DNA of 43,500 bases from Capnocytophaga gingivalis ATCC 33624 (lineage in GTDB: Bacteria; Bacteroidota; Bacteroidia; Flavobacteriales; Flavobacteriaceae). A program made the position numbers and the translations under genes. Numbering within the stretch: position 1 is the first letter of the stretch; each line of letters starts with the position of its first letter. The notes beneath the pieces were generated by a model. It searched no databases and was not told the DNA's origin. It worked only from the letters and a program-made list of their open reading frames with translations. Below, piece after piece: positions 1 to 43,500 of the stretch. Location: the NCBI RefSeq assembly GCF_000174755.1, contig NZ_ACLQ01000026.1:1-43500 (forward strand), written 5' to 3'.

Positions 1-267
1 TATCCAAAACTGCAAGAGTCCTTTTTGGGGGTACAAAGTATTCTCCAGCAACTGCTCACAATTGATTTGCGCCAACATAAACAGCGGTTTGCCATTGACA
101 CTGGTAGGTAGAGTGCCGTCCTTAGGGATATAGGGTGTTCCACCAAATTTGCTATCGGTAAGGGCTAAGTTATCAGCTAAAGACAGCGAAATACGAATCA
201 CCTCCCGCTGGGTAGTAGCATTGAGGTTAGCAACGAATTGTTCGATTTGTGCTTGTGTAGGGGTCAT
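1..267 (-). CDS. YwqG/DUF1963-family protein, N-terminal part
   Basis: The gene reads leftward from an ATG at 267-265 and runs off the window edge, so only its first 89 codons are visible. The translation has the features typical of the DUF1963 (YwqG-like) family: a short helical N-terminus, then KFGGTPYIPKD, PLFMLAQINCEQL and the segment YPQKGLLQFWI. Members are cytosolic proteins of unknown biochemical role, often found near defence or stress genes. It lies 24 nt downstream of the GH3/serine hydrolase gene on the same strand. The family call rests on recognised motifs. The function is not known. Confidence 0.75.
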   Translation of the reverse strand, partial: MTPTQAQIEQFVANLNATTQREVIRISLSLADNLALTDSKFGGTPYIPKDGTLPTSVNGKPLFMLAQINCEQLLENTLYPQKGLLQFWI

Positions 268-271
268 ATAC

Positions 272-292
272 TAAAAATTAAAAACTCAAAAC
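272..292. repeat. Intergenic 7-bp-period repeat (3 units)
   Basis: Three successive heptamers, TAAAAAT, TAAAAAC and TCAAAAC, fill the short space between two minus-strand genes and run into the stop codon of the upstream one. Other intergenic spaces of this window contain different sequences with the same 7-bp period. Confidence 0.6.
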
Positions 293-885
293 TACATCAA
301 GGATTCTTGTACTACCTTTTGGATTTTGGCGCGGATATTCTCGGTAATCAGTTTTTTGTTATCAGAAGTGGGAAAGGTACGGTTGGAGAGGAATACATAA
401 ATGGTCTGAGTGGCGGGGTCTGCCCAAGCCAAGGTACCTGTAAAACCTGTATGACCAAAGCTCTCAGGCGATACACAGCCACAGGTATAACCTCCCTGCC
501 CTGGAAGCTGAGGTTTGTCAAAGCCCAAGGCACGGCGATTGCGTTCGGAGATAAAATAACTCTTATTAAAAGCATCAAAAGCATTGGCGGAGAAGTAGCG
601 CACTCCCCCATAGTAACCTTTCTGTAGGAAAAGCTGCATCATCTTGGCTACATCATTGGCCGTACCGAAAAGCCCTGCATGACCAGCTACTCCACCGAGC
701 ATCGCCGCTCCCTGATCATTTACATAACCTCGAAGAAGCTGTTGGCGAAAACTCTTATCATCCTCAGAAGGCGCTATCTGTTCTTTAGGAAAGTGCTTTA
801 GGGGTAGAAAAGTGAGCTGATAAGCACCCATACTTTGGTAAAAATCCTTTTCCACAGCCTCATTCAGTGGTTTTCCCTTAGTCAT
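292..885 (-). pseudogene. C-terminal serine hydrolase (class C beta-lactamase-like) part, cut off by a frameshift
   Basis: This frame continues the protein begun at 3197. It encodes the second half of a class C beta-lactamase-like domain, including HTGFTGT, which corresponds to the KTG-like third motif of these penicillin-binding-fold hydrolases. An ATG at 885 opens the frame, but the homologous reading extends further upstream to the T7 run at 934-940 (A7 on the coding strand). With one more A, the coding strand would read Q-K-K-Y-L-Y-S-D-L-S-Y-Y-L straight into M-T-K-G-K-P. That restores a Y-S-D motif equivalent to the catalytic Tyr motif. As written, this part is separate and would be inactive alone. 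It may be a sequencing error, a phase-variable tract or a true lesion. Confidence 0.8.
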
Positions 886-887
886 TT

Positions 888-3197
888 CTATATATTTCTG
901 AAAAAGGTAATAGGAAAGATCACTATAAAGGTATTTTTTTGCTTTATAAGATCACTTTGGGCTATTGATTGAAGGATAGTATCGCGATAATTTTCCTTTA
1001 TAAAAATATTCTCCGCTACTTGAGTAGGATATTTTGATGTAAGTGTTGCATTATAGATGTCAGTAGAAAGAACTTTTGTCTTGCTATCAATAGTTTTACG
1101 ATAGAAAGGTAACCAAGCTTGTAACTGTCCATAGTGAGAAAGAGCTTCCTTGACTGTGATATCTGCTTTGTTGGTCCCGCTAAGCATAGGCAACAGGGTA
1201 GCGAGAGAAGCATTGAGTTTGATTTTTTGTTTGTCATACAGATCAATCAACTCAGGTACTGTAGCGAGTATCTTGGTAAGAGAAGCTAAGTCATATAAAG
1301 TATTATTGGTTACTTGTTCGGCATTCTTGTCATAGGTGCAGCGTCCAAAACTTTTTTGATAAACCACTACTCCATTGCGTGCCACCAATACTTGTGCCGA
1401 AGGAGTCATCTGTTTTTGGATAGCATCGGTTACAATGGAGTCTATTTTGTAGAAATTGGCTGAGTTCAACCCTGCATTCTCCGCTAATCCATAAGCCAAG
1501 CGGTTCAGGGGCTTGGTCGGAAGGTTACGCCCAAAAAGAACTCCTTTGTGAGCTGTTACTGGTAATACCCCTTCAAAGGGAATCGCCCCATAGATGAGTT
1601 GGGCGGCCTTCTGCTGAGCAAAAGGAGCATTCTGATAAGCTACAACCACCGCAGCAAAAGGGCTTAGGTCTGGCACATCCAAAAGCGCATAGGGCTTAGT
1701 AAAGACCGTAAGTATCACTTCCTTCTTCTCACCTATTATTTTTTGTAGTAGAGCAAGCTCTTGGGCATTGAACTTATAGTCTGCCCAAGGAGAAGCATTG
1801 GATCGGTGCAAACCTATGATAATACGATCAAAGGGTGCCATTTCCTTCTTGAGTGATTCCCAAGAGCCACTCTTGAGCTGTACTACATCCTGATAGTAGC
1901 GCAAGTTCTTGAAAAACTCCCAACCTGAATCGTCTCCAAACTTGATATAAGCAGTTTTCTTAGTATCTAAGTTCTTCAAAGGGAGTACATTTTTGGCATT
2001 CTGCAGAAGAGTAATAGCTTTCTCATAAATCTTCTCAGTAAGAAGATCGTCCTCCTTGGTATTGAGGTCTTTGGTCAGATTAGTCAGAGCCACTGGTTTG
2101 TACTTATTGAGTCCTGCCCAATACTTAGCTTTAAGAATTTTCTTGACAGAATGTGCCAAACGATATTCGTTGATGGTACCAGCACTATACGCATTTTTGA
2201 GTGTCTCTATTCCCTTAATAGGATCAGAGGACATAAGTAGTACATCATTTCCTGCCAAAAAGGCCTGTAAATCCACCTGAGAGGATTCTGCATAATCGGC
2301 TACCCCTTTCATCCCTAAAGCATCAGAGAAGATCAGCCCTTGGAAACCCAGCTGTTGCTTTATGAGCCCAGAGACGATTTTATAAGAAATAGATGCTGGC
2401 TTACCTTCGTCCAAGGCAGGAACATTCAGGTGTCCTACCATTAGGGAGGCTACCCCTGCTCCAATGAGTTTTTGGAAGGGGAAAAACTCGGTACTTTCCA
2501 AGCGTTCGCGGGAAAAAGAAACTGTAGGAAGGGTCTTATGAGAATCTTTTTCAGTATCACCATGCCCAGGGAAGTGCTTTCCACAGGCCAAGACTCCTAC
2601 ACTCTGCATCCCTTTGGTAAAAGCCACCCCCTTTTGAGCAACATTGAACTTGCTTTCGCCAAAGGATCTGTTGCCTATGATAGGGTTTTGTGGATTGGTA
2701 TTGATATCTATATCAGGAGCAAAATCAATATGTACGCCTAAGCGCTTACAGTGCTGAGCGATACGCTTTCCTGCTTGCTCCACCAAGGCATTATCCTTGA
2801 GAGCTCCGAGAGTCATATTCCACGGAAAGGCATATACAGAGTCCAAGCGCATAGCCAGTCCCCATTCGGCATCCATGGCTATCATTAAGGGTACCTGAGC
2901 GGCTTCTTGAAACTCATTGGTGAGCTTGGCTTGAGCTACAGGACTTCCCTTGGAGAAGATAATCCCTCCTATATGGTACTTTTTGACAAGTTCCTTGATA
3001 GGTTTTTGTTGCTTGGCTGTATGTGAGCTAAATGCTTGTACCATAAAAAGTTGCCCTATCTTTTGCTCTAAGCTCATCGTTTTATAGATACTATCGACCC
3101 AGCGGGTTTGTGCTTGTTCGTCTTTGGTACGAAGTGGATCTATATTCTGCGAAAAAGAAAAAATAGGAATAAAAAGTAGTAAGGTAAAAAATCTCAT
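888..3197 (-). CDS. GH3 beta-N-acetylhexosaminidase-like protein fused to serine hydrolase (frameshifted before its end)
   Basis: The start is taken at 3197, because MRFFTLLLFIPIFSFSQ there is a good signal peptide and a promoter lies just upstream. Residues about 25-370 form a GH3 domain with KHFPGHGDTEKDSH (207-220, the His/Asp dyad of the NagZ type) and the probable nucleophile Asp292 in IFSDALGM. A GH3 C-terminal domain follows. From about 575 a serine hydrolase domain begins, with the S-x-x-K motif S639-L-T-K642. The reading frame then shifts in a run of seven A (934-940 on the plus strand) and stops after an unrelated tail. GH3-hydrolase fusions of about 1000 residues are familiar in Bacteroidetes and are thought to release GlcNAc from peptidoglycan or host glycans in the periplasm. 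The substrate here is inferred. Confidence 0.88.
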   Translation of the reverse strand: MRFFTLLLFIPIFSFSQNIDPLRTKDEQAQTRWVDSIYKTMSLEQKIGQLFMVQAFSSHTAKQQKPIKELVKKYHIGGIIFSKGSPVAQAKLTNEFQEAAQVPLMIAMDAEWGLAMRLDSVYAFPWNMTLGALKDNALVEQAGKRIAQHCKRLGVHIDFAPDIDINTNPQNPIIGNRSFGESKFNVAQKGVAFTKGMQSVGVLACGKHFPGHGDTEKDSHKTLPTVSFSRERLESTEFFPFQKLIGAGVASLMVGHLNVPALDEGKPASISYKIVSGLIKQQLGFQGLIFSDALGMKGVADYAESSQVDLQAFLAGNDVLLMSSDPIKGIETLKNAYSAGTINEYRLAHSVKKILKAKYWAGLNKYKPVALTNLTKDLNTKEDDLLTEKIYEKAITLLQNAKNVLPLKNLDTKKTAYIKFGDDSGWEFFKNLRYYQDVVQLKSGSWESLKKEMAPFDRIIIGLHRSNASPWADYKFNAQELALLQKIIGEKKEVILTVFTKPYALLDVPDLSPFAAVVVAYQNAPFAQQKAAQLIYGAIPFEGVLPVTAHKGVLFGRNLPTKPLNRLAYGLAENAGLNSANFYKIDSIVTDAIQKQMTPSAQVLVARNGVVVYQKSFGRCTYDKNAEQVTNNTLYDLASLTKILATVPELIDLYDKQKIKLNASLATLLPMLSGTNKADITVKEALSHYGQLQAWLPFYRKTIDSKTKVLSTDIYNATLTSKYPTQVAENIFIKENYRDTILQSIAQSDLIKQKNTFIVIFPITFFRNI

Positions 3198-3221
3198 TTT
3201 TGGTTTTTGTATTTTAAAGAG

Positions 3222-3251
3222 CAAAAATAAGGAAAAATAGCTCCTCACCAA
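3222..3251 (-). promoter_or_regulatory. Bacteroidetes-type promoter of the GH3 gene
   Basis: Read on the minus strand, TTG (3251-3249) is followed after 19 nt by TATTTTTG (3229-3222), matching the Bacteroidetes TTG-N17-23-TAnnTTTG consensus. Transcription would begin about 18 nt before the ATG at 3197, which supports that start. Confidence 0.6.
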
Positions 3252-3330
3252 AAGATAATTTATAAACAATTGCTAAATGAGCTCATTAGCAATTTGGCGG
3301 ATCATCTACTGCCTTAGTGAGATAATAAAA

Positions 3331-3489
3331 GAACAAATTGAAGAAAATACATGGGGTGAATTGAAAGAAATACATAGGGTAAATTACAAAATACAAAGGG
3401 AAATTTGTAAAAATACAAAAGAGCGAATTGCAAAAATACAAAAGGGCGAATTGTAAAAATATAAAAGGGCGAATTGCAATTCGCCCCTA
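3331..3489. repeat. Degenerate 23-bp tandem repeat ending in a palindrome
   Basis: Units begin at 3331, 3354, 3377, 3398, 3421, 3444 and 3467. All are 23 bp apart except one 21-bp step. The core is GGGCGAATTGnAAAAATA followed by CAAAA or TAAAA. Copies become more diverged toward the low-coordinate end. The last unit turns into the palindrome at 3467-3486. The repeat occupies most of the 325-nt gene-free space between trpA and the GH3 gene. No open reading frame of interest is seen there. Confidence 0.8.
3467..3486. terminator. Perfect 20-bp palindrome downstream of trpA, possible terminator or REP-like element
   Basis: GGGCGAATTGCAATTCGCCC is its own reverse complement. It lies 37 nt past the end of trpA, so trp mRNA could fold it into a hairpin. 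No clean U-tract follows on the minus strand, so a repetitive extragenic palindrome is at least as likely as a true intrinsic terminator. Confidence 0.45.
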
Positions 3490-3493
3490 CGAG

Positions 3494-3528
3494 ATTAACA
3501 ATTAACCATTAACAATTAATAATTATTT
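3494..3528. repeat. Intergenic 7-bp-period repeat (5 units)
   Basis: Five heptamers follow one another: ATTAACA, ATTAACC, ATTAACA, ATTAATA and ATTATTT. The last overlaps the final codons and stop of trpA. Confidence 0.75.
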
Positions 3529-4284
3529 AAAAAGTGTATTTATCTGAATAATGGTTTGATCAAGGTCGCCCGAGGAGGTAAGAGCGACAATGCTGGTACC
3601 GACAATCACTCCATCAGCATACTGCCGCATCTGTTCCACATCGGCATGGGTTTTGATGCCAAAACCTAAAGATACGGGAAGGGAAGTCTGTGCTCTTACC
3701 TGAGTGATAAACTCCTTGAGACGTGGTAGATCCACCTGCTTACTTCCTGTAACCCCCAAGGAACCAATTGCATATACAAAACCTTCTCCCAAGGAAACAA
3801 TAGGAGCAATACGCCCCTGAGAGGTTACACTTACCAATGGGATAAAGGCTATATGATGTGCTCTAAGCTTTTCTACTAACTCTTGTGCTTCTTCATAAGG
3901 CAAGTCTGGAATAATCAATCCTCGAATGCCTACCACTACACATTTCTCTAAAAAAGCATCTATCCCATAGGCAAAAATCAAATTGTAATAAACTAAGAAG
4001 ACCAAGGGCTTATGCACCTGCCCTTTTACCGAAGAGAGCAGGTCAAAAACGGTATCGGTGGTTACTCCTGCTTGGGAAGCAGCAAAGGAGGCCTGTGAGA
4101 TGAGCTTACCATCGGCCAAGGGATCAGAGTAAGGAATACCTATTTCCAAGATATCTATAGCAGTTCTATCAAGCTGAGAGAGAAACGCCTTAGTAAAATC
4201 CACATTGGGATAACCCGCTACAATATAGCCTATATTGACCTTTTCTTTTGCTGCGAATACTGAATTTATACTATTATTATTCAT
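3523..4284 (-). CDS. trpA: Tryptophan synthase alpha subunit
   Basis: This 253-residue protein cleaves indole-3-glycerol phosphate to indole and glyceraldehyde 3-phosphate and passes the indole through a tunnel to TrpB. The catalytic pair is visible as Glu47 in [11 protein letters not shown] and Asp58 in DPLADGK, and the C-terminal phosphate-binding part has [10 protein letters not shown] and GVIVGTSIV. Length is normal for the family. Its ATG overlaps the end of trpB by 8 nt, so the two subunits are probably translationally coupled. It is the last gene of the trp operon. Confidence 0.97.
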
Positions 4285-5464
4285 ATTTTTCTCCTTTTAA
4301 GATTGAAAAAACGGTGTGCATATCCTTGTCTCCCCTACCCGATACATTCACTACAATAGTTTGTTTCTTATCCTTAGGAAGCGTCGGACAGAGTTTGCTT
4401 AGATAAGCCAAAGCATGGGCGCTCTCTATAGCGGGGATAATTCCCTCCTTACGAGTCGTGAGCAATAGAGCCTCCATAGCCTCAGTATCGGTAATAGGAG
4501 CATAGTGAGCTCGCTTGGTTTGGAACAGATGGGCATGCTCAGGGCCTATACCTGGGTAATCTAAGCCAGCAGAGATAGAATGTACAGGGCTTATCTGGCC
4601 GTACTTATCCTGCAGAACATAGGTTTTCATCCCGTGAATAATTCCCTCTCGCCCCAGAGTAAGAGTAGCCGCATGTCGGTCTGTATCTATCCCTTCACCT
4701 CCGGCTTCTACCCCATAGAGCTGAGTGGCAGGATCGTCCAAGAAACCTGCAAAGATACCTATAGCATTGCTTCCTCCTCCTACACAAGCGATAACATGAT
4801 CGGCATGCTTGTCCTGAGTAGATAGTTGCTTACGAGCTTCACGACCTATCACGGACTGAAAATCTCTCACTATAGTGGGATAAGGATGAGGTCCCACCAC
4901 AGAACCAATCACATAGAAAACAGTTTCTATCTCGGCCACCCAAGACTGTATGGCCGCTGTAGTAGCTTCTTTGAGGGTCTTGAGACCGTCCTCTATAGCC
5001 ACCACCTTGGCACCCAAGAGCTCCATACGAAAGACATTCAACTGCTGACGCTCCATATCTACAGCTCCCATATACACCTCACATTCTAATCCTAAGAGGG
5101 CAGCAGCGGTGGCGGTAGCCACTCCATGCTGACCTGCCCCTGTCTCGGCAATCACCTTTTTCTTGCCCATACGCTTGGCTAAGAGTACCTGTCCTAAAGC
5201 ATTGTTGATCTTATGTGCACCTGTATGGTTAAGATCTTCCCGCTTAAGAAAGATATCATGTCCGTAGTGTGCGCTAAGGTTCTTTGCATAGTATAAGGGT
5301 GTTGGGCGTCCTACATAATTCTTAAGCAAATCCTCCAATTCTGCCTGAAAACAAGGATCATTTTTAGCTTTTTCATATTCTTTCTCCAACTCTATGAGAG
5401 CAAACATGGCCGTTTCAGGCACATATTGCCCCCCAAAGTTTCCAAAATAGGCTTTATTTGTCAT
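4277..5464 (-). CDS. trpB: Tryptophan synthase beta subunit
   Basis: This 395-residue PLP enzyme condenses indole with serine to give tryptophan. Lys85 in HTGAHKINN is the Schiff-base lysine, [10 protein letters not shown] is the cofactor phosphate loop, and [12 protein letters not shown] is the conserved substrate loop. It is of the standard TrpB1 type, which works with TrpA. It starts 9 nt after trpF and overlaps trpA by 8 nt. Confidence 0.97.
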
Positions 5465-5473
5465 ATTATTAGG

Positions 5474-6118
5474 TTATTTATTATATTTCTGTATTCCACT
5501 CCTATATTTCTCTATTTCTTTTATCAGCTTTTCTATAAGCTGGCGACTCTTTCGGTTGTTCTGCTCCACTTTGCTATTGACATCTATGATCGCAGGTTGG
5601 TAGCTAAGTGCCTTTTGTACATTCTCTACAGAGATTCCTCCTGCCAAGATAAAGCTATAAGGTGTAAGCCTCTCCAATAGTTGCCAATTGAAAACCAATC
5701 CATTGCCTCCTTCGGATACCCCCTTAGTATCCAACAGAGGTAAATCCATATAGGGCAAATAGTCCTCCATAGGTAAAAGCTTATCCTTTATAGAAAATAC
5801 CTTCCATACCGTTATCCCTTTTGTTGTCAGCATCTTACAAATATCTGGAGATTCTTCTCCATGGAGTTGTACCACATCTATCCCTGTAAGGTTCACTGTA
5901 TCTGCTATTTGCTCAAGTGGAGCATTTACAAAGACTCCTACAGTCTGCTTGCCTTCGCTATGAGCTATCTCGGTAATTTCTTTGGCTAATGCCACTGATA
6001 CACAGCGAGGACTCCTTGGAGCAAAGATACACCCAAAATAATCAATGGGCAAGTCCTTCAAGTCTTGTATCTCCTCCAAACTACGGATACCGCATATTTT
6101 CAAAGCTGTTTTTTCCAT
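5474..6118 (-). CDS. trpF: Phosphoribosylanthranilate isomerase
   Basis: This 214-residue TIM-barrel protein carries out the Amadori rearrangement of phosphoribosylanthranilate. The N-terminal KICGIRSLEEI holds the general-base Cys, and GGISVENV and the Asp in IIDVNSKVE fit the C-terminal phosphate and catalytic region. The usual DVSSGVE is here DVNSKVE, a mild departure. The start codon shares one A with the TGA stop of trpC, so translation is likely coupled. TrpF is separate, not fused to TrpC as in enteric bacteria. Confidence 0.94.
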   Translation of the reverse strand: MEKTALKICGIRSLEEIQDLKDLPIDYFGCIFAPRSPRCVSVALAKEITEIAHSEGKQTVGVFVNAPLEQIADTVNLTGIDVVQLHGEESPDICKMLTTKGITVWKVFSIKDKLLPMEDYLPYMDLPLLDTKGVSEGGNGLVFNWQLLERLTPYSFILAGGISVENVQKALSYQPAIIDVNSKVEQNNRKSRQLIEKLIKEIEKYRSGIQKYNK

Positions 6119-6846
6119 CAGAATAAAAGTCCTTTCATGAGAGCTTCCCCTATAAGAAGTGCATCCACTCCAAGAGTCTCGGCATAATGTAGATCTTCCT
6201 TACTAAGGTAGCCACTCTCACTTACCACCAGGAGTGAAGTGCGTTGCTCTTCGGAAATCAAAGAAAGCAAACGTTCAGTAGTCTGCAGGGAAACCTCAAA
6301 AGTATTGAGGTTACGGTTATTAATTCCCAATATCTTCAACTGAGGAATACGTAATGCTCTCTGCAGTTCAGCTTCATCATGCACCTCCACCAATACATCC
6401 ATTTGCAAGTCATAGGCCAAGGCATGTAGTGCTTGTAATTGCTCATCAGAAAGCATTCTGACAATCAACAAGATAGCAGAAGCCCCTAAGAACTTAGCTT
6501 GTGCTACCTGAAAAGGAGTATAGATAAAGTCTTTTCTAAGGATTGGCACTTTAGGAAAAGCCTCCACCACTTGGGGAATAAAAGTGTTATCTCCCTTGAA
6601 ATAAGCCTCTTCCGTTAGGATAGAAAAAGCTGCTACCCCATGCTCCACGTAATGAGTTGCCTGTTTTAAGAGGTCGAAATTCTCCAGTGCGATCTGTCCC
6701 TTGGAGGGAGAAGCCCGCTTGATCTCGCCTATAATACGTATGCCTTCTTGTGACAGCGCTTTATGGAAAGAAGGACGCACCACAGAGTCCAGCTCCCGCT
6801 GGAGTTGGAGGTCTCTTTGCTGTTTTATTTGTGATAGTATATCCAA
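6118..6846 (-). CDS. trpC: Indole-3-glycerol phosphate synthase
   Basis: This 242-residue TIM-barrel enzyme closes the indole ring. IIGEIKRASPSKG carries the catalytic Lys, LRKDFIYTPFQV and LGINNRNLNTFEV are the other signature strands, and VSESGYLSKEDL and ALLIGEALM form the phosphate site. The protein is slightly shorter than the usual 255-260 residues because the N-terminal helix is brief. The 22 nt upstream are filled by a heptamer repeat and the end of the membrane-protein gene. Confidence 0.95.
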   Translation of the reverse strand: MDILSQIKQQRDLQLQRELDSVVRPSFHKALSQEGIRIIGEIKRASPSKGQIALENFDLLKQATHYVEHGVAAFSILTEEAYFKGDNTFIPQVVEAFPKVPILRKDFIYTPFQVAQAKFLGASAILLIVRMLSDEQLQALHALAYDLQMDVLVEVHDEAELQRALRIPQLKILGINNRNLNTFEVSLQTTERLLSLISEEQRTSLLVVSESGYLSKEDLHYAETLGVDALLIGEALMKGLLF

Positions 6847-6849
6847 AGT

Positions 6850-6877
6850 AACTGTTAATTATCAATTATTAATTATT
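6850..6877. repeat. 7-bp-period repeat inside the trp operon (4 units)
   Basis: The heptamers AACTGTT, AATTATC, AATTATT and AATTATT lie between trpC and the upstream membrane-protein gene. They overlap the last codons of that gene. Confidence 0.7.
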
Positions 6878-7306
6878 AATGCTTTCTATTTCTTTAATGA
6901 GCCTATTTGTCAGAAGAACATATATAAGCATAAGCATAGGAAAATACCTATAAGAATCCCAAAATATGGTAATCCATGTCTCCTTTAGAGAGTAAGTACT
7001 CCAAGCGGCTACTCTATCTACAAAGAGCATATAATCAATACTGTAGAATATGGATAATAGAGAAATCAAAATCAGCCCATACAAATACCCTCTTTTTTTC
7101 ACTATTCTAAATAAAATAGTGAGTAGTATAGCCAAAACACCCATTCCTATAAGTAAAAATACAAAAATATCTTTCCAAAAAGAGCATTCTAAGCAAGAGG
7201 AGGACATACTATCCTTATAATCCTTCATGGATAAGAATAAGAAAACAGCATCTGTTACAAAGATAGCCATTATAAATAGTACGTATTTTAGTAGTTTTTG
7301 TCTCAT
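6869..7306 (-). CDS. Small multi-spanning membrane protein of unknown function inside the trp operon
   Basis: I do not recognise a family for this 145-residue protein. It has about four hydrophobic segments (roughly residues 5-27, 47-66, 73-95 and 113-135) and a basic loop IVKKRGYLYG between the second and third. A CLEC pair lies in the first extracytoplasmic loop. The gene sits in the same direction as trp, 14 nt after trpGD and 22 nt before trpC, so it must be co-transcribed with them. The trp pathway needs no membrane protein. A transport or accessory role is possible but unsupported, and a recent insertion is equally possible. Confidence 0.7.
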   Translation of the reverse strand: MRQKLLKYVLFIMAIFVTDAVFLFLSMKDYKDSMSSSCLECSFWKDIFVFLLIGMGVLAILLTILFRIVKKRGYLYGLILISLLSIFYSIDYMLFVDRVAAWSTYSLKETWITIFWDSYRYFPMLMLIYVLLTNRLIKEIESINN

Positions 7307-7320
7307 TATTTCTGAAATGA

Positions 7321-8964
7321 TTACTCTTTGTTGGCATTAATCATTTTAAGATAGTGTTCATACACTTTTCCACTACGAATAGCCTCCTGAATAAGAGGTT
7401 TAGCATCGGCAGGGTGCTTGACAAAGTCAGCTGTATAGAGTGCAAACATAGCATTAAGAATCACTATATCCGACTTGGGAGATTGCTCTTCTCCCTTGAG
7501 CGTTCTTAGAAGTATCTCAGCATTTTCCTCTGGGGTGCCTCCCTGTATATCCGCATGGAAAGCCCTTTTGAAACCAAACATCTCGGGAGCGATGGTATAT
7601 TCAAGGATCTTTCCGTCCTTGACTTCTACTATCTTAGTCTCATCGCAGAGAGTAATCTCGTCCAAGCCATCATTACCCCTTACGACCAAGGCATGTTTCC
7701 TACCCAATAGCTGGAGTGTCTCGGCATATAAGCGCTGTACAGGCTCGTGGTAGAGACCTACCAGCTGATACTTGAGCTTGGTATTGGGGTGTAATAGAGG
7801 GCCTAACACATTGAATACTGTACGTATACCAAGCCTCTGTCGTACCTCCTTCACCTCCCCTACCAAAAGATGGAAAAAAGGTGCATGGAAGAAAGCCAAG
7901 TGTTCCTTTTGTAGGTGTTCCAGTTGGGTTAAAAGGTTGCTTTCCAAAGGAATCCCCAACCGACCTAATACATCGGAGCTACCACTCTGGCTGGTTACTG
8001 AGCGGTTGCCATGCTTGGCTACCTTCACCCCCATAGCTGCTACAATAAAGGCTACCGTGGTAGAGATATTGATTGTTTTGAGGCCATCCCCCCCTGTACC
8101 ACAAAGGTCTATCATAGGACTCTCATCAGCAAAGGTGGCACTATAGGCTAAAATATTCCTTACAAAAGCTGTTAAGGATTCCGGATAGAGACTTTTTTCA
8201 GAGATTAAAACCAAAAGAGCTCCTAACTGAACGATATCATACTGTTTGGTATGGATAACTGCACAAATTTCCTTGAAATCTCCATCGGTTAAAGGAATAT
8301 TTTCCTGTAACTTCTTTAGTGCTGTCTTGAACACCTCATTGGCTCTTGCCCTCTCTTGAGCATGGTTGTCAGCCACTGAGGGTTGTAGCTTCTGAGTATA
8401 GGTGATAAAGTTCTTAATAATGTGTTTGCCATACTCAGTAAAGAACGATTCGGGGTGAAACTGTATACTATATATAGGCTTTTCCTTATGTTCTAAAGCC
8501 ATAATGATATCATCGTCTGAAAGAGCTGTAATACGAATATTCTCAGGAAGTTGCTCCTTTCCTACATAGAGAGAGTGGTAGCGCATTACCTGAAACTGCT
8601 TAGGCAACCCTCTAAAGAGTAAGGTGTTATCATCAGTTACCCTTAGAGCAGAGGTTTTCCCATGTAGCGGCACTTCCATACGGTTAATTTCTGCCCCATT
8701 GACCAAGCCAAAAGCCTGATGTCCTAAGCAAATTCCTAAGACAGGAATAGTAGTGTTTTTCTGAAGAATCTCCAAACAAATTCCACTATCCTTAGGATGC
8801 TTTGGTCCTGGGGAAAGTACGATGCGAGAGGGATTTAGAGCTGTGATCTCCTCCCATGTAATGGCATCATTACGCACTGTTTTGACCTCCTCTTCTGTGA
8901 GTTCCTGGAGATATTGTGCTACATTGAATACAAAAGAATCGTAATTATCTATCAGTAGTATCAT
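7321..8964 (-). CDS. trpGD: Fused anthranilate synthase glutaminase (TrpG) and anthranilate phosphoribosyltransferase (TrpD)
   Basis: The start is set at 8964 because MILLIDNYDSF is the conserved TrpG beginning and the ATG overlaps the trpE stop as ATGA. Residues 1-190 are a class I glutamine amidotransferase with Cys79 in GICLGHQ and His170/Glu172 in HPESF. It supplies ammonia to TrpE. After a roughly 20-residue Ala/Glu-rich linker, residues 210-547 are TrpD, which joins anthranilate to PRPP. CGTGGDG (288-294) and KHGNRSVTSQSGSSDVL mark its PRPP and anthranilate sites. The same fusion occurs in enteric bacteria. In many Flavobacteriia the two genes are separate, so the fusion is notable. Confidence 0.96.
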   Translation of the reverse strand: MILLIDNYDSFVFNVAQYLQELTEEEVKTVRNDAITWEEITALNPSRIVLSPGPKHPKDSGICLEILQKNTTIPVLGICLGHQAFGLVNGAEINRMEVPLHGKTSALRVTDDNTLLFRGLPKQFQVMRYHSLYVGKEQLPENIRITALSDDDIIMALEHKEKPIYSIQFHPESFFTEYGKHIIKNFITYTQKLQPSVADNHAQERARANEVFKTALKKLQENIPLTDGDFKEICAVIHTKQYDIVQLGALLVLISEKSLYPESLTAFVRNILAYSATFADESPMIDLCGTGGDGLKTINISTTVAFIVAAMGVKVAKHGNRSVTSQSGSSDVLGRLGIPLESNLLTQLEHLQKEHLAFFHAPFFHLLVGEVKEVRQRLGIRTVFNVLGPLLHPNTKLKYQLVGLYHEPVQRLYAETLQLLGRKHALVVRGNDGLDEITLCDETKIVEVKDGKILEYTIAPEMFGFKRAFHADIQGGTPEENAEILLRTLKGEEQSPKSDIVILNAMFALYTADFVKHPADAKPLIQEAIRSGKVYEHYLKMINANKE

Positions 8965-10241
8965 TTCTCTTTGCAATTTTTAGTAAATACATTCAGTACA
9001 GAAGCCCGCTTGTGGCAGATCTCGTCATATTCCTTCTCCGAAACCGAGTCATATACAATACCGGCTCCTGCTTGGATAAAGACCTTTGATACTTGCTCAT
9101 TCTCAGCATTGGCTTTTTCAAAGAAGGCACTACGTATAACTATGGCCAATTGTACATTGCCGTTGAAATGCAGAAATCCGATCCCCCCTCCATAGACATT
9201 GCGCCTAAAAGATTCTAATTCATTAATAATCTCCATAGCCCGTATTTTCGGAGCACCACTGAGGGTTCCTGCAGGAAAGACGATGGAAATCACCTCAAAA
9301 GGAGACACTTCAGTTCGCTTGTCTCCATACACATGGGATTCTATATGCATGATATGTTCGTAGCGAAGTATGTGCATCATGTCCTTGACTACCACAGAAC
9401 CCTTTTGAGCGAATTTGCCTATATCATTACGCGCCAAATCCACCAACATACGATGCTCGGCACACTCTTTAGGATCAGCCAATAGCTCCTGTTCCAAGCG
9501 CAAGTCCTCATTAGCATCCTTCCCACGTGGACGTGAGCCTGCTATAGGGGCTATATGAATCTGACTACCTATGATATCTACCAGAATCTCAGGCGAAGAG
9601 CCTACTACCTCGCCATAAGGAGTAGGAAAGTGAAACATATAGGGAGAAGGATTGGCCTGACTTAGGTAACGATAGAAATCTAATGAATCCAAGTTACTTT
9701 CCAAAGATAACTGCTCACTTAGTACCACCTGGAAAATATCGCCAGAGCGTATATACTCCTTGGCTTTCTCTACCATTTGGTAGAAATGAGCCCGCTCTTG
9801 TGCAAGATCTGTATGCAATTGGTAGAAAACCTCAGGACTTGTAGGATTCTCTTGAACGGTAGCTTCTTCTAAGAAGTGAAAATACTGCTGCTCATCCCCA
9901 TAAAAAGAATATACTTTGCTCACCTTAGAATAGTGCAGATAAGCCTTGGCGTTGGCAAAAACAAAAGCAGGAAAGTCATATTGCTTTTGACTTTTCTCAG
10001 GAATTTGTTCAAAAAAATGAATAGTCTCATAAGAGAACACCCCGAAAAGCCCTGCAAAAGGAGCAATAGATTTCTGTCTTTGGTGGTATTGCTCTAAGGA
10101 AGTATAACTATACTTGTAGGCATCCAAGTAATCACAGTCAATCCCAATAATCACCTGATTGACATCCTCGGCCAAGTAGGAATTCTTATATCTTTCTTTG
10201 ATAAAAGTATAATAAAAAAGAGGAGGAGCAGTTAAGAACAT
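8961..10241 (-). CDS. trpE: Anthranilate synthase component I
   Basis: This 426-residue chorismate-utilising enzyme makes anthranilate with ammonia from TrpG. PIAGSRPRG identifies it as TrpE, since PabB would carry Lys instead of Ala. ECAEHRMLVDLARNDIGK, PAGTLSGAPKIRAME and QAGAGIVYDSV complete the chorismate site. The N-terminal domain is short (most TrpE are 460-520 residues), and the usual LLES feedback motif is only weakly matched, at NSYLAED. Tryptophan inhibition may therefore be altered. This is the first gene of the operon. Confidence 0.95.
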   Translation of the reverse strand: MFLTAPPLFYYTFIKERYKNSYLAEDVNQVIIGIDCDYLDAYKYSYTSLEQYHQRQKSIAPFAGLFGVFSYETIHFFEQIPEKSQKQYDFPAFVFANAKAYLHYSKVSKVYSFYGDEQQYFHFLEEATVQENPTSPEVFYQLHTDLAQERAHFYQMVEKAKEYIRSGDIFQVVLSEQLSLESNLDSLDFYRYLSQANPSPYMFHFPTPYGEVVGSSPEILVDIIGSQIHIAPIAGSRPRGKDANEDLRLEQELLADPKECAEHRMLVDLARNDIGKFAQKGSVVVKDMMHILRYEHIMHIESHVYGDKRTEVSPFEVISIVFPAGTLSGAPKIRAMEIINELESFRRNVYGGGIGFLHFNGNVQLAIVIRSAFFEKANAENEQVSKVFIQAGAGIVYDSVSEKEYDEICHKRASVLNVFTKNCKEK

Positions 10242-10268
10242 ATTTTCAGTTGTTAGTGATTAAAGGCG

Positions 10269-10299
10269 CAAAGATATTAAATTAATTAAAGAAAAACAA
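10269..10299 (-). promoter_or_regulatory. trp operon promoter
   Basis: On the minus strand TTG (10299-10297) is followed after 20 nt by TATCTTTG (10276-10269), an exact Bacteroidetes consensus. The transcript would begin near 10262, only about 20 nt before the trpE ATG. There is no room for a leader peptide, attenuator or T-box, so any tryptophan control must act at initiation or on the enzymes. Confidence 0.7.
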
Positions 10300-10371
10300 G
10301 AAAATTTTCATACATTTGAGAAAGAAAATAATTTTTTTATCTAACATAAGCTATCAAACAATAAATATTCG

Positions 10372-10379
10372 TATCTTTG
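10372..10379 (+). promoter_or_regulatory. -7 promoter element upstream of radA
   Basis: TATCTTTG fits TAnnTTTG exactly, but no TTG is found at the expected distance upstream. A leader of about 75 nt would precede radA. It diverges from the trp promoter 70 nt away. Confidence 0.45.
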
Positions 10380-10462
10380 TCCCCAATAGCTTCTATGTAA
10401 AGAAACTGGCAAGACTTTTGCATATAGAAATCTTAAAAAATTTATTTTAAAAGTAAAATAAA

Positions 10463-11836
10463 ATGGCGAAGACAAAAACCGCTTTTTTCTGTCAGAATTG
10501 TGGGGCTCAATATAGCAAATGGCAAGGACAGTGTTATGCCTGTAAGGAGTGGAATACCATTGTGGAAGAAGTAATCCAAAAGGAAGAAAAGCACCAATGG
10601 AAAAAGGACGATGAGTCAGATACTCCTCGCTCGAAGAAAACTAACAAATACATTCCCCTGCATGAGATTACCACGGAAAAGGAAATGCGATTGGACAGTG
10701 GTGACCAAGAACTGAACAACGTACTTGGGGGCGGGATTGTCCCTGGATCGGTGGTGCTTATAGGAGGCGAACCTGGAATAGGAAAAAGTACATTGTTGCT
10801 ACAGATTGCCATGCGCATGCCCTACAAAACCCTATATGTATCGGGTGAAGAAAGCCAAAAGCAAATCAAAATGCGTGGGGAGCGTATCACCAATGCCCGC
10901 AACAACTGCTATATACTTACCGAGACGAAGACTCAAAACATCTTCCAACAGATAAAAGAACTTGATCCTGAAATCCTTATCATAGACTCTATACAGACCC
11001 TCCACTCGGACTATATAGAGGCCTCTGCAGGAAGTATCTCCCAAATACGAGAATGTACAGCAGAGCTCATCAAATATGCCAAACTCACAGGAGTACCCGT
11101 GATCATTGTAGGGCATATCACCAAGGACGGTACCATAGCAGGCCCTAAAATATTAGAACACATGGTAGATACTGTTCTACAGTTCGAGGGCGACCGCAAC
11201 CATGTATTCCGTATCCTCAGAGCGCTGAAAAACCGCTTTGGTTCTACCTCCGAATTGGGCATCTATGAGATGCTTTCCACAGGCCTTAGAGAAGTGAGCA
11301 ATCCCTCAGAAGTACTGCTCTCCAAGACAGATGAAAACAGTTCTGGTACCGCCATTGTAGCTACTATAGAGGGTATGCGCCCACTCATGATTGAGATACA
11401 AGCCCTTGTGAGTAGCGCTGTATATGGAACCCCTCAACGCTCTACTACAGGATTCAATGCTAAGCGCCTGAATATGCTCCTCGCGGTACTGGAGAAGCGT
11501 GCAGGCTTTCGCTTAGGGAGTAAGGACGTGTTTCTGAACATCACAGGGGGTATCTCGGTAGATGATCCTTCCACGGACTTGGGTGTGGCTATGGCGATAC
11601 TCTCCTCCAACGAAGATGTGGCGATCCCTAAGACCTTTTGCTTTGCCGCCGAAGTAGGTTTAGGAGGAGAAATACGACCCGTACAGCGAGTAGAACAACG
11701 TATCTCGGAGGCAGAAAAGCTCGGTTTTGATACCATTTTTATCTCCAAATACTGTAAGCTCACCGCTGGTAAAAGCAATATCAATGTCATCACTTATGCC
11801 AAAGTAGAAGAGGTCATCGCTCACCTATTTGGCTAA
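10463..11836 (+). CDS. radA: DNA repair protein RadA
   Basis: This 457-residue protein is a RecA-related branch-migration helicase that helps extend strand exchange during repair and transformation. It has an N-terminal zinc finger (CQNCG and CYAC), a Walker A motif GGEPGIGKST near residue 100, the RadA-specific KNRFGSTSELG, and a C-terminal Lon-like domain that includes DPSTDLGVAMAILSS. Length is typical. It is divergent from trp and lies 97 nt before the YD-repeat array. No promoter was seen in that space, so the array may share its transcript. Confidence 0.97.
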   Translation: MAKTKTAFFCQNCGAQYSKWQGQCYACKEWNTIVEEVIQKEEKHQWKKDDESDTPRSKKTNKYIPLHEITTEKEMRLDSGDQELNNVLGGGIVPGSVVLIGGEPGIGKSTLLLQIAMRMPYKTLYVSGEESQKQIKMRGERITNARNNCYILTETKTQNIFQQIKELDPEILIIDSIQTLHSDYIEASAGSISQIRECTAELIKYAKLTGVPVIIVGHITKDGTIAGPKILEHMVDTVLQFEGDRNHVFRILRALKNRFGSTSELGIYEMLSTGLREVSNPSEVLLSKTDENSSGTAIVATIEGMRPLMIEIQALVSSAVYGTPQRSTTGFNAKRLNMLLAVLEKRAGFRLGSKDVFLNITGGISVDDPSTDLGVAMAILSSNEDVAIPKTFCFAAEVGLGGEIRPVQRVEQRISEAEKLGFDTIFISKYCKLTAGKSNINVITYAKVEEVIAHLFG

Positions 11837-11933
11837 CTGAAATATTCCGACAAGGCACTCATAATTGGAAATTTTAGAAGGAATCACTACCAAAAATACT
11901 CCGTTCTGTAAGATAATTTTAATTTATAATACT

Positions 11934-12944
11934 ATGAAAAACTATTTATTCCCCGTTTTATTCCTTTTCTCTATTGTTATATGGGGACAAAATGATCCTT
12001 TACCGAGAAAAAATAGAAAAACACATAAAACAATAGGCGATTTTTTTGGAAAAGTAAAATCTCTAAGTTCTATTAGCTGTAAGGTTATAAACAATTATAA
12101 AGGAGATATCATAAGAACGACTTGTGAGAATTATGATCATGAATATTATTATCTTTTTGATGAAAAAGGTAATATAACTCAAACTAATAAATATGATAAT
12201 TCAAACAAACTCATAGAAGAGAAAAAATTTCTATACTCCTATAATGAAAATGACTTACTTATAAAAGAATTATATTATAAAAACAATGATTTGATAGGAA
12301 GCTATACTTACAAATATGACAAACACGCCAATAAAATAGAAGAAACCTATGAAGATACTCAAAAAAACTACAAATATATAAGAAAATATAAGTATGATAA
12401 CAAAAACCGCCTTATTTTTGTAAAAGAAAAAAACACCGATAGAGAAGACACACTCAATATTTTCAAAAGAACTTACAAAGATGATTTACTAATGGAAGAA
12501 TATTATGGAGAAAAAAACTATTCTTATACCCATACTTATTTCTATGAAAATAAAAAATTAAAAACTAAAAAAGAAGAAAGTAGCAGTTTTGAAGGGTGTT
12601 ATTTTACAAATACAGAAACTATATATACACACAATGACAAAGAACTTCCTATATCTTGTGATGTCTATATAAGTCATAAATTACAAAATAACATAACATA
12701 TGAGTATGATGAAAAAGGAAGAAAAATAAAAAATGTCTACACCTTTCCTGATGATAGTCAATATAATTCTTATGCTACATACCAATATGATAAAAAGGGA
12801 AATTTGATTGAAGAAAATAATAGTCGTCTTTCTCAAAAAATAATCTATTTTTATGACGAGCATAATAACTGGATCAAGCAGGAAGTATATTACAACGACA
12901 AACTATCCCATATCTACGAAAGAATCTTTACCTATTATGAATAA
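11934..12944 (+). CDS. Secreted YD-repeat (Rhs-like) protein 1 of array
   Basis: The ATG at 11934 is preferred because MKNYLFPVLFLFSIVIWGQ is a clean signal peptide. The mature part (about 315 residues) is made of successive YD-type units such as YLFDEKGNITQTNKY, YKYDNKNRLIFVKEK and YQYDKKGNLIEENN. It ends with YERIFTYYE, as its four neighbours do. YD/RHS units normally build a beta-shell around toxins in Rhs proteins, but no core motif or toxin domain is present here. Composition is strikingly AT-rich compared with radA. This is the most diverged N-terminus of the first four members. The function is not known. Confidence 0.85.
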   Translation: MKNYLFPVLFLFSIVIWGQNDPLPRKNRKTHKTIGDFFGKVKSLSSISCKVINNYKGDIIRTTCENYDHEYYYLFDEKGNITQTNKYDNSNKLIEEKKFLYSYNENDLLIKELYYKNNDLIGSYTYKYDKHANKIEETYEDTQKNYKYIRKYKYDNKNRLIFVKEKNTDREDTLNIFKRTYKDDLLMEEYYGEKNYSYTHTYFYENKKLKTKKEESSSFEGCYFTNTETIYTHNDKELPISCDVYISHKLQNNITYEYDEKGRKIKNVYTFPDDSQYNSYATYQYDKKGNLIEENNSRLSQKIIYFYDEHNNWIKQEVYYNDKLSHIYERIFTYYE

Positions 12945-13006
12945 AATATTTTAGTCTTATGAAACAGCTTTTAATTCCCTTTCTATTCTTTTGTATCACC
13001 ATAGTT
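12927..13006 (+). repeat. 80-bp direct repeat, copy 1 (gene 1/gene 2 junction)
   Basis: These 80 bases are identical to 15452-15531. They span the last codons of YD gene 1, the 14-nt spacer and the signal-peptide codons of gene 2. The two copies lie 2525 bp apart in direct orientation. Confidence 0.9.
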
Positions 13007-14131
13007 ACTCAAAATACAGCTAATAAAGATACTATTCCCTATAAAACAAACGAAAGATACGATCAGTTTTTTCCTAAACCTCTTCGTGGAAAAATAAAAA
13101 CGATCCATACGGTCGGTTGTAGGATAGAATATCAGGGAGATACTCCTGTTGCTGTATATCATCTTTTCCATAAGAATAAAATTAATCCTTATACCTACAC
13201 TTATCACTTTGATAAAAGAGGTAATGATATAGCTTTTTATACTTATGATGCGCTAGGAAATCTTATGGATTGGGAGATAAAAACATTCAATAAGGCAGAC
13301 AGTCTCACCTACCGAAAAATCTCTTATGTAATAGATAGTATTCGCCACTCTGCAGAAAGGTTCAATCTATATAATGATAAAAACTTACTTGTAGAGAGAG
13401 AAGACATAGACCGTTATGGTTCAAAAGTTTCTCTATATTTTTATAATGAGGCAGACAATATAATCAAAGAGGAAGACTATTATAAGGACAAATTATTCTA
13501 TACTGCTCTCTATACTTACGATGCTAAGGGTAAACTCCTCGAAAAAAAAGAAAAAGAGAAAAATCCTAAAAAACATTCCACTACTATATACGAATATGAT
13601 ACCTTAGGAAATCTTATTCGTATTACAGAAAAAGAAAAAGGAGAAAAAACCTATGTCCTTACCAATAGAATTTATGAAAATAATACACTTATTAAAGAAT
13701 ATGATGATCATTCCTACTTATTATACACTTATAAAGAAGGAAAACTTATAGAAACAGAAAGTTACTATACAGGAATAGGAATTGACTATATCATAGATAG
13801 AAAAGTTATTACAAAATATAACGAAAAAGGTCAAATAATTAAAAAATTAGAATATCAAGGAAATATTTTAGAGCAAGAAACGAACTATTTCTATGATGAA
13901 AACAGAAAAGAAATCAAAGGTACTTCTTATAAGAAAGGACAAGAAAAATCCACTTGGGAAAATAAGTATTCTCCTGAAGGATACCTTATAGAAAAAGCTT
14001 GGAAAAGGGAAAAAGGAAATCCAAAAACACTTTACTATTATGATGCTATAGGAAATTGTATCAAAATAGAGGAATATTATAAAGGAAAACTAACTAATAT
14101 CTATGAAAGAATTTTTACCTACTACAAATAA
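12959..14131 (+). CDS. Secreted YD-repeat (Rhs-like) protein 2 of array
   Basis: This 390-residue protein begins with the signal peptide MKQLLIPFLFFCITIVTQ, which is almost the same as that of gene 4. After NTANK comes a shared PKPLRGKIKTIHT block, then roughly ten YD-type units such as YHFDKRGNDIAFYTY, YTYDAKGKLLEKKEK and YEYDTLGNLIRITEK. It ends in IYERIFTYYK. It starts 14 nt after gene 1 and ends 12 nt before gene 3, so the set is presumably one transcript. No toxin, lipobox or type IX sorting domain is seen. The function is not known. Confidence 0.85.
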   Translation: MKQLLIPFLFFCITIVTQNTANKDTIPYKTNERYDQFFPKPLRGKIKTIHTVGCRIEYQGDTPVAVYHLFHKNKINPYTYTYHFDKRGNDIAFYTYDALGNLMDWEIKTFNKADSLTYRKISYVIDSIRHSAERFNLYNDKNLLVEREDIDRYGSKVSLYFYNEADNIIKEEDYYKDKLFYTALYTYDAKGKLLEKKEKEKNPKKHSTTIYEYDTLGNLIRITEKEKGEKTYVLTNRIYENNTLIKEYDDHSYLLYTYKEGKLIETESYYTGIGIDYIIDRKVITKYNEKGQIIKKLEYQGNILEQETNYFYDENRKEIKGTSYKKGQEKSTWENKYSPEGYLIEKAWKREKGNPKTLYYYDAIGNCIKIEEYYKGKLTNIYERIFTYYK

Positions 14132-14143
14132 TATTTTAGTCTT

Positions 14144-15469
14144 ATGAAACATCTTTTAATCCCATTTCTATTCATTACTACTGTAATAGTTGCACAAAAT
14201 ACAGCTAACAAAGTAGAAAAATACAAAATAGATTCTGACTTAGCTTATCCTTTTGAGAAACCTCTTTTAGGAAAAGTAAAAAAAGTACATACAGCTCACT
14301 ATTCTACAGTTGTAACTGTATTGAAAGATACTATCAAACGAGGACATTTTGTTGAAAATTATACTTATGGCTTTGATGAAAGAGGAAATGAAATAGAATT
14401 TATCAAGTATGATAAAGAAGGGAATATTTGGAATAAAGAAATAAAAAAATATAATGAAAAAGACCGTTTGCTCTATTCAAAAGAGACAAAAATCTTGGGT
14501 GAAGATGAAACTTATATAGAAGAAAACTCCTATTCATATAATGATAAAGGGTTTCTCATTGAAGAAAAAAGTTATGAAGAAGATCCTGATACAGGTATCT
14601 CCCATAGAAGAGAACTTTATAAATACAATAATGATCAAAAACTTATAGAAAACTCTTATTACTCAAATGATTCTTTGAAGAGACAAGTTCTTTATTGGTA
14701 TGATAATAAAGGAAATCTTTTAAGGAAACTTTTTTATCTTGATAATAAGCCATATACTGATACAAAATTTGAATACAATCATATCGGAAACCTTATAAAA
14801 AAGACTGAAAACTATATAAAAACAGATTATAAACACGTAAAACAATACGAATATGATGCAAAAAACAGACTTATTCTTTTTACAAAGGAAGATGATGATA
14901 CAAAAGAAATTATTTTAAAGATTATATATAAAGATGACTTAATTATAGAAATTTATGATAATAGAGATGATGAAGAGGTACATATTTTTTATTCTTACAA
15001 GAATAAAAAATTGATAAATAAAGTTATTTCTAAAAGTTTCTTTAATGGATGTTATTATGATTATATCAAAGAGAAGATTTTATATGATGAAAAGGGTCGT
15101 ATAAAAAAATCATTTGATTACAAACAAAATAAAATAAAAAAAACCTACACCTATTATTACGATAACAAAGACAGAGTCATAAAGACAGAGCTATTATATA
15201 CAGGAGACAAAAAGGAATATTGGATAGATAATTATGACACAATAGGAAACCTAATAGAAACTATTTATAAGAACAATGATTATAGAGACAAAGATAGCTA
15301 TACTTATGACAACAACAATAACTTGCTTTCTAAAATAACTTACAAAGGAAATAAAGCAATAGAAAAAACATTTTATACTTATGATAAGTACCAAAATATT
15401 ATAAAAATAGAAAAATATAATAATGGAAAGAACTATATTTACAAAAGAACATTTACCTATTATGAATAA
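14144..15469 (+). CDS. Secreted YD-repeat (Rhs-like) protein 3 of array
   Basis: This 441-residue protein has the signal peptide MKHLLIPFLFITTVIVAQ and then NTANKVEKYKI, KPLLGKVKKVHTAHY and about thirteen YD-type units. Examples are YGFDERGNEIEFIKY, YWYDNKGNLLRKLFY and YEYDAKNRLILFTKE. A FNGCYYDY segment interrupts the regular pattern in the last third and recurs in genes 1 and 4. The last 60 residues nearly match the end of gene 4, ending IYKRTFTYYE. It is most similar to gene 4 over its whole length, so these two are the youngest duplicates or are homogenised by gene conversion. The function is not known. Confidence 0.85.
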   Translation: MKHLLIPFLFITTVIVAQNTANKVEKYKIDSDLAYPFEKPLLGKVKKVHTAHYSTVVTVLKDTIKRGHFVENYTYGFDERGNEIEFIKYDKEGNIWNKEIKKYNEKDRLLYSKETKILGEDETYIEENSYSYNDKGFLIEEKSYEEDPDTGISHRRELYKYNNDQKLIENSYYSNDSLKRQVLYWYDNKGNLLRKLFYLDNKPYTDTKFEYNHIGNLIKKTENYIKTDYKHVKQYEYDAKNRLILFTKEDDDTKEIILKIIYKDDLIIEIYDNRDDEEVHIFYSYKNKKLINKVISKSFFNGCYYDYIKEKILYDEKGRIKKSFDYKQNKIKKTYTYYYDNKDRVIKTELLYTGDKKEYWIDNYDTIGNLIETIYKNNDYRDKDSYTYDNNNNLLSKITYKGNKAIEKTFYTYDKYQNIIKIEKYNNGKNYIYKRTFTYYE

Positions 15470-15531
15470 AATATTTTAGTCTTATGAAACAGCTTTTAAT
15501 TCCCTTTCTATTCTTTTGTATCACCATAGTT
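15452..15531 (+). repeat. 80-bp direct repeat, copy 2 (gene 3/gene 4 junction)
   Basis: Identical to 12927-13006 and placed in the same way across a gene end, spacer and signal peptide. Recombination between the copies would remove genes 2 and 3 exactly and keep both flanking frames. Confidence 0.9.
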
Positions 15532-16887
15532 GCTCAAAATACAGCTAACAAAGTAGAGAAATACAAAATAAATCCTGCTATAAATGATGAGTTCAAAAAA
15601 CCTCTTTTAGGAAAGGTAAAAACTATGCATACTGCCCATTATTTTATAGAGTATAATAAATATGACACTATAAAAAAGGAGCTTTTTGATAATAATTATA
15701 CTTATGGCTTTGATAAAGAAGGAAGAGAAATTCTATTTATCAAATATGATATGCACGGCAATATAAGTAGCAAATATGAAAGGAGATACAACGAAAAAGA
15801 TAGTCTTATTTATCTAAGAGAATTTATATGGGGAGAAAACTTTGGAACTTATATAGAAGAAAAATCTTATTTCTATAATCCATTAGGACTATTACAAGAA
15901 TTAAAAGGTTATAGTCTTAAAGAAAGTGATCCCCTTTCTCTTTACCGAGAGCTATACAAATATAATGACAAGCAACAGCTCTTAGAAAGTCATTATTACA
16001 ACAAAGATACACTCACAGAAACTGCTATCTATTCTTATAATAACAAGGGAAAGCTTATAAAGAAGCTTGATTATTCAAAAGGAAAATTACGCTCTGAATA
16101 CAAACTTGAATATGATGAAAGAGACAACCTTATCAAAAAAGATTATTATTTTACACAATTCTCTATCAGTCAAAAAAGTATCACTAAGTACCAATATGAT
16201 GACCAGAACAGACTTATCTTGGCTACAGAAAATATAGATGGAGATGAGAATATTCTCATTAAGAACATTTATAAAGACAACTTACCTATAGAAATTTATG
16301 AGAAGAATAGAAGTGGAGACGAAATACATATATTTTATCATTATAAAGACAACCAACTTATAGAAGAAAAATCTACCAGATTTTTTAATGGACATTATTA
16401 CAGTACTACTAAAGAAAAAATACAATATGATGAAAAATGTCGTATAAAGAAATTCTATGATTATGAAGGAAAAGAAATAGCAAGAACTTATATTCATTAT
16501 TATGATGATAAGGATAGAATAATAAAAACAGAACTATTATACAGCAATAATAAAAAAGAATATTGGACAAATAGTTATGATATGGCTAATAATCTTACAA
16601 AAACTATTTATAATAATAATAAAGAAGCCGATAAAGATATTTATAGATATGACAAAAACAATAACTTACTCTCTAAAATAATTTATAAAGGAAATAAAGA
16701 AGTATATAAAGTACTTTATACTTATGACAAAGATAATAACTTACTTTCTAAAACAACTTACAAAGGAAATAAAGCAATAGAAAAAACATTTTATACTTAT
16801 GATAGCTATCAAAATCTTATCAAAATAGAAAAATATAATAACGGAAAGAACTATATCTACGAAAGAACTTTTACCTATTACGAATAA
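15484..16887 (+). CDS. Secreted YD-repeat (Rhs-like) protein 4 of array
   Basis: At 467 residues this is the longest member. The signal peptide MKQLLIPFLFFCITIVAQ and NTANKVEKYKI are followed by PLLGKVKTMHTAHY and about fourteen YD-type units. Near the end, a 25-residue unit (YDKNNNLLSKIIYKGNK, then YDKDNNLLSKTTYKGNK) is present once more than in gene 3, which explains part of the extra length. The C-terminus is YIYERTFTYYE. The spacers on both sides are 14 nt. The repeats predict an elongated beta structure outside the cytoplasm. The function is not known. Confidence 0.85.
   Translation: MKQLLIPFLFFCITIVAQNTANKVEKYKINPAINDEFKKPLLGKVKTMHTAHYFIEYNKYDTIKKELFDNNYTYGFDKEGREILFIKYDMHGNISSKYERRYNEKDSLIYLREFIWGENFGTYIEEKSYFYNPLGLLQELKGYSLKESDPLSLYRELYKYNDKQQLLESHYYNKDTLTETAIYSYNNKGKLIKKLDYSKGKLRSEYKLEYDERDNLIKKDYYFTQFSISQKSITKYQYDDQNRLILATENIDGDENILIKNIYKDNLPIEIYEKNRSGDEIHIFYHYKDNQLIEEKSTRFFNGHYYSTTKEKIQYDEKCRIKKFYDYEGKEIARTYIHYYDDKDRIIKTELLYSNNKKEYWTNSYDMANNLTKTIYNNNKEADKDIYRYDKNNNLLSKIIYKGNKEVYKVLYTYDKDNNLLSKTTYKGNKAIEKTFYTYDSYQNLIKIEKYNNGKNYIYERTFTYYE
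16648..16872 (+). repeat. 75-bp in-frame repeat inside YD gene 4 (three units)
   Basis: TAT codons opening the YD units lie at 16648, 16723 and 16798, exactly 75 bp apart. The first two units are closely similar in DNA. Gene 3 has one unit fewer at the same place, so one unit was gained or lost. Confidence 0.75.
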
Positions 16888-16901
16888 AATATTTTAATAC
16901 T

Positions 16902-18098
16902 ATGAAACATTTTTTATTTATCTTATTATTTTATTTTTCTTCTTGTTTTTATGTATCTCTTCTGTCTCAAGAAGATGACCCTAATAGATATACTAACGAA
17001 CATCTTAGAAACTTAGGTATTACTCCTCAAGGGAAAGTAAAATCAGTAGAGAAATTTATTTATCACTATGACACTAAAAATGGGAAAGAGGCAAAGATAT
17101 TCCCTAAAAATGCCAAAGTAGAACGCATGCCCGTACACAGCCGATACGTCTTTGATAAAAAGGGAAATATCATAGAATTTTATAACTACTATACCGATGG
17201 AAAACTTTTCCAAAAGATATTTTACCAATACAACACGGACAATCTACTTACAAAAGCTGATGAATACAAATACATAGAAGAAAACAATCCCCAGCTCACA
17301 GAAGAAGAAATTTTCTACGAGGGAAAAGTAATGATCTCTAAAAAATACAAGATTGATGGTATTTTATCTAAAGTAGAAATGTTATTTGATAAAAACAAAA
17401 GGAAAAAAGCTATTTTGGAATACAGAAATGATACACTTATCAATAAAAAGAAGTATTCCTATAATAGTAAAGGGAATATTACACACGAAAAAAACAAATC
17501 TACCAGTCTTTTAAGTGATGAAGCTAATGAGACTTGGTATAAATATACTAAAGAAGGTACACTAGTTGCTGAAAAGAAAGAATGCTATTCTATGTTTTGC
17601 TTTTATACTACTTACCAATATTTATCCAATGGTGAAGTATATGAAGAGACTACCTATACAACACCTTTACACGATGATAAAGATATCTCTGATAAGAAAA
17701 CAAAATACTACATCTATGACTCCAAAGGAGCTATAGTAGAGATACAAATATACAAAGGAAAAGAATTTCGTTCCTATCATTGTATTGAAAATGACAAGGA
17801 AGTAGAAAGTTATAGTTATTTTCTAGAAGGAGAGGTTAGAAAGACTCTTTTTTCTTACAATAAGGATAACCAACTTATCAAGGAAGAAAATTTTGATTTA
17901 CTCAATGGAAATTTTATTTCTGGAACGTATTATACATATGATGAGAAAGGAAATTTGCTACAAATAAGTGATAAACCTACTTCCTCTCCTAATAGAACAA
18001 TTTACCACTATGACAAATACAATAACTGTACAGAGGAAATCTATTACAAGAATAATAAGCGTGCTGCCGTTGTAGAAAGAATATTCACCTATTATTAA
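16902..18098 (+). CDS. Secreted YD-repeat (Rhs-like) protein 5 of array
   Basis: This 398-residue protein is the last and one of the most diverged of the array. Its signal peptide, MKHFLFILLFYFSSCFYVSLLSQ, differs from the others, but the spacer before it is nearly the same 14 nt. PQGKVKSVEKFIYHY matches the GKVK block of its neighbours. YD-type units such as YVFDKKGNIIEFYNYY, YTYDEKGNLLQISDK and YHYDKYNNCTEEIYY follow, and it ends in VERIFTYY. The SSC in the signal region is not a proper lipobox. The function is not known. Confidence 0.84.
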   Translation: MKHFLFILLFYFSSCFYVSLLSQEDDPNRYTNEHLRNLGITPQGKVKSVEKFIYHYDTKNGKEAKIFPKNAKVERMPVHSRYVFDKKGNIIEFYNYYTDGKLFQKIFYQYNTDNLLTKADEYKYIEENNPQLTEEEIFYEGKVMISKKYKIDGILSKVEMLFDKNKRKKAILEYRNDTLINKKKYSYNSKGNITHEKNKSTSLLSDEANETWYKYTKEGTLVAEKKECYSMFCFYTTYQYLSNGEVYEETTYTTPLHDDKDISDKKTKYYIYDSKGAIVEIQIYKGKEFRSYHCIENDKEVESYSYFLEGEVRKTLFSYNKDNQLIKEENFDLLNGNFISGTYYTYDEKGNLLQISDKPTSSPNRTIYHYDKYNNCTEEIYYKNNKRAAVVERIFTYY

Positions 18099-18109
18099 TG
18101 ACTAATGAC
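18096..18109. repeat. 7-bp-period repeat (2 units) after the YD array
   Basis: TAATGAC occurs twice in a row, starting at the stop codon of YD gene 5. Confidence 0.5.
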
Positions 18110-18123
18110 AAGAGGCTTCCCTT

Positions 18124-18483
18124 CTACTTATCAAAGACAAATGCTAAAAAGCATCCTGTAGCATAGCAAAGAATATCTTCAAAAGAGAAATAATTTCCTA
18201 GCAGAATATACCCAAGGGTACCTTTGCCAAAGCCAAAGAAAGCTGCCAGTTTAAAGTATTGTAGTATCTCTACAAATACGGCAAAGCAGAAAATCCCTAT
18301 AAGTAATTTCTTGGTGTTCTTGATATGAAAAAAAGCTCTAATAAAACAATAGATGAGTATTACTACCAAAATATCTCCTAAGTATGCCCTTACAAAGGGA
18401 ACACTCTTGAATACAGTGGCTATGGCTACCTCTACCAAAAAGATAATTAGGGCAGCGAAGAAGTATTTGGAATTGAATTTCAT
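18124..18483 (-). CDS. DUF2809-family membrane protein
   Basis: This 119-residue protein has four predicted membrane helices and the DUF2809 pattern: FVRAYLGDILVVILIYCFI, FAVFVEILQYF and YFSFEDILCYATGC. The acidic residues within helices (GD, EILQ, ED) are characteristic of this VanZ-like family, whose role is unknown. Its start overlaps the stop of the Nudix gene by 4 nt, so the two form one transcript. It converges with the YD array 25 nt away. Confidence 0.8.
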   Translation of the reverse strand: MKFNSKYFFAALIIFLVEVAIATVFKSVPFVRAYLGDILVVILIYCFIRAFFHIKNTKKLLIGIFCFAVFVEILQYFKLAAFFGFGKGTLGYILLGNYFSFEDILCYATGCFLAFVFDK

Positions 18484-18995
18484 TGGTTTAAGTAATATTT
18501 TTCAATGACTGTTTTTACAGAGACAAAACCTATTTTACCTAAGTCTATTTCAGATATGGGAATCCATTGTAAAGACTTGATTTCATCTTCCGCTCTTACA
18601 GAAACAGGGACATCCAAAGGACATTCATAAAAAATATCCATAGTACGATAAGGAATATTTTTGTACAAATAGTGATTGGGCTGGGTAGTAAGGTATTTTA
18701 GCTGATTAGATACTATCTGCAAACCCAATTCCTCATTTACTTCACGACAAACAGCGGCTTCGGCATTCTCATCAGGATCTATAAATCCCCCAGGTAAGTC
18801 AAGCTTGCCCTTGTCTGGGTCTATATTGCGCACTGTAAAAAGGATTTCATCCTTACGCCTAAAGATAACCGCTACTGCAGCAGCTATATTGTGATAATAC
18901 ACAAAGCCACATTGGTGACAAAGAAAACGTACCAAGCGAGGAAACTCGACATCTGTGCTGCCACAATGAGGACAATAGGTAAAAATATTCTCCAT
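18480..18995 (-). CDS. Nudix hydrolase with N-terminal zinc ribbon
   Basis: This 171-residue protein starts with a zinc ribbon (YCPHCG and FLCHQCG) and continues with a Nudix fold. The Nudix box is GGFIDPDENAEAAVCREVNEELGL in shape: G-x5-E-x7-REVxEELGL, complete. The layout resembles NudC-like or ADP-ribose/NADH pyrophosphatases, but the substrate cannot be told. A TACCTTTG -7 element lies about 20 nt upstream. DUF2809 follows with a 4-nt overlap. Confidence 0.9.
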   Translation of the reverse strand: MENIFTYCPHCGSTDVEFPRLVRFLCHQCGFVYYHNIAAAVAVIFRRKDEILFTVRNIDPDKGKLDLPGGFIDPDENAEAAVCREVNEELGLQIVSNQLKYLTTQPNHYLYKNIPYRTMDIFYECPLDVPVSVRAEDEIKSLQWIPISEIDLGKIGFVSVKTVIEKYYLNQ

Positions 18996-19015
18996 GATTA
19001 CTCATTTTACAAGGA

Positions 19016-19023
19016 CAAAGGTA
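19016..19023 (-). promoter_or_regulatory. -7 promoter element of the Nudix/DUF2809 pair
   Basis: TACCTTTG on the minus strand fits TAnnTTTG and lies 21 nt before the Nudix ATG. No TTG was found at the expected spacing. Confidence 0.4.
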
Positions 19024-19094
19024 GTAAAAATTGCACATATAAACACACAGAAAAAGAAAAATCATTTTATAGTCCAAAAGTCATTATTTTTTTG

Positions 19095-19102
19095 TATATT
19101 TG
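19095..19102 (+). promoter_or_regulatory. -7 promoter element of comM
   Basis: TATATTTG fits TAnnTTTG exactly and ends 36 nt before the comM ATG at 19139. No -33 TTG is seen at the usual distance. Confidence 0.45.
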
Positions 19103-19138
19103 CTCTGCACAAAAATTATCTATTCAAAAACAAAGATC

Positions 19139-20680
19139 ATGTTAGTAAAGATCTATGGCAGTGCTGTTTATGGTGTAGAAGCCATCACTATTACCATTGA
19201 AGTAAATATAGATAAGGGTGTAGGCTATCACTTAGTAGGTCTCCCAGACAATGCCATCAAGGAGAGTAACTACCGCATAGAAGCCGCCCTACACAACAAC
19301 CAATATAAAATCCCAGGAAAGAAAATCACCATCAATATGGCTCCTGCCGATATGCGCAAGGAGGGCTCGGCGTATGACCTAAGTTTTGCTATAGGAATTT
19401 TAGCTGCTAACGGACAGATACAATGTGAGGAGATAGAGCGATATATCATCATGGGAGAACTCTCTCTGGATGGCAGCCTGCAACCCATCAAAGGGGCACT
19501 CCCTATTGCCATACAAGCCAGAAAGGAAGGGTTCAAGGGCTTTATTCTACCTATACAGAATGCCAAAGAAGCCGCTATTGTGAACAACTTAGAGGTATAT
19601 GGAGCAGAGAATATCAAGCAGGTTATAGACTTTCTCAATGGAGAAAATACCCTCCAGCGAGTGGAGATCAATACCCGTGAGGAGTTTTTCAAACATGTAG
19701 AGACCCCTGAGTTTGACTTTGCCGATGTAAAAGGCCAAGAGAGTGTCAAGCGGTGTATGGAGATTGCTGCAGCGGGTGGGCATAACATCATACTGATAGG
19801 CCCTCCAGGTTCAGGAAAGACGATGCTCGCTAAGCGCCTTCCTGGCATACTTCCGCCTATGACCCTACAAGAAGCCTTAGAAACCACTAAAATTCATAGT
19901 GTAGTAGGGCGGGTAAAGGACAACGGACTTATCTGTCAGCGCCCTTTTCGTAGTCCGCACCATACTATTTCGGACGTGGCACTGGTAGGAGGGGGCAGCT
20001 ATCCCCAGCCTGGGGAAATCTCCTTGGCACACAATGGTGTGCTCTTTTTGGACGAACTGCCAGAATTCAAGCGTAGTGTATTGGAAGTGATGCGCCAACC
20101 TTTGGAGGACAGGGAGGTTACCATCTCACGTACTAAGTTCTCCATCACCTATCCCGCTTCGTTCATGTTGGTCGCCAGTATGAACCCTTCACCCAGTGGT
20201 TACTTCAATGACCCTGACGCGCCTATGACCAGCTCTCCTGCCGAGATGCAGCGCTACTTGAGCAAAATCTCAGGCCCCTTGCTTGATCGTATAGACATTC
20301 ATATAGAAGTGAATCCAGTACCCTTTGAGAAACTTTCTCAACGGGAAAAAGCAGAAAGCAGCACCTCTATCCGTGAACGGGTGATACAAGCTCGAGAGAT
20401 ACAAACACAGCGGTTTGCCCAGTACGAACACATCCACTACAATGCCCAGATGGGGAGCAAACAGATCAGGGAATATTGCCATGTAGAAGAAGCCTCCTTA
20501 GCTATGCTCAAGAAGGCAATGGAGCGACTAAGCCTCTCGGCACGTGCCTACGACCGTATCCTTAAGGTAGCCCGTACCATAGCCGATTTGGAAGGTAGTG
20601 AAAGCATTAAGGAATACCATATAGGAGAGGCCATCCAGTACCGAAGTTTGGATCGTGAAGGTTGGTTAGGAGGACTTTAG
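19139..20680 (+). CDS. comM: YifB/ComM-family Mg-chelatase-like AAA+ ATPase
   Basis: The start at 19139 gives [15 protein letters not shown], the conserved beginning. Residues 1-170 are a Lon-like domain, followed by an AAA+ module with Walker [17 protein letters not shown] and Walker [11 protein letters not shown], then a C-terminal helical part [20 protein letters not shown]. The length, 513 residues, is typical. In naturally transformable bacteria ComM is a hexameric helicase that drives branch migration of incoming DNA. It converges with the SGNH gene, with a 12-nt gap. Confidence 0.95.
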
Positions 20681-20692
20681 CAAGTGAGAAAG

Positions 20693-22216
20693 CTATTTTT
20701 TGTACATTTCAACAGGTTGTACACTGAGCAAGTCCTCTACAAGATTCTGAAACAACAGCTGTGCTATACGTTCAGTTCCTTTATCTGAAAAATGTACCAA
20801 ATCACTGGCAGCCATACGGTTATCATACCATATTTTCATAGAGTTTTTTCCACCCATTGCCTCATACATACTGAAGAAAGCAAAGCCATTTTCGGCGGCT
20901 TGTTTTTTCATTTCTGCTACCAGCTCAGGGATAATATCATAGGTAGTTTTGCTACTTCTACGGAGCATATCACTTGGCCCTATGAGCAAAAAGAGAGCAT
21001 CAGGATTGCGCTTCTGTACCCATTGCATATTGGTAATAATACGTTTTACACTGGGAACTACCTTATTCTTGGTAAGATAAGGAACAAGATTCCCACCAAA
21101 CTGGAAAATAATAATATCCGGTTTAAGCTCTCGGCTCATCGCATCATAAGTATCTTGTATACGTGTAAAATGGAAGCCAGAATCTCCACGTGTGGGAATA
21201 TTATCAACTTGTACTCCCTGAGCACTCCCGACAGTTACCCCATAGAAATCAGGACTTTTGGTGCCAGAAAACTGAAATCTAAGCTTCTTCGGAGTGGCTG
21301 AGAGGTGAAGCTTATAGGCATGATAAGCACCATCGGCTATAAGTGTATCCTTCTTTATCTCTGTATTATTTTCATAGACTGTAACTAAAACAGGAACTGT
21401 ACAATTACCATAGTGAACAGAAATATCTGTATATTGGCTCAGTGTAGGATAGTAGGAATAAGAGGGCGAAATAGTAAAAGAAGCTGTCTTTAGCCCAGCT
21501 GTTTCTCCACGAGCTGGTGCAAAACGACATACATTGGCATAGAGCCCATATTGGTTATTTGTCAAAAGATCTTTATTCTTACGCTGTTCAGCATTAAAGA
21601 GGGCATATCGATACCAATTTCCAGAAGTTTGCTCTATAATACTATGCTGTCCATAAGGCATCTTAATGGGGAAATACCCCGGTCCTGTCCCCCCATAGAG
21701 TAGCTGCAGGCCATTGCGCAAATAGGCTGTAATACGGTCTCCTTCTATTTTGGAATCTCCATAATGTAAAATACGACATGAAGGTTGGCTAAGCTTCTGG
21801 TGGAGCTTCTTAACAAAATCTCTTGGCGGATTAGGATAATATATCTGCCCCTCTACATTGCTCACAAGTTTAGGATTCCCGCCTTCCAAGAACACACCTA
21901 TGGAATCTCTTAGCTGGGTCATATCCTCTGGAAAGACAAACGTTTTTGTATTGAATTGACCGGTTGCCAGAGTATCCTTTTTAGAAGTATTCTCTGGTGA
22001 TTTCCCTTGTATAATGGCCATAGCCTTATCATTCTTGATGGCCTCTGTATGAGAGAATATATCCCAAAAGGTAGGGTATTTTAACTGAAAACTACCTATC
22101 TTTATTCCATGGGCAACCTCATTCTCTTCGTCCATATATTCATGACTGAGAAAGGTAAGCCATAGAAGAGATACCAAGACACTAATCATAAAGATTACTA
22201 TTTTTTTAGGGGACAT
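20693..22216 (-). CDS. Membrane-anchored SGNH/GDSL hydrolase-like protein
   Basis: The start is set at 22216 (MSPKKIVIFMISVLVSLLWL), which gives one N-terminal membrane anchor and a 507-residue protein facing the periplasm. The SGNH elements are HYGDSKIEGDR (nucleophile Ser), FQFGGNL (oxyanion Gly/Asn block) and DLVHFSDKG (Asp-x-x-His). A beta-rich domain is inserted between the first two. Such proteins remove or transfer acetyl groups on cell-wall or exported polysaccharides. No MBOAT partner is nearby, so the substrate is open. Confidence 0.82.
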   Translation of the reverse strand: MSPKKIVIFMISVLVSLLWLTFLSHEYMDEENEVAHGIKIGSFQLKYPTFWDIFSHTEAIKNDKAMAIIQGKSPENTSKKDTLATGQFNTKTFVFPEDMTQLRDSIGVFLEGGNPKLVSNVEGQIYYPNPPRDFVKKLHQKLSQPSCRILHYGDSKIEGDRITAYLRNGLQLLYGGTGPGYFPIKMPYGQHSIIEQTSGNWYRYALFNAEQRKNKDLLTNNQYGLYANVCRFAPARGETAGLKTASFTISPSYSYYPTLSQYTDISVHYGNCTVPVLVTVYENNTEIKKDTLIADGAYHAYKLHLSATPKKLRFQFSGTKSPDFYGVTVGSAQGVQVDNIPTRGDSGFHFTRIQDTYDAMSRELKPDIIIFQFGGNLVPYLTKNKVVPSVKRIITNMQWVQKRNPDALFLLIGPSDMLRRSSKTTYDIIPELVAEMKKQAAENGFAFFSMYEAMGGKNSMKIWYDNRMAASDLVHFSDKGTERIAQLLFQNLVEDLLSVQPVEMYKK

Positions 22217-22238
22217 GTATGCTTCTTTTTTTCGGGTG

Positions 22239-22246
22239 CAAATATA
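22239..22246 (-). promoter_or_regulatory. -7 promoter element of the SGNH gene
   Basis: TATATTTG on the minus strand lies 22 nt before the preferred ATG at 22216. It argues against the upstream in-frame ATG at 22261. No clear -33 TTG was found. Confidence 0.4.
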
Positions 22247-22292
22247 GGAATAAAAATACAATCATAGGGGAACGGCTTTGTTTTTTAATCAA

Positions 22293-25028
22293 TTACTTTT
22301 CAACAAAAGGAAGTTCTGGATCATATATTTCTTTAAGTAGTTCGATCAATTTCTGTTCAAATTCTTCACGTACTTGACTATCCACAAGGCTTATTTCCTT
22401 ATCTTTTTGATTTCTAAACCCTATAAATCCCAGTTTCAATCTCCTAAAAGAATAGTTACCTACATATACATTGTCCGCATCTTGTATTATACCCATTTTG
22501 AATAATAGATAAGCATACATCAGCAGTTGAAAGGCTTTTGAATATTTGTAGTCTAATATAAGATTTTCCCAACCTTTATCCGAGAGTTTTACATCTTCCC
22601 TATCCACAATACCGGACTTATAATCCACTATATAAATATCGTTCCCTCGTCGTTCTACGCGGTCAATTGTTCCATTGAAACATATTGGGAAAGGAAATTC
22701 ATCAAACTTTATATCTATCTGTATTTTTTGCTCTACAGAAAGTAATGTTACTACATTTTCAGAGACATTTTTTTCATCTATCGCTAAGAATTTCATTACA
22801 TATTCTTCTATTGTCTGCTGTACAAATATATTTTTCCCAGATATTTCATCATTTTGTTGGTACTCTTTGAATACTATTTCTGTAGTTTCCCTTACTTTTT
22901 TTCTTATTTCATCTATATTCTTCTTAGAAATTATAGAATTTACATAAGGGGTATAAAGTAATTCGAGTATTCTATGTATAATGGTTCCCAAGGAACGATC
23001 CTCTACGATTTCTTCTACTTCTGCCTCATCTCTTATATCTAATATTTGTTGCTGATAGAAATCTATAGGATTTCTTACATAAGTCGTAAGAGAAGAGGGA
23101 GAGAATCCTTTTCTATGTTTGGGATCTATTTTTGTAGCTATAGCAACCAATTTCTCTATAATATTCTTATCTTTTTCGATTTCTATTTGATTTTGTTTTA
23201 TTATTTTCACCTCAGGGAACTTCACTTGAGATCTTATTCTATAATCAGATAACAATTGTAATACGAATCGACTTCTTTCACTTCCTCTGAGACCATCTGT
23301 ATCTGTATTATAGAGCAGTATCGCTCGGTGAGTATGCTGGAGTATTCTATAAAAATAGTAAGAATACATATAGTCCGATTCTTTGTAAGTTGGCAATCCT
23401 AAATTAGCTCTTACATCAAAGGGGATTAACGAATTTACGGCATTCCCTTTAGGAAATATGCCCTCATTCATAGAGGTTATTAGCACATTTTTAAAATGTA
23501 TATTCTGTGCTTCCAACACTCCCATTATTTGCAAACCTCTCAGAGGTTCTCCTCTGAAACTTAACTTCTGTTTCACAAGTAAATCATTATATATATAGTA
23601 CAAAGACTTCACACTATCTATATAATTATATTTTTTTTGCAAATAATGTATCTGGTTGAACAATTCATAGAAATTATATATATACTCTAAGTTTAATACA
23701 TTCTCTTTATCACTTTTTTCTAAAGATTCTTTGATAAAAAACAAGAGTTTTATAACATTTTCTATTAATTTACTTACCGAAATATCCTTTTCATCATCAA
23801 ATAAAAGATTTATAAGCTCCCTATCTTCTTCTTTTACATACAAATCTAAAATTTTCTTATATACATAAGAAAAATTATGCTCATTTATATAAGTTATTGT
23901 ATCTTTTTTATAGTTTTCAGAAAGCAAATTAGTCAAAAAAGGTTGTTCTAATAGTGCTTTTATTTCCTTATGATACCATCTACCAGAGATATATAACTTA
24001 AAATAAGCTGAAATCAAGTCATGTACAGGGGTCTGCTGCAGAGGATACCCCATAGTGATATTGATTGGGAGTTTATTGGTATCTATAGCTTGTAGTAAGG
24101 GAAGTAACATATCACTATCACTAAGCACAATAGCTGTTTGTTCCCATTCCTCCTCAGGGATTTCATCTAAGAGAGTTGTCAGCAGATGTATTTGATTGAC
24201 TTGCTTAGGAGTTCCATATATTTTTATCTCAGGCAAAGTCTTTTCCTCTGTAATCCATTTAGGTTTTCTTTCTCTTTGATAGTACTTCCATCTTTTTAGA
24301 TAATTTTCTATAAAGTATCCTGCACTGTGTTGGTTATTGAGGAAATGCTTTTCTATGTCCCAATAGATATCCGCTTGCATTTCTTCCAGAATATATTGTA
24401 TAATCTTTTCTTGAGCCACACTTAGCGCATTGAAGCCAACAAAAAGGTGTAATTTTTCTTTGTTCGCCTGTCTATAAGCATCAATCTGTTCGTAAGCTAT
24501 TCTCGCGATAAATCCTTGATATCCTTGTTTTTGTTGGTACATCACCTTGTGGATTGCATTGTAGTATGTACCCAAAGTACGCCAGAACTCCAAGTGTCTT
24601 TGCTGCATAGGGGTAAGCTCCTCCCCTACCGACCAATGTTCGACCTCCTTGATTGCCTCCATATAAGGGAATATATCCTTATAGGCAATCAGGTACTGGT
24701 CTATATCACTAAAATCCTTCCACAACATTCGTCCCCAGCCAACAAATTTTTCAAAATCATCGACCTCAGATTCTGTATGTTCCTTATACACCTTATAGAG
24801 TTGAAACAATCCCTGTAAGTCTGGCATCTTCTTTATTCCAGAGATGCGCTCCAAAAGATTGTCTAAAGTAATAAATTCTGGTGATATAGCAGCTTTGTGC
24901 ACTTTTTCTGAGAAAATTTTCCTTAAAAAAAGAGCAGAACGCCTATGAGGGGTTATAAATATAACCTCCCCAGTAGGCGTATCAGCATAGTTTTCTAAAT
25001 AGTCCTCAATAACTTGCTCTAAAAACAT
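22293..25028 (-). CDS. AddB/RexB-like PD-(D/E)XK nuclease
   Basis: This 911-residue cytosolic protein has an inactive-helicase-like N-terminus (VIFITPHRRSALFLRKIF, with no proper Walker A) and a C-terminal RecB-type nuclease. FSPSSLTTYVRNPIDFY, GTIIHRILE, NGTIDRVERRG and YIVDYKSG give the Glu/Asp-Asp-x-Lys catalytic set. It resembles the AddB subunit of the AddAB double-strand-break resection enzyme. The AddA helicase that would normally accompany it is not in this window. The central third is AT-rich and less conserved. Confidence 0.85.
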   Translation of the reverse strand: MFLEQVIEDYLENYADTPTGEVIFITPHRRSALFLRKIFSEKVHKAAISPEFITLDNLLERISGIKKMPDLQGLFQLYKVYKEHTESEVDDFEKFVGWGRMLWKDFSDIDQYLIAYKDIFPYMEAIKEVEHWSVGEELTPMQQRHLEFWRTLGTYYNAIHKVMYQQKQGYQGFIARIAYEQIDAYRQANKEKLHLFVGFNALSVAQEKIIQYILEEMQADIYWDIEKHFLNNQHSAGYFIENYLKRWKYYQRERKPKWITEEKTLPEIKIYGTPKQVNQIHLLTTLLDEIPEEEWEQTAIVLSDSDMLLPLLQAIDTNKLPINITMGYPLQQTPVHDLISAYFKLYISGRWYHKEIKALLEQPFLTNLLSENYKKDTITYINEHNFSYVYKKILDLYVKEEDRELINLLFDDEKDISVSKLIENVIKLLFFIKESLEKSDKENVLNLEYIYNFYELFNQIHYLQKKYNYIDSVKSLYYIYNDLLVKQKLSFRGEPLRGLQIMGVLEAQNIHFKNVLITSMNEGIFPKGNAVNSLIPFDVRANLGLPTYKESDYMYSYYFYRILQHTHRAILLYNTDTDGLRGSERSRFVLQLLSDYRIRSQVKFPEVKIIKQNQIEIEKDKNIIEKLVAIATKIDPKHRKGFSPSSLTTYVRNPIDFYQQQILDIRDEAEVEEIVEDRSLGTIIHRILELLYTPYVNSIISKKNIDEIRKKVRETTEIVFKEYQQNDEISGKNIFVQQTIEEYVMKFLAIDEKNVSENVVTLLSVEQKIQIDIKFDEFPFPICFNGTIDRVERRGNDIYIVDYKSGIVDREDVKLSDKGWENLILDYKYSKAFQLLMYAYLLFKMGIIQDADNVYVGNYSFRRLKLGFIGFRNQKDKEISLVDSQVREEFEQKLIELLKEIYDPELPFVEK

Positions 25029-25036
25029 AACAATTT

Positions 25037-25096
25037 GAGTTTTCAGTTCTTAGTTTTAAGTTTGAGCCATACAACAACTCAAAACTCAAAACTATT
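25037..25096. repeat. 7-bp-period repeats flanking the agmatinase stop
   Basis: GAGTTTT, CAGTTCT, TAGTTTT and AAGTTTG (25037-25064) are followed by an inverted set, AACTCAA, AACTCAA and AACTATT (25076-25096). TTTGAGTTTT (25034-25043) pairs perfectly with AAAACTCAAA (25081-25090), so a transcript could form a hairpin here. Confidence 0.65.
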
Positions 25097-25098
25097 TA

Positions 25099-25989
25099 TC
25101 ATTTTCTCTTTTTATTCTTAGGCTCTTTGTTATTTTTATTATATTTGTGGTAGTAAGCCAACATTTTATAATAAAGCTTGGCCGCCAAGAAAGCCGTAGG
25201 TTTTGCTTGAGGACTATCCATGAGTTCTACTATATCAAAAGCTACTACATTACACTTTTTAAAAACCTTTTTCAGTAATTTTAGCGTAGGATACCACTGC
25301 AAACCACCTGGTTCAGGAGTTCCAGTAGAGGGGGCTATAGAAGGATCAAAAGCATCCAAATCTATCGTAATATATACATTACCTGATACTTTATCCAATA
25401 CATCCTTAATCCAATTGTCATTCTTAGCAATCTCATGAGCGAAGAAAACTCTTTTGTGAGGCAGGTATTGCTTTTCCTCTGCATCCATTGAGCGAATGCC
25501 TACCTGCACAAGCTTGTGTTTTTGATTGGCCTCGAAAACCGCACAAGCATGATTGTTCTTAGATCCGTGATACTCAGGACGCAAGTCGGTATGTGCATCG
25601 AGCTGTAGGACAGTTAGGTTATGGTACTCCTCACCTACTGCTCTTATAGAACCTATTGAAACAGAGTGCTCTCCCCCTATTAGGGTAAATAATTTTTCTC
25701 TATCCTTAACCAATTCCTTTGTTTTTTGGTACACAGCCTCTACCATCTTCTCTGGAGAGCTTTTTTCAGAGACTTCCCCTGCCATATAGACCCCTTGCAA
25801 ATAAGGTTCTGTATCTGTCTCTATATCATATAGTTCCATATTCTCAGAAGCATCCAAGAATAATTCTGGCCCTTTGTCAGCGCCTTTTCCCCAAGTGGAG
25901 GTACCATCATAAGGTACTGTTACCAATACTACTTTTGAATTTTCATAAGTCGCATTCTCAGCAGGTATACCTGCATATGTATTTTCCAT
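25099..25989 (-). CDS. speB: Agmatinase/arginase-family ureohydrolase
   Basis: This 296-residue enzyme has the binuclear manganese signature of ureohydrolases: GGEHSVS, DAHTDLRPEYHG and TIDLDAFDPSIAPSTGTPEPGG. The last is the agmatinase form, so it probably hydrolyses agmatine to putrescine and urea in polyamine synthesis. The tail is Lys/Asn-rich (NKNNKEPKNKKRK). Agmatinase is favoured over arginase or formiminoglutamase, but the window holds no arginine decarboxylase to support it. Confidence 0.9.
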   Translation of the reverse strand: MENTYAGIPAENATYENSKVVLVTVPYDGTSTWGKGADKGPELFLDASENMELYDIETDTEPYLQGVYMAGEVSEKSSPEKMVEAVYQKTKELVKDREKLFTLIGGEHSVSIGSIRAVGEEYHNLTVLQLDAHTDLRPEYHGSKNNHACAVFEANQKHKLVQVGIRSMDAEEKQYLPHKRVFFAHEIAKNDNWIKDVLDKVSGNVYITIDLDAFDPSIAPSTGTPEPGGLQWYPTLKLLKKVFKKCNVVAFDIVELMDSPQAKPTAFLAAKLYYKMLAYYHKYNKNNKEPKNKKRK

Positions 25990-26123
25990 CTTTGTATGTT
26001 TTTAAAATAGGGGTAAAAGTACAACTTATTAAGGAAATCACCATTGGATTTAACTGTATTTTATGAATTTTATTTATTACTTTATTTGTGTAGATATTCT
26101 TTCTATATGTGGTAAAAAATATG

Positions 26124-26131
26124 TACTTTTG
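26124..26131 (+). promoter_or_regulatory. -7 promoter element of holB
   Basis: TACTTTTG fits TAnnTTTG and lies about 50 nt before the holB ATG chosen at 26182. The longer in-frame start at 26131 would fall on the promoter itself. Confidence 0.4.
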
Positions 26132-26181
26132 TGCGCTTTTCTCCCCTTAGTAAGGAGAGAGACTTCTTAACCCCTCTTTTT

Positions 26182-27303
26182 ATGGACTTTGAAACGGTTA
26201 TAAGCAATTCGTTTGCTGTCAAATATCTAAAAGAAACTATCGAGAATGATCGTATAGCCCATGCCCAACTATTCTCTGGAGAGGAAGGAGTGGGTACCCT
26301 AGCGATGGCCATTGCTTATGCTACAGAACTGTTGAGCAAAACAGGAGATGCTAATACCAAGCTCAAGTGTGAGCACCTCACTCATCCAGACTTACACTTT
26401 GCCTATCCCACTGCCACTACCATCAGGGTAAAGGATCACCCTACAAGTTCACTTTTTTTAGAAGAATGGCGTGAGTTTGTTCTTAGAAATCCCTATGGAA
26501 GTCTCTTTGACTGGTATCAGTTCATTGGAATTGCCAACAAACAGGGAAAGATAGGAGTGGATGATGCTAAGGAAATCACCTCTAAACTCTCTTTGAAATC
26601 CTTCGAGGGCGGGTACAAAGTGATGATTATTTGGATGGCAGAGCTAATGAATACCGAGTGTTCCAATAAGCTCCTAAAACTCTTAGAAGAACCTCCTGCA
26701 CAGACTATTTTCATTTTGGTAGTAGAGAATGAAAATCTCCTCTTGGACACCATTCTTTCTCGCTGCCAGATCACACGTTTTACCAAATTGGGAGATGAGG
26801 TTATCTCCGATGCTCTGATAAAACAAGGTATAGATCCCTCTCAAGCACAGAAAATAGCCATTCGAGCCCAGGGAAACTACAACAAAGCGCTTTCTTTTCT
26901 GAATCAGAATAACGACAACCAATTCGAAGATTGGTTTGTTCGCTGGGTACGTATGGCCTACAGTGCTAAAGGAAATACAGAAGTACTTCCTCTCATACTT
27001 GCTTGGAGTGAAGAAATAGCCAAAGAAGGACGAGAGACACAAAAACTATTCTTGGAATACTGCTTAGAGGTATTCCGCCAAGCACTCCTTGCCAACTATG
27101 GAGTAGAGAGCTTGGTATATATGCAGTTCAATTCCAATTTCAAAATACAGAATTTCGCCCCTTTTGTCCATCAGAACAATATCCAAGCCATTCAGAAGAA
27201 TATAGAAGAGGCTATCTATCATGTCGGGAGAAATGGAAACTCTAAGCTGATACTTACTGACCTTTCCATCAAGCTCATTCGCCTGATTCACACCAAGGGA
27301 TAA
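26182..27303 (+). CDS. holB: DNA polymerase III clamp-loader subunit delta prime
   Basis: The start at 26182 gives MDFETVISNSFAVKYLKE and a 373-residue protein. The fold is that of a clamp-loader AAA+ subunit: IAHAQLFSGEEGVG, KCEHLTHPDLHFAYP, AELMNTECSNKLLKLLEEPP and ILSRCQITRF (the SRC arginine-finger motif). The P-loop is degenerate (GEEGVGTL lacks the Lys), as expected for the non-ATPase delta prime. The zinc-module cysteines of many delta prime proteins are missing. It is followed by metG, which has its own promoter. Confidence 0.9.
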   Translation: MDFETVISNSFAVKYLKETIENDRIAHAQLFSGEEGVGTLAMAIAYATELLSKTGDANTKLKCEHLTHPDLHFAYPTATTIRVKDHPTSSLFLEEWREFVLRNPYGSLFDWYQFIGIANKQGKIGVDDAKEITSKLSLKSFEGGYKVMIIWMAELMNTECSNKLLKLLEEPPAQTIFILVVENENLLLDTILSRCQITRFTKLGDEVISDALIKQGIDPSQAQKIAIRAQGNYNKALSFLNQNNDNQFEDWFVRWVRMAYSAKGNTEVLPLILAWSEEIAKEGRETQKLFLEYCLEVFRQALLANYGVESLVYMQFNSNFKIQNFAPFVHQNNIQAIQKNIEEAIYHVGRNGNSKLILTDLSIKLIRLIHTKG

Positions 27304-27323
27304 GGGGGTAAATATATTTCCCC

Positions 27324-27354
27324 TTGACTTTTCTCTGAAAATATTGTAACTTTG
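27324..27354 (+). promoter_or_regulatory. metG promoter
   Basis: TTG (27324-27326) is followed after 20 nt by TAACTTTG (27347-27354), a full Bacteroidetes promoter. The transcript would begin near 27360 and carry a leader of about 80 nt that contains the heptamer repeat. Confidence 0.7.
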
Positions 27355-27370
27355 CAGTCCATAAATAAGT

Positions 27371-27426
27371 GAAAAGTGACGACCGACGACTGACAACTGA
27401 CAACTAATTTCTGATAACTGACAACT
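27371..27426 (+). repeat. 7-bp-period repeat in the metG leader (8 units)
   Basis: Eight heptamers lie in register: GAAAAGT, GACGACC, GACGACT, GACAACT, GACAACT, AATTTCT, GATAACT, GACAACT. This is the longest such run in the window. It falls wholly within the predicted metG 5' leader. Confidence 0.85.
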
Positions 27427-27440
27427 AAAAAAACATCTAA

Positions 27441-29513
27441 ATGTCTGAACGTTATACCATTACGGCAGCTTTGCCTTATACCAATGGACCTATACACATA
27501 GGCCATCTTGCAGGTGTGTATGTACCTGCTGATATTTTTGCTCGTTACCAACGATTGAAAAACAATGATGTTGCTTTTATCTGTGGTAGTGATGAACATG
27601 GCGTGGCTATCTCCATCAAAGCAAAAAAAGAGGGGACTACTCCTCAAGAGATTATCGACAAATACAACAAAATCATCAAGGATTCTCTCTTTGACTTTGG
27701 GATTTCTTTTGATAACTATTCCCGTACTTCCTTACCAATACATTACCAAACAGCTTCAGAGTTCTTCCGCACCCTCTATGACAAAGGAGATTTTATAGAA
27801 GAAACCTCTGAGCAACTCTATGACGAGCAAGCGGGGCAATTCTTAGCAGATCGCTTTGTTATAGGTACCTGCCCTAAGTGTGGCAATGAGGAAGCTTATG
27901 GAGATCAGTGTGAACGCTGTGGTACATCGCTCAATGCTACCGACCTTATCAATCCTAAGTCCACCCTTACAGGGAGCAAACCTGTACTTAGACAGACCAA
28001 ACACTGGTTTCTACCCCTACAAGATTATACTGAATTTCTCGAAAAATGGATCATCGAAGGCCACAAAAACGATTGGAAACCCAATGTATATGGTCAGGTG
28101 AAAAGTTGGATAGATGATGGGTTACGTCCTCGTGCAGTAACACGTGACTTGGACTGGGGGATTCCTGTTCCTGTAGAGGGAGCTGAAGGAAAGGTACTCT
28201 ATGTATGGTTTGATGCCCCTATCGGCTATATCTCCTCTACCAAGGAGTGGGCTGCTCGTGAGGGAAAGGATTGGGAACCCTATTGGAAAGATAAGAAAAC
28301 CAAGCTCATTCACTTTATTGGAAAGGATAATATTGTATTCCATTGTATCATCTTCCCTGCCATGCTCAAGGCAGAAGGTTCCTATATCCTTCCTGAAAAT
28401 GTGCCTGCTAATGAGTTTCTGAATCTCGAAGGCAACAAACTCTCCACCTCTAAGAATTGGGCTGTATGGCTCAATGAATATTTAGAAGAATTTCCTTCCC
28501 AACAGGATACACTGAGATATGTGATCACAGCCAATGCCCCTGAAACTAAGGATAATGACTTCACTTGGAAAGACTTCCAAGCCAGAAACAACAACGAATT
28601 GGTAGCTATCTACGGAAACTTTATCAATCGTGTGATGGTACTGACCGATAAGTACTACAAGGGAGTTGTCCCTTCTGTAGGAGAACTTACTCAAGTAGAT
28701 AGGGAGGTTTTTGCCCAGATCAAAGAACTTATCCAAAAGATAGAACAATCCTTGGAGCGCTATCGTTTCCGTGAAGCCCAACAGGAACTGATGAACATAG
28801 CCCGCTTAGGTAATAAGTACTTGGCCGACGAAGAGCCTTGGAAACTTATTAAGGAAGACCCCAAAAGAGTAGAGACTATCATGTACATAGCTTTACATAT
28901 AGCCACAGCTCTGGCTGTAACTTCTGAACCTTTCTTGCCTTTTACCTCTGAAAAACTCAAGCGCATGCTCAATTTTTCTACTATGGAAAAGGCACCTACT
29001 TGGCAGGATATACCTCTTTCGGATCGCTTGATCCCTCAGGGACACACTATAGGTGAGTCTGTCTTGCTCTTTGAAAAAATAGAAGATGAGGCTATAGAGA
29101 AGCAAATAGCAAAATTGGAAAAAAGCAAACAGGCCAATAAGCAAGCCATTACAAATGACCATACTACTGTAGTTCCTCAAAAAGAACTTATCTCCTATGA
29201 GGATTTCGCTAAGATGGATATTCGTATAGGTACTATCTTGGAGGCCGAGAAAATGCCTAAGGCGGATAAGCTCCTTATTCTAAAAGTAGATACTGGCATC
29301 GACCAGCGTACTATCGTCTCTGGAATCGCTCAAAGCTTTGATCCTAAGGAAATTATAGGAAAGAAGGTTACCGTACTTGCCAACCTCGCTCCTCGCAAAC
29401 TACGTGGTGTGGAAAGTCATGGTATGATTCTTATGGTTGAAAATAGTGCTGGAAAATATGTATTCCTAAACCCTGATGCAGAGGGGATTGCCAATGGAAC
29501 TGAAGTAAAATAA
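27441..29513 (+). CDS. metG: Methionyl-tRNA synthetase
   Basis: This 690-residue class I synthetase charges tRNA-Met. [14 protein letters not shown] carries HIGH, and [12 protein letters not shown] is the KMSKS loop in the KLSTS form I associate with Bacteroidetes. The zinc knuckle is CPKCG and CERCG near residue 150. After a Lys-rich linker (about 555-575), residues 580-690 form an EMAP-II/Trbp-type tRNA-binding domain ([21 protein letters not shown]). Length is normal for the dimeric form. Confidence 0.97.
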
Positions 29514-29528
29514 ATTCAAAATAGCATC

Positions 29529-30023
29529 ATGAAACAGCTTACATTACCTTTATTTTTATTAGGAAGTACCCTTGTACTTTCTTGTAAGAATAACACAGAA
29601 GAGAAAAAGATCTCTGAGAAGGAGAATACAACCATATCAGTAGAACGCCTGCAAGATTCCATTCAAAAGCTTTCTGACGATTTGGCTGAAGAGCGGTATT
29701 TTGATATCTCCTTTAACGAAGATGCGAGATACTTCTTCCATGAAAATGGAATAGATGACCCAAAAGAGTTTGTATTACAGCAACTTATGGCAACCAATAT
29801 CACCAAGGACGAAAACCACCCCTTGATCTCTTACCGCCCTCGTCGCAACGCTAAGTTCCAAATCAATAAGATAAAACTGCTCAATCACCGATGGGTAATT
29901 TGCGACTTTTCGGATGGTTTGGATTGGGGAGAATTGTTACTGAAAATGACTCTTAATGACAACAAAACGCTTTCCTTTGAAGTATTGGATCAAACACTCT
30001 ATGTAAGCGAACAAAAACCTTAG
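29529..30023 (+). CDS. Lipoprotein of unknown function
   Basis: This 164-residue protein has a signal peptide with lipobox, MKQLTLPLFLLGSTLVLSC, giving a lipidated Cys19 followed by KNNTEEKK. The mature part is soluble and acidic, with FDISFNEDARYFFHENGI, RPRRNAKFQINKIKLLNHRWVI and a C-terminal beta-rich stretch. I do not recognise the family. It starts 15 nt after metG and ends 4 nt before mazG, so it probably shares their transcript. It lacks a clear K-(D/E)-(D/E) surface-export signal of the Capnocytophaga type. Confidence 0.75.
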   Translation: MKQLTLPLFLLGSTLVLSCKNNTEEKKISEKENTTISVERLQDSIQKLSDDLAEERYFDISFNEDARYFFHENGIDDPKEFVLQQLMATNITKDENHPLISYRPRRNAKFQINKIKLLNHRWVICDFSDGLDWGELLLKMTLNDNKTLSFEVLDQTLYVSEQKP

Positions 30024-30027
30024 TATT

Positions 30028-30354
30028 ATGAACATAAAGAATGCACAACTTGCCGTAGATAATTGGATAAAAGAACATGGTGTACGCTACTTCAATGAGT
30101 TAACAAATATGGCTCAGCTAACCGAAGAAGTTGGTGAAGTGGCGCGTATTATTGCCCGCCGTTATGGTGAGCAATCTGAGAAAGAAAGTGACAAGGCCAA
30201 AGACCTCGGAGAGGAACTTGCCGATGTTGTTTTTGTGGTGCTCTGTTTGGCTAATCAGACAGGGATTGACCTACAAGAGGCCTTTGATAAAAAAATGGAA
30301 GCCAAGACTAAGCGTGACCACGACCGACACCAAAACAATCCTAAGTTGAAATAA
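30028..30354 (+). CDS. MazG-like nucleotide pyrophosphohydrolase
   Basis: This 108-residue all-alpha NTP pyrophosphatase has the E-E-x-x-E motif in LTEEVGEVARII and the E-x-x-D motif in DLGEELADVVFVV, which bind magnesium. Single-domain MazG proteins hydrolyse (d)NTPs to monophosphates, probably as house-cleaning enzymes. The C-terminus is basic (KTKRDHDRHQNN). It starts 4 nt after the lipoprotein gene and is followed after 20 nt by the patatin gene. Confidence 0.92.
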   Translation: MNIKNAQLAVDNWIKEHGVRYFNELTNMAQLTEEVGEVARIIARRYGEQSEKESDKAKDLGEELADVVFVVLCLANQTGIDLQEAFDKKMEAKTKRDHDRHQNNPKLK

Positions 30355-30374
30355 CTCCTTTTTGACACCTATCT

Positions 30375-32582
30375 ATGAAGCAGTTTTTCCTCTACCTATT
30401 ACTTTTCTTTGTAGGCAACTCTCTCTATAGCCAAGAAAAAATCCGTTCGCTTACAGATCTCAAGGGCAAGGACCTCAAAGTAGGTTTAGTCCTTAGTGGC
30501 GGTGGTGCTAAGGGGCTGGCTCACATAGCTGCCTTGGAAGCAATTGAACAGGCAGGGGTAAAGATTGACTATATAGGAGGTACCAGTATGGGGGCTATCA
30601 TTGGGGGGTTATATGCTGCGGGATATACCTCTCATCAGTTGGATTCTATCTTCCATTCAGTAGACTTTGAACGCATCATTCAGGACAATGTTCCCCGCTC
30701 AGCACAGAATTTTTACGAAAAGGAAAACCGAGATCGGTATATGATTTCTTTAGCTTTGCGCGATGGTAAGTTTGGTCTCCCTGCGGGACTCTCTCAGGGA
30801 GTGAATCTCTATAATTTCCTTAGCCAACTCACCTTTGGAGTCAGAAAGATTGATGATTTCTCCAAGCTGCCTATTCCCTTTCTCTGTATGGCTACCGATG
30901 TAGAGACCGGAGAGGAGGTTATCCTCGAACATGGGGATCTGGCACAAGCAATCATGGCCAGTGGCTCCTTCCCTACCCTGTTTGCTCCAGTAGAGATGGA
31001 AGGACGCTTTCTTACCGATGGGGGGGTGATGAACAATTACCCTATAGACGAAGTAAGGGCTAAGGGAATGGATATCATCATCGGGGTAGATGTACAATCT
31101 CCCCTAAAAACACGCAAGGACTTACGCTCTGCCAATAGTGTCTTATTGCAAATTACAAGCTATAAGATAGCCAATGATATGAAGGAAAAGCGGGAGAAAA
31201 CGGACATCTATATTCATCCGGATATGAGCAACTACAATGTCATCTCCTTTGCTGAAGGACAAGCTATTATTGATTCCGGACGGGTAGCTACCAAAAAAGT
31301 ATTCCCTCACCTACAATGGCTTGGGGACTTCCTTAAAAAAGAGGAAAAGCCTTTGCCTAAGATAAAAGTACATGATTCACTGCATATTGGCAACATAAGT
31401 TTTTCTGGTAACAAACACTATTCAGATGCCTATCTCCGTGGAAAATTAGGATTCCAATGGGGGGAAAAGATCTCTTTCAAAAATCTCAGAGATGGAGTGC
31501 AAAACATCATGGCCACTCAGAACTTTAAGAATATCAACTACCACATCTGTTCCATGGAGGAAGGGGAAGAATTACGGTTCAACATAGAAGAAGCCCCCGC
31601 ACAGACTTGGCTGAAGATGGCTGTTCACTACGACAATCTATACAAAACAGGAGTGTTGCTCAATGTAAGCCGCTCCAGCCTCTTACAGAAAGACGACTTG
31701 TTCTCCTTTGATTTTATCGCAGGAGACAATATACGATACAAGCTAGATTATTATGTAGATAAGGGGTTCTATACCAGTTATGGTTTTCAAAGTCGGTATG
31801 ATCGTTTCCGTCGAGACATTGCCTTCACTGGGTTTTCCCTCAACACAGGAGATACCAATATAGCACTCACCAGGCTCAAGAACCAATTCTATATACAATC
31901 CATCTTCCTTAGACAAAAATTTCTTGTAGGAATAGGCGGGGAACACGAATTGTATAATATAAAGCTACAACCTGATAACTTCAACGGTCAAGTGAACTAC
32001 TACTCTGCTTTTGGATACCTAAGATATGACTCCCTGGATGATGCTCATTTCCCAACAGAAGGAATATACTTCAATGCCACAGGACACTGGTACTTACATT
32101 CTCAAGGATATGGAGAAAGAATCAACCCCCTCTTTTTAGCTAAAGCAGATTTAGGTGGTGCTTGGAGATTTTCAGAAAGACTTTCTGCTAAGGCTATTTT
32201 CTCTGGCGGATTTCATTTAGGGCTTCCCAATGCACCCTTTCTTCAGTATGTGTTTGGAGGACAAGGAGATAACCTATTCGGCAACTTACTTCCTTTCTAT
32301 GGATATGATTACCTCAGTTTTGGGAATTATGACTTTCTCAAGGGGGAAATGACCCTAAGCTATCGTTTCTATAAGCGAAACTACATAAAAGCCATTGCCA
32401 ATATAGCCAATGCCGAAGATAACATGTTTACTGAAAACAAATGGTTTTCTAGGCCTAAGTATACAGGATATGCCTTAGGGTTGAGTTCGGATACTATCAT
32501 AGGCCCTATTGAGATCAAAGCCACTTACTCGCCCGAGACGAATAAGTTTCTTTGGCTTTTTAACATTGGTTTTTGGTTCTAA
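30375..32582 (+). CDS. Patatin-like phospholipase with POTRA and outer-membrane barrel
   Basis: This 735-residue protein starts with a signal peptide (MKQFFLYLLLFFVGNSLYSQ). Residues 35-310 are a patatin domain with GGGAKG (oxyanion), the nucleophile Ser in GGTSMGA and the Asp in LTDGGVMNNYP. Residues about 335-410 look like a single POTRA domain (IHIGNISFSGNKHYSDAYLRGKLGF with local differences). The remainder is a BamA/TamA-type 16-strand barrel ending in Phe. This is the type Vd arrangement of PlpD, in which the barrel exports or displays a lipase. Its end overlaps that of tcdA by 4 nt. Confidence 0.9.
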   Translation: MKQFFLYLLLFFVGNSLYSQEKIRSLTDLKGKDLKVGLVLSGGGAKGLAHIAALEAIEQAGVKIDYIGGTSMGAIIGGLYAAGYTSHQLDSIFHSVDFERIIQDNVPRSAQNFYEKENRDRYMISLALRDGKFGLPAGLSQGVNLYNFLSQLTFGVRKIDDFSKLPIPFLCMATDVETGEEVILEHGDLAQAIMASGSFPTLFAPVEMEGRFLTDGGVMNNYPIDEVRAKGMDIIIGVDVQSPLKTRKDLRSANSVLLQITSYKIANDMKEKREKTDIYIHPDMSNYNVISFAEGQAIIDSGRVATKKVFPHLQWLGDFLKKEEKPLPKIKVHDSLHIGNISFSGNKHYSDAYLRGKLGFQWGEKISFKNLRDGVQNIMATQNFKNINYHICSMEEGEELRFNIEEAPAQTWLKMAVHYDNLYKTGVLLNVSRSSLLQKDDLFSFDFIAGDNIRYKLDYYVDKGFYTSYGFQSRYDRFRRDIAFTGFSLNTGDTNIALTRLKNQFYIQSIFLRQKFLVGIGGEHELYNIKLQPDNFNGQVNYYSAFGYLRYDSLDDAHFPTEGIYFNATGHWYLHSQGYGERINPLFLAKADLGGAWRFSERLSAKAIFSGGFHLGLPNAPFLQYVFGGQGDNLFGNLLPFYGYDYLSFGNYDFLKGEMTLSYRFYKRNYIKAIANIANAEDNMFTENKWFSRPKYTGYALGLSSDTIIGPIEIKATYSPETNKFLWLFNIGFWF

Positions 32583-33292
32583 TTTTCAAGTAGTTTTTGG
32601 ATAATTGCCCCTGCCATATGTATACCAAAAAGGGCAGGCATATAGCTCATAGTCCCATAGTAAGAACGCTTGAAATTGGCACCATCGGTAAGTTCCATCA
32701 TATCTTTGGCAGGCAATTCCAAGGAAAAGACAGCCTTGAACTTAGGATTAATTTTTTCCTTTTTGAGACGTTTGCGTATATGTCGAGCTAAAGGACAGTC
32801 TCTTGTTTTGGAAATATCAGCTACTTTTACCTTGGTAGGATCCAGTATGCCCCCTGCTCCCATACTACTGATAACCCTCATACGGTTGTCATGGCAGGCT
32901 CTTAGTAGGTTTAGCTTAGGGGTTATACTATCTATGCAATCAGCCACGTAGGAAAAAGTCTGCTCACTGACCAATTGATAGGCCATCTCAGGGGTGAGGA
33001 ATTCATTGATAATAGTAAGTTTTAAGTCTTTATTGATGTCCTTAAGGCGTTCACCCATGAGTTGCGCTTTGCTTTTACCCATAGTAGAATCAAGGGCAAC
33101 GAGTTGTCGGTTTTTATTGGTTGTATCCACCACATCTCCATCTACAATAGTTAGTTCTCCTACCCCAGCACGAGCTAAGAATTCTGCTACAAAGGCACCT
33201 ACTCCTCCCAATCCTACCACAAGGACATGTGATTGCTCCAGCTTATGTATTCCTTCGTCCTTAATTACTAATCTTGTTCTTTCTCTCCACAT
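32579..33292 (-). CDS. tcdA: tRNA threonylcarbamoyladenosine dehydratase
   Basis: This 237-residue E1-like protein of the ThiF family has the nucleotide loop GLGGVGAFVAE, Asp in IVDGDVV, and NKNRQLVALDSTMGKSK. SSMGAGGILDPTKV and DISKTRDCPLARHIRKRLKK are typical of TcdA/CsdL. It cyclises t6A37 to ct6A in tRNAs that read ANN codons. It is slightly shorter than the E. coli protein (268). It converges with the patatin gene and is divergent from dapF. Confidence 0.92.
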   Translation of the reverse strand: MWRERTRLVIKDEGIHKLEQSHVLVVGLGGVGAFVAEFLARAGVGELTIVDGDVVDTTNKNRQLVALDSTMGKSKAQLMGERLKDINKDLKLTIINEFLTPEMAYQLVSEQTFSYVADCIDSITPKLNLLRACHDNRMRVISSMGAGGILDPTKVKVADISKTRDCPLARHIRKRLKKEKINPKFKAVFSLELPAKDMMELTDGANFKRSYYGTMSYMPALFGIHMAGAIIQKLLEN

Positions 33293-33297
33293 GGTAT

Positions 33298-33325
33298 TTA
33301 ATGATTAATGTTCAATGATTAATGA
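33298..33325. repeat. 7-bp-period repeat upstream of tcdA (4 units)
   Basis: TTAATGA, TTAATGT, TCAATGA and TTAATGA follow one another. A fifth, looser unit (TAATAAT) ends at 33332. Confidence 0.75.
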
Positions 33326-33520
33326 TAATAATCCAAATATTTATGCTATAGGCGAATTTTCTGACATATTCAATGATTCCAACTCGCAGACTTCACCCCT
33401 ATACAATACTTTTCTGTCTTCATTTTTCATTCTTCACCGAATTTTGGCGGGCAAAGATACAATCTTTTTGTTAAAAGACAAAGTAAAAAACACCTTAACT
33501 CAAAATATTTCTCTAAGCCA

Positions 33521-33551
33521 TTGTATTTCTTATTATTTTTCCCTACTTTTG
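33521..33551 (+). promoter_or_regulatory. dapF promoter
   Basis: TTG (33521-33523), 20 nt, then TACTTTTG (33544-33551) match the Bacteroidetes consensus. The transcript would begin about 12 nt before the ATG at 33570, which decides that start over the much longer open frame beginning at 33315. Confidence 0.7.
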
Positions 33552-33569
33552 CCCCTAAAAACATATACC

Positions 33570-34376
33570 ATGAGAGTAATACATTTCTACAAATATCAAG
33601 GCACTGGCAATGATTTTATCTTAATTGACAATCGACTCAATACCTTTCCTAAAGAGGATACCAAGCTTGTAGCTCAACTATGTGAGCGCCGCTTTGGGGT
33701 AGGAGGCGATGGACTTATCCTTTTAGAGGATGACCCTGAGCATGACTTTTCGATGATATATTACAATTCCGATGGGAACCCAAGTTCCATGTGTGGTAAT
33801 GGAGGGAGATGTATTGTAGCCTTTGCCCAAAAATTAGGCGTTATCCAAAAAGAAGAAACTACCTTCTCTGCCCCAGATGGACTGCACAAAGCACTTTTCA
33901 AAAACAACCTTATCCACCTACAAATGCAGGATGTAAGCCATATTGAAAAAGTAAAAAAAGGACTATTCCTCAATACTGGCTCTCCTCATTATGTAGAAGT
34001 AGTAAAAAACTTGGATAGCATGGATGTCAAGAAAAAAGGAGCAGAAATACGCTATGGAGTCCCCTTCAATATAGAAGGTGTCAATGTTAATTTTGTAGAG
34101 CCTATCGACGAAAATCATTTTAAGGTACGCACCTATGAGCGTGGCGTGGAGGATGAAACCTATTCCTGTGGCACCGGTGCTACTGCCACCGCTATTGCTA
34201 TGTACAAAGGAGGGAAAACCAAGGCTGAGTACATCATCCTAGAAACCAAAGGAGGAAACTTAGAAGTTACTTTCGAAGTAAAAAAAGAATTTCTTGGACT
34301 AAAAATAAAAGAGTATACCAATGTATGGCTCATCGGAGAAGCGAACTTTGTTTTTGAAGGAACGATAACTGTATAG
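33570..34376 (+). CDS. dapF: Diaminopimelate epimerase
   Basis: The ATG at 33570 gives MRVIHFYKYQGTGNDFILIDNR, the conserved beginning, and 268 residues, the usual length. DapF converts LL- to meso-diaminopimelate for lysine and peptidoglycan synthesis. The two catalytic cysteines are in SSMCGNGGRC and YSCGTGATA. The open frame extends 85 codons upstream but that part has no similarity to the family. The GNAT gene follows after 4 nt. Confidence 0.95.
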   Translation: MRVIHFYKYQGTGNDFILIDNRLNTFPKEDTKLVAQLCERRFGVGGDGLILLEDDPEHDFSMIYYNSDGNPSSMCGNGGRCIVAFAQKLGVIQKEETTFSAPDGLHKALFKNNLIHLQMQDVSHIEKVKKGLFLNTGSPHYVEVVKNLDSMDVKKKGAEIRYGVPFNIEGVNVNFVEPIDENHFKVRTYERGVEDETYSCGTGATATAIAMYKGGKTKAEYIILETKGGNLEVTFEVKKEFLGLKIKEYTNVWLIGEANFVFEGTITV

Positions 34377-34380
34377 TTTT

Positions 34381-34878
34381 ATGGTACGATTACGCGCTTT
34401 GGAGAAAACTGATTTGGATTTCCTTTACCAGTTAGAGAACGATCAGAGCCTATGGGAGGTGAGTGAGACACAAGCTCCTTTTTCCCATGAGACCCTCAGA
34501 AGCTACCTCGAAAATGCCCATCTGGATATATATGAGGCACGACAACTGCGTTTTGTCATTACGTACAAGGACAAAGCAGTAGGATGTATTGACCTATATG
34601 ATTATAACCCGAAGAACAACCGGGCTTCTATAGGCATTGCTCTTATGGATTCTTTCAGGGGAAAAGGCATTGCCCATAGTGCCTTGCAACAATTGTGTAA
34701 TTATGCTTTTTCTTACCTGAATATACATCAGTTGATAGCCTATATACCTCAGGACAATCTCCCTAGCCAAAAGCTTTTCAAAAACATAGGTTTTTTATGT
34801 ATAGCCACTCTCAAGGATTGGTTGTTCTTCGAAGGAAAATACAAAAATGTGCTCATGTATCAGTACTTAAAAACTTAA
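34381..34878 (+). CDS. GNAT-family N-acetyltransferase
   Basis: This 165-residue protein follows the RimJ/SpeG-like pattern: an N-terminal MVRLRALEKTDLDFLYQLEN, a central strand VGCIDLYDYNPKNNRASIGIAL, the acetyl-CoA loop DSFRGKGIAHSAL (R/Q-x-x-G-x-A form) and the end NLPSQKLFKNIGF. The acceptor is unknown. It starts 4 nt after dapF, so it is part of the same transcript. Confidence 0.88.
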   Translation: MVRLRALEKTDLDFLYQLENDQSLWEVSETQAPFSHETLRSYLENAHLDIYEARQLRFVITYKDKAVGCIDLYDYNPKNNRASIGIALMDSFRGKGIAHSALQQLCNYAFSYLNIHQLIAYIPQDNLPSQKLFKNIGFLCIATLKDWLFFEGKYKNVLMYQYLKT

Positions 34879-34960
34879 CCATAAGAGGTCTGTTAAGAAA
34901 AAATATACTTTATTGCACCACAATTCGTATTTTTTTCGTAACTTGCGCCTCTATTTCATA

Positions 34961-34978
34961 GGCTCTTTTTATAGAGCC
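34961..34978 (+). promoter_or_regulatory. Short hairpin in the fabH leader
   Basis: GGCTCT and AGAGCC flank a 6-nt AT loop, ending 17 nt before the fabH ATG. A near-consensus promoter (TTG at 34913-34915, TAACTTGC at 34939-34946) would put this hairpin in the 5' leader. No function is proven. Confidence 0.35.
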
Positions 34979-34995
34979 ATTAAACTTGGATTCTT

Positions 34996-35997
34996 ATGAC
35001 AAAAATTACAGCTGCTATAACAGGTGTAGGAGGATATGTACCTGATTTTGTGCTATCTAATAGTTTATTAGAGCAAATGGTTGATACTACTGATGAGTGG
35101 ATTACCACTCGTACAGGTATCAAGGAAAGACGTATTTTAAAGGAAGAAGGCAAGGGGGCTTCATTCTTAGGAAAGAAAGCCGTGGAGGATTTGTTCAGAA
35201 AAACAGGAACCAATCCAGCTGATATTGATTTGGTAATTTTCGCCAGTGTGACCCCCGATATGCCTGTGGCCATCTCTGGTGCTTACTTGGCTACCGAAAT
35301 AGGTGCTGTCAACGCCTTTGCTATTGACCTTCAAGCAGCTTGCTCCAGTTTCCTATATGGAATGTCGGTAGCTGCCCGATACATTGAGTCTGGAAGATAC
35401 AAAAAGGTACTCTTGGTAGGTGCTGACAAAATGTCCTCTATCATTGATTATACAGACCGAGCCACTTGTATCATTTTTGGAGATGGAGCAGGAGCAGTAC
35501 TCTTTGAACCTAATTACGAAGGATTAGGAGTACAGGACGAGTACTTACGCAGTGATGGTACAGGGCGTGAATACTTGAAAATAGAAGCAGGAGGCTCTAT
35601 ACTTCCCACTACTATAGAGACTCTACAAGAGGGTAAAAACAACCTCTACCAAGATGGTAAAACTGTCTTCAAATATGCAGTATCTCGTATGGCTGATGTG
35701 ACTGATATCATCCTTGAGCGCAACCACCTGAATGCTGAAAACTTAAATTGGTTGGTTCCTCACCAAGCCAACAAACGTATTATTGATGCGACTGCTGATC
35801 GTATGGGACTTACTCATGACAAAGTAATGGTCAATATCCAACACTATGGAAATACCACTTCGGCAACTCTTCCTTTGGCTTTGTATGATTACGAAAAGCA
35901 GCTCAGAAAGGGCGACAATATCATCTTTGTTGCTTTCGGAGGAGGATTCACTTGGGGAGCTTTGTACCTCAAATGGGCATATAACCCCATACAATAA
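34996..35997 (+). CDS. fabH: Beta-ketoacyl-ACP synthase III
   Basis: This 333-residue enzyme starts fatty-acid synthesis by condensing an acyl-CoA with malonyl-ACP. The Cys-His-Asn triad is visible in DLQAACSSFLYG, VPHQANKRIID and HYGNTTSATLPLAL. The order fabH-accB-accC links initiation with malonyl-CoA supply. The ribosomal protein gene rpmF, which often precedes this cluster in relatives, is absent here. Confidence 0.96.
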   Translation: MTKITAAITGVGGYVPDFVLSNSLLEQMVDTTDEWITTRTGIKERRILKEEGKGASFLGKKAVEDLFRKTGTNPADIDLVIFASVTPDMPVAISGAYLATEIGAVNAFAIDLQAACSSFLYGMSVAARYIESGRYKKVLLVGADKMSSIIDYTDRATCIIFGDGAGAVLFEPNYEGLGVQDEYLRSDGTGREYLKIEAGGSILPTTIETLQEGKNNLYQDGKTVFKYAVSRMADVTDIILERNHLNAENLNWLVPHQANKRIIDATADRMGLTHDKVMVNIQHYGNTTSATLPLALYDYEKQLRKGDNIIFVAFGGGFTWGALYLKWAYNPIQ

Positions 35998-36071
35998 CCT
36001 TTAGATTCTGGCAAAAAAGATAGAATTTGTTTAGGAAAATAGAAAGTGATTCCTATATAAAATAATTTTAG

Positions 36072-36079
36072 TATCTTTG
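36072..36079 (+). promoter_or_regulatory. -7 promoter element of accB-accC
   Basis: TATCTTTG matches TAnnTTTG and lies 70 nt before the accB ATG. No TTG is found at the usual upstream distance. Confidence 0.45.
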
Positions 36080-36149
36080 CGCAGAATTATTTCACCTTTT
36101 ATTAACTTATTAGATAATGTTTAACTCATTGAAAATATAATTATTTGCT

Positions 36150-36653
36150 ATGGATTTAAGAGACATTCAGAATCTGATCAGATTCGTTGCCAAGTCAGGT
36201 GCCAGTGAAGTAAAATTAGAAATGGAAGATATCAAAATCACCATTAAAACCTCTGGAGAGGAAGGACGCCCTGAGACTGTTTTTGTTCAACAACCTTATG
36301 TAGCACAAGGACTTCCACCACAAGTACCTGTAGCTCCAATACCTCCTATGCCTGTGAGTGATCCTGCCAACATAGTGGCTACCAAAGAACATGATGATGA
36401 AGAAAACGGTAAGTATATCACCATCAAATCCCCTATTATTGGTACTTTCTACCGAAGACAAGCGCCTAACAAACCCTTATTTGTAGAGGTAGGTGATAAT
36501 ATCGTACAAGGACAAACCCTTTGCGTGATTGAGGCCATGAAGCTATTCAATGAAATAGAATCCGAAGTATCTGGTAAGATCGTCAAAGTATTGGTGGACG
36601 ATGCTTCCCCTGTGGAGTATGACCAACCTCTCTTCTTGGTAGATCCTTCCTAA
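36150..36653 (+). CDS. accB: Biotin carboxyl carrier protein of acetyl-CoA carboxylase
   Basis: This 167-residue protein has an N-terminal helical part (MDLRDIQNLIRFVAKSGASEV), a Pro-rich linker (about 50-75: PPQVPVAPIPPMP) and a C-terminal biotinyl domain. The biotin-accepting Lys lies in IEAMKLFNEIE. It carries CO2 from AccC to the carboxyltransferase. accC follows after 89 nt. Confidence 0.96.
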   Translation: MDLRDIQNLIRFVAKSGASEVKLEMEDIKITIKTSGEEGRPETVFVQQPYVAQGLPPQVPVAPIPPMPVSDPANIVATKEHDDEENGKYITIKSPIIGTFYRRQAPNKPLFVEVGDNIVQGQTLCVIEAMKLFNEIESEVSGKIVKVLVDDASPVEYDQPLFLVDPS

Positions 36654-36705
36654 GATGTTGTGCTAACAAACACTTCCTTAAGAGAAACAACTTAACTAAC
36701 ATTAT

Positions 36706-36724
36706 ATACTATATTGTATAGTAT
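36706..36724 (+). repeat. 8-bp inverted repeat between accB and accC
   Basis: ATACTATA and TATAGTAT flank a 3-nt TTG. The AU-rich hairpin it would form in mRNA is weak. It could be a processing site or a regulator-binding site. Confidence 0.3.
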
Positions 36725-36742
36725 GACCTAAATAGTAAAGAA

Positions 36743-38098
36743 ATGTTTAAAAAAATATTGATTGCTAATCGTGGTGAAATTGCTCTTAGAGTGATTCGTA
36801 CCTGTAGAGAAATGGGAATAAAGATCGTTGCGGTATATTCCACAGCGGATGCCGATAGCCTACATGTACGCTTTGCCGACGAGGCTGTATGTATAGGCCC
36901 CGCTCCTAGCAAAGATTCCTACCTAAAAATAACAAATATTATCGCAGCAGCGGAAATCACCAATGCTGATGCCATCCACCCTGGTTATGGTTTCCTTTCA
37001 GAAAACGCTAAATTTTCTAAAATATGCGCAGAGAATGGAATCAAATTCATTGGGGCTTCTGCAGAAATGATTGACAAAATGGGAGACAAGGCAACAGCCA
37101 AAGCTACCATGAAAGCGGCTGGAGTACCTACCATTCCTGGCTCTGACGGGCTACTGAAGGACATTGCTGAAGCTAAGAAAATAGCTAAAAAAATGGGCTA
37201 TCCTGTAATGCTCAAAGCCACTGCCGGAGGTGGAGGAAAAGGAATGCGTGCTGTATGGAAAGAAGAAGATCTTGAAAAAGCGTTCGAGAGTGCTACTCAG
37301 GAGGCTGCTGCAGCTTTCGGTAATGATGGTATGTATATGGAAAAACTCATAGAAGAGCCTCGCCATATCGAAATCCAAATCGTAGGTGACCAATATGGAA
37401 AAGCTTGCCACCTTTCCGAACGAGATTGCTCTGTACAACGCCGTCACCAAAAACTCACAGAGGAGACTCCTTCGCCTTTTATGACCGATGAACTTCGTGC
37501 CAAAATGGGGGAAGCAGCTGTAAAGGCAGCTGAATCCATCAAATATGAGGGTGCTGGTACTGTAGAATTCTTGGTAGACAAGCACCGCAACTTCTACTTT
37601 ATGGAAATGAATACACGTATCCAAGTAGAACACCCTATTACCGAACAGGTAATTGATTATGATCTTATCAAAGAGCAAATCTTAGTGGCTGCTGGAGTAC
37701 CTATCTCCGGACGCAACTATACTCCAAAACTACATGCTATTGAGTGCCGTATCAATGCGGAAGATCCATTCAACGATTTCCGTCCTTCCCCTGGTCGTAT
37801 CACTGCTTTCCATGCTCCAGGTGGCTTCGGGGTACGTCTTGATACCCATGTGTATGCGGGTTATACAATCCCACCTAACTATGATTCCATGATCGCCAAA
37901 CTTATCGTTACTGCTCAGACCCGTGAGGAAGCAATTGCTAAGATGAAGCGCGCCTTGGACGAATTTGTAGTAGAAGGTATCAAAACAACTATTCCTTTCC
38001 ACAAACAACTTATGGAAAATCCTGACTATATAGCAGGAAACTACACTACCAAATTCATGGAAGATTTCGTCCTCCAACCTAAAGAGGAAGACGAATAG
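36743..38098 (+). CDS. accC: Biotin carboxylase subunit of acetyl-CoA carboxylase
   Basis: This 451-residue ATP-grasp enzyme carboxylates biotin on Acc[31 protein letters not shown], the Gly-rich lid [30 protein letters not shown] and the C-terminal [11 protein letters not shown] are all intact. Length is normal for the free-standing bacterial subunit. trxB follows 24 nt downstream. Confidence 0.97.
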
Positions 38099-38122
38099 TA
38101 TTATCTCTTAGAATATACAACT

Positions 38123-39064
38123 ATGTCTGTTGAAAAAATAAAATGCTTAATTATAGGCTCTGGCCCAGCTGGCTATACTGCAGCTATCTATGCTTCTAGA
38201 GCCAACCTTTCTCCTGTCCTTTACCAAGGGGAACAACCAGGAGGACAACTTACTACTACCAATGAGGTAGAAAACTTCCCTGGCTACCCTGAAGGAATTA
38301 CAGGAACTGAGATGATGATGCAGTTTGAACAACAAGCCCGCCGCTTTGAGGCTGATATTCGTTCTGGCTGGGTTACCAAAGTAGATTTCTCTGCCAAACC
38401 CCTCAAAGTATGGGTGGAGGATAAGGAAATTCATGCCGATAGTATCATCATTAGTACAGGAGCTTCGGTCAAGTATCTCGGACTACCTTCCGAACAACAT
38501 TATTTGCGAACAGGAGGAGGGGTATCTACCTGCGCCGTATGCGATGGCTTCTTTTACAGAAACCAAGAGGTGGCTATCGTAGGAGCAGGAGACTCTGCTT
38601 GTGAAGAAGCGCTCTACCTTTCCAAAATCTGTAAGAAGGTAACCATGATTGTACGCCGTGATGCTTTCCGTGCCTCCAAGATTATGGAAGAACGTGTAAG
38701 AAAAGTGGAAAATATTACTATTTTGTTCAATACAGAAACCGAGGAGATCCTCGGTGATGGACAAGTGGTTTCTGCTATCAGAGTACGTAACAACAAGACT
38801 CAAGAACTTTCCGAATTTCCTATCACAGGCTTCTTCGTAGCTATCGGTCATAAGCCTAATACGGATATTTTCGCTCCTTACCTCTCTTTGGATAAGGAAG
38901 GATATATTGAGAATGTACCAGGCTCCAGCCGTACCAATGTAGAAGGGGTATTTGTAGCGGGTGATGCTGCTGACAAGCACTACCGACAAGCTATTGTTGC
39001 TGCAGGAAGTGGTGCTATAGCTGCTATGGATGCTGAACGTTATTTAGCTTCTTTAGAACATTAA
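38123..39064 (+). CDS. trxB: Thioredoxin reductase
   Basis: This 313-residue flavoprotein transfers electrons from NADPH to thioredoxin. The FAD loop is GSGPAGYTAAIYASRA, the redox pair is in STCAVCDGFF, the NADPH loop is GAGDSACEEALYL, and FVAGDAADKHYRQAI binds FAD at the end. It is the bacterial low-molecular-weight type. ung follows after 16 nt. Confidence 0.96.
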   Translation: MSVEKIKCLIIGSGPAGYTAAIYASRANLSPVLYQGEQPGGQLTTTNEVENFPGYPEGITGTEMMMQFEQQARRFEADIRSGWVTKVDFSAKPLKVWVEDKEIHADSIIISTGASVKYLGLPSEQHYLRTGGGVSTCAVCDGFFYRNQEVAIVGAGDSACEEALYLSKICKKVTMIVRRDAFRASKIMEERVRKVENITILFNTETEEILGDGQVVSAIRVRNNKTQELSEFPITGFFVAIGHKPNTDIFAPYLSLDKEGYIENVPGSSRTNVEGVFVAGDAADKHYRQAIVAAGSGAIAAMDAERYLASLEH

Positions 39065-39080
39065 TATTAATCTATTACTT

Positions 39081-39749
39081 ATGGAGGTACATATCAGCCC
39101 TTCTTGGAAATCGTTATTAAGCGAAGAATTTGAAAAACCTTATTTCAAATCCCTAACCGATTTTGTCAAAAAAGAATACAAAGAGCACACTTGCTATCCA
39201 AAAGGGAAAGATATCTTTGCCGCCTTCGACCAATGCCCTATAGATAAGCTAAAAGTAGTACTCTTAGGACAAGACCCCTACCACGGAGAAGGACAAGCCA
39301 ATGGCTTATCCTTCTCTGTCAATGAAGGAATTGCCCACCCTCCTTCCTTAGTGAATATTTTTAAGGAAATCCAAGAGGATATAAATGTACCTTATCCTGA
39401 GAGTGGTAATCTCTCTCGCTGGGCACAACAAGGAGTACTTCTGCTTAATGCCACTCTTACAGTACGCGCCAACCAGGCCGGTAGCCATCAGCATCAGGGA
39501 TGGGAAACTTTTACCGACACTGTCATCAAGCTTGTCTCTGACAACTGCCAAGGGGTTGTCTTTCTTCTCTGGGGTGGTTTCGCCAAAAAGAAAACTTCCT
39601 TGATTGACACTAAAAAACATTGTGTACTCACCTCTGGACACCCCTCTCCCCTTAGTGCTAACCGAGGTTATTGGTTCGGGAACAAACACTTTAGTCAGGC
39701 CAATGCATACCTCTCCTCAGTAGGCAAAGAAATCATTGATTGGAAATAA
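39081..39749 (+). CDS. ung: Uracil-DNA glycosylase, family 1
   Basis: This 222-residue enzyme removes uracil from DNA. The water-activating loop is GQDPYHGEGQANGLSFSV, and the DNA-intercalation loop is HPSPLSANRGYW, as in E. coli Ung. NLSRWAQQGVLLLNATLTV is the usual core segment. It is probably read from the same transcript as trxB. Confidence 0.97.
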   Translation: MEVHISPSWKSLLSEEFEKPYFKSLTDFVKKEYKEHTCYPKGKDIFAAFDQCPIDKLKVVLLGQDPYHGEGQANGLSFSVNEGIAHPPSLVNIFKEIQEDINVPYPESGNLSRWAQQGVLLLNATLTVRANQAGSHQHQGWETFTDTVIKLVSDNCQGVVFLLWGGFAKKKTSLIDTKKHCVLTSGHPSPLSANRGYWFGNKHFSQANAYLSSVGKEIIDWK

Positions 39750-39772
39750 AAACTGACATTTTGTCACAATTT

Positions 39773-39780
39773 TAGATTTG
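39773..39780 (+). promoter_or_regulatory. -7 promoter element of dnaK
   Basis: TAGATTTG fits TAnnTTTG and lies about 60 nt before the dnaK ATG. The only nearby TTG triplets are too close (39761) or too far (39740). No CIRCE element was seen. Confidence 0.4.
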
Positions 39781-39803
39781 GCATAGTCCTTGAAGATAGG
39801 TAA

Positions 39804-41753
<1,950 letters not shown>

Positions 41754-41783
41754 GCGTTGATTAGCAACGATTAGTAAATATTA

Positions 41784-41822
41784 AAAACTACTATAAACAC
41801 TTGGTTTATAGTAGTTTTTTTT
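41784..41822 (+). terminator. Intrinsic terminator after dnaK
   Basis: A perfect 15-bp stem (41784-41798 with 41804-41818) closes a 5-nt loop (ACTTG) and runs into a tract of eight T ending at 41822. It lies 30 nt past the dnaK stop and is the clearest rho-independent terminator in the window. Confidence 0.9.
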
Positions 41823-41900
41823 AAATTAACGAGTAATATTTGTTTTTCTCATTTTTAAAATTATTATTAGATGAGGTATTATATTATTTTTAAACTAATC

Positions 41901-41930
41901 AAATAATTCAACTTGTTAATTGAATTATTT
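41901..41930. promoter_or_regulatory. 11-bp perfect inverted repeat, probable operator
   Basis: AAATAATTCAA and TTGAATTATTT flank the 8-nt CTTGTTAA. The centre contains the -33 TTG of the downstream promoter, so a dimeric protein bound here would block RNA polymerase. The downstream gene encodes a putative DNA-binding regulator. Confidence 0.6.
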
Positions 41931-41942
41931 ATTGTATCTTTG
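41913..41942 (+). promoter_or_regulatory. Promoter of the AlbA_2 regulator gene
   Basis: TTG (41913-41915), 19 nt, then TATCTTTG (41935-41942) fit the Bacteroidetes consensus. A leader of about 90 nt would precede the ATG at 42039. The gene-free stretch 41823-42038 otherwise holds only AT-rich sequence. Confidence 0.7.
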
Positions 41943-42038
41943 TCCAAAGTTCCCAAATTTTAGTGCCTTTTTCTAAATCACAAAACACTGATTTTTGGAA
42001 GCTTTTACTTTATTGAGAAAGTTTAAACAACTTCATGT

Positions 42039-43391
42039 ATGAATCCAGAAACCAATCGTATAGAATACAAACAAGAACTTATAGATGATTTGGAGAAAGA
42101 GGTAGTCGCTTTTCTGAATTATCAAGAAGGAGGAATAATTTATATTGGAATTGACAAGAAAGGAAAGGCTGTGGGTGTTTCAGACATTGATGGGGATATG
42201 CTTAAAATCAAAGACCGACTAAAAAATAATATTATGCCTTCTTGTATGGGTTTGTTTGATGTATCTGCAGAAACTATAGATTCAAAAAATGTAATTAAAA
42301 TCACATTGGCAAGTGGTACTGAAAAACCTTACTATATCAAGAAACTTGGGATGTCGGAAAAAGGTACATTTATTCGTATTGGAACAGCTGCCGAGCCAAT
42401 GCCCATAAAAATGATAGAATCTCTGTTTGCCAAACGCACTCGTAACTCTATAGGCAAAATCAAGTCTCCAAACCAAAATCTTACTTTTGAGCAACTCAAA
42501 ATATATTATGAAAGCTCAGAAAAGATGTTAAATCAGCAGTTCACATCTAATTTGGAACTTCTTACAGAAGAGGGGTTGTACAATTATGTAGCATATCTAT
42601 TAGCCGATACTAATGGAATATCTGTAAAAGTTGCAAAATATGATGGTTTGGATCGTGTTGACTTGATCGAAAACAACGAGTATGGGTATTGTTCATTGAT
42701 AAAAGCAACCAAGCAGGTATTGGATAAGATAGGAGTAGAAAATAAGACATTAGCAAAAATCACACCCAAAGAACGAAAGGAAACCAAATTATGGAATCCC
42801 GTTGCCTTGCGTGAGGCTGTAATTAATGCTATTGTTCATAACGATTATACCTCTGAAATACCTCCCAAATTTGAGTTCTTTGATGATAGAATTGAGATTA
42901 CCTCATTTGGTAGTTTGCCACAAGGCATGACAGAGAAGGAATTTTTTGAAGGCTATTCGGTACCACGCAATAAAGAGCTGATGCGTGTATTTAGAGATTT
43001 GGATTTAGTAGAACATTTGGGGTCAGGAGTCCCTCGTATTCTAAGAAGCTATGGAAAAGAATGTTTCAAGTTTACAGAGAACTTTTTACGAATGATATTT
43101 CCCGCTACCGAGCAAGTCACCGCGCAAGTTACCGCGCAGGATACCGCGCAGGATACCGCGCAAGTTACCGCGCAAGTCAAAGAATTGATTGAAATACTAT
43201 CCAAAGAGATGGATAGACAAGAAATACAAGATATGTTAGGACTTTCTCATAGGGAAAACTTTCGATTAAAATATTTAAAACCTGCATTGGAACAAGGATT
43301 TATAGAAATGACTATTCCCGAGAGACCTAGTAGTAAGTTACAAAAATATCGACTAACCATCTTGGGCAAACAATTGAAAGACAAACTATAA
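42039..43391 (+). CDS. AlbA_2 (Schlafen-type) putative DNA-binding, ATP-binding regulator
   Basis: This 450-residue protein starts with an AlbA_2 domain (about 1-130): RIEYKQELIDDLEKEVVAFL, then EGGIIYIGIDKKGKAVGV. Residues about 245-345 resemble the HATPase_c_4 domain: REAVINAIVHNDYTSE, DDRIEITSFGSLP and HLGSGVPRIL. A Val/Asp-Thr-Ala-Gln tetrapeptide repeat follows (about 359-379), then a winged-helix-like C-terminus (DRQEIQDMLGLSHRENFRLKYLKPALEQGF). The family is widespread, sometimes linked to defence islands, and poorly understood. A palindrome in its promoter suggests autoregulation. Confidence 0.86.
   Translation: MNPETNRIEYKQELIDDLEKEVVAFLNYQEGGIIYIGIDKKGKAVGVSDIDGDMLKIKDRLKNNIMPSCMGLFDVSAETIDSKNVIKITLASGTEKPYYIKKLGMSEKGTFIRIGTAAEPMPIKMIESLFAKRTRNSIGKIKSPNQNLTFEQLKIYYESSEKMLNQQFTSNLELLTEEGLYNYVAYLLADTNGISVKVAKYDGLDRVDLIENNEYGYCSLIKATKQVLDKIGVENKTLAKITPKERKETKLWNPVALREAVINAIVHNDYTSEIPPKFEFFDDRIEITSFGSLPQGMTEKEFFEGYSVPRNKELMRVFRDLDLVEHLGSGVPRILRSYGKECFKFTENFLRMIFPATEQVTAQVTAQDTAQDTAQVTAQVKELIEILSKEMDRQEIQDMLGLSHRENFRLKYLKPALEQGFIEMTIPERPSSKLQKYRLTILGKQLKDKL
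43113..43178 (+). repeat. 12-bp tandem repeat in the regulator gene (5.5 units)
   Basis: Units at 43113, 43125, 43137, 43149, 43161 and a half unit at 43173 are variants of CAAGTTACCGCG and CAGGATACCGCG. They encode QVTA/QDTA tetrapeptides in frame. The repeat is GC-rich inside an AT-rich gene. Unit loss or gain would keep the frame. Confidence 0.9.
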
Positions 43392-43500
43392 CCTTTGATA
43401 GAAGCAGTAACTACCCAAGAAAGTGCTACTAAGTCAAGTAAGCAAATCACAACCTAATTTGCATCATAAAATATCAAGTAATTGATTTTCAATGATCTTT
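43392..43500. other. Window end, nothing recognised
   Basis: These last 109 bases hold no gene, hairpin or promoter that I can support. Confidence 0.5.

Follow-up and report, generated by a model that had tools for sequence, protein, structure and literature searches.

YD or Rhs repeats are known chiefly for forming the walls that enclose toxins. One short hairpin relative, DUF4595 (PF15283), is already present in Pfam with a "porin-like" fold in Bacteroides, and the structures 4ghb and 3tzg are presumably members of it. A DUF4595 protein is listed in the planktonic secretome of Prevotella intermedia (PMC8980031). Polyimmunity loci (Zhang et al, 2012; PMC3482391) provide a further point of comparison by their layout. 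Among open-licence papers, no literature on the short YD-repeat family described below was found.

The window analysed here is a stretch of 43,500 nucleotides (contig C12) of Capnocytophaga gingivalis ATCC 33624, the genome of which comprises 2.66 Mb in 37 contigs. Between positions 11934 and 18098, five adjacent ORFs encoding proteins of 336–467 aa were confirmed on the + strand with spacers of 14, 12, 14 and 14 nt (Table 1), in agreement with a preliminary description of a tandem array of five paralogues 12–14 nt apart. The ORF of gene 1 as listed opened at an upstream TTG (11865). The proteins are paralogues with 28–37% identity to gene 1, and genes 3 and 4 are 60% identical to each other. 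The array sits between radA on the left and, on the right, DUF2809-like, NUDIX and comM genes, all four named from their translations. The same locus was located on named contigs of Capnocytophaga sp. oral taxon 338 F0234 and oral taxon 863 F0517.

Table 1. Coordinates of the array genes, their junction repeats and flanking genes in the window.
Feature	Coordinates	Strand	Description
radA	10463..11836	+	left flank of array; named from its translation
Array gene 1	11934..12944	+	336 aa from ATG; signal-peptide-like start, GKVK cap, YD hairpins, IYERIFTYYE end
Junction repeat copy 1	12910..13028	+	gene 1 end, 14-nt spacer, gene 2 leader start; reference copy of repeat family D1
Array gene 2	12959..14131	+	390 aa; AlphaFold model pLDDT 83
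Junction repeat copy 2 (gene 2/3)	14095..14213	+	69% identity to copy 1
Array gene 3	14144..15469	+	441 aa
Junction repeat copy 3 (gene 3/4)	15435..15553	+	95% identity to copy 1
Array gene 4	15484..16887	+	467 aa; relative of gene 3 plus one extra repeat unit of ~25 residues
Junction repeat copy 4 (gene 4/5)	16853..16971	+	66% identity to copy 1
Array gene 5	16902..18098	+	398 aa; most diverged of the five; RHS_repeat below cut-off; model pLDDT 66
DUF2809-like membrane protein	18124..18483	-	right of array, inside the putative exchanged tract; named from its translation; dS 0.14
NUDIX-type hydrolase	18480..18995	-	divergence returns here, dS 0.88; named from its translation

There is good support for one plan in all array proteins: behind a leader come an N-terminal GK[VI]K strand, YD β-hairpins in a chain and a C-terminal "YD...N.....ER.FTYY" cap. 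The signal peptides were called by eye as MK.., a hydrophobic stretch and ..AQ/GQ. The common motifs described earlier were present as a GK[VI]K block and an ERxFTYY-type end, but the exact PLxGKVK form was retained in part, with PLxGK[VI]K in three of the five genes (PLRGKIK, PLLGKVK and PLLGKVK; FFGKVK in gene 1 and TPQGKVK in gene 5), and the ends varied from gene 1 to gene 5 as IYERIFTYYE, IYERIFTYYK, IYKRTFTYYE, IYERTFTYYE and VVERIFTYY. The YD-type, Rhs-like nature of the repeats was supported by the profiles: RHS_repeat (PF05593) scored above the gathering score in four of the five proteins (gene 5 reached 14.2 bits against 22) and the YD repeat TIGR01643 above its cut-off in one. The Rhs core and toxin that had been reported as lacking were also not seen in Pfam and NCBIfam at E ≤ 1 (with most matches above about 0.1 unlisted), as the Rhs-associated core TIGR03696 (NCBIfam), which does match elsewhere in the same genome, hit none of the five and no toxin model matched any of them, all five ending in the common cap. 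At the same threshold, the five proteins gave no type IX C-terminal sorting domain, their C-terminus being the common cap, no MORN-type repeat model of the kind found in YwqK/MORN antitoxins and no DUF4595 match.

The leaders suggest that the array proteins are exported across the inner membrane, which is less than the secretion and extracellular place put forward in the preliminary description. A surface lipoprotein export signal, K-(D/E)2 after the lipobox, is described in PMC5080379. Genes 1–4 contain no lipobox-like pattern; gene 5 has FSSC, but its orthologue is without such a Cys. Because the array shows neither a shared lipobox nor a type IX tail, the periplasm is as likely a location as the surface. 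The AlphaFold model of array gene 2 is an all-hairpin sheet similar to the walls of Rhs/teneurin shells, and that of gene 5 is weak (pLDDT 66). The TM-scores to whole shells were low, none of the 50 Foldseek matches listed exceeding 0.44 of the query. For these proteins, a single antiparallel sheet resembling part of an Rhs/teneurin shell wall is a well-supported prediction; the resemblance lies in the modelled repeat unit, and any likeness in global shape would be tentative. With 336–467 aa, the proteins would be too small for a closed Rhs shell, which takes several hundred to >1000 residues. The uncharged face of an outer-membrane β-barrel was not seen in the gene 2 model, in which 33% of the residues are charged and 17 of 27 strands bear charges on either side.

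The view of the array as an isolated oddity could not be maintained. A family profile built from 14 diverse members retrieved 35 segments from the source genome at E ≤ 1e-3, corresponding to 26 ORFs at 17 places, and the relative DUF4595 is already in Pfam. Apart from two fragments (108 and 167 aa) on contig C37, these ORFs encode 190–495 aa; among the 24 longer ones, those on C27 and C37 are without a leader as read and that on C28 is short, so that some may be incomplete. The 495-aa ORF on C36 carries two domains in a row. Family genes form tandem sets of five, three and two, and a lipobox-like pattern is found in some ORFs (C16, C35, C36, both C4 genes and others), with plain leaders in most others. 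When 16 members were searched against Pfam (E ≤ 0.1), 13 matched RHS_repeat and two DUF4595. No recurring partner gene was seen beside the family members listed. The common plan is a leader, an (L)xGKVKSV strand, YD hairpins and "YD..GNW.......ERxIxYY"; it is also seen in 53 ORFs, which were chosen with a filter for both caps and describe the plan rather than prove it, its independent support being the end-to-end profile matches. In a tree made from these filtered ORFs by a quick method, with long branches outside the array group, the array proteins formed one group (SH-aLRT 93) with genes 3 and 4 as the closest pair.

The distribution of the family was monitored with the same profile. It matched all 20 Capnocytophaga genomes (one per species; E ≤ 1e-10), many end to end, with 1 to 30 segments per genome among the matches listed. 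In other genera of the same family of bacteria, at least 17 of 147 genomes were matched (E ≤ 1e-15; 149 searched, two being Capnocytophaga), and in a phylum sample of 198 genomes including the source genome, at least 5 of the other 197, all five from other families; both figures are lower bounds, with at most 16 and 12 candidates per genome scored, respectively. On sequence evidence, the family is expanded in Capnocytophaga and sparse elsewhere in Bacteroidota. As the profile retrieves many end-to-end matches across all 20 genomes of the genus, the array is more than chance, and it represents a single locus within a wide family of short YD sheets that appear to be exported. Directly after radA, the array or a remnant of it was found in three of the 20 genomes, a different gene in 16 and a contig end in one.

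The comparison with oral taxon 338 indicated recent movement of the locus. The orthologues of genes 1, 2, 3 and 5 are 82, 93, 78 and 89% identical in amino acids, with dS of 0.26, 0.19, 0.36 and 0.35, respectively, and the identity of gene 3 is a mosaic along the gene. Gene 4 has no orthologue at the array locus of oral taxon 338, where a 279-aa lipoprotein-like gene takes its place. Apart from the DUF2809-like gene (0.14), the flanks show higher dS (radA 0.65, NUDIX 0.88, comM 1.8 and the next three genes 2.0–3.1), and this difference from the dS of 0.19–0.36 in the four array genes with orthologues suggested that the array has probably been exchanged between species by homologous replacement. 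Slow evolution does not account for the low dS, as the array proteins (78–93% identical) are less alike than RadA (98%). Within radA, the dS is 0.23 in codons 361–400 and 0.12 in codons 401–440, so the exchanged tract probably begins in this gene. The identity per 150 nt is 0.82–0.92 in the bulk of radA, reaches 0.93 and 0.98 where this gene ends and is 0.73–0.99 in the array; beyond 18.55 kb it falls from 0.94 to 0.85. The replacement has probably covered about 7 kb, perhaps in more than one step, since the uneven identity within the array makes a single clean replacement too simple. All ten pairs of array paralogues have dS ≥1.2. The GC content is 0.266 in the array and 0.405 in the rest of the window (0.279 and 0.357 on the oral taxon 338 contig), and a donor of lower GC is likely. 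In oral taxon 863, a remnant of gene 2 differs from gene 2 of the window by a dS of 0.36, whereas nearby genes are at 0.65–2.1 or saturated, with one small gene at 0.45.

Recent exchange with oral taxon 338 was found at three of the 10 family loci with pairs in both genomes. Besides the array, a three-gene array on C30 shows the pattern, with dS of 0.32, 0.12 and 0.74 against 2.7 or saturation in the genes of the right flank, the one side compared because the left flank differs in oral taxon 338. The third is a lipoprotein-like single gene on C4 (L136:4341-5426) with dS of about 0, which in both genomes is flanked by transposase genes, presumably IS630-like and ISAs1-like, but lies in different surroundings; the ISAs1-like gene is shortened in the other species. 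At the remaining seven loci, divergence is about the same as in the neighbouring genes. Among them, the two-gene locus on C3 (0.78 and 0.73) gives no sign of exchange, so the tandem layout alone is not the rule. A synonymous difference below 0.5 was observed in eight of 16 family pairs and in five of 40 other pairs, namely radA, the DUF2809-like gene, the two transposases beside the IS-flanked gene and a sucD-like gene (0.48); because the genes are linked, the count by locus is fairer than that by pair. Gene 4, the ORFs on C35, C31, C27, C22, C16 and C28, and the second ORF on C19 are in none of these counts; these ORFs had no partner in the 11 oral taxon 338 stretches compared, which were chosen among the matches listed.

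The junctions within the array showed a further kind of rearrangement. A 119-nt repeat spans each of the four junctions, covering the gene end, the spacer and the next leader. Over its opening 72 nt, gene 2 shares 94% identity with gene 4 but 83% with its own orthologue, and the body of gene 2 is 0.92–0.99 identical to the orthologue in six of eight windows of 150 nt. This does not hold for every block: gene 1 stays with its own orthologue over its opening 72 nt (93%), as do genes 1 and 2 at their ends (88 and 94%). Leader blocks have probably been shuffled between the array genes, and the shared look of the gene ends is at least partly due to junction recombination. Furthermore, the eroded array of oral taxon 863 has a gene 2 body behind the gene 1 upstream region, interrupted by a frame change, together with a 99-aa remnant of the lipoprotein-like gene. 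The gene content of the array thus varies between species.

The dN/dS values of genes 1, 2, 3 and 5 against oral taxon 338 were 0.33, 0.17, 0.33 and 0.16, and those of radA and comM 0.015 and 0.021. Judged by these ratios, selection on the array is purifying, though looser than on housekeeping genes. The preliminary description had called the family diversifying and had named ordinary purifying selection as a contrary finding. Its claim stands for the junctions, which appear to recombine, and for the gene content, which differs between species, but not for codon evolution, where the contrary finding applies in part (dN/dS 0.16–0.33).

Regarding function, we lean tentatively, at somewhat under an even chance, to exported ligand-binding proteins acting at the surface or in the periplasm. 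Sequence comparison supports that the locus has moved among oral Capnocytophaga species, for which homologous replacement by way of the flanks is the simplest route, and that leader and end blocks are swapped between its genes through the junction repeats. After export, the Tyr- and charge-rich sheet would bind an outside ligand such as a glycan, a peptide or a protein of a neighbouring cell, either in the periplasm or on the cell surface, and the presence of several copies that are diverged and exchangeable could widen the range of ligands in a mixed oral biofilm. Against binding, a recognition surface might carry an excess of amino-acid change, and the dN/dS values show none. Exported polyimmunity is possible, if doubtful: each protein would block a neighbour's toxin in the periplasm or at the surface, and the array would be an orphan immunity stock gained and swapped between species. 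Tandem diverged paralogues with no toxin gene between them have the layout of homogeneous polyimmunity, and the same source (PMC3482391) names C. gingivalis as one of the oral bacteria in which immunity genes are many and toxins few. For B. fragilis, a DUF4595 lipoprotein encoded at a type VI locus is likewise proposed as a potential immune protein (PMC11854122), and two of the 16 family members match this domain (E ≤ 0.1). Immunity would also agree with the apparent recent interspecies exchange at three loci, one of them IS-flanked, with the Rhs-core tips that the source genome holds without a long Rhs protein, and with a small gene carrying one YD-like unit upstream of the Rhs tips on C30. 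However, the nearest profile-matched family genes are about 8 kb (C30) and 17 kb (C14) away from an Rhs tip, a PADLOC model was touched by one of 16 members (E 0.045), and we know of no tested YD-type immunity protein. In eight of the 20 genomes of the genus, the family is matched without any Rhs-core match, which argues that it is not simply an accessory of Rhs toxins.

The family match in all 20 genomes, the purifying selection, the housekeeping-looking surroundings of some members and the seven of 10 compared loci that are as diverged as their neighbours would fit periplasmic house-keeping or scaffold proteins, serving envelope structure or the handling of polysaccharide or lipoprotein, with the size of the array as a by-product of duplication. 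This is rather unlikely, as the number of matches varies widely (1 to 30 segments per genome among the matches listed), the place after radA holds the array or its remnant in three of 20 genomes only (a different gene in 16, unreadable in one), and recent exchange appears at three of the 10 compared loci. That the genes are decayed or trimmed Rhs elements, i.e. pieces of shell genes kept briefly after loss of core and toxin, is very improbable and is disfavoured. The repeat type is the same, Rhs-core matches occur in 12 of the 20 genomes and oral taxon 863 has an eroded array, but the family has its own leaders, N-cap and C-cap, is found in other Bacteroidota genera too, is under purifying selection, and is carried by eight genomes without an Rhs-core match. 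A bolder and unlikely reading would treat the genes as recombining cassettes for exported Rhs-like sheets that carry no toxin. The junction repeats would swap gene bodies and leaders, the flanks would let the locus be replaced between oral species, and the diverged copies would stand in for one another in recognition or in blocking toxins; YD sheets would then serve defence or kin recognition instead of forming toxin shells.

The surprise of this locus lies in its probable recent movement between species together with the shuffling suggested at its junction repeats. With a wall-only family that seems to be exported and passed between oral species, the question of what a YD sheet does alone can be put to a compact system, and the array is likely to be of importance where cells compete or meet in dental plaque. 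If the immunity reading were true, these proteins would be a new kind of exported immunity protein.

Compared with the known systems, the array proteins share the Y-x-Y-D-x-x-G-N hairpin repeat unit of RHS_repeat (PF05593) and TIGR01643, but consist of leader, caps and repeats with no further domain found. With the Rhs polymorphic toxins, the Tc toxin C component and the teneurins, they share the YD hairpin sheet by profile and predicted fold; the chains found in those systems are ≥660 aa, whereas the array proteins have 336–467 aa and no core or toxin found. DUF4595 is likewise a short hairpin protein, though its model leaves the array five unmatched at E ≤ 1. From the polyimmunity loci (Zhang et al, 2012; PMC3482391), the array differs in matching no known immunity family, in having no linked toxin and in encoding proteins with leaders, and it resembles them in its tandem diverged paralogues, in the lack of intervening toxin genes and in its occurrence among oral taxa with an excess of immunity genes.

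Further members of the YD family, the short capped YD-repeat proteins with a leader, were observed elsewhere in the C. gingivalis ATCC 33624 genome (G000) and in related species. The lipoprotein-like family gene enclosed by two transposase genes was nearly identical in two species while its surroundings differed, and looks like an IS-flanked mobile unit. One lipoprotein-like gene on contig C36 contained two consecutive family domains and has an orthologue in oral taxon 338. On contig C37, the 452-aa family ORF, in which no leader was visible, was followed by two fragments of another family member, apparently a tandem copy in decay.

Stretches of the genome and of related species carrying these features
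Feature	Source	Position
Transposase-enclosed gene	G000 C4	L136:2988-6686
Transposase-enclosed gene	oral taxon 338	L130:4975-7853
Two-domain gene	G000 C36	L051:5748-7232
Its orthologue	oral taxon 338	L124:5770
ORF and fragments	G000 C37	L047:7284-10246
Eroded array	oral taxon 863	L054:7941-9486
Rhs-core tips	G000 C30	L120:5316-9756
Rhs-core tips	G000 C14	86505-88984
Single YD-like unit gene	G000 C30	L120:5316-6158

In oral taxon 863 the YD array was found in an eroded state, where the shared upstream region was followed by a broken gene-2 body, and the lipoprotein-like gene was reduced to a 99-aa remnant, its N-part fused directly to the C-cap. In the related species G015, contig C56 (L118) ended 62 bases past the radA match, at the expected array start, possibly an assembly break caused by a repeat.

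Rhs-core tips were also present on contigs C30 and C14; on C30 a distance of about 8 kb separates them from that contig's array of three YD genes. The gene upstream of the C30 tips had a single YD-like unit, but the family profile gave no match to it. The tips had short and diverse ends with small genes interspersed, the same layout as in toxin/immunity cassettes.
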